A stretch of 64,000 nucleotides of DNA from Ascidia mentula (lineage: Eukaryota > Chordata > Ascidiacea > Phlebobranchia > Ascidiidae). The notes below the pieces were generated by a model. The model saw only the letters and a program-made list of their open reading frames with translations. It was not told the DNA's origin and did not search any database. The stretch covers positions 10,168,001 to 10,232,000 of the forward strand of contig OX387203.1 of assembly GCA_947561715.1 (NCBI GenBank), in the 5' to 3' direction. The first letter of the stretch is position 1. Every line of letters starts with the position of its first letter. Shown piece after piece: positions 1-64,000 of the stretch. A program made the position numbers and the translations under genes.

Positions 1-180
1 AGAAGAATTTGTATAGGATGATTTGGTGAAAACGTATATTATTCAGTGTATAGGCAAGCTCTTTCCTGCCTAGAAATTGAATGCATCACATGTTAAATGG
101 AATGATTTACCCACATTTCGACTAATGACTGTAATTGCTCTAGTTTTTGCTTGTCCACAACGGTTTTTTGTGTTTTTCAG

Positions 181-3100
181 AAACTAATCGAGGAAACAGG
201 AAAAGTGCAGGTACTTGTTCCTATTGGTTGTTTATAAAGGATACTGAAAGTATGCAAAATATATGATGTGTTGATGACAAACGACTTGGGGATTTGACGT
301 TAAAGCTCGAAATTCAGCTATTTTGCTTTGCAGAATAGCGGAGCTGTTTCGTTTTTCTGTGATTTTCAAAAAAGTTTTGGAAACTATTTGGTGGACGCTG
401 ACGACAACGTTCTTCTCGACTGCTTTCAACAAATTTCGTCTCTTCCACTTGGTACATGATTGTGTTTTGGCTTTGTTACTCTGCTTCTACTTTAAAATTC
501 ACCAACTTATTTTGCAATGCGTTTTGATTTCCTTCAAATTTTCGCATGTGGTTGAGATTGTCCAAAGTCTGAATTGCCATGTAATGGCTGTAAACATCTT
601 TCGCGTCTTTTTAGGGTACAACAACCAGGAATTACTAGATCTTTGTCATGATGCAGCAACAAAGGTAAACTCTTTGAATAAAGCTGGCTTATGTAGAAAA
701 AATTTATAAGCATATTACTACGAAAATTTAACCAAATTGCACCATTAGCAATATAGAGTCCATTTAACTAAAAAAAGTAAAATCAATTTTAGAAACATTT
801 TAGTTGTACTCATTACACATAAACAACTGTATTACACAAAAATCCAAAGCAACATATTTTTCACGTTCGTGTTACCTCCTTTAATTATAGTGATTTGTTT
901 TGGTAAAAACATTCATTGTATTTAAAATCGAATGTCAAATTTATGGAATATTTTGAATATATTCCTGGACAAAAAGAAAATTTGACACAAAATTAAAATT
1001 AGCTGACTTTATAGTTTGACTACGAATAGATAAACAAATTTTAACATAAACAAAACTACCCATAGAACTCGTAAAAAATCATTTTATAAAATCTATAAGA
1101 CCTTAATGCAACCATTCTCAATTTACACATTTTCGACAAAACACCAAAAGACCTTATTTCATTATTTTAACTCTCAGTCGGCGATGGTCAACCGTCCAGC
1201 ATTGGGAATGTTTCCCGACAGAAATTTCCTCCCATTGGTTCAGAAAAGTTTGATCAAGGTGGCGCCACCCGGTCTGAAACAAGTAGTCACGATGTCTTGC
1301 GGTAGTTGTTCGAACGAGAATGCTTACAAGTCTGCTTTCTTCTGGTACATGAAGAAAAAACGGGGAAGCGAATTGCCTCCACCTGGTGACCCAGCCTACG
1401 ATACCTGCATGATAAACCAGGTAAATATCTCGCTTTGGCGATGTTGTTACTTTTAATGTAGTTTGTTTTCAATTATATTCAAGCACTGTAGTTTGTTTTC
1501 AATTATAATCAAGCAATGTAGTTTGTTTTCAATTATAATCAAGCAATGTAGTTCTTGTACAACGCGAACTTGTGTTTTAGCCACCAGGGGCGCCAAACCT
1601 GTCGATTTTGTCGTTCGACGGAGCTTTCCACGGTCGTACACTGGGTTGCCTGGCAACCACTCACAGCAAACCGATTCACAAACTCGACGTGCCGAGTTTT
1701 GATTGGCCAATTGCTCCTTTCCCGAAACTCAAATACCCCCTTGAGGAATTTGCGCGCGAAAACGCCGCAGAAGAGGTGGGGATTTTTTACAGTCGATTTT
1801 TGTTTTGTTTTTTATGAATTAATTCCTCCAGTGGAGAAGAACAGGTATGGATATGTGATGTGTTTTGAAATTTATGATCACACTTCAAGTACGATACATT
1901 CAAAATATAGATGTGAATACATATCTTATGGGTTACGGCTACGATATACTTGTGCACTATTTCGTGGATTTAAACCAAACTATATCTGTGGCCAAACAAT
2001 GTAACTGTGCGATTTCTTCGAAAACTGATAAACACATAGTGTACCATTGTTTAAATTTCTGAAAAACGTTTCACCAAGAAATGTAGTTCCTGGTAACAGT
2101 CGACATTCCACTGTAACCGCGCGGGAGTGCGCGACTTTTCAATAATAGAATCGTGCTTGCGCATCTCCAAACTCCTCAATAAAACTGAATTACACGCAAA
2201 CACAGCGCATAAATTAATAGGAATTGCTCTTCTGGCACTTAAGTTACGAAAGTGTTTATTGTAACCAACATTTCGTCCACCATCCGGGAGACTTCCTTAG
2301 TATTATGAAGCGCACAAATCCCTACAAACAAAGCAAACCTTTGCAAATATTATTGTTACGATCATCTATAATTACTTCTTGTTCAACACAAATATATGTT
2401 TTCTGTTAATGTAAAGTATGCAGTTGTTTTCCTTCGAATGTTACATTTAACCTCTGGAATGACTTTAACAAGGATTGTTTATCAGGCTCGGTGTTTGGAA
2501 ATTGCTGAAGATTTAGTTGAGAAATGGAAGTCGAAAGCTCCTGTTGCGGGTTTGGTTATCGAACCTGTTCAAGCTGAAGGAGGTGATTTTCACGCTACTG
2601 CCGATTTCTTCAGAAAACTGAAGAAAATGACTGAACGGGTAAGCCCAGTAACAATTCCATTACCAACATAGATGTGTGGATACAAACAATATTTATATCA
2701 AAACATAAAATTCGTAACTATTTTACGCAATACCTATATTAAGGGTGGCCACACCGTCCTTATTTTAAAGATTTACCCGTGTTTGTCATCATTGCTTAGG
2801 TGTCCATATTTATAGGCATTGCTTAGGTGTTTTAGCCACAGGCGTCCTTTAGCTCCAACAACGTTAAATACAGGCCGTTATCTTAAAACATTATTTGTTT
2901 GTCATTCTCTCGTCACGACCAAAAAAAGGTCATTATGTTTAAATGTCAATAAAATGCAGCATGATTTAAATCCTATTTATCTGCAGTTGTCAGCTTCACA
3001 TCGATATCAACCCTGTCAATAATAATATAATAAACTAATGACAGGTGATCAGCGTTAAAACGATTTTTAATTTACTTTGAAATCATAAATGTAAATTCTG

Positions 3101-4934
3101 CCTATCTCCTAGCTCTATTAGATTTTGCCATGTTAAGTCGTTTTTTTTCTTGTGAACCATTAAAACACAAAGGCAAATTTGATCATAGCTGTGTTTTTCT
3201 TGACCGTTTTACTCTGTTAAGCTAAGATATATTTCTCCCAATGACTAAAAAAATATGGCGACCACACTTCTTAAAAGAATCAAGCGTTTGTTTTACTATT
3301 GTATTCTTTCTCATTCCAGCAAGACATCGCATTTATTTGCGACGAGGTGCAGACTGGTATGGCTGTGACCGGCCGCTGGTGGGCGCACGAGCACTTCGGG
3401 TTTGAAAATCCTCCGGATGTGGTAACTTTTGCGAAAAAAATGCTGACTGGGGGCTACTATTTTGCTGACCATATGAGGTGGAACACTGTAAGTTGTTTGG
3501 TATTGGTTGTAGTATGTTGTTATGCCGTATCCCATTAAAATAGTGGTTTCCAACACGGGGTTTGCGGACCCCAAAGAAGCCCACAAAAAACTGTTTTTTA
3601 AACAAAGTTTCACTGACTACAAAGGTGGGAAACCACTTGATTTGTGTACCTAAATTATGGAACAACTCTATTGCTTTAAAAGGAGTTACTCATCTACGCT
3701 ATACGAATTTAGTAGTGGCTACTGTCGTATGACGCATGTCGTTGTGAAAACGAAAGCCGTTTCCAATAACTGGGGTTGATGTTACGTTTTCATCGATGCT
3801 TATCAACCTTATCCACTTTACTTAATAGTTTTTGTTTTATATCTATATACAATCTACAGAAAGCACTTTTTATGTTTCGTGCAAGGTTAGTCTTGACCCA
3901 ACATATTTCCAAACGTTTGGAAAAACTAATGCCCTGGTTTCGTTTGAACGCCACGCAAGCGAATTTTAATGTACTGCACCCACCTGAAAGCGCTTCTCGA
4001 CACACTGTTTGTAAATCACACATCTAAACATTAAAAGTGACATTTTTTACATTTAGGGGTACCGCGGTAACTAAAAAATTACAATGTAGACTTATCATAA
4101 AACAACTTTTGAAACCACATAATATGACCATTTTCTCGCAGGGCTTCCGTGTGTTCAACACCTGGATGGGCGACCCTGTCAAACTTCACCTTCTGGAGAA
4201 AACTCTCGAAGTTGTCGAGCGTGAAAAGTTAATGAAACAGGCTGAGCAAAGTGGGCAGCGACTCCAAGCGGGTTTAAGAGACCTTGAAAAACGTCATCCT
4301 GGAATAATGTATGGGACCAGAGGTCTGGGAACTTTTAGTGCTGTCGATATTTTGGGCGAAGGCAAAAGGGATAAAGTTCACCGGCAGTTGCTGCAGAAAG
4401 GTGGGTGATTTTATATGAAACGGCCATTTACGCAGTACATCAAAAAACGTAGCAAAAATTGACGACAAAATTATGCGTAAAATTAAAATACTGCTGTTCA
4501 ATGACACAGGTGTGTCTGAAACTTCTGCTAAATATGTCATTGTACAGGACCTTAGCTTTGAATTGAAAATTCAAAGTAGTTATCTCAAAGTATATTTGCA
4601 CCTGAGAATATATTTTTATTATTTTTATACAAAAAATTTAATAATCCCATAATGGTGCTGATTGTCTGCCACTATTTTTGAGTAGCTTTGGATGTGTCAT
4701 AAAGATTCGTATTTTATTTGTTTATTTTGGCTCTTTCTAAAATTATCAAGTGTTTCGGTGTGTCTGAACTTCAGCTTGCAGACGCTTGACATTGAAACGA
4801 TACAACTTTTAGGTGTGCTTGCTGGTCAGTGTGGAACGAACACTATTCGATTTCGACCTTGTCTGCTTTTCACACCGACCCACGCAGACATGGTGGTGGA
4901 TAGGCTTGATCAGACCGTTACTGAAGTGGCGTGA
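181..4934 (+). CDS. ABAT: 4-aminobutyrate aminotransferase, tandem copy 1 (5' partial)
   Basis: Mitochondrial PLP enzyme that transaminates GABA with 2-oxoglutarate to succinic semialdehyde and glutamate (family knowledge). Exons seen: 181-210, 334-451, 615-664, 1178-1420, 1581-1775, 2486-2638, 3320-3487, 4142-4400, 4813-4934; all phases close and the stop is TGA at 4932-4934. The first exons, with presequence and N-terminus, lie left of the window. Visible motifs: the CGSC cysteine pair of the iron-sulfur site in exon 1178-1420, the DEVQTG motif that holds the PLP ring, the [10 protein letters not shown] motif whose second lysine binds PLP, and a C-terminal [11 protein letters not shown] segment. 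Every exon has the same length as in copy 2, so the pair is a tandem duplication. No frameshift or stop is present, so it looks functional. The polyadenylation signal lies about 130 bp after the stop. Confidence 0.93.
1457..1551. repeat. 30-bp minisatellite in ABAT copy 1 intron
   Basis: A 30-bp unit beginning TGTAGTTTGTTTTCAATTAT is repeated at 1457, 1487 and 1517, with a fourth partial start at 1547. It lies in the intron between exons 1178-1420 and 1581-1775 and is absent from the same intron of copy 2. Confidence 0.9.
3542..3636. mobile_element. Short terminal-inverted-repeat remnant in ABAT copy 1 intron
   Basis: The segment starts AGTGGTTTCCAAC and ends with the near-complement GGTGGGAAACCACT, with a GCGGACCCC core. 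This resembles small hAT-type MITEs. No target duplication is visible, so it may be old or truncated. Confidence 0.4.
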
Positions 4935-5062
4935 TCTTGAAACGAAGTGAAGATAAGAAAGAAGTTTAATGTGTTGAAAATTGTTGCGGTGTACAAGAAG
5001 CGCTTGTTGTTGTTCACTGATCTGTACATTTCTGTTAATTTTCGTAGTGTAAATGTGTAGTC

Positions 5063-5068
5063 AATAAA
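5063..5068 (+). terminator. Polyadenylation signal AATAAA, ABAT copy 1
   Basis: AATAAA occurs 129 bp after the copy 1 stop codon and is the first such hexamer after it. Confidence 0.65.
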
Positions 5069-5762
5069 ACTGCCATAATTTTTGCATTCGTTGTTTTAAT
5101 AGTTTTTTTCCAAAAAACGGTGCTTTTGCATGAAGAATGTTTCGGTGAGAAGGAAATGTCATTATGTATAAATAACTTGTAACAAATGACAATTTGATAT
5201 GTCAACAAATAATTTCGCTGCTAATTAGCTTTTTGTTACCTCGAACATTGAATTAAACTTGCCCGTGAATCATATAATGACCATTGTGAAATTTTTGAAC
5301 AATAAATAATGCACTTTCGGCAGAAAAATTCAAAGCATTTTCGCCAAAATCTTTGCCGCTGGAATTTAAAGCTTGATTTGGGAAAATATGACGTCAGGGC
5401 TATATTGGTTTCAAAACATGGAGCATCGTAAACAGAAACTTCTCTACGCTCGAAGGTTGTTTTGAAGCGAGGAAGATGTATCACGTATTGCTAGGTCTAA
5501 TGTATAACAAGCAAATGCCTGACAGAACACGCCAGTGTGGTTGCTTTTCGCCTATTTACCAATTTCGCTGAAATACCAATCTCATCAGTATATAAATAGG
5601 TGCGTGAACAACATCTTGCAGCAAACACAAAGAGTTGCTTTGCTTGTTGTGTTGCGGCAGAGATTTTTAGCAAGAAATTAAAGCGAATATCGAATTAAAA
5701 TTGCAATTAAACATGTTCACTTCAATTTATTTTCGCATGGTAATTCATTTCTGTTAGACTTT

Positions 5763-6432
5763 ATTAAATTTTAATTGTTACTAGAACAACTTTGTGTCCA
5801 CGCTTCTGGTTTTAGAAAACATGTATCGCTTTTTATTAAAGCATCTTCAGTTCTACAAATAACATAAACAGAAAAGACATAGTTAAATGCTAAAATGATA
5901 AAACGATAAAAATTGGCCGAACAGAAGAAACCTCTGGTGCTAACATACTGGACGACGCTCTGAGCAGGTGATGCGAGTGACCTACTTTTTTATCACCACA
6001 GGCTCACATTGCTTAAACAGGCGAAACAACGATCAAAAGGTTATACGAGGACAAATAACAAAAATCAACATTCAAAAATTAATTTTACCGTCAGTTGCGT
6101 GAGCCCCGCCCATTTCATTTCATTTTTATTTTTTTATATGATTTCTTATTATAACCTTTTGATCGTTGTTTCGCCTGATTAAACAATGTGAGCATGTGGT
6201 GATAAAAAAGTAGGTCACTCGCATCACCTGCTCAGAGCGTCTTCCAGTATGTTAGCACCAGAGGTTTCTTCTGTTCGGCCAATTTTTATCGTTTTATCAT
6301 TTTAGCATCTAACTATGTCTTTTATGTTTATGTTATTTGTAGAACTGAAGATGCTTTAATAAAAAGCGAAACATGTTTCATAAAACCAGAAGCGTGGACA
6401 CAAAGTTGTTCTAGTAACATTTAAAATTGAAT
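5763..6432. mobile_element. Foldback element with 282-bp inverted arms
   Basis: Left arm 5763-6044 and right arm 6151-6432 are near-perfect inverted copies of each other, separated by a 106-bp AT-rich spacer. The arms include the matching pairs GATCAAAAGGTTAT / ATAACCTTTTGATC and GTTACTAGAAC / GTTCTAGTAAC. No long ORF is present. I saw no clear target-site duplication. It is most likely a non-autonomous foldback or MITE-type transposon. Confidence 0.85.
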
Positions 6433-6440
6433 TGATGGTT

Positions 6441-6504
6441 AACTTGTGTCACGTGAAAGATGTGTTGCTGGTTAGGTAGATTTCATGAAGTAAAAACATT
6501 TTAT
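6441..6504 (+). repeat. Dispersed repeat, copy 1
   Basis: The stretch containing TTGTGTCACG, GTGTTGCTGGT and AAGTAAAAACATTTT recurs in the same orientation at 17855-17918 in the first intron of POGLUT copy 2. It abuts the right arm of the foldback element, so the foldback may have inserted next to or into an older repeat. Confidence 0.65.
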
Positions 6505-6676
6505 TGAGACTTTACTAAGTTACATATAGGTTGTAAAACAGCATATGTGGCAAGATTGGTACGTTTTGTGCTGTACAATTAGTCTGTGTTGGTTATCCAA
6601 ATATGACTCTACATGTATAGGCTTATTTATAGCTAGACCGCTGTTATTGCAAAACGTTGCACAACTATTCAAAAAA

Positions 6677-9600
6677 ATGTCGTTTTGTGGCAAGATTGGG
6701 TTTTTATTTCGCCGTCACAAAAATTACGTTTATTTTCCAAAACGGCCAAGTAAGTATTCAAGATTTTTTATGATAAATCGCAGTAATTTGGCATATATGG
6801 CAACGCATGAATATACAATGATTTCAATTTTTAATGAGCAGGCACACAGGCTGCGCAGAGCGGAATGTTCCGAATACCAGATGGACCAATATTAAAAACC
6901 GATGTTCCTGGTCCAAAAACCAAGGTTTGCGAGACTGCGTTAGTAATATATTCTCAGTCAGCCCAAGATGTATTTTAGGATATACGTATATGTTACGTGT
7001 CACTAACTTTCCTTCGTGTATTTTAGGAATTAATTCGAGAAACTGACAAGATACAGGTAAACCTTTAATCATTTAATAGGTCAGAATAGTAAAAGCCTGG
7101 AAAAATTAAGTCGCATTGAAAAAAGGCCATCGACAGTTAAATAACACGAAATGATTTTCATTTTGCACGCAAAGTTGCATAAACAATAAACGTGATACCT
7201 AAAATGGCTTGGACACAAATAAAATCACTCGGCTTATCTTAAACTAGCGCCCATAAAAAAACGTGTTTTTAATCCGTAATTTCGGCTTTAGAAATGTAAC
7301 CATATTTTATGCGCACATTTATATGTTCATAGAATGTGGCCGTAATTTCACTTTTCTGCGACTTCGAAAATAGCCACGGCAACTACCTGGTCGATGCAGA
7401 CGGCAACATACTACTTGATTGCTTTCAGCAAATTTCTTCTTTGCCTTTAGGTAAGCTTGTGGCTCGAATTATAGGCTAGGCTTCTTACTATATACCCGAT
7501 CAAAAACACTTTTTTTTTTTTAGTAGGAATTAGTGTTGGGCAGGGCTTCTTAAACTTGGAGTCGCGAACCTTTGGGAATTTGCACGTCGAATTTTGTGGA
7601 TTACAAAAAGTAAACCACACAAAATTCGACATTTAACTGTATTGAGACAACCTCAAGACATGTTATGCTGGTTCACTTAATGCTGGTTTGAGATAAAAAT
7701 TATGTCAAAATCTGTTGTTTATAAAAATCAGATGTTAAACACGAAGAGCAGCGGAATGTTTTGTTTAATTAAAAGGGATTGCAATCAAAAAGTTTTGGAA
7801 AGTCCTCGTGTAGAGAAATTTGCTTCAACGTCCTTTCGAAAACTTTGAATCTGGAAACATTTTTGTGATTCTTCACAGTTTGAAGCATTTAAAACAACAC
7901 CAAACTAACCAAAGTATCACTATTTGGATAAAAGGCCTGACATAAACAATGCCACACACTAACATCTAGGATTCAGCTTGGCCATTGCTTGCATTTTGTA
8001 ACTACGTTAGTTTTGATACTCAATGAATGCAAAATTATGTTTTGTAGGCTACAATCACTCCGAGCTCCTGAAAATGTGCACCAACAATGCCATTAGGGTA
8101 AGTTTTGTATTCAACAAAAACCAGAACGATTTAAATAACTTGCTTTCTTTAATGATCTCAGCAATAAAACGAAGCTCATTAGACCTTCATTTACCAAAAA
8201 AATACTTTTGTTTTTAACGACAGTCGGTTATGGTCAACCGTCCGGCTATGGGCATGTTCCCGAACAGGGACTTTCCCTCGTTGGTTCAAAGAACTTTGAT
8301 CAAGGTGGCGCCACCTGGTCTGAAGCAAGTTGTCACCATGGCTTGCGGTAGTTGTTCGAACGAGAATGCCTATAAGTCCGTTTTCTTCTGGTACATGAAA
8401 AAAAAGCGGGGATACGAATTGCCACCGCGCGAAGACCCAGCGTACGATACCTGCATGATAAACAAGGTAAACGAATGAAAAAGTTTTGCTGGAACATGTC
8501 AACAAACTTGTCTTTGTTTTAGCCACCAGGGGCGCCAGAACTTTCAATTTTATCTTTTGAGGGGGGATTCCACGGTCGAACCATCGGTACTTTATCGACC
8601 ACTCACAGCAAACCGATTCACAAACTCGACGTGCCGAGTTTTGATTGGCCAATCGCTCCTTTCCCGAAACTCAAATATCCCCTTGAGGAGTTTGAGCGGG
8701 AGAATGCCGCTGAAGAGGTAATCTTTAACCGAATACGCTTTGTTTACCAGGCTCGTTTACCAGGTTTTGTTTACCAGGCTCGGTGTTTGGAAATTGCCGA
8801 AGATTTGGTTGAAAAATGGAAGTCGAAAGCTCCTGTTGCGGGTTTGGTTATCGAACCTATTCAAGCTGAAGGAGGTGATCGCCATGCTTCGGGGGACTTT
8901 TTCAGAAAACTAAAGAAAATGTCTGAAAGGGTATAAGTTGATGCAATAAACGGTTAACAGAACTTGATTTTTATGCACATAGAATGTGTACAATTATATT
9001 TTTTACGTGAGCAAAACCAGTATGAATAAGAACACTATGTTCATATTAAATGTGTATCGTTAACGTTTTCTGTATAATTAGCTTCGACACAACACAATTT
9101 CGACGATTTTAGGAAAAACTGCAGTCTAAAAACCAATAACAATTGTTTAGTGATTAAAATATGATCCTAAATATACAGTGATTGAAATGCGATCCTAAAT
9201 CTTATCTAAGTTTGTTTTGTTTTTAGCAAGAAATCGCGTTCATATGCGATGAAGTGCAGACAGGAATGGCTGTAACCGGCCGCTGGTGGGCGCACGAGCA
9301 TTTTTGCTTGGAAAATCCACCAGATGTTGTCACTTTTGCAAAGAAAATGCTTACAGGAGGTTTTTATTTTGCTGACCACATAAAATGGAACGCGGTGAGT
9401 GATATTTTTGGATATGTTCTGCTTTATTAATGGCACAAAACTTGGCGTGTGCTTTCTTAACTGTTTATGTATAGCCACTTATCTTGAATCCTCACCAGGT
9501 GCAGCTCCTCCAACAAGCTGTTCTTGTTCCGCCAGCGACTCGACGTATGTAGTCAATTAAACGTTTGTTCGCTGGGTATTTTGTTTAAATTACAAAGAAA

Positions 9601-10349
9601 ACGCCATCACAGTTTCTTAAGAAATTTATAAAAAAAAAGTAATTCAAATGTGTAGAAAATGTCTGCACAAAAAGACATAATATTCATTTACAAGAGAGAC
9701 ACAATGTAAGTTACATCAAGCGTGGTTTTTCAATCTACACCGAAGTTTTTGCTGAGAAAACCTGGTAAACAGTTTTGTGTACTACAATCGTGTTCTCAGG
9801 GCTACCGTGTACTGAACACATGGATGGGCGACCCAGTAAAACTACACCTTCTGGAGAAAGTCATTGAAATCACGGAAGGCGAGAAGTTGATGAAACAGGC
9901 CGAAAAAACTGGAAAATGTATGGTGTCTGATTTGAAAGAAATGGAAAAAAAATACCCAGGGTTGGTGTACGGGGCCAGAGGTATTGGAACCTTCTGTGCT
10001 GTTGATGTTGTGGGCGATGGTGTAAGAGACGAAGTGGTCGGGAAACTCTTACAAAAAGGTAAAATGTAGGCTAAATAACACCAACAAATCCAGTTAAACA
10101 ATGTTTTGTCGTTTTTAACTCTATCCTTTTTGTCTAAAAACGTAGCAATCTAAGCATTATTGAATTCATTGATACCCACTGGTTGTGTTTTGTTCAATAA
10201 CATTGATGCTGGGTTGTCCCACAACAGGTGTTCTTGCTGGCACTTGTGGAACGCAAACCATCCGCCTACGCCCCTGTCTGCTTTTCACACCTCGTCATGC
10301 AGACATACTGATCGACAAACTTGATCAAGTATTCCAAGATATCTACTAA
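6677..10349 (+). CDS. ABAT: 4-aminobutyrate aminotransferase, tandem copy 2 (complete)
   Basis: Exons 6677-6749, 6842-6924, 7027-7056, 7333-7450, 8048-8097, 8224-8466, 8523-8717, 8778-8930, 9227-9394, 9800-10058, 10228-10349 give 497 residues with TAA stop, close to the roughly 500 of vertebrate ABAT. The start at 6677 was chosen because the exon ends in phase with the acceptor at 6842 and gives a basic, acid-free N-terminus ([19 protein letters not shown]) like a mitochondrial presequence. Next comes the family motif [13 protein letters not shown]. Cofactor residues: Cys159 and Cys162 (ACGSC), Asp323 (CDEVQTG), PLP lysine Lys355 (FAKKMLTGG). The intron at 8718-8777 is only 60 bp and has three repeated acceptor-like sequences. 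The exon 2 donor is GTTTGC, a weak site. Expected mitochondrial GABA catabolism; intact. The first exon is the least certain part. Confidence 0.93.
8741..8777 (+). repeat. Triplicated acceptor-like TTTACCAG in ABAT copy 2 intron
   Basis: TTTACCAG occurs three times, with AG at 8749-8750, 8762-8763 and 8776-8777, the first and last followed by GCTCG. The last is the acceptor matching copy 1. Use of the first would add nine in-frame residues but leave a 33-bp intron. Confidence 0.75.
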
Positions 10350-10503
10350 CTGATGAAATCAATGTCTTGTACAAAGCCGAGATGTAAACGACACAAAATC
10401 CACTGTTAATTGCTTTGTGTCGGCTTTAATCTTTGTGTATTATGCGATTTTATTCATAATTATGTTTATTTGCGTTGTAATAATTTGCAATTGTGTTTTC
10501 ACC

Positions 10504-10509
10504 AATAAA
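10504..10509 (+). terminator. Polyadenylation signal AATAAA, ABAT copy 2
   Basis: AATAAA lies 155 bp after the copy 2 stop. Confidence 0.65.
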
Positions 10510-10732
10510 CCTAATATTGAAGCTATTTATTTGTGACTCCAGAGTAAACTTATGAGTATCCCGATTTGACCAAGTAGGCCATGTGTTTATTGCTTTTTTA
10601 ACGACACAAGAACTTAAGTAACAGGTTTTCTGGGACCCACACTAGTTGTAACGGCAGAATTTGCGCGTCTGGCACCGCGCCGTCGTCACACCAAGAAGGA
10701 ATGTCAATTTCCAAAAACGCGTGTATTTGCCA

Positions 10733-10843
10733 CACGGGCACAGGCACAGGCACTTGACAACACGTACGAGGTACACGTGCAAGAACACGAACACGAGCAC
10801 GTACACGGATACGAGCAAGAACACGAACACGAACACGAACACG
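10733..10843. repeat. Hexanucleotide ACACGA-type simple repeat
   Basis: Imperfect tandem copies of AACACG and GGCACA units run through this stretch, cleanest at 10776-10843. The open frames seen across it are a by-product of the 6-bp period. Confidence 0.85.
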
Positions 10844-11586
10844 GTTTTCTGTGAAGAAAACGTACACTAAGATTCCAGTTAAGCAATGTTAATAAAAAAT
10901 ACCCTTACCGGAGTTTTGAGCCAGATCACACGAAACATCAACACACCAAGCCGATTAATATATCTTACAGCAACTTATTCAACCTTATTCAAATAGAATC
11001 AAGGCAACTCTAGCTTTAGTAAAATAAACTTGACATTAAATTCAGCACGCTACACGTGGTACCTAACAACTCAGTTTTACGAAGCATGGCAGAAGGAAAA
11101 AAGTTCTCTTGCATTATGATGTCACATACAAGGCAAAATTGATATTGTGTGGAAATTGAATTATATGTTTACTGTGTGACGCAGAGGTTGTGCATGAGTG
11201 ATTTTCGATGTTACACTAGTACTTTGCAAATAATTCCTTTTTATGGTTGAATTAACATTTGACCTAAGGAGTTGGGGTTTCCCCGTGTGGAAACCAACTT
11301 GCCAAACAACTGAAATCCAAAAGGAAACGTGGCAAGATTCCGGTTGGTTTGCAATGAATTGAAAGGTCGGGTTTGTTCCGTCCATGTGGGGCGTGTCTAG
11401 GTTACACAGAAAAGAGATCTAAGTAAAATGCAGAAGTTAAGTAGGTTATTCTTTGCCTGCATAAGATAAGGATATAAAATTATTAATGAAGTGCAATTTT
11501 TTTGAAGGTAAACTTTTGCAGGAGGATCTTAAAAGTCTTGCGTATAAGATCTGCATTTTTTGTGCAAAAAAGCCATAATATTGGCG

Positions 11587-11650
11587 AGCTGCAGACATGG
11601 TGTGTACATGCACTGTTTCGACCTGTAAGGTCTCATCAGTGCAGCTGTTG
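11587..11650 (+). repeat. Dispersed GTTTCGACCT family, copy A (partial)
   Basis: The core CTGTTTCGACCT-n4-AGGTCTCATCAGTGCAGCTG type is shared with copies at 12082-12183 (inverted) and 14383-14486. The core has an inverted pair GACCT/AGGTC. It lies about 110 bp upstream of the POGLUT copy 1 start codon. Confidence 0.75.
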
Positions 11651-11740
11651 AAGTGGCATTGTGCTAGCTTCTACACTAGCAGGCACACTAAATCTGCATT
11701 TGTTAACACAATTTAAATAGCTTCTACCCCAATTTTTTTT

Positions 11741-11742
11741 AG
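11741..11742 (+). promoter_or_regulatory. Unpaired 3' splice site, candidate trans-splice acceptor (POGLUT copy 1)
   Basis: A C/T-rich tract (CTTCTACCCCAATTTTTTTT) ends in AG 15 nt before the ATG at 11758. I see no matching upstream donor-exon. Spliced-leader addition, known in tunicates, would explain it; an undetected 5' non-coding exon would also. Confidence 0.45.
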
Positions 11743-11757
11743 CTTCCCTTGGTCAAA

Positions 11758-14700
11758 ATGTTTTTGTATGTGTTCTGTTTTGCACTTATTATTTTTTCTA
11801 CTGGCCATGCTGCAGTGAATGTGGCCAACACACAAGTGTGGGGGCCTGGTTTGCGTGCTGAAGCCAATCTACCTGTTAGATACTTTTATATTCAAGCCTA
11901 TGACAAGAAAAACAAAATGTAAGTACTAACCACTGTAATGTTTCAAGAGTTTCTCAATTCGTTTGGGTCCATAGACCATCTGGCCAGTTCTGTAGAGTCA
12001 GTGGGCCATGTTTTCTTCGTGATAATTTTGAACTGTTTTGGTAATGTCCCTTTGAATTTAAGTACTGAAAATATTAATATAGTCTTTGCTTGGCCGTTTG
12101 GTCTGCAAAGTCGTCTGAAAGTCACATCAGCTGTACTGATGAGACCTTTTAGGTCGAAACAGTGGCCATCTGTCTGCAGCTTACACGAAAATATTATTGT
12201 TTGAGAATACTCGTGGATCCCCTTAAAATGTCAATGTGGACCCAGGGATCATTGGACCCAATTGAGAAAACCTGTTCTATGGTTTCCAGATGGATTAATA
12301 TATTTTGCAATATATACAAACATGGAATCTATATCCAAATTAAAAATTTATGGAGCAAGTTGAACTGTGTAAACTTTTTTTTGGAAAAAAAAACTTTTTT
12401 TCTGTTTTTCCTTGAGTGTTTTGGTAACTTCCTATTGTGCTTTCATTTTGCAGCATCAAAAAAGATCTTGGCGATGATGCTTTCAAGTTATCAATATCTT
12501 CCCCCGGTGGGCAACGTGTGCGAGCTTGGGCTCAGGTTCTCAACAGATTAAATGGAAGTTATGTGGGAAGATTCCGGCTCTATGATCATTCTGGTGATCT
12601 CACCATTTCACTGACTCACAAAGGAAAACATGTTGCCAATTCACCATACAATTTAAAAGGTTAAGTTTTATGTAGTTAATACTAATTCAGTGTGTAACTT
12701 TGCCATGACAAGGGTATGTGGTATACAAGTAAAATAACAATCACTTACAGACCATAGTGCACATTGTATGGCCTGTATAGTCTCATTTGTGCAGCTGGCT
12801 GCTGACTGTATCTATGGTTGTGTACACTAATGTCTGCAGCTCAAGGGTAGATTGTTTGCGCATATTTGTATGTAAACATCATGAATGAGTGCATAGAACA
12901 CATAATTGTATGCTTTATGCTGTAATTCTTTGTAGAGGTGTATGGAAATGCCTGCTTTTGTCCGATCAACCAAAAGCAGTGGATGTCTGCCCTCCAGTGT
13001 CCAAAATCCTTCCAACAAATAAAGGATGATTTAAAAATCCATGACAAAATTGATTTGTCCACATTAAAAGAAAAAATGCTCAAACGTTTTGGACAACACC
13101 ACTCCCTGTGTCATTACGTTGTCAAAAACAATGAGGTAGAAACTGATTCGTTTTCGGTATTTTAATGCATTTTTGGAGTTGTATATTTCCAACAATGATT
13201 ATCTTGGTGTAATTTCTGTTGTAAATAATTAAAGTAAAGGATATGTTTTGCAGCAATATGGTTGTTGAAAATGGAAATGCAATAGTTACCCATGGAAACA
13301 ATGGGCGCCTAGGTCTCAATTATCTGATAATATGCATGTTTTCAATAAGCAGCCTTTATCTATAAATGTTTGTGTTTCTTTTTCTATTCTATCAAACAAT
13401 TCTTTACTTTTAAACCATGTTTTATAAACAGGTGTACAGAGAATGCCATGGCAGTATTACAGATTTTAAGATGTTTATGGATGCTCCACTGCTTACCTTG
13501 GCAAGAAAGGTATAAAAGAATTAGTACATACAAAATTAATCATAAATTTTTACTCTGATCACCATAGATAAGAATGCAAGCCATTATAACCATATGTTGC
13601 ACATTCATAATGTACAGTCATCTGCCTACCATCAAATAACCTGCCACCGCATAGCACTAATTTCCTGTAATTAATATATTAATACATTATTCTGAGAATG
13701 AAGAGACTGGCCCATACTATTGTTAACATTGTCATGTTTCATGTACGTAAAATGTTTCATCATCAGTCTGAATTTGCTGAAACGTTTTTCGTACATGAAA
13801 CATGACAATGTTACTAATAGTATGCGCCAGTCTCTTCATTCTCAGAATTATGAGCAAATTCATAAATAGTGTTCCTAATACATTATGCTTGCAGTTTGTT
13901 GTGGGCCTTTATACTTCTGATTAAGTCCTGATTGTTAGTGTTGCAGTTCATATGTAAAATTTTGATTTGTGCTGAAAAGGTTGTTTTGTCATGATCAAAC
14001 ATGCCAACCATTTTTTTTTTGATTTTTGCTAATTTCAATAAACAATTTTAATTTTCCTTGACATGAAATTTTTGATATGAAAATTAAATTATGTTGTAGA
14101 AATTGTCATAGTAAATTCCTGGTCTTGTATGTTTTCTGATACTTTTTTTTATATTTTTCAGGTCAAATTGCCAGACATTTCATTTTTTATCAATCTTGGT
14201 GACTGGCCTTTGGAGAAGAGCAAGACTGACCCTCTTCCAATTGTATCATGGTGTGGTTCTGAAAGTTCTCAAGACATCATACTACCCACCTATGACCTCA
14301 CTAACTCTGTTTTGGAAATGCAAGGAAGGTAATGTTATTTGCTGTGATAATATATAAGAACTGAATTATCCTTTGTGTATAAGCTGCAGACAGATGGCCA
14401 CTGTTTCGACCTAGAAGGTCTCATCAGTGCAGCTGGTGTGACTATCAGACGACTTTGCTGACCAAAAGGCCAAGCAAAGACTTCCACTTTGTGGTTCATA
14501 TTATTGGCTCCACATTGCTTATCATATGAATTATCCTTGTTTGACACTCTTTAGAAAGACTGATTTTTTCATGTGTACCTCTCATTTCCTTAGTTTTTTG
14601 CACCTGGTTAAGCAAGCAAGCTTGTGTATTTTGCAAAATATAAGTCAGTCTTCTTAATAAGTGCCAAACCAGTATATTTCAGTTCATAGATAAGACTGAT

Positions 14701-16511
14701 ATGGCACATTTTACAATATCTATAAAATACAGGAGCATAACAGCTTTGTAAATCTTTAAGACAAACAATATTGCTAATGTGAAATTCATTTGCAAACGTT
14801 TTTATCATATCTACAATCACAGTCAATGCAAAATGCAGCATCTTCACATTGTAGTTTTTTCCCATAGCCAAGGTTACCATTTTATGCTTATTTTCAAGAG
14901 AAATGAGTCTGGAAATACAGTCATTTCTCTTGAATTGTGTTTATTTACAAAATCTTTGCTTTTTAGGTTTTCATTAAAATGGTTTAAGTGGCAATTCACG
15001 TTTTTTTGGACACAAATAATTTGTTAAAACGATAGATACAGAGTTACCATCTGCCTGGACCAAAAAAGCACACTGCCTAAGATCACAGCAAAAATTATAA
15101 ACAAATTTATATAGCTTCACTGCAATGCCTTGGTCGTGAGGCAAGTGAATGTAAAATATGTACATTGAGTATTGACAAAGGATATTGAGTCATGCATTTT
15201 GTCTATTCAGTGAATGATGTGTAGTTACGCCTCATATTAAAATTATTTGTAGTAAAGTGGGCTTTTAGTGCTACAATTATTAAATCAAACCATGCATTTT
15301 CAAACCCAGGGTGAGTCTGGATGTTTTCTCTGTACAAGCCAACTCAAAGCCAAAGTGGTCAGAAAAAATTGACAGAGGATTTTTTCGAGGCCGGGACAGC
15401 AGACAGGAGAGACTTAATCTTGCGGCTACAAGTCTAAAATTCCCTGATATATTGGAAGCTGGGATCACACGCTATTTCTTTTTCAAGAAGGATGAAGAGA
15501 AATATGGAAAAACAGTGCAACATGTTTCATTTTATGACTTTTTCAAGGTATTTTTGATTTCATATGCTGCAAATGTGATGAGTAAAACCAAGCAGTTTCA
15601 CATTCTTTTAAATTGTCAGTTTGAGCAACAGACAAGAATTGTTGTTTAATTTTAAACACTCACTGCTAATTAAGTAATTTGCAACCTTGTTGCTATAAGA
15701 CCAAAATCTACATGTTTTGTGGTTTCACACTGCGTGTTTGTTGTGCTTGCAATAATGGCTAAAACTGATTGCAGAAATCACTAAGTCCGTGCATAGTCCA
15801 CAAATACAAAATGTTATGTCCAATGATATTTAAATCAGTACACGTGGATGCTGTTGTTGTAACTCAGTATATGTTTTCCAGTATAAGTATCAGTTGAATG
15901 TGGATGGAACAGTGGCCGCTTACCGCTTTCCATACCTAATGCTCGGCAACTCTGCAGTGTTCAAACAAGATTCCGAGTATTACGAGCATTTCTACAAGGA
16001 AATGGAACCAAACAAGCATTACATACCGCTCAAACATGATCTCTCTGACGTCATACGGAAGTTGGAATGGGCGCGGTCCAATGATGATGAGGTATGTGGT
16101 CACGTGGTATTGTACTCTGTTGCATTTGTTTAAAATTGGTGTTTTCAAGGTTCGCAAAATACAAGAAGCTGGCATGAAATTGGCCCGTGAAATCCTTACT
16201 CCAGCCAATATTCTGTGCTACCACGTGGCCATGTTCCAGGTAAATACTGCATACTTAAAACAGTTGTTATTCTTTTAAAAGCAACGATGACGCCATATTT
16301 TCGTTAGGCTTATGCAGCCAAACAGAGCGGACCAGTAAATGTTTTGGGAAGCATGGAAAAACTTGAACAGCCGGATCAAAGTCAATGCAACTGCAGGAGA
16401 AAACTTAAGAAAACAAAGGTAATAATGAACGTTTGTGAAACTGATCTAACATTCTCCGTACATTTGTTAAAGTAAGCCCCACTTGATTTCCAGGTCAAAG
16501 AAGAATTGTAG
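11758..16511 (+). CDS. POGLUT2: KDELC/POGLUT2-3-type protein O-glucosyltransferase, tandem copy 1
   Basis: ER-lumenal glycosyltransferase family that adds glucose to serine on EGF repeats (family knowledge). Exons 11758-11918, 12454-12659, 12936-13135, 13432-13509, 14162-14328, 15310-15547, 15882-16091, 16150-16239, 16308-16418, 16494-16511 give 492 residues. Order: signal peptide about 1-19, then a filamin-like domain ([16 protein letters not shown] onward, about 24-130), then the CAP10-type glucosyltransferase domain with [34 protein letters not shown] and [22 protein letters not shown]... motifs. The last 18-bp exon encodes VKEEL-stop, an ER-retention variant KEEL in place of KDEL. It has one intron (13510-14161) that copy 2 lacks. 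Length is close to the roughly 500 of vertebrate relatives. POGLUT2 versus POGLUT3 orthology cannot be decided by eye. Confidence 0.92.
12082..12183 (-). repeat. Dispersed GTTTCGACCT family, copy B (inverted)
   Basis: Reverse-strand copy of the unit at 14383-14486, including the distal parts CTTTGCTTGGCC and TCTGCAGC. It lies in intron 1 of POGLUT copy 1. No coding potential. Confidence 0.8.
13689..13848. mobile_element. 160-bp hairpin element with 59-bp inverted arms
   Basis: Arms 13689-13747 and 13790-13848 are near-perfect inverted repeats (ends ATTCTGAGAATG / CATTCTCAGAAT) around a 42-bp loop. It lies inside the intron that only POGLUT copy 1 has. Probable MITE or foldback remnant. Confidence 0.85.
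14383..14486 (+). repeat. Dispersed GTTTCGACCT family, copy C (fullest)
   Basis: About 104 bp: GCTGCAGACAGATGGCC, core CTGTTTCGACCTAGAAGG, CATCAGTGCAGCTG, then CAGACGACTTTG and GGCCAAGCAAAGAC. Copies A and B plus a degraded one near 12750-12800 make a small family in this gene. It could be a short interspersed element; no A-tail or tRNA box is evident. Confidence 0.8.
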
Positions 16512-16574
16512 ACACACTTACACAATGCGAGCTCCATGCAGTACAAAGATATACACAACGATCATATGCAAACA

Positions 16575-16580
16575 AATAAA
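16575..16580 (+). terminator. Polyadenylation signal AATAAA, POGLUT copy 1
   Basis: AATAAA lies 64 bp after the stop; a second occurs at 16760-16765. Confidence 0.55.
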
Positions 16581-17449
16581 CATTTTCAACACAAAACTTT
16601 CCACCGTTGTGTATACAACCACTATGGCAGCGTTTAAAACAAATAGTTTACGGTGCTATTGGATATTTTTTGCATTGTAAGGCAGAGAAGAGGTTCGTTA
16701 TCAACATCTTGCATACAACGTACCCATATACGTTTAGGAACGATTATCTGAAAAGTTTAAATAAAGACGTTGCATAAGTTACCACCAGTACAAAAACCCG
16801 CAGTCATTTTCGCCAAATACAATTTTACAGGTCAAACGAAAGAGATGAATGTGGAGTAACATAGCCAGAATGTTTGAGTTAAGTATAAAAAATCTCCGGT
16901 TATTTTGGGAAATAATCTTGTTGTAAACGGTAAAAGGACAGATAAGCGCTCAGCCCTTTTTTATCATACAAATATCAGCACAACAGTGTACAAACGATAC
17001 AGATAACATAAGCAGAAGGGGTTTTAAATCACACACAACAATAGAGAGAATAGTGGATGTCTAGGAAATAATTGTTTTTCAGGAAGACATCTTTGCCTCC
17101 ATTATGTGCAAATCCATAATCGCTCGCACAGGCCTACTGTATACGTACTGGACTGATTAGCAGGTTACAGCTAGTATTACGGCGATAATAAGCTTGGATT
17201 GAGAGCGACTATATGCTGTGGTGTAGTATGATAACGGCGCAGAGACAAGTTTATATAGTTTCTATAAAAGTCAATGTGAATTGTCAAAGTATCATAGCTT
17301 GTATGGTTTAACTTTCAAGGCGTAAACCCGTTTCGTTTGATATAGATTTGCCGAATGTTTAGGCCAACAGTAAATACTCACTATATGGGGCAGTAGAACT
17401 ATAGCCGCATACATAAACGATTCGTCGATTTACACGAGAATCTTATTGC

Positions 17450-17451
17450 AG
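17450..17451 (+). promoter_or_regulatory. Unpaired 3' splice site, candidate trans-splice acceptor (POGLUT copy 2)
   Basis: TCTTATTGCAG ends 13 nt before the ATG at 17465, the same arrangement as copy 1. Confidence 0.4.
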
Positions 17452-17464
17452 AGCAGCAGTCGCA

Positions 17465-20400
17465 ATGATTTTGCATCAACTTATAGTTTTAGTTTGTGTT
17501 ATATTTTCAACGTTTGCTTCTGAAATTAACGTTTCAAACACCAGAGTTTGGGGACCAGGATTAAGGGGAAAGGCAAATTTACCAGTGCGATATTTCCACA
17601 TAGAAGCATTTGACGACGAAAACAGGCCGTGAGTTCTTTTTACCGTAAAATGCTTCTCGATCCCTCGCTATTCTTCATTTCACTGTTATGTCGTTTTGAA
17701 ATTGTTAGAGCGTCGCAAGCTTACTTCCATAGCGTTTGCAGGGTATGTGCGTTGATCATTATACCTAGGCCAAGCGAATCCTTAAAAAAGGTCAATATTT
17801 TTATGTGCGTCGTTATAACATTTTCAAATTTTCAAATATTTGTAATTGACATTGAAGTTTCACTTGTGTCACGCCAAAGACGTGTTGCTGGTCAGGTTTT
17901 GATTTCGTAAAGTAAAAACATTTTCATTTTGGAATGAGTGCGTAATTTAAATATAATTGGCAATTAGTTAACGCAGTGATAAATCATACTGGAAATTAAA
18001 GCCACAATCCATATCTGAATTTCATCATATTATTCTACACAATATTAACTTCAAACAGTTTCCAGTATGTGATACCTTTATAGCTAGCCCAGCATAGTTT
18101 GTATCGACCTAAACACACAGTTTACCCCAATATTTGTGAACATTCCCGCTGAATTATTTCTTGCTTAAAAAGTTGAATTATGTTTGCTTTCATGTTACAG
18201 AATTCTTGAAGATCTCGGTCACGATGCATTTGAGATGGAGCTTTCAACTCCAGCGGGAACAGACGTTAGATCTCGTTCCAGCATTTTAAACCTAGGAAAT
18301 GGAAGCTACATTGCAAGATACATAATTCATGATTACACAGGAAAATTGAATATATCACTCACACACAAAGGACAAACTGTATCTGGATTTCCCTTGACTA
18401 TGGAAGGTATGGGTTTGTGGGCGTCCATTAATCGATACACTTCGCGTGATTTTTAGTTTCCCAAACCAAAATTCGAATGTTCTTTGTTCTCAAACCTAAA
18501 GGACTTTAATAGTTGCGTCTTGTGTCTTTCGATTTGACGCTACCGCTGTCAACTGACTGTAAGACTTCTGTTTGTAGTAGCCTTGCACAAACATATCATT
18601 TGACCCCGCTAGTTTGTCTTTTTTTTTGTTCCTCAAATACGGCTCCCTTGAGAGCATAAAAATATGTCGGTGTAAGGTCCTCTTGTCGTGGGGGGGTTTG
18701 AGGGGAAACCTGCTCCCTCTACTTGAGGGCCCGCTTAAATATATCCGATAGTTTGTTGTTAATACAATATAATTTTTCGGTTATTCGTTGCCAATTAGCT
18801 TTCTTGAAAACCAACGAGAGGGTATATATACTGATACCCACAAGACAACCATGAAATAAAATAGATTTCCATGTTTTAAAGCCCCCAAGATTATATGGGC
18901 CAGAGGTCCCTGAAAGAGTCTCGCATCGGATGATTTGTCCCCTTAAGAAACTTGCTTGAAAAAAAGGTCTTTCTAATTTCATATTTCACATTTTCTCTTA
19001 CCAGGGGTGCGTGGCAATGACTGCAACTGTCCGATTAGCCAAAAACAATGGATGGAATCTGTTAGCTGCCCAAACTTTAGGCAAATTCATGATGATTTGA
19101 AGGTTCACAAAGTTATTGACTTGTCGAACTTGTATGAGCGAATGGAGGGAAGATTTGGAAAGTACTATTCTGTGTGCAATTACGTTGTTGTAAGCAATCA
19201 GGTAATATTCGTAGATGACCCAACTCACTTTTGAAAACGAGTCAATAAATCGGTATTTTTCATAGTTACAATACTAGAGAAAAGCAATTGACAAAATGCT
19301 AATACGACTTACTCTATATTTTATGATAAACGACCCAAAGGTTGATATACCGCATGTATTTTTTCTGTGCCTATAGGTATATCGGAAATGTTTCGGAAAA
19401 AATGTTGGGTTTAGAAAATTCATGGACGCTGTGCTTCTAAACTTGGTTGGAAAGATACAACTGCCAGATATTTCGTTTTTTCTCAATCTCGGTGATTACC
19501 CTGCTGAAATCTCAAAAAGGGCTCCTCTTCCTATTGTGTCATGGTGTGGTTCCGATTACTCATATGACATCGTACTACCAACATATTATATCACTCGTTC
19601 CGTCCTAGAAATGATGAAAGGGTCAGAATTATGCAACATTTTCATTTTTACTATATGTTTTCTATTTATGTTGAGAAGTTTTAAACAACGATGTTCAAGG
19701 AAAAAGCTGTATTGCTTTGACTGTTTTTTTTGAAAATGTGTTCAATTTTGTGGATTCGAACATGCATGTCCATGAAATATCCTTGAATCTACATAGGCCT
19801 ATTACTTTCCTACCCCCAAAATTAGGTGCGTTAATGTTTTTAGTGTTTCAATGGATGTTTTCACTGTACAAGCAAACGCAAAACCAAGGTGGAATGCCAA
19901 GAAAGACATGGGCTTTTTTCGGGGCCGAGACAGTCGCCGGGAACGACTTAATCTGGCTGCGTTGAGTTTAAATCGCTCTGATATTCTGGACGCAGGAATC
20001 ACTAGGTACTTCTTCTTCCCACGTGACGACGAGAAATATGGTCAGCCGACCCAACTTGTGCCGTTTTACGACTTTTTCAAGGCAAGATTTGGAGAAATTT
20101 ACTAATATTTGCTGCGATTGCCCACAAACACAACACGTGGATGCTGTTGTTGTTAACTAAGTGTTTGTTTTTCAGTATAAGTATCAGTTGAATGTGGATG
20201 GAACAGTGGCCGCTTACCGCTTTCCATACCTAATGCTCGGCAACTCTGCAGTGTTCAAACAAGATTCCGAGTATTACGAGCATTTCTACAAGGAAATGAA
20301 ACCTAACAAGCATTACATACCGCTTAAACATGACCTTTCTGACGTCATAGAGAAGTTGGAATGGGCGCGGGCCAATGATGAGCAGGTAAGTGGTCACGTT

Positions 20401-20880
20401 AAAGAAATGATTGTGAGGAAAAGTTGGAAAAACATTCATAATGATATACCAGGTTCGACGAATTCAAGAAGCTGGGACGAAACTTGCAAGGAAAATACTC
20501 ACGCCTGCCAATGTTCTATGTTATCACGTGGCCCTGTTTAAGGTGGGAAATTAACACGCAACTTTTTTGTTGTTGTTAAATCTATTTAAATCGTACTCTT
20601 CCATGGAATTTTAACCATTCTGTCAATAATAAACCTAAACGGCTGAATTTTATTTCAACAGATCACTTGTATTATATTTTGTTTAGGCATATGCTCGAAA
20701 GCAGAGTGGCGAAGTAAAAATTTTAGAGGGCATGGAAAAACTCGAGCAACCTTTTCGAGAAACTTGCAAGTGTGAATTTGCTGCTGAAAACACGGTTTGT
20801 GAAAGGTTATTTGCATTTGACTGTTGTGCTTGTACTAAAAACCTGTTGCTCTTATCTTGCAGGTCAAGGATGAGCTTTAA
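17465..20880 (+). CDS. POGLUT2: KDELC/POGLUT2-3-type protein O-glucosyltransferase, tandem copy 2
   Basis: Exons 17465-17628, 18201-18406, 19005-19201, 19377-19621, 19844-20081, 20176-20385, 20453-20542, 20687-20794, 20863-20880 give 491 residues. Signal peptide about 1-20, filamin-like domain ([16 protein letters not shown]), then CAP10-type glucosyltransferase domain ([37 protein letters not shown]). The final 18-bp exon encodes VKDEL-stop, a canonical ER-retention signal. Exon 19377-19621 (245 bp) equals the sum of two copy 1 exons (78 + 167 bp), so copy 2 lacks that intron. The exon ending at 20081 is followed by GCAAGA, a GC donor; copy 1 has GT there. Exon 20176-20385 is nearly identical to its copy 1 counterpart although flanking exons have diverged. 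Intact and probably functional. Confidence 0.93.
17855..17918 (+). repeat. Dispersed repeat, copy 2
   Basis: Matches 6441-6504 in the same orientation; lies in intron 1 of POGLUT copy 2. Confidence 0.65.
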
Positions 20881-21242
20881 TGGCCTACTAGTTTCTTCCT
20901 GTTTAAATGAAACGGTAGAAATGGTTTGTGGTAATGATACATGGACAACTCGACCAATAGCTAGCTAATTGTCTGTTGTCTGTTAGTAAAAACACGCGCA
21001 CCACCAGTGGACTGTGACGTCACACAACTGATTGTTCCTGTCCTGCTTTCCTGATTCTCAAAAACAAAATTAAGTTTATATTCTATTGTAAACTGAGGAA
21101 TGCAACAAAAAAAAGAGCACTAAAAACGTAAAATATGGAAAAATGGCGCCTATACTTGTCTCGTTGACTTTAAGAAGGTGCTGACGGTACGAATAGCGCA
21201 ATGTTATAGTTATGCAAACACGTAGTCATGCCGGGTTGATTA

Positions 21243-21248
21243 GAATAA
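21243..21248 (+). terminator. AATAAA downstream of POGLUT copy 2
   Basis: AATAAA about 360 bp after the stop. No closer canonical hexamer was noticed, so assignment is tentative. Confidence 0.35.
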
Positions 21249-21731
21249 AGCATGGCAGATGGCGTTTCAAAGAAAAAACTTAGCATTACGACGTAAATTG
21301 AGACCAATTGGAAATCTAGAAGATTTTCAGCGAAGGAGGCAACACAGAAACGCACACAAACAGGTTTGCGACGCCTAAAATTTGCATATTCAGCGCTACA
21401 TTTAACTTGACTAAGCCAATATTGCTAATTTTTCGTAGCGCCAACAGTAATCAGTGCCTTAGCACTTGAAAAAGTCCGTTCAGATTTGGGATTAGCAACA
21501 AGTGTACAGAAGAATTGATCCCAATGTAATGTTGTGTAGCAAGTCGAGTTAAACTCGATATTTTATCATGTTTAAACCACACCGTACAAAGCAAAGGCAG
21601 TAAAAATGAGAGCAATGAATGTTTTGTGACGTCACCATTATGTGGCGTCATACAGTAGGTGAGCTGGATCACAATAAAGTGTCCGTATCGCTATGTCAGG
21701 ACAGCGTATAGTGACGTGATCACAAACCAAC

Positions 21732-21759
21732 GACGTCATAGGGGCCAGCCTATGACGTC
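21732..21759. promoter_or_regulatory. Perfect inverted repeat of GACGTCATAGG
   Basis: GACGTCATAGG at 21732-21742 and its exact complement CCTATGACGTC at 21749-21759, with a 6-nt spacer. Each arm holds a CRE-like GACGTCA core. As RNA it would form an 11-bp stem; on DNA it could be a paired ATF/CREB-type site. Function unknown. Confidence 0.6.
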
Positions 21760-22126
21760 AGGAGTGTGACCAAAGACCACGACGGTGAAATAAATTTGGC
21801 AGCACCGGGTTTCTTCTATTTTTGGCATGGCAGGATTTTATGGAAAGGAGATGACAATAAATATCTGACAGAAGATTGAAGCAAAATGAACGAAATTTCA
21901 AATTTTCTGAGGGATGGAATACGGCTGCCGAAATCTCTTCAAGTATGACAAAGAAAAAAATATGCTGACGAGACGTTTGTGCGATAATATACTGACGTGA
22001 AGTGCAATTGGTCGATCCGCGGCAATTGAACCACTGGAGGTTCGTTCGACAGGAAAAGGATCCGCGCTCGACGACACAATACCGCACATGCGGGTAAAAT
22101 AAAAACACACAAAATCTGCCGCTTTT

Positions 22127-37586
<15,460 letters not shown>

Positions 37587-40305
37587 CGTCACAATTTTTA
37601 CAAAATAAACCATATAAATATACACAACAATTCGCTATTTCTGCAAAAACATAACACGAAACTTTAAAAAAATGTTACGCGTCGGCGCTCCCAATTGGCA
37701 GGTGCACAAACGACGAAATGCTTCCTAAAGTTGCACTTTGTAACGTCAGAAACAACTTCCGTCATCGTTTTTCTACAAAATGACTCTCACCAACTTTGCA
37801 TTAAAATTGGACAATGTCGCAAACTGTGATGTCGCGAATTACCAAGTCGCGACACTGAAGAATTGATTGTTGGCTGACCGATGCAATCGGATCACGGGAA
37901 AATCGCGCCGAATTGCAACTTAATTGTGTTGACTATAAATGACGGCCTCCTTTTCAGTCCCCAGCCTTGCTTTGTTTATGTTACGCGGGATAATTTAATG
38001 ACTGACTCTGTTAGAAGAGCAGAAACAACCGGGTTTATTTTGACGGCGCTGCGCACTGTTACAGTCCAAAATTGCTTTAATAAACAACATCGACTACATT
38101 TATCTGTACAAATTTACGTTTGTGATCTACAAAAGATCAAAATTTGGTCACATTTCACAGACACGTAAACCTTTTACACCCGACACTGCTTAATAATGTG
38201 TCTAAGGCCTGCAATTAACCCGCTGTTACACCGTAAAAGTTGGTAACATCCCGTTGCCTTCGTTCTCGCCTGAATGTGCTATGACTTAAACACTGTGCGA
38301 TACAACTTAATTGTTTCGTCATAGAGTACATTCAGCACTTGTAGCAAAGACACAAACTTCCATAGTAACAACCAAACAATACTTAACACAGCTATATTCA
38401 ATTCGCTGCGTCAGCAGTAATAGTGTTCACACATTATTATCATGAAACACTGCGTCAATGTTTTGCACTGTAGAGCGTAGCAAGACATGTTTAAACAAGA
38501 TTTCAAACAAAACGTTAGAACAGCCAACCAGATCAAATATGTGGGCATGACGGAAACTTTTTCGCTGCAGCCATATCCCGTTGTCTAAACAGGAAAGCTG
38601 CACAGCAGTAGTCGACTATGCTTGTGCGAATAAGTTATAACACACAAATCAATACCAGTCTTAACATACCGCTCAAAACCACTCAACTAGATTAGTGCCG
38701 ACGCACAGGGAAACGTAATAGCTGGCTAGGTATGCACAAAAGCAACACCTGCTAGTACTGTCTGGCGTCCGCCACATTGCTGGCCACCATTTCACGCAAG
38801 TCAACGAGTAGAAATTGCCTAAAAACATCTAGTGCGTCTGCCAGCAGAGATATAGTGAGTCTATGCTACATTAGCGAGGCTCTTGTTGCTATACTTTTAC
38901 CTACACAACTCTGTCAAAGCAGATATATTAGTTATGAGCGCAGCGCTGTGTGGTACGTCCCAGTTGTAGTCAGATATGCAGTCGGTACAACGCTGCGCTT
39001 TTTTCTCGTCGGATCCCTTCTTTTAACATGCCCTTTATCTATTTCTCTCGTTTCAAGAGACCTCTCAGAGGGGGTCGATGGGTTGGTAACCTTTTCCTCT
39101 TGCGGGCCAGAAATTGTTTAATATTCGATAGGCGGCCTCCTCCTATGGACTGCCTGAGTAAAAGCGGACATTGGGCGTTTATACTACGGTTTATGAACTA
39201 TAAACCTTTCAATTTAAATTAAAAACTGTAACCAAAAGTCACAAAATTTTGTCCAATCAAATGAGAATAGACTATGTGGTATGAACAAATTTCAGAGTGA
39301 CGCTAACAACATTAACTTAAATACCAGGCTATATAGATTGCCCATATCCGCCGTAAAGCCAAGTTTCCCCTAAAAAAACCTTGGTCTTTGTAAATCTTTG
39401 CTGACATGAATTATCAAAAAATGGAAAAGCTATTTGAGCAAGTAATAAGTGAATGTTTGTATAAGAATATGTTATAAAGTAACTCTTTTATTCAACCCAG
39501 CCACACTGCACCTTGCTACGCCCTACTCACAGATGACAACGTAGCTGGTAAGGATAAATATTAAAGGCATAAGGAGTAATACAATAAAGTTATGCATTTT
39601 TATATGATCTTTTTATCCATCATTTATTAGATAACGCAGTTTAACTGATGATTTCACACATATGGAAGAACCAGACATCCCGCAGTTTGTGTATATTGTG
39701 TAACATTTTTACCTCAAGTTTATAGCCCTGTAACCCACCAACACTAAAAAGACTGCGACCGCAACAACGCAAAAAATAAAACTTTTACTTAAGAAAGAAG
39801 GCGTTCGAAAAATTAACAAAAACACTTTTGTATGTATTTACTTATGTTTTGTCTTTCTTTGCAGAACCAACCCAGTGAACTTTTCGTATTATTTGACTTC
39901 TTTACACACTAATGGCAAAAAATAAGCGGAATAAAAGAAAACTTGAAACGCCGAAAAGGCATTTAATGATACAGGAACTTTCTTAAAATAAATAATTTAA
40001 ACAAAAACGAATAACAATTTGGTCAACTTTACAAAAAGTCTAAATTCAAGCTGATTCTCCACATTTAAAACTGCTCTTGTGAGCAGCTGGCAGCAACATT
40101 TATGCAACATGACCGGTACCCGCCTCACATTCGCACAAACCCCACTGAACAACAGAACAAGTGCCTTCATACAACCAACTATTAATAAAGAGGTTTTCAC
40201 TAATCCCATGTTATGCAATTGTTGGTTTTATTTGTCTTGGCATATGAATTATTACGCGATAATGAGCATTTGTGACTCAAAGTCACGAGCTAATCGGTGC
40301 CAGGT

Positions 40306-40319
40306 GTTTCCATGGCGAC
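40306..40319. promoter_or_regulatory. X-box-like palindrome GTTTCCATGGCGAC
   Basis: Resembles the RFX-factor consensus (GTNRCC spaced from RGYAAC) with mismatches. The location between divergent genes is compatible with an enhancer, but the match is partial. Confidence 0.3.
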
Positions 40320-41240
40320 CACTGAATCAGCGGAAGTAGTTCGAGCGGTCGAAGAAATTTTCGGGAGCAGACTGGCGATCCCACGATTTTGTTGCTTGGC
40401 CGAAGCCCTGGCCCCGTAGAGCGAAATTGTTTGTGACATCATAATAAGTATTTGTGACGTTGGGGTGTTGACGCGGCCGAAGGCGAGGAAACCAAGTTTT
40501 ATTTGGCATTTTGCGCCCTTGACATGAAAGGTGCATGTGAGAAATGGTTTGTAAAGGTTCAAATTCATATTCTCATTGCTTAATCGCTGTATGACGTCGA
40601 ATGGCAGGGAGTATCTGTTCTACGTAAAGGGGAATACTTCTTGGGTTTAGGATAGGGTTACCATAGCTGTCAAAAAACAATCCCTGATCAATTTACGTCA
40701 GTATAGTTGACAAGTTTTTGATACTCAAATTTTAGGCGGCGTCTCGGCGATGACATCTGGTCTTGTATCGCTGATGACTGGCGTAATATCACTTTGATTC
40801 ATTGGATATAAGAGGTGCCATGTTCAAACTTCGGATATTTATACTCGTTTTGTCATTTCTCCCTTGAACACAAAATCCTAGATATTTTCGGGAAAATCTA
40901 GACGTATGATAATCATAGTTTAGTAACACGAACACTTGAACAAAATGCCAAACTAATAAACAGACTGTTTGATTTATGCGTTGCGATATCTTGTGTTGTT
41001 ATTGCAAAAGCATGTATAATCTTGCTGTGATTTTAACTTTTTTTGACCGCATGACGATTAGAACTGAGGTCATCTTGGACAAGACGTTTTTTTGCATTTT
41101 ATATGGGTCAGCGCCTTGACCATAAATGCAGATTTAACTAAATTTAATCTTATTTTATTTTTGAAACTGGGATTAGAACCCTAATCACCCTGGACAACAA
41201 TTACGATCAGGTTTTCTACCTGGGCAATGGGTCGATTTGT

Positions 41241-41667
41241 TGGTAGACACTTAAACCACCTCACGGATGGGCGAAACGGGAATTCCCCGTTTCATGAAAA
41301 GCTACTCAACATTAGTTTTCACGAAGACTTTGCAATATTCTAACTCTAATATTTAAGTGGTTTATGCAAAAACGTTATTACACACTAAGAGCATTTTATT
41401 TTTTGGTAGATTTGCCTAAAGACCAAGAATTTTGATACTTTGGGACGTGTGTAGCATTGCCGAAGCACGTGGTGAACGAAACAAACGTTTCGTTGATTGA
41501 ATATGTTTTGCTTGCTTTTAAAATACCTCTATGCAATGCCTTGATAACTATTTTAGTTCAGAAAGAATGATATTTCCAACAAACATGTGTGAAAAACTAG
41601 TTTAACATATCACGAAAACCGGGGAAATCCCGTTTCGCCCGTCCGTGAGGTGGTTTAAGTGTCAACC
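41241..41667. mobile_element. MITE with about 50-bp inverted repeats and 8-bp target duplication
   Basis: Left terminus contains GACACTTAAACCACCTCACG and right terminus its complement CGTGAGGTGGTTTAAGTGTC, continuing inward through GGGCGAAACGGG / CCCGTTTCGCCC. The element is flanked by the direct repeat CGATTTGT at 41233-41240 and 41668-41675, an 8-bp duplication as made by hAT-type transposases. The 427-bp interior has no ORF. Confidence 0.8.
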
Positions 41668-42417
41668 CGATTTGTTCCCTTGGTTAATCAACAGCGCCTC
41701 TGGTGAAAAGATTGCGTCATTCATTACTTCGTAGACATTCCTGTTATAGTTTTAGGTTCTATTTTGTCACAATTTTCAACCGAACAATAAAAACACAGGT
41801 CACATTTAAGTATATGCCAATGATTTGCGCAGCTACTTAAAAACTACAGTTTGGAAACAACTTGTGACGACAAAATCTTTTCAGATTGCAAACTGTAAAG
41901 GAAAGACGTCAAATCATGGCTAGGTTACTATTTGGTGTACAATTTTAGCCGGGATCATTCCAGCCAGCAACATTAAAATTTAAAATATTTTGTCATTCAT
42001 GCAAAGAGATTCCTTTCCGAGGAACCGAAGTTCCGCATGGCTGGGAGATTTGATTTCTATAAGGTGGTACCACTTGGATCAGCTGATCGAAGTCCGTTTC
42101 GTTCCGGTTTCAATCTTGAGTCTTGAGTTTTTTTTGTTGTTCGCCAGAAAGTTGCAGGTTTGCAGGTCGGTCGCTTGGGTTGTATTGCGCAAATTTGATT
42201 CTATGCAGAATAATTTTGCTTTTGTTTAATTCTTGATAGTTTTTCTTTGCAAGTCAAAAATTTCATTCTTAAACTGCCCTATGCTTTATCATGCAATTTC
42301 ATTGTGTGTCAATCTGAAGTTCCTTGCATTGCATAAGGTAGGCCTATATTTATAACTTTTATGTATGATTTCAGAAACCTTCATGTGAAGTTTCTAAGTG
42401 TACATTTAAGTAGTTTT

Positions 42418-42419
42418 AG
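42418..42419 (+). promoter_or_regulatory. Unpaired 3' splice site, candidate trans-splice acceptor (STARD3)
   Basis: AAGTAGTTTTAG ends 13 nt before the ATG at 42433, matching the pattern before both POGLUT copies. Confidence 0.35.
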
Positions 42420-42432
42420 GTAAAAAAAAGTC

Positions 42433-45400
42433 ATGAGTGCAAAGAGTGGAGAGTGCGATGAAAACACCCCACTAATCACAGAGCAAAATGGAAGCAGAGA
42501 TTTGGAGCAAGGGTCATCAGGACCCAATCCAGACCACTTAATTTCCTTTGTCTCACCTGGACAATGGCAAACACAAACTCATGGGTACTGCAAGACTTAA
42601 AAACTAAATTCATAATTATATGCATTAACTGCAGAAAAATCACAATGGTGGTGTGTTTTTTTTAAAGCTATATCACCATTATCTCATACTTGTTACATGC
42701 TGAATGAATGGGGTTTTGTTATACACATTATTTTCTCCACAATAACTTCTATTGACATTCTTACTTAAGACAAATATCACTTAAAAAGCAGCCTGTGACT
42801 ACACAAAAAGTTAATTTAATAAGGTGTACCGCTACCTCATACAAGCCTTGAGCACAACATAATAGTTGGCAATTTTTAATGTTTGGATTAACTTACATGT
42901 TTCGATTATATGCGACCATCACTTTTTTGCATGTAGAAGTGATTCATCTTCATCCCTGATGACATTGGCAGCTGACAAAAAGATGTCGGATGGAAGACGT
43001 ACTTTCTGCTTGTTTGTTACTTTTGACTTCATAATTACAATTCTATTGTGGATTATTTTATGTGGGGTGAGTCCTGTTGGTAAATAGTAATAATATTTTA
43101 TAGACAGACATAATAGTTAATAATAGGTACTACAATGCAAACTACAAATTGCTTGTTACTGAAAGTGAAATTTTAAAACAAATATTTTTTGTTTGTTTAC
43201 AAAAGCCAGCATCAAACAAGACTCGATATAATCTTCTGCAAAAGAATAAAGCATTAAAAAGCTATCCATTGTCATACAGAAATGTTTTGCATAACCACAG
43301 CATTGCAGTTTGCAATAATAAACTTTATCATGCAAAGTTACTTTTGTTTGTAGGTGAGCAGTACAAGCAAACTTCCTTTTTATGAAATTCTGCAAGATCA
43401 AGTAGTAGAATTGGATATTAAAACTTCTTTCTTTGATGTTGTGGTAAGTATATACATTTCCCATTTTATTACATTTGTGAAGCTTTTGGTTAAATTCAAA
43501 TAAAACAAATACAACATTTGCTTAAAAAAAATCAAGTAAAAATGCCTAGATAGGGGATGGAAGATTCAATTAAATCTGTGTGTACACATTTGCAAAAACT
43601 TGATCTTTTGCTGACACATTTCGTTGTGAAATACAGATTGGTAATTCTGTGTCCAATGATTCATTTCTTTTTTTAGATTCTTGCTGCTATAAGATTTCTA
43701 TTTCTTGAAGTGATGTACGCTGCATTTCGTCTTCGTCACTGGTGGCCGGTTGCTCTTTGCACTGTAGTCTGTGATATCCTCCTCATTCTGAAAGTCTTTG
43801 CAACCTTTGCAACTCCTAATGCAGTCAGTACAATAATATTAGTACATAGGCCATATTTCTCAAACTTTTCTTGGTCCCGATTCCTTGTGGTACAAATTGA
43901 GTGACCCACTATGCTGTTAACTTAGGTGCACTTTCGACATATTTGATGTTCAAATATGAAACTGTGCTATGGCCAACTTGCTAAAACACTGGTCTAGTCT
44001 GTTTTTAAAAGCTTTATCAGCCTATCTGCCACTGCATCATAAACATAGGTGTCAACAAAAAAATAAATGCTGCATATTTATCATCATTTCCTTGATTTGT
44101 GTCATTGTTTTTGTTTGAAGCTACTCCCTTTTTATCCGCAGCACCATTATTGTAACATCCCCATGACGATAGTGTTACTTCTAACTGATTTCATTTTTAC
44201 TTGGATTGAGGTTTGGTTTATTGACTCAAAAGTTTTGCCTGGGGAATCAAAAATTGCACAAAGTAAGTTTGAATTTTAATGTAAGTAAAACAGAGTTAAA
44301 ATCAGTTGTCATGAAAAATAGATTTTGTGGATAAAGTTGGATTTAATGTTACTAAATGCTATGTAAAACACCCTATTTACTATTTATACAACTTATAGAT
44401 AAGATAAGTGCAGCATTCTAAATTAGGTAAATGCAGTATAAGTTAATTACAAAATTGTTGTTGGGAGGTTACCAGAGTTATTTATTGAAAGCAATAATAT
44501 GAGTGCTTGGCCTCCATGCCACAGTATTTGCTGTTTGATTAGTAAAGCTTGTTAATGTGTAATAAGTGTCAAAAATCCTTTGAAAAGTAGATTTTGGTTG
44601 ACAACAAGTGCAATATTATGCATTAGCTAACTGCTTTTATACTGGTTGTTATGTCTACAGGGACAGTCCAAGCATTTTTGCAGCAATCTTATCAATCTAA
44701 TATGCCAGATGAACAAAGAAATATGTTCATGCCAAAACATTTCCCATCTACAGCTGCTTCAGAACATTTTTCCTTTTTTTCTGCTCCAGGTATAAAATAT
44801 TTCAACATTTTAACAGGACTGTAATAAGTGCATATCCTCAAAATCATTCATATTTAGCAAATGTGTTTTAACTACTGTGAGGGAAAAAATTTGCTAGGTT
44901 TGCACAAAACAAATTCTTATAGGTATATTGCAATGTAATGGGGGTGACTTCATAACCTCTAATGTTTTATCAGTTTCCATACCATGAGCCAAAACAAACA
45001 TGAGTTGATTTAAAACAGACCTGTTTTTCATTTAGAATCTGAAGCTGGCCACACTGCGGTAGAGTCGATGTATTACTCCATGCATGGATATAACCGCACC
45101 TTGCAGCTAAACAACCAGATTGTGGAGGAAGGTATTGTCGGTCTAAACAACCTTTGGGCCCAGTACACCAACCGTGACATTTGGAAAGTGGAAAAAACCT
45201 TGGTAAAACTTGGCGTCACATGATGAGCCATGTTATTCTTTAACCACATGTGGTTATGTGTTCAAGCATAGTAAACATAGGCTTTTGTGTTTATTTAGTG
45301 TTGTTCCTGACTGGTGCTTGTTAACCTTTTCATTGTCAGCATCTGTGAAATCTCACACCTTTTCTTGCAACTGTTTTTGATAAAAAATGTATTGAAATAT

Positions 45401-48024
45401 TTTAACCAACTCTAATAATTCAGCAACCACACGCCAACTAGCAACATATACCATTAACTGGTTAAGAATCCCTGTTCTAGACACATATGGTACTGTAGTT
45501 TGGGAAAATGTAAGCGTGTTCTGATTATATTGCAACCAATGGGCAAAATCACTGTTGTGGTAATCACTGTGTCAGGTGATTTTTTTTGTTCATTGCCTAA
45601 GGTTACAGTAGCACAACTAAAACAATAGATAAGATGCATACAAGCTGATGCAGCTGCACACTGTGTAAAGGAAGTGAAACTACATAAATTGCACCAGAAC
45701 ACAATTGGACAACATGGTACACTTACATAAAGTCTTTGCAATGAGGAGAATGGCATAACTAACAAACATGTTTACACCACTTGCACATATAAACCTTTAA
45801 ATGCATATTCTCACATACCAAGGCAGAAACACCCCACGGTTTAGGCCTTTCTTCGTTAACCTCCAATATCATATGCTGCGATGCCATTGTACTTGGAATA
45901 TCTTTATGTTGAAAGGACCTGGGCATTAGTTTATTGTCATAGATATAAACTACAATAATCCAACATGTTTTGCAGAATAATGGAGATGTTGTGTACAGCA
46001 TGGAAACAGCAGAGCATGGAAAATCATTTAAAATTGAAGCAGAAGTGCAGATACCACCACAAATAATTTTTAGGGTATGTTTTTATCATTGATTGGTGGT
46101 ATTCAAAACATCGCATTATTGAGACTTTAATATTTGTTGCTGGTATTAAGAAGTTATTTAATTGGAATATTTGCAGGAAATTGTTACGAAAACTGAGGAA
46201 ATGCCTGACTGGAACAAGTCTGTTGCATCAGTTAAGGTAAGTTTAATAAACTATGCTTGTGTTTAATGCAAAATAAAAAGCATGTATTGCAAACACGCTT
46301 GTCCTGCTAAAAGTTAGTCCATTTTTTACAACCACTTGTTATTAAAGTTTATATCTTGCAAATGAAATTTAAATAAATATAAAAAATTGCTTTAAAGATG
46401 TTATGCAACTTTGTAGTGTCAAGCCATTAAATGTATTCTTCTACTTTATTTCAACCTTAAGTTGATGCTTATTATGGGGTTATTTAGTGTTTAAAAGCTG
46501 CAACTGTAAAACAAACAAAACAACATGCACTAAAGTTTTATTAAACTGAAATATGAAGAGAATTCATAGGACTAGGTTATATTAACTCCACTCCAGGTGG
46601 GCCAGATTAAAATCCCCACCTTTCCCCCAAGCTGAAATAGAGCAATATTTTAATGTAACTTTATTTAAGTAAAAGTAAATTGTACTTGAAGGTTTTAAGA
46701 AAAATTGGGGACAAGACTTCAGTCACCTTGGAAGTATCAACTGCAGTGGCGATGGGACTTATTCCCAGTAGAGAGTTTGTCACAGTTCGACGGATCGACA
46801 AGTTTGGCGACACTTTTATCAGTGCTGGCATCAGCACAGATTCCTGCGAAGAACTTGTACCAAAAACCAATTTTATCAGGTAAACTTTTCAAAAAATGTT
46901 ACACAATCACCGCATCTAAAAATGTTGCATACTGGGATGTGTTTATTTTTGCTGAACATTGCCGAGCTTGTTTGGCCATTTCTCCACCATTGTATGGAGA
47001 AATGATGTAAGGTTAAACACAGTGCACAGTTCAGATATTTCTCATGAGGTTCTTGTGGCCAACAAACATTAGGAACAAAGTTCAATCAAATAACGTCTTT
47101 TTGCTGATGTTTTCTGTCATATTACACATGTGCAAGGTCTTTGGTTGAAAACTTATACAACTTGGTGCTGTTCCTAACTGAGGTGTATAGTAACTAAAAG
47201 TTTAAAAAATACATTTTGGGCCTGAGGAGCTTTTTCCTTTTTTGTATGTGTTTGTTTATAAACAATACCATGAAACATAGGCCCCAACCTTTTTTGCACT
47301 ACAGCCAAGGTTAAGGTAGGCATGATCTCCACATACTAGGTTAAAAATTCAATGGCATGGTAGGTTATCGGAATCATTGCTAATTCTAAAAACAAATAGT
47401 TTTGCCAAACAACATCATGCACAAGCACAACAGTGAAAATTATTGCTGGCTAGATTATATATACATCCTGTTATCGATGCTGCTGTTATGCACATAACAC
47501 ATACGAAATCCTCAAGTTAAGAACAAAAATTTGTTTCTGCACCGTTTGCAAATGACTCACAGGCCAGCACAAGTCTGTTGCCCAGTTGTTTGGACTGCTG
47601 CCCTAAAGCTTAGAGGATTGTTTGCCTGTGGCTTTTATCCAAAATAAAGATTGCTGAAAAGGAAACCTTACAAATGTGTTGTTTGACAGAGGGGTGAATG
47701 GACCGACCGGATTCATTATTGGCCCCGGAAAAGAAGGACCAGAATCGAGTACTTTTGTGTGGATCCTAAATACTGACCTTAGGGTAAATACTTCCGTTAA
47801 ATGAGTTTCAATAAAAATGTCAATTCGTTTGTAAAACAAAGCTTGTTTCTGTATTTTCGATCAATAACAGACTTCAAGTTTCAGATCAAATTCTGTATGC
47901 AGTAATAAATTAAATCCTTTTTTTTCAGGGCAACTTGTCGAGATCTTTAGTTAATCGCAACCTGACATCAACAGTCATAAACTTTGTAACTGCACTCAAG
48001 CGCCGTTTAGCGATATACAGTTAA
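42433..48024 (+). CDS. STARD3: STARD3 (MLN64)-type sterol transfer protein
   Basis: Late-endosomal membrane protein that tethers to ER and moves cholesterol (family knowledge). Exons 42433-42584, 42937-43066, 43354-43443, 43677-43823, 44142-44262, 44661-44789, 45036-45202, 45976-46074, 46177-46236, 46692-46879, 47690-47783, 47929-48024 give 490 residues; vertebrate STARD3 is about 445. The MENTAL domain with four membrane helices starts at RRTFCLFVTFDF and includes LRHWWPVALCTVV and DFIFTWIEVWFIDSKVLP. SFFSAPE at 251-257 fits a phospho-FFAT motif (Ser in the acidic position). The START domain follows, with WKVEK, DVVYSMETAEHGKSFKIE, PSREFVTVRRI and the characteristic STFVWILNTDLRG near the C-terminus. 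Donors GTCAGT (43824) and GTACTG (42585) are weak but phases close. STARD3 rather than STARD3NL because the START domain is present. Confidence 0.93.
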
Positions 48025-48926
48025 ATGGTGTTCTTTGCTTTTTTCTGCATGCTATGTTTTCACTCAACTGTTTTCTTTAAGTTGCAACAGTCGCTCCAAA
48101 ATATCCTAATGCACTATATGAAATGTGTGAAATTAAGGCCAAATTTTTCACTATGACATTACATTTGCAATTGCAAGCACCTTTACATAAGTGATGTTTT
48201 TTGAAAGACAAATGTAGACTATCTTTTTCCATTTTTTCAAACTATCAAAGCTTTATCAATTGTTTGCACTACTTTCCAGGAGTAAGTAAATATTTCATGC
48301 TTGTAAAGGTAGATTATACCAATAACCCAATACCATTTTTTTTTACTTACGGTTTAGGCTGAAAATGTTTAAAAAACATTTGCGTAAATTAATGATCTGC
48401 TTTTGGCTGAATGTCAATGGTCAGTTTTAGGAAAATGAGATGTTAGGTTGTTGCAAGGGTTCACGTTTTATTCTGTTCGTGCTATCGTGACTTGCCCATG
48501 CATGCTATTTTATGTCATTTCTTGTTGCGCTTACTTTTCCTAATGTTTGTTACAAGTACAATAAAACTTACCGGTGTCAAGTTGTAACACATTTTTGAGA
48601 CTTGAGTCTGGTATTGAGACCAAGCCTTAAATGAAGAACGTTGAACCGTCGAAAGGTTTTCTACACTGGTCCAATTAAAAAAATAATATTTTGCAACTAC
48701 GTCCTTATAGTGGCCAGCACCACTGGCTTCGGGGCAGCCATAAACACCAATAACGGCTGACAAGCTTAAATAAGAGATAATTTACACTAATATTAGAAGC
48801 GTTATAAAGTTGTACTAAGCGCGGCGATAGTTTAATAAATTTCCAAGACGAACTAACTTTCAAAATAGCCTCGACAAGGAAGTCCCAAATAAAAATGTAC
48901 TATAGCCTACTGCTGTTGCGATAAGT
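48025..48926. other. STARD3 3' UTR and spacer
   Basis: AT-rich, no exon or repeat recognised until the inverted terminus at 48927. Confidence 0.6.
48560..48565 (+). terminator. AATAAA downstream of STARD3
   Basis: About 535 bp after the stop and the first canonical hexamer noticed there. Tentative. Confidence 0.35.
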
Positions 48927-48940
48927 TACCCAGCAAACAT
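48927..48940 (+). repeat. Left terminal inverted repeat of the 7.2-kb element
   Basis: TACCCAGCAAACAT, exact complement of 56080-56093. Confidence 0.8.
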
Positions 48941-49178
48941 CAAACGTGGAAGGAACGTTTTTGTTACGTTGACTTTTGGTTGAAACGTTCATTAACGTAA
49001 ATCGAACCAAAAAATTTTTACTGGTTGCATGTTTTCCAAATATTAACGTTGATTCTACGTTTCCTTTCTACGTTTTTTAAACCAACCAAATATCAGCGTT
49101 GAACTAACGTAGGAAATGAACGTCTTCTAAACCTAACCTAATTCCAACGTTCTTTTGTTGTTAATCGTAAAACGTTGT

Positions 49179-50110
49179 ATCAACCAACCAAAACCTAACG
49201 TTTATTGAATGTTGTTATGATAACGTTATAATAAAGAACCAAACATCAACGTTATTCTTATGTTATCGGAAAAACAAAAAATCAACCAACCAAAACCTAA
49301 CGTTTATTAAACGTTGTTATGATAACGTTATAATAAAGAACCAAACATCAACGTTATTCTAATGTTATCGGAAAAACAAAAAATCAACCAACCACAACCT
49401 AACGTTTATTGAACGTTGTTATGATAACGTTATAATAAAGAACCAAACATCAACGTTATTCTAATGTTATCGGAAAAACAAAAAATCAACCAACCACAAC
49501 CTAACGTTTATTGAACGTTGTTATGATAACGTTATAATAAAGAACCAAACATCAACGTTATTCTAATGTTATCGGAAAAACAAAAAATCAACCAACCACA
49601 ACCTAACGTTTATTGAATGTTGTTATGATAACGTTATAATAAAGAACCAAACATCAACGTTATTCTAATGTTATCGGAAAAACAAAAAATCAACCAACCA
49701 AAACCTAACGTTTATTGAATGTTGTTATGATAACGTTATAATAAAGAACCAAACATCAACGTTATTCTTATGTTATCGGAAAAACAAAAAATCAACCAAC
49801 CAAAACCTAACGTTTATTGAATGTTGTTATGATAACGTTATAATAAAGAACCAAACATCAACGTTATTCCAATGTTATCGGGAAAACAAAAAATCAACCA
49901 ACCAAAACCTAACGTTCATTAAATGTTGTTGTGATAACGTTATAATAAAGAACCAAACATCAACGTTATTGTAATGTTATCGGAAAAACAAAAAAATCAA
50001 CCAACCAAAACCTAACGTTTATTGAATGTTGTTATGACAACGTTATAATAAAGAACCAAACATCAACGTTATTCCAATGTTATCGGAATGACGAAAAAAT
50101 AACCAACCAA
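49179..50110. repeat. 102-bp minisatellite array, about 9 copies
   Basis: Unit starts ATCAACCAACCAAAACCTAA and recurs at 49179, 49281, 49383, 49485, 49587, 49689, 49791, 49893 and 49996, then degrades near 50098. Each unit holds three ACGTT-type motifs including GATAACGTTATAA. Copies differ at only a few positions, so the array is recent or homogenised. Looser AACGTT copies extend left to about 48945. Confidence 0.95.
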
Positions 50111-50619
50111 TGCGTAACATTTATAGAATGTTTGTTCAACAATTGCGCGTCAATGTTAACGCAACAAGGACGTTGACTTGACATATAAATAAATAAATAA
50201 TTAATTGTGAGTATTATAGCAGGTTAATGTTATCATAATTAAGAGGTTTATCTCATACCATGTCTTTTCAAATCAGAATGACTGTTTGATACCAAATAAA
50301 AAGGTGTTGTGAAATATCATTAAAGTTTGAGGCACAAAGTCAAATAGCAAACATAACTTTTTTCATTTGTTGGCCGAAAAGCGTTTCACATGGGAATAAC
50401 GTATTATCAGTCAAAATCTGACAGTTGTTTACGCTTCAGATATTTCTTTGCCCAACGTCGACCGACTCCCACGGCAACAATTCTAGTACAATGGAGGGGA
50501 CAATTTTTTAGGGTTGCTATTCATCAGGAAATTTTGCTTTAATTGAAATCAAACTAACGCCTAAAATACAAACATTCCCATTACAGCGATTACATATAGG
50601 CATGCATCATTCGTTTATA

Positions 50620-52757
50620 CTGATTGAAAACAATGTTAAAATAATAATAGGTTTGCTATCGACTGGCACATTGATATGCTTGGTCGCTTGTCTCTCAAAG
50701 GCCAATTGAAATAAAAGGAATCGGGTTTTACAGTTCAACTCCGAATAGTGTGTTGTAATACTGTGCAAAATTTTGTTTCGATTGAAGTTGAAACAAACGA
50801 ATGAGAGACTGACAACTTGATTGAACACGAAGGCATGACCCGCGCGGTTTGGTATCTACTGTTGGCACATAAAAATACTTGGTCGCTTGGATCTTAAAGG
50901 CCAATTAAAATAAAATCAATCGGGTTTTACAGTTCAACTCCGAATAGTGTGTCGTAATACTGTGCAAAATTTTGTTTCGATTGAAGTTGAAACCAACGCC
51001 TGAGAGACTGACAACTTGATTGAACGCAAAGGCACGACCCGCGCGGTTTGGTATCTACTGCCGGCAGGTCAACATGCTTGGTCGCTTGTCTTCCAAAGCC
51101 AATTGAAATGAAAGAAATCGGTTTTTGCTGTTCAACTCCGAATAGAGTGTTGTAATACTGTGCAAAATTTTGTTTCGATTGAAGTTGAAACAAACGCCTG
51201 AGAGACTGACAACTTGATTGAACGCGAAGGCACGACCCGCGCGGTTTGGTATCTACTGCCGGCACGTTAACATGCTTGGTCGCTTGTCTTTCAAAAGCCA
51301 ATTGAAATAAATGAAATCAGGTTTTACAGTTCAACTCCGAATAGTGTGTCGTAATACTGTGCAAAATTTTGTTTCGATTGAAGTTGAAACAAACGCCTGA
51401 GAGACTGACAACTTTATTGAACACGAAGGCACGACCCGCGCGGTTTGGTATCTACTGCCGGCAGGTTAACATGCTTGGTCGCTTGTCTTTCTAAAGCCAA
51501 TTGAAATAAATGAAATCGGGTTTTACAGTTCAACTCCGAATAGTGTGTCGTAATACTGTGCAAAATTTTGTTTCGATTGAAGTTGAAACAAACGAATGAG
51601 AGACTGACAACTTGATTGAACGCGAAGGCACGACCCGCGCGGTTTGGTATCTACTGCCGGCAAGTTAACATGCTTGGTCGCTTGTCTTTCAAGAGCCAAT
51701 TGAAATAAATGAAATCGGGTTTTACAGTTCAACTCCGAATATTGTATTGTAATACTGTGCAAAATTTTGTTTCGATTGAAGTTGAAACAAACGAATGAGA
51801 GACTGACAACGTGATTGAACACGAAGGCACGACCCGCGCGGTTTGGTATCTACTGCCGGCAGGTTAACATGCTTGGTCGCTTGTCTTTCAAAAGCCAATT
51901 GAAATGAAAGAAATCGGTTTTTGCTGTTCAACTCCGAATAGAGTGTTGTAATACTGTGCAAAATTTTGTTTCGATTGAAGTTGAAACAAACGCCTGAGAG
52001 ACTGACAACTTGATTGAACACGAAGGCACGACCCGCGCGGTTTGGTATCTACTGCCGGCACGTTAACATGCTTGGTCGCTTGTCTTTCAAAAGCCAATTG
52101 AAATGAAAAAAATCGGTTTTTGCTGTTCAACTCCGAATAGAGTGTTGTAATACTGTGCAAAATTTTGTTTCGATTGAAGTTAAAACAAACGCCTGAGAGA
52201 CTGACAACTTGATTGAACGCGAAGGCACGACCCGCGCGGTTTGGTATCTACTGCCGGCAGGTTAACATGCTTGGTCGCTTGTCTTTCAAAAGCCAATTGA
52301 AATGAAAAAAATCGGTTTTTGCTGTTCAACTCCGAATAGAGTGTTGCAATACTGTGCAAAATTTTGTTTTGATTGAAGTTGAAACAAACGCCTGAGAGAC
52401 TGACAACTTGATTGAACACGAAGGCACGACCCGCGCGGTTTGGTATCTACTGCCGGCACGTTAACATGCTTGGTCGCTTGGCTTTCAAGAACCAATTGAA
52501 ATAAATGAAATCGGGTTTTACAGTTCAACTCCGAATATTGTGTTGTAATACTGTGCAAAATTTTGTTTCGATTGAAGTTGAAACAAACGAATGAGAGACT
52601 GACAACTTGATTGAACACGAAGGCACGACCCGCGCGGTTTGGTATCTACTGCCGGCACGTTAACATGCTTGGTCGCTTGTCTTTCAAAAGCCAATTGAAA
52701 TGAAAGAAATCGGTTTTTGCCCTTCAACTCCGAATAGAGTGTTGTAATACTGTGCAA
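50620..52757. repeat. 199-bp satellite array, about 10.7 copies
   Basis: The anchor CGAATAG/CGAATA recurs at 50742, 50941, 51139, 51338, 51537, 51736, 51935, 52134, 52333, 52532 and 52731, a period of 199 (once 198). Each unit contains the GC-rich palindrome CCGCGCGG, within ACCCGCGCGGTTTGG. The period is not a multiple of three, so the overlapping minus-strand open frames shift from unit to unit and are not genes. The last unit breaks off near 52757. Confidence 0.95.
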
Positions 52758-52924
52758 AACTTTTATGATGTGATAGTGGAGAACCCTTTCCAAAATTCTA
52801 TATACCGTAAACGTAACCAAACTGCTCCTGTATGGCTATATCGAAATGGGACTAAATCAGTTGTTTTTCGAGATTTGTAAAGATTAAATTGTCATATACG
52901 CAATACTTCGTCCTATACAAAACC

Positions 52925-54065
52925 CAGTTCGAAAATATCACATTCCTTGCGACACCACACACTGTGATTAATTGGGCTCTCCACCGCGGACCTCGCTACG
53001 CTTCGTCCCTTGTGGATTTGCCTTAGCGTGTGGTCGAAGACCTCAAAGGCGACAACGGACAATGGACAGCGCACCACATACCTCACGTTTTCGCATAAGA
53101 AAATTTGCACGTTGACTTTCCTTGTTGTGCAGGAAACAACATCGTTTGATTGCAATAACAGTTTTTGTACCGCATTTTTGGTTTTATATCTAGCAAACGA
53201 TTAGGACATGGTTAGTAGCCTATCATTTATTATCGTATCTTCCTGTTTATGTTACACTGAATTTAAGGGATCTGGCCCGTCGCGGCTTGTGGGAGTGAAG
53301 CCGGTTGGCGGGAATGTTTTTCAAAGTACTGTTGGGTTCCTCTCGGGAGGGACATTATTGATTTTGCTTATGAGTCAAAGTTATGGTTAGCCTTAACCCT
53401 TTCGTAAAATAATTTTTTAGCAGAATAAATCCAATTGTCATTTAAAAAAATAACTATAAAAATTAGAAACTTGCTTTAATAATGACCTAAAAACACATCG
53501 TGCTTAAAGCTAGCCAGTGCGTTTTATTTTCACTTTTTGAAGTCAATTGGTTTAGTTTTTCAACAAGTTGTATAACGCATGTTAATCTTAAAGTTTGTCC
53601 CAAGAAAAAACTCTGTCAGCGTACGCAAGTGTACAAAGAGTAATTGCGGGCCACCGCAAAATAGTTTGTATTTGTGCTTTTTATTGACTGCAGGTTTTAT
53701 TTAGAAATACGAACCAGGGCCGGTCATTTATACGGAGCCATACACGCATGAATTCTATTTTCGAGTTCGACTAAAAGCCATTTCGACAAATTCTGTATTC
53801 CTTGCGACACCACACACTGTGATTAATTGGGGCTGTCCACCGACCTCGCTATAGTTTGTCCCTTGTCGATTTGCCACAGCGTGGGGTCGCAAGTCGACAA
53901 CGCACCGCATCACATATTTGCAAAAGAACATTTGGCGCTATCTGGGCTTGCCGCGGCCTGTGGGAGTGGAGCCGGTTGGCGGGAAAGTTTTTCAAAGTAC
54001 GGTTGGATTCCTCTCAGGAGGGATATTATTGGCTGCGAGTTAAACTGATGGTTAGCCTCAAGTCA
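52925..54065 (+). repeat. Direct duplication inside the 7.2-kb element
   Basis: About 52942-53395 and 53795-54060 share ATTCCTTGCGACACCACACA..., then a GC-rich block with GTGGGAGTG and AGCCGGTTGGCGGGAA, ending TTATTG and ATGGTTAGCCT. The first copy carries extra sequence in its middle. No homology recognised; the GC-rich block could be an old exon or promoter. Confidence 0.75.
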
Positions 54066-54184
54066 TGTCAGAAATAATATCAGAGTATACCATAGCATAA
54101 CCTCAGAACACATAATTTGTTTAGTGCTATATAGCAAATTTTGTGTTTTGTAATGACTGTTGATTTACACAGGTTGTTTTGCAG

Positions 54185-54397
54185 CTTAAAGTAATTTGCT
54201 GGTTAAAGTTGACAATAAAAGTTCCATGGCAAATGAAAGACAATGTGATCCGCTTGAGAAAGTAAGTAAATCATTTTATATTAATGCACAGATTGTTGTT
54301 ATATTTTCATATGTTTTGCAGATTAATGACCAATGAAGCAATGGCACAACTTAGTATGAAAGGAAGCCATGGAAAAAGAACTTTCACCACAGCATAA
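54185..54397 (+). pseudogene. Two-exon relic resembling the C-terminus of a DUF4806 protein
   Basis: Exon 54185-54261 (after TTTTGCAG, before GTAAGT) and exon 54322-54397 (after GTTTTGCAG) join in phase to give about 50 residues ending in TAA. The joined end reads VIRLRKLMTNEAMAQLSMKG then HGKRTF. From memory this matches the RRILRKLMTNELA...GKKAF signature of DUF4806 proteins, which are common, multicopy genes in invertebrate and fish genomes and often repeat-associated. Upstream exons were not found, so I call it a remnant, possibly cargo or the last exons of the element's own gene. A chance match is possible but the splice sites and phase agree. Confidence 0.5.
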
Positions 54398-55039
54398 CTG
54401 TATAAAGTGGTGAGTGAAACATCAACATTTCAGCTATGCTCAAGGGACAAACCAAGGTCCATCACTATTAGTTTGGGGTTGTTCAAATAAAATTGCTTTT
54501 TGAGAAACCTTAATAGATCATTAGATATTTGCTTTTAGATGTTTTCTAATACAACTTGGTGGGGTTGTGGCAATAAGAAAAATATGTTTTAAAGAAAAAA
54601 AATCTTTTAACAACCTATATGAAACACGCTTTAGTATGTGAAATATAGCAGCAGTTCTTTGGCAGAACAACAACCATGATTTGTTTTGTTACAAAAAGTA
54701 ATGCGAACTTTTTACAGATTACATGATGAGGTGCAGCTCAACCACCAAAAAAGAAATAAACGCTTATTGGCGGACTGCTTTCAAGTTCGCCCCGTTTAGA
54801 AAATCGTCTTTGTGTGCATCTTCAGACGACTCGTTGTCGCAATAAGGTTATATGTGTTTGTATAATGTATTCTAATAAATACACTTCTGGAAATATTGTG
54901 TACCTATGATGAAGCTCCAATGTCAAGGTGCAGAGTTTTAACTCAACAGCTATTGTGTATTGGTTATCAGTTTGCGTCTACTACTGGGAAAAGGTTTTAC
55001 GTTTTCAGAACAAAACAAACACAAGCTGAGCAACAAACG

Positions 55040-56040
55040 AAAACTTGAAAGTTACGTTAGCTCAGCAACGTTCTACAAACAAACAAAAAACAACGTTAAG
55101 AAAACGTCCATCGAGTTACGTTGATCCAATGTTGCCCAATTTACGTTAACAAAACTTTAAAAATCAACCTCGTGGTAACGCGATAACAACGTTATGATTC
55201 TAATCAGATTTAAACGTTTAAAAAACCTCCATCAAAACACGTTGATGTAATGTTGCTCAAATTACGCAAAAAAAACTTCCAAAATCAACCTCGTGGTAAC
55301 GCGATAACAACGTTAGGATTCTAATCAGATTTCAACGTTTAAAACACATTCATCAAATTACGTTGATGTAATGTTGCTCAAATTACGTAAAAAAAACTTT
55401 CAAAATCAACCTTTTGGTAACGTGATAACAACGTTATGATTCTAATCAGATTTTAACGTTTAAAAAACATTCATCAAATTACGTTGATGTAATGTTGCTC
55501 AAATTACGTAAAAAAAACTTTCAAAATCAACCTCGTGGTAACGCGATAACAACGTTAGGATTCTAATCAGATTTAAACGTTTAAAAAACCTCCATCAAAT
55601 AACGTTGATCCAATGTTGCTCAAAATACGTTAAAAAACCTTTCAAAATCAACCTCGTGGTAACACGATAACAACGTTATGTTGCTAATGAGATTTAAACG
55701 TTTAAAAAACCTCCATCAAATAACGTTGATCTAATGTTGCTCAAATTACGTTAAAAAACCTTTCAAAATCAACCTCGTGGTAACACGATAACAACGTTAT
55801 GATTCTAATGAGATTTCAACGTTGAAAAAACATTCATCAAATTACGTTGATCTAATGTTGCTCAAATTACGTTAAAAAACCTTTCAAAATCAACCTCGTG
55901 GTAACACGATAACAACGTTATGATTCTAATGAGATTTCAACGTTGAAAAAACATTCATCAAATTACGTTGATCTAATGTTGCTCAAATTACGTTAAAAAA
56001 CCTTTCAAAATCAACCTCGTAGAAACAAATTTTCAACGTT
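55040..56040. repeat. 121-bp minisatellite array, about 8 copies
   Basis: CCTCGTGGTAAC (or variant) recurs with a 121-bp period from 55169 on. Each unit contains ACGTTGAT, AACAACGTTA and CAACGTT-type motifs. It sits next to the right terminal repeat, as the 102-bp array sits near the left one. Confidence 0.93.
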
Positions 56041-56079
56041 GTGGTTAGAACCAATTTCATACGTTACTTAAACGTAAGA

Positions 56080-56093
56080 ATGTTTGCTGGGTA
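56080..56093 (-). repeat. Right terminal inverted repeat of the 7.2-kb element
   Basis: ATGTTTGCTGGGTA, exact complement of 48927-48940. Confidence 0.8.
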
Positions 56094-56737
56094 TCCATAC
56101 TTATTATAAAAAAAATATTTGAACTGGTTTGACAACTTTAAGTTACAAAGAAATTTGCCAAAACTTAACCAAACCGATGTTAACATAACGAAAGCAGAAA
56201 ATTTCTGGGGCAATTCAGGTAAACGCAACGCGAACGTGTTGGGAAGTGCAGCCAGTGTGGTCAGTGGCCACACAAGTATAGTGGAAACGTAATGTAAATT
56301 TCTACTCTCAATCGTCCTGGCACCGGCACAATTTTTCATCTCTAACATCCTGTCTTGGCGACAGTGGCCTGGTTTTTGGTCAGGGCGCTAGACACAAACA
56401 CTGGTGTCTCGTGGGTTACTTTGGCGGGATAGTGGGGGTTCGAATCCCTCATCAGTAAAAAAGTTTGATCAATATTAAGCTTTTGCAATAAAAAGCTCTA
56501 GGGAATAATTGAATCTCTCTACGACAATTTTTACCTTTTAAATTTTGGGTTAATTCATTATCTATATTTTTTTAAAAACGAAAACGCCAAGTGACGTAAT
56601 ATTATTTTATATCTCCATGAGTGTTTCTCATGAGTCAGCTCTCCATTGTTGTTGGTTGGTTCGTTCGTGCAGTTGGTGTTTGCGTTCATGCAGCAATGAG
56701 CGAGTTTGTGTTTGAGTAATTTAAAATACTTTGGACA
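56094..56737. other. Spacer upstream of ACBD5
   Basis: Holds the tRNA-like relic and the ACBD5 promoter region. No exon recognised. Confidence 0.6.
56359..56460 (+). pseudogene. tRNA-Leu(CAA)-like relic, possible SINE head
   Basis: The order GTGGCC...TTGGTCAGGGCGC, GACACAAACACTGG, a long variable-arm region, and GGGGGTTCGAATCCCTC mimics a type II tRNA-Leu with a perfect B box (GGTTCGAATCC at 56437-56447). The acceptor stem does not pair, and a short A-run follows, so this is a tRNA pseudogene or a tRNA-derived SINE rather than a functional tRNA. Confidence 0.5.
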
Positions 56738-59700
56738 ATGGCGGATGTTCAGACCAAGTTTAAAGCAGCTTTGGACGTTATACAAAGTTTGCCAAAAGAT
56801 GGTAAGCGGATGTATTTTTGTGTTTATGGTTTGTCTTTTTGTCTGAATTTTTTACTTTCCCTGTGTAGTTTTCTAGTTCTTGATGACTTATGAACAATAC
56901 AATATAGGCACTGGACACTGAGCATGTAGCTCTAAAAGCCATATGACTTTATATCTACTGTGGCCCACAATGAGCCAGATCGATATGCAAATGCACTTTT
57001 GTAAAATTTTGTTGGTAAGGCCAAGGCATAATAAAATTAACCAATATATCAACATATGTCATGGTATATTTGCATCTGCAAGTAGGACACCCTGACTTTA
57101 AAATGACTAATACAATTTATTTTGTCACTGCTTTCACATTGGCATTCACTTACGTTTGTTTTGTGCAATGGTTTGTCTGCAAACTTTTCTTCTTATCCTG
57201 TGCAAATTTCAACAAAGAATTATTTTTATTTTAGGTCCATATCGGCCAGCTCCCAACATGCTGTTGATGTTTTATGCTTACTATAAACAAGCAACTGAGG
57301 GGCCCTGCAACAAACCTAAGCCATGGGCGTTTGATGTAATCAACAAAGCAAAATGGGAAGCATGGAACAAACTTGGGAGCATGACCCAAGAAACAGCTAT
57401 GGACAATTATGTCCAAGAGCTGACGAAAGTAAGTATACGTTTTATTAACTATACAAACAATAATATTCATTTATTTATTTTGGTGAAAAACATTGCAGAC
57501 GTGTAATTTATTTTGCATTGGGTCTGATTGAAAAAAAATTGTGTGCGGAGGATATGTCTTCCTTGGAAGATAACAAAAAAGCTATGGCAATAGCATACAA
57601 AAATTTCCATTCAACTCACTAACTTTCTAGCCTTGTGCATGGGTCATATTCCTAAACCTAACATGCAGGTCATTTAGCCCAATAAAATAAACATTGCTGA
57701 AAGATGTGACTTTATTCATAAATAGGTAACATATTTAAAAACTGTCAAAATGTCTTGATGTGCTGTAATAATGTTGTAGTACTGTGATATTTTAAATGCA
57801 AGTTTTTTTTTTAACTATTTGCCAGTTTTTGAGATGTAGTTCTAGAGGTATATACTTATTTTAGTGCTGCATATTTCTCAGTTTATAAACTTTGTGGCCA
57901 ACTACTACATAAAAAACAACATTCTTAATGGCTACCATGGGTTGTATTATACAACTAGAAGGCCACATTATTTGCTGTGTTAGGGGGTGTGAATTTAAAA
58001 TTTGTGCAACACATCAGGTCATGCAGAATTCAGCTCCACTTTCAGATGATCAAGTCAGTATATTGTGTTTTTGCTAGATTAGATACTGGGTTAAGCTGTG
58101 ATTACATTCTTTTGTGAAATGATAAGCAGGCAATTGGGAAGCCCACATTTTACAAATGATTAGTCGTAATTGCTTTTTGTATGTGAATGCACATAAAGCA
58201 CATTTTCATTATTGTTAAACGCAATAATTTTATGATTATGTTTGACAAATCTCAATTGTTATTTGGAAGTATGCATGCCATGTATGTATGATTGAAGTCA
58301 ATTTTTGTTTTAATTCATTTTTTTGTGTTGGTTTCAATTGTAACTGAAAACAATCTACACTGAAATACAATATGTATTGACAAAATGTGATTCAAATTCT
58401 GTGAATTATTCATTTAATTATTTGTGTGTGTTTTCTTGTTTTTCATGCCTTGCGGAACACAGTGCACTTGTGTGACTTGGTTTCGAAAATTTTATATTTG
58501 TACACATATATTATTTTTGTTCATGTGCAGATCATTGAGGTACTTCCTTCAACGTCTGAGTCAACAAACTTTATCCAAACCCTTGGAAATTTCTATGAGG
58601 TTGTGGACGCGAAACACCCAGAAGTCGAAAAGTTAAAAAGGAGATTTGCAGACGGTATGATGGCAAAAATTGGCGGAACATGTTTAAGTTTGGAAGCTAA
58701 AGCTTTTAGGCTGCTAGAGTGCACAATTACCAAACTTTGTTGTAAGGATGTTTTAATTTATCAAATCTGTGATCCTGTCTGTCAACTTTCTGTTTTCTAC
58801 TTTGTTTATAATTAAGACAAGCATTGCTTACATTGGTAGTTAAATTCACTGTTTTTGTCTAATTCACATAACAGGGAATGTTTACATGTTTTTAGAATCC
58901 AATGGTGACCAGCCCATACCACATTTAAATGGAAATCATGTGCACACTAATGGTGAGTATAGTTATAACAAGATATTTGAAAAACAATTACAGACCAACT
59001 TGTTGCATTTGTGTAGAACTGTTTTCTGCAAAGTGTTAAATACTGGAACATCTTAATTTAAATGCCAGAGCTATAAAATTGCCAGATAACAGCCAAGGAG
59101 TTTTTCCTGACCGCCGAGACAAACTTATACTTTGTTGCTAATGGGTTGTTTCTCAACAATTACACAAAATGTTTGTGTTTTATGTGGATTTTTTTCATCA
59201 ATAATTAAAAGATGCAAAGATAACACCTGGTTTTAGCTCTATATAGTTGCAATACTTGCTATATAGTTGCAATACTTGCTATATAGTTGCAATACTTGCT
59301 ATATAGTTGCAATACTTGCTATATAGTTGCAATGTATTTATGGCAAAAATATTATGAAACAAAGTTCAAAGAATTGCTTTAAAAGATAAATACGCTACTT
59401 TTTGCAAAATTTTAAGGCTCGGCTATTTTTGAAACATTGTAAACAATGGCTGTTGCTCATTTACTGATAATTTATAGTGAATCATCTCACTTATGCACAT
59501 AGTTTTATCAAATTTCCTAATAATCATGTTGCAACTCAGGCCATGTTCCAGCTGAAAAGGAAATGACAGACCATGTGACAAGTGACATGAATATCAACAA
59601 ATCAAGCGAGGAAATTGTCGAAGAAGATGAAATCACACATGTCGTTGATGTGAAGAGCGAAAGCGACGATGAGTTTTGTGACACCTCAGCCGACGTTGTC

Positions 59701-61516
59701 GTAATTCCGAAAAATTATTCAATAAGCGGTTCTGATGCTTCATCCCTAAGTACGGAAAGTCTTAGTGGAAGCCCAAATAAGAGTAAGTGGTTCAAATTCC
59801 ATAGGATTTAATTTAGTGTAAACAATATATTAAAGCTTCAAAATTGTACTTTTAAGCGGTTGATGCTTTATTCAGAAAGTTGATGTAGCTTGAAAAAAAA
59901 ACAGATAATGCTCATGGAAAATAAGCAAAATTGATCTTTTAATTCAGTGCTTCCCAACCAGTGTGTCGCTACCCATTGGTGGGTCGCAAAGCATTTCTAA
60001 ATGTTACAGTTTTCTATTAGATCACAAAATTATTGCATTATCATTACGTAACATTTATGCAACAATTTATCATTTATTCTTTTCTCATTAAATTGTTTTT
60101 CATTCGTTTGGTCATATCTCATTGCATTAAAAGTGATTCGCACACTGAAAAAGGTTGGGAGGCACTGTTTTAATTAATCAATCAGCTGACACCAATTTGA
60201 GACTTCTTGTGTCATTGAAAAATAATGCTTTTTTATTTTAGGTGGGGATATATCAGCTGTTGACCAATTGTTGGACATGGAACAGAGGTATTCCTATTTG
60301 TGCCATATTGTATCACAGTTTTATTTGTTACTCTGTACATGCACCCAAGAGTTGCTGTAGCACAAGGTCAATGTTTTTTGAACATGCAAATGGTAGATTC
60401 GCGATGCTACATTTTATACTGTTTATGTTTCACTGTTTGTAATTTTAGACCTTTTAAATGTGCACTTTCATTAATTAGCCAACCTCCAGTGGATGGTGGT
60501 GAAAGAGGAACAAGGGGTAGAGACAGTTCTAGAAAACCCAGGGGAAAAGGTAACAAAATTCATGCCATTCCATGTTTAATTATTTATTGTTATCTATCAA
60601 GCATTTCTGGTTTTAACTATTTGCGTTATGTAATTTTGTACCAAACATTATGAATGGGATATTTCCTGGCTTGTGTTGTGTTGCATCATAAAAATGAATA
60701 TATTACTCAATGTGGCAGGTACTGTTACAACTCCTGGTTCAAGTACATACCCACAAATGCCCGAGAATCCATCAGATCAGCGTATGCAGGGAGGATCTGG
60801 GGGTAGTGGCGACCCCTGGCAGAACCAAGCAGACAAACATGCTGAGGTAGAAACCTTCTGGCATGTTAGAAATTATTTGTTATTGTTGCTAAAGTCAAGA
60901 ATTGTTTTTAGATTGAGGAACGAATAGCAGTTGTGTTGCTGCAGTTACAGCGCGACATGCACAGCGTGCTCAACCGTCTTAGTACCCTCGAAACCATAAT
61001 TATGACAAGACAACAGGTAAACTTGCAACATATTTTTAAACTGTTTTTTTTTCTGGCATATGTGCAGATTTTATATGGTATAAAATAATAATAGATGTAC
61101 TGCAATGGTATGCAACCCTAGTTGGCAATAGCCATGTCAAGTTAGTGTGGTGTTTATTTGATAAATGGCATGCAGGGTTAACAAGCTTGCCGACTCGCTA
61201 TGTAGTGCCCAGGTTAGGAAATAAACCTTCAATTATGCAAATTATGTGGCTTAGTGAGTGCTGTATATAAGTGTAGATTAAAGCAGATATTTGCCACAGT
61301 AAAGTTACCTAATATTTCAAAAAAAATGCACAATAGGATTCACAACATTGTCACCACTGTTGTCTTCATCGTGGGAACCAGAAGGGAGAGAGTGCACCAG
61401 TGTGGTGGCCCTTCCCCGAAATTCACCCAAAGACGGCATTGTTTTTTATTATCTGGCCGTTTTTGGCAAAAATCATTTTGGAATTTCTCCGCAGACATGC
61501 CAGAAAAAGGCGTTAA
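56738..61516 (+). CDS. ACBD5: ACBD5-type acyl-CoA binding peroxisomal tether
   Basis: Tail-anchored peroxisomal protein that binds very-long-chain acyl-CoA and tethers peroxisomes to ER through VAP (family knowledge). Exons 56738-56801, 57235-57428, 58531-58654, 58896-58952, 59540-59782, 60242-60287, 60479-60549, 60719-60846, 60912-61016, 61382-61516 give 388 residues, shorter than vertebrate ACBD5. The acyl-CoA binding domain spans about 8-90 (LLMFYAYYKQATEGPC, KAKWEAWNKLGSMT). An acidic stretch leads into EFCDTSA (191-197), a good FFAT core. Exon 9 gives a coiled coil (RIAVVLLQLQRDMHSVLNRL). The last exon encodes VWWPF then a membrane helix (ALFFIIWPFLAKIILEFL) and a basic tail RRHARKRR. 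Exon 7 has a second in-frame acceptor at 60447-60448 that would add ten residues. ACBD4 is less likely given the FFAT and tail anchor. Confidence 0.92.
59239..59333. repeat. 20-bp tandem repeat in ACBD5 intron, about 5 copies
   Basis: Unit CTATATAGTTGCAATACTTG, essentially perfect in the first four copies. Confidence 0.95.
59945..60167. mobile_element. hAT-type MITE in ACBD5 intron
   Basis: Termini CAGTGCTTCCCAACC and GGTTGGGAGGCACTG are inverted with one mismatch. The element is flanked by an exact 8-bp duplication TTTTAATT at 59937-59944 and 60168-60175. Interior GTGGGTCGCAAAGCATT is typical of small hAT relatives. 223 bp, no ORF. Confidence 0.92.
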
Positions 61517-61696
61517 ATTTTGATGCTATGCAAATTTTTAATTTTATTTTGTGTGCATTTATATTTGGTTAAAGTTTCGAAAATGCACAAAAAGGTATAA
61601 TTTTTGTTTTAAATCCAGAACCAATGTCATTACAAAGTATATTTCTATATTGGGGTTAGACAAGAAATTGTAAACTAAATGTGGAAAATTCTGTGA

Positions 61697-61702
61697 ATAA
61701 AA
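61697..61702 (+). terminator. Polyadenylation signals of ACBD5
   Basis: AATAAA 181 bp after the stop; another at 61807-61812. Confidence 0.5.
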
Positions 61703-62392
61703 TTGATATTTTTCATGTGAATATGTCGATTGTTACTGTATTTCAAACATCCTGGTTGGGTGCTGTGAAGTTCTAAATGTTACAAATATTATATTTTGTG
61801 AAGCTTAATAAAAAGAATACATTCCACATACTTCCCTTTGTCATGTTTCGTTTGGTGAAATTTTCATTTAACAAAATTATCTTTGTATTTTACCATTACT
61901 GCTACCTGTCATACGCCTGGCTTTGCTTGTTTTGATGGAATATTTTAAAAAAGGTGTTAATGTATAGTATAAACTAATGCATTTGTCCGTAATGAAGCCA
62001 ATGAACAACTGTTTTGCATTATAATATTGGTTGTAATGTTTACCATTCTTATTTTCAAATGAAAAATTTGAAGTGTTGCTGTTGTTCCAAATACCCCACA
62101 AATCTTGAAAGATCTTATGTACAACTATTGTGCCAAAACTTGATTGTTATACGATGGTTTAATGGAAATTGACTCAAATATGTGAGAATGTTTGTGTGCA
62201 GTAATTGTTGCAATAAAAAACCATGAACTAAAACTGTATAGTTTTTTTTTCTATAAAAGAGTTTGTCTTTGTGAAGCTTATTGAAATCCTGTCAGTATTC
62301 TTTTGTGTGTTCCTAAAATCACTAAAAATCCTGACAACGCAATGGATTACTTACTAAGAAAAGCGAATGATCTAAAATCAAATTTATTTCTT

Positions 62393-62398
62393 CAATTG
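62393..62398 (-). terminator. Polyadenylation signal of the SLC6 gene
   Basis: TTTATT on the + strand reads AATAAA on the minus strand, 97 bp after the stop. Confidence 0.55.
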
Positions 62399-62494
62399 CT
62401 ACGAAATCTACGTTTAAATTCTACATCATCCACTGTGATCTGGACTGCTAAAACGCAGTCAGCATGTCCTACTACAACGTAGTCATTAGATCAT

Positions 62495-64000
62495 CTACAT
62501 CTTGGTCTGTAAATTCTCGTCATTGCCTTTATAAAATCCGTCAAAGGCGAAGTTATCTTGGCCAACCGAAAGGTCGTTGCTCCGTTTATCAGTTGAATTA
62601 TCGTATTTAACGCTGCGATCAGATGGCCCCCACAAATCGCTGGGTTGAAACAGCTGAAACAATGCACAAAAGACATAAAATTAGAATTCATTTCTAACAA
62701 AAAACACAACATGATTTTTTTTAGACAAGTTCCTCATCTATCGTGGTCAAAATTGCACTTTTTGGCAATACGACGAATTCCGAAAGGTGAAGGTTAATAA
62801 TAAAATGCTGCTGTTAATTTCCATAGCTGAAGCCAGATGTTAGAAAGCAACCACTGACCACCACAGTAATGACTAGATAAAGGCCTCATTTCTTAATTGT
62901 GGAGCTTTCGGATACCACCAAAACCAATGTCGTTTAACATCAGCAGTGTACTTACAGATTTAGAGAAGAAAAAGCACGTTAATATTACAGATTTATTTTT
63001 AGTGGCATATATCAGTAGGCCTAGTGCGGTACCGAATTGTGACACACCAATTTTAAGTTTAAACATTTATGTAGTGAAACTATCACAACAAACACGCTAA
63101 ATTATTCATTGATATAAAAATTAGTATTTTACCGCCCATAAGTTCTCCCCTTTGAAATATCCGTAGATCAATCTGCCTATTGCGTAGATGGGAACTGTGA
63201 CTGCGCATGCGCAACTCATGCAGATGCCAAGGTCGTCAGCCCACTTCGGGTATACGTAATCGCCATATGTTATTCTGGTTGCATACATTCCGGAGTAAAT
63301 GAGAATAAACTGAAACGAATAAACATGTTAACTGTTTAGGTTTAATCAACACAAGAAATTGCTGTACCAGTATGGTTGCTGGGGTGACAAAACTCCATGC
63401 AATCTTAAAATACCAGTTTGGCTCGAAGCCAATCATCAGTTTGATGTCTTTGTTAAATCTCCAGGGTCTTGTAAAAAAGTAACCTGTAATATTGTGTGTT
63501 GTTGTCTTGTTTATATAAAAAAAGGCTGAATTTGAATGTGTGCGATCTGCAACGTTCAAGTTTTACATAATTTGTTGGGCTGAATTGATGAAAACAACAG
63601 CACAATGATCATGTTGCTGTTTCAGACAGATGATATAGAACCACGATATTAAGCGAAGAGCAATTAATATTCGTAGTACATAATGAAGTTTATGACGTCA
63701 CAATGGTTTTTGTTCACACAAAACTGACCGTATCCCCAGTTTAAAGTGAGGCACATTGCCAACGAGAGGAACAGCAATCCATAGTATCCAGAATAGTAGT
63801 TGTACAAGTTGAACCAGTAAATTCCACCCTGTTTGTAGCAAATGTTGGTCATCCATAGCCACTATTTTTTTGCTGTAAACTTTGACCAATCTTACCTCAG
63901 TCACCAGAATCAAACCGAGAAGGAAACAGAATATTGATATAGCAAGTGTAAGAATAGATTTCCTTTTGCGCAAGACTGTTGGAAATTCATCAATTAATCC
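62495..64000 (-). CDS. SLC6 family Na+/Cl--dependent transporter, C-terminal part
   Basis: Neurotransmitter or amino-acid symporter of the plasma membrane. Visible exons in transcript order: 64000-63896 (continues beyond the window), 63828-63729, 63483-63368, 63309-63133, 62653-62495, ending TAG; all phases close. Family signatures: GLIDEFPTVLRKRK, then GLILVTEGGIYWFNLYNYYS spanning the late helices, LNWGYGYFFTRPW, MIGFEPNWYFKIAWSFVTPA, and a C-terminal QPSDLWGPS matching the W-G-P motif after the last helix. This covers roughly transmembrane segments 9-12 plus the cytoplasmic tail, which ends NLQTKM. Substrate-binding helices 1, 3 and 6 are outside the window, so the substrate cannot be assigned. 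Confidence 0.9.

Follow-up and report, generated by a model that had tools for sequence, protein, structure and literature searches.

The closest described systems are the animal transposons of the CACTA type. These TRC elements, which include SmTRC1 of Schistosoma and elements of Aedes, Tribolium and Ciona, are reported to have CCC ends and 2-bp target site duplications (TSDs), and the consulted part of their description gives a CCC terminal core (Aedes end CCCAGTCAAC), a Transposase_21 protein, a 2-bp TSD in 7 of 14 copies and, in SmTRC1, a tandem repeat at the 3' end (PMC1636069). Plant CACTA (En/Spm) elements have CACTA ends, 3-bp TSDs and subterminal direct and inverted repeats, and 'Jozin' of Chenopodium holds a satellite array near its 3' end; in the portions of these reports consulted, one array is described as captured or possibly generated, another satellite as coming from the tnp2 coding region, and neither as coming from the subterminal zone (PMC8978399, PMC7320549). 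Elsewhere, the consulted excerpts describe Tetris of Drosophila virilis, which has long foldback inverted repeats, 8-10 bp TSDs and repeats that additionally make longer satellite-like arrays (PMC4079207), and non-autonomous Helentrons of the oyster Crassostrea gigas, which disperse satellite-like arrays (PMC7492417). For ascidian transposons with satellite DNA or tandem repeats, our literature search found only work on Merlin transposons, in sources available in part.

The window analyzed here, a 64,000-nucleotide stretch of Ascidia mentula contig OX387203.1, contains a 7163-bp element at positions 48929-56091. End comparison placed its 12-bp terminal inverted repeats (TIRs), CCCAGCAAACAT, at 48929..48940 on the + strand and at 56080..56091 on the - strand, where the + strand reads ATGTTTGCTGGG. 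Both are flanked by an unstranded TA target duplication (48927..48928 and 56092..56093), identified by TSD comparison over copies and, on the left, also from the empty sites of two other copies. The initial annotation had proposed 14-bp inverted termini; the inverse match does span 14 letters, but its outer two are the TA duplication. A TIR of 12 bp is not the long terminal inverted repeat of foldback elements of the Tetris type, and the TSDs of 8-10 bp in the consulted Tetris excerpts also differ from those seen here (PMC4079207).

At least 13 two-ended copies of this element, which we call family 1, occupy 13 sites in the genome, so the two ends do co-occur elsewhere. They range from 6.95 to 19.1 kb and diverge by 0.2-3.5% outside the arrays. 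The TIR begins with CCC; CCCAGCAAAC is found at both ends of 13/13 copies, and the ends read CCCAG. The flanking 2 bp match in 10 of 13 copies, compared to 26 of 156 mismatched-copy pairs and to 1/13 at each of five outward shifts; the remaining 3 of 13 copies have no 2-bp match. The duplications include AA, TT, TA, AG and AT, which does not support the TA specificity that had been suggested. Both copies tested for empty sites (C71b and C69a) have one. That of C71b lies at C2:19228419, where 177 bases align on 177 with 97% identity and a single AA, and for C69a 41/41 of the matches listed cross the junction; the one that was read has a single AA. A 3-bp match occurs in 1/13 copies and the ends are CCCAG rather than CACTA, and we rejected a plant CACTA in the strict sense. 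Helentrons are rolling-circle elements that, as Helitrons in general, have neither TIRs nor TSDs, and the 12-bp TIR and 2-bp TSD of the window element, which set it apart from the Helentrons of Crassostrea gigas, rule out this class.

Because the TSD is 2 bp, the first candidate that we tried was PIF/Harbinger-ISL2EU (PHIS), an animal group whose TSD is likewise 2 bp, and the family's mostly A+T duplications fit such an origin. However, ISL2EU elements have AT TSDs and usually GG ends in the consulted part of their description (PMC4482050), a combination absent here. By coordinates, 0 of 124 DDE_Tnp_4 matches (150 of 199 candidates scored) fall inside the paired elements, which instead contain matches to CACTA-type transposases. 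We rejected this candidate and give it almost no credence.

The element is built around three tandem arrays, and Tandem Repeats Finder (TRF) recovered all three unit lengths that the initial annotation had listed, 102, 199 and 121 bp. On the + strand, the left TIR is followed by a non-array, ACGT-rich left end (48941..49178; 98-100% identity with the other 12 copies) and then by the left subterminal array of 102-bp units (49179..50132; 9.3 units). A spacer, mid1 (50133..50664), part of which is related to family 2 described below (81% over 237 columns), leads to an internal array of 199-bp units (50665..52764; 10.6 units) that lacks ACGT enrichment. Beyond it lies the direct duplication reported earlier, with one module at about 52931..53400 and a second at about 53771..54110 that are 82-84% identical where aligned by sequence comparison; the second has related sequence in family 2 and other places. 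The right subterminal array of 121-bp units (55092..56020; 7.7 units) completes the plan, and its outermost units are similar to those at the same array ends in other copies. Inverted arms are found between the end zones and within them.

The arrays hold the same position in all 13 copies but differ greatly in size, even between near-identical copies. Full units number 6-50 in the 102-bp array, 3-22 in the 199-bp array and 4-10 in the 121-bp array (279, 159 and 82 units located by alignment, excluding those with less than 93% aligned). Two copies that differ by only 0.29% contain 9 and 20 units of 102 bp and 9 and 22 units of 199 bp, respectively. Taken together, the thirteen two-ended copies, the 2-bp TSD, the empty sites and the array-size differences support the proposal that the element is mobile and has satellites immediately internal to its ends. 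The companion suggestion, that it seeds dispersed satellite DNA, is not supported. No free array appears among the matches listed for the 102-bp unit (best 150 of 295) or the 199-bp unit (best 150 of 302), all of which lie within copies in the assembly, and the 121-bp array is matched beyond the 13 copies only by fragments, 12/108 matches at 6 places. Among the matches listed, arrays standing alone at unrelated loci without the termini were not observed.

A protein relic had been proposed for the interior of the element, but transposase comparison, a scan of 8 of the 27 interior frames listed and a codon-position test did not confirm it or any other coding interior. Against the family 1 copies, 41 transposases produced no hit at E 0.01 or better, the transposase of family 3 (see below) reached a best E of 1.3 in the interior, and the 8 scanned frames had no Pfam hit at E 1 or better. 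The duplicated module shows 6, 5 and 9 substitutions in the three phases (73 positions each), without clear codon-position bias, and its first copy is apparently non-coding. A search of RNA families returned two matches, each far under its gathering score.

Two further families bear on this architecture. Family 2 comprises 15 end pairs, of which 14 include both terminal bases, and the one copy read shows the same three-array plan as family 1 with different end monomers; its 195-bp array is related to the internal 199-bp array. A 570-amino-acid open frame running through that 195-bp array was dismissed because 195 is a multiple of three, while the 199-bp unit of family 1 is not. Where copies of families 2 and 3 were read, the corresponding positions carry different monomers. 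These observations bear on whether a transposon by chance captured arrays that were independent satellite DNA, as has been proposed for a satellite array and CACTA elements of Chenopodium in the consulted part of that report (PMC8978399). The family 2 right array also has matches at three places on C73 that lack its terminal bases, as capture would allow. Nevertheless, the constant array positions in 13 copies, the other monomers at corresponding positions in the family 2 and 3 copies read, and the lack of a free array of window monomers among the matches listed make capture improbable.

Transposase matches lie between both ends of three related elements, C2:12624939-12634000, C67:17433736-17440682 and C70:14288989-14297718. 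Among these three, the element that was read completely carries an array of 41.5 units within its left end, and the match in C70:14288989-14297718 is split into three neighboring pieces. A fourth element, C52:7348725-7357630, has its match between a left end and a right-array match short of the terminal bases, and a fifth match, C52:16873491-16875362, adjoins a left end. Most of the 73 transposase matches are not near ends found in this analysis, and homologues number 1667 (120 among the matches listed). On its own, the family 3 transposase matches nothing in Pfam up to E = 1; we assign it because its homologues match Transposase_21 and DUF4218, which were found in 11/19 and 14/19 aligned members of the transposase family, respectively. 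In a structure model of a Ciona homologue, the nearest PDB entries are RAG1 and Transib. Animal CACTA elements can also have a second reading frame that encodes an accessory protein. A candidate for it in family 3 is a DUF4806-like frame, a match below the cut-off (E 7.6e-4; score 20.2 bits, cut-off 25) with weak collinear traces in family 2; our search found no literature on EnSpm elements with DUF4806.

The 13-copy family thus displays the CCC-start TIR, the 2-bp TSD and the subterminal direct and inverted short repeats of animal CACTA elements, and the Transposase_21 (tnp2) protein occurs in elements with similar ends, although the window copy shows no transposase. We conclude that the window element is very probably a non-autonomous animal CACTA (TRC/EnSpm) element, mobilized in trans, whose subterminal repeats have turned into satellites. 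It agrees with the consulted part of the TRC description in its CCC core, its TSD and the protein of its relatives, and the 3' repeat of SmTRC1 is a partial parallel; unlike those elements, it carries arrays of kilobase size close to each end and a further one internally, and none of the 13 copies shows a transposase (PMC1636069). As far as the consulted plant reports go, it shares subterminal direct and inverted repeats and an array within the element with Chenopodium 'Jozin', but neither the ends and TSD of plant elements nor the origins given for their satellites (PMC8978399, PMC7320549). It shares dispersal of satellite-like arrays by a non-autonomous element with the oyster Helentrons, in the excerpts consulted (PMC7492417).

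The annotation of AACGTT-rich ends was borne out by the density of ACGT, which is about tenfold concentrated near both ends of the element: the two end zones have 34.3 and 34.8 per kb, compared to 1.8-4.1 inside and 3.0 in the remaining window. Across six end zones of the three families it is 34-53 per kb, versus 1.2-4.1 inside. Many ACGT spacings are 11-13 bp or multiples, and the pooled spacing is about 11.8 bp (95 spacings), a periodicity equaled in 0/300 random placements. The best period is 13.1 in family 1 (n=21) and 11.3 in families 2 and 3; since it differs by family and families 2 and 3 are related, we limit the claim to about one helical turn. Given the analogy to CACTA elements, it is plausible that the transposition machinery binds these ACGT-rich arrays.

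Alternatively, the arrays may be neutral, tandem duplications having built up unselected in a non-coding element whose ACGT motifs simply descend from the ancestral ends. The internal 199-bp array is as variable as the 102-bp array, yet has no ACGT enrichment, and internal arrays occur in other transposons too. In the 102-bp units, ACGT cores show no extra conservation (0.029 variable versus 0.016 outside sites). One site of these units switches between ACGT and ATGT. In the 121-bp units, however, the cores are almost invariant despite containing CpG (0.009 versus 0.069), and end enrichment persists in three families despite differing monomers. Likewise, the 71-bp units found in family 2 and in family 3 have 47/71 letters in common, covering three of four ACGT sites that the family 2 unit contains, and the 41.5-unit array lies inside the left end of an element that carries a transposase. 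We consider neutrality possible, but less likely than not.

Under the CACTA reading, the element would move by cut-and-paste using a Transposase_21-type transposase that relatives with similar ends provide in trans. The ends, the TSD, the empty sites and transposase genes between such ends in the same genome are the observed basis for this supply, and we infer that the window element's family is a substrate for one of these enzymes. The ACGT-rich repeats inside both ends may be subterminal binding sites multiplied into satellite arrays, whose length would shift by recombination or replication slippage between units, outpacing point mutation. Transposition would bring the arrays to new places, each jump spreading ready-made satellite-like repeats, and the internal 199-bp array may be a passenger or have some other role. 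More speculatively, the subterminal zone could be a length-tunable platform that presents ACGT at near helical-turn spacing in growing and shrinking arrays. Families would exchange monomers while retaining both the sites and the arrangement in three arrays, new satellites would continually be made, and array length may set the competition for transposase; this larger proposal is tentative, and we think it unlikely to hold as a whole.

If the CACTA reading is correct, a single genome displays a route to new satellite DNA, in which short repeats from the ends of a transposon grow into arrays that transposition then spreads. Thirteen near-identical copies with differing array lengths, together with relatives that carry the enzyme, offer a natural test of array length against mobility, and the same copies allow the speed of array change to be compared with that of point mutation.

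The element occupies 48929-56091 of the window, where TRF bore out the three arrays of the initial annotation. The 14-bp inverted termini described with them stand only in part: the inverse match does run over 14 letters, but the outer 2 are a TA target duplication, so the TIR is shorter, reading CCCAGCAAACAT with the TA directly outside it. Elsewhere in the window, an acyl-CoA-binding (ACBP) domain frame lies at 57111-57503, about 1 kb from the element's right end, along with glycosyltransferase-90 frames at 19797-20538, a matrixin frame on the minus strand at 26138-26473 and a 20-bp tandem repeat at 59239-59333 (4.8 copies, 100% matches). Among the class-III aminotransferase frames at 4028-10066, one part of the domain recurs (at 4028-4405 and again at 9710-10066), which may reflect a gene duplication.

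Searching the genome (195.8 Mb, 79 contigs) with the element's terminal 200 bases gave at least 19 matches for the left end and at least 108 for the right; with the best candidates scored, these and the copy counts are lower bounds. A look for further two-ended copies had been proposed, and it gives at least 13, the window copy included, ranging from 6954 to 19101 bp. We call them family 1. All 13 are laid out alike, from the left end through the 102-bp array, the spacer, the 199-bp array, the duplicated module and the 121-bp array to the right end. The remaining end matches (for example L057, L058, L060, L061 and L062) look like fragments.

All 13 copies have different insertion sites. The 2 bases flanking the TIRs are identical left and right in 10 copies (AA in four, TA and TT in two each, AG and AT in one each) and differ in 3. 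As controls, left/right pairs drawn from different copies agree in 26 of 156 cases, and each of five outward shifts gives agreement in 1 of 13. Two copies, C71b and C69a, sit within other repeats, and we found an empty site with a single AA for both. That of C71b, at C2:19228419-19228595, matches 177 on 177 bases at 97%; another match, at 80%, falls short of the query length and is hence gapped. For C69a, the junction lies within every one of the 41 listed matches (with 40 of 126 candidates scored), and the one we read has the single AA, while the filled-site flank is without one nearby base. The flank agreement and the empty sites together show that family 1 copies inserted with a 2-bp duplication. 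Combined with the two-ended copies, this supports the view of a mobile element.

The further proposal, that the element seeds free or dispersed satellite DNA, gained no support, as the matches listed include no free array of 102-, 199- or 121-bp monomers. For the 102-bp unit, all 150 matches listed of 295 fall in the 13 copies, which hold 279 full units; the same is true of the 150 listed of 302 for the 199-bp unit. Of 108 hits to the 121-bp unit or right end, 12 lie outside the copies, at 6 places: three have right-end sequence, and three are array fragments, one adjoining a relative of the module.

Within family 1, the arrays change fast. Copies diverge by 0.19-3.52% (mean 1.65%) with arrays left out, and carry 6-50 full-length 102-bp units, 3-22 199-bp units and 4-10 121-bp units. 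The window copy and C2a are 0.29% apart but have 9 versus 20 102-bp units and 9 versus 22 199-bp units; C73b and C2a, 0.35% apart, have 3 versus 22 199-bp units. Copy pairs that have diverged more also differ more in their number of 102-bp units (Spearman 0.44), a trend absent from the 199- and 121-bp arrays (-0.05, -0.03); the pairs are non-independent throughout. These data fit change during transposition and in place alike. Units diverge slightly less within than between copies in the 102-bp (0.026 versus 0.030) and 199-bp arrays (0.052 versus 0.060), and none of 500 label shuffles gives so low a value for either. The 121-bp units show the opposite pattern (0.099 within, 0.090 between), and across copies they are closer at the same end (first-first 0.037, first-other 0.131). 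We conclude that this array is passed on in register and changes occasionally. The 102-bp array also holds an insertion in each of two copies. One, of 11 kb (L042-L043, about C1:5626486-5637606), is made up largely of two further tandem arrays, of 190 bp (28.8 units) and 77/154/231 bp (about 4.3 kb), and so may be a second array-carrying insertion nested in the copy. The other, of 0.83 kb (L051, about C71:19626527-19627354), has inverted ends of CCGCATATCAGTA type with TTA on both sides and, by eye, is like a Harbinger-type element.

A pattern search and end searches identified family 2, with ends CCCAGCAAACACACAACG. There were 36 left and 47 right matches, including more distant relatives and array pieces, and left and right matches could be paired in 15 cases, spanning 1070-13520 bp. 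Terminal bases are present on both sides in 14 of them; in the other (C2:5238037-5241968) the right match stops before the end. Its internal plan is known from one copy, C1:8917676-8925180. This contains 16.9 units of a 71-bp repeat, a relative of mid1 (the spacer that separates the 102-bp from the 199-bp array) and an array of 195-bp units that is 74-79% identical to the 199-bp array; the module occurs once, a 133-bp repeat forms an array of 2.3 units, and the TSD is AA. A 570-aa open frame on the minus strand (L063:3-1712) runs through the 195-bp array; it is probably due to chance, since the unit length is a multiple of three. Within 87 kb at C73:5699624-5786508, three places match the 133-bp right array without terminal bases, possibly pieces freed from an element.

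Family 3, read at C2:12624939-12634000, has the same terminal 10 bases, a GA TSD, a left array of 41.5 71-bp units and a right array of 2 133-bp units; its right half shows no relative of the 199-bp array. One frame (634 aa in the translated part, 654 aa open) encodes a transposase, and another frame weakly matches DUF4806. Taken alone, the transposase matches nothing in Pfam up to E = 1. It has 1667 homologues at E <= 0.001, 120 of them listed, and aligned members of the set match Transposase_21 (11 of 19) and DUF4218 (14 of 19). Ciona relatives P0012 (44% identical) and P0112 (57-59%) suggest that the host is probably an ascidian. The acidic residues D200, D275 and E515 are invariant in the alignment, making them a candidate catalytic triad. 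The closest PDB entries to a model of P0012 (pLDDT 83.5) are RAG1 and Transib (11 matches, E 1e-7 to 1e-4, TM 0.28-0.48). The protein has at least 73 genomic matches (70 of 303 candidates scored). Three elements carry such matches with an end on either side: C2:12624939, C67:17433736 and, in three adjoining pieces, C70:14288989. At C52:7348725-7357630 the transposase has a left end on one side and, on the other, a right-array match stopping short of the terminal bases, and at C52:16873491 it adjoins a left end. The bulk of the other matches lie away from the ends found.

Across the three families, six end zones contain 34.3-53.2 ACGT per kb, compared with 1.2-4.1 in interiors and 3.0 in the remainder of the window. 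Distances between sites tend towards 11-13 bp or multiples of this, with reservations as to the period. When rotated for the best fit, the 71-bp repeats of families 2 and 3 agree at 47 of 71 positions (the maximum over 2000 shuffles is 36), and their common letters cover 3 of the 4 ACGT sites that the family 2 unit contains. In 121-bp units, ACGT cores vary less than positions outside the sites (0.009 versus 0.069; 4 of 120 circular shifts as low), whereas in 102-bp units they do not (0.029 versus 0.016; 85 of 101 shifts as low), and one site there is either ACGT or ATGT. The case for these as putative functional binding sites is thus good but mixed.

One account of animal CACTA (TRC) elements describes CCC ends, Transposase_21 proteins, a 3' tandem repeat and a 2-bp TSD in 7 of 14 copies (PMC1636069). 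The elements here share the CCC ends, 2-bp TSD, Transposase_21 and tandem repeat; the window copy, which shows no transposase, is non-autonomous. In plant CACTA elements, accessory proteins bind subterminal repeats. The arrays here look like an enlarged subterminal repeat zone. Tandem arrays are also described for Tetris (PMC4079207), oyster Helentrons (PMC7492417) and Chenopodium CACTA (PMC8978399, PMC7320549). The elements here combine an array in each subterminal zone with an internal one, this plan recurs in copies of two families whose end monomers differ, and an enzyme-carrying relative in the same genome has a large array inside its left end. We did not find this combination in the literature searched. 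Transposons with tandem arrays are already known; what differs here is the combination of features.
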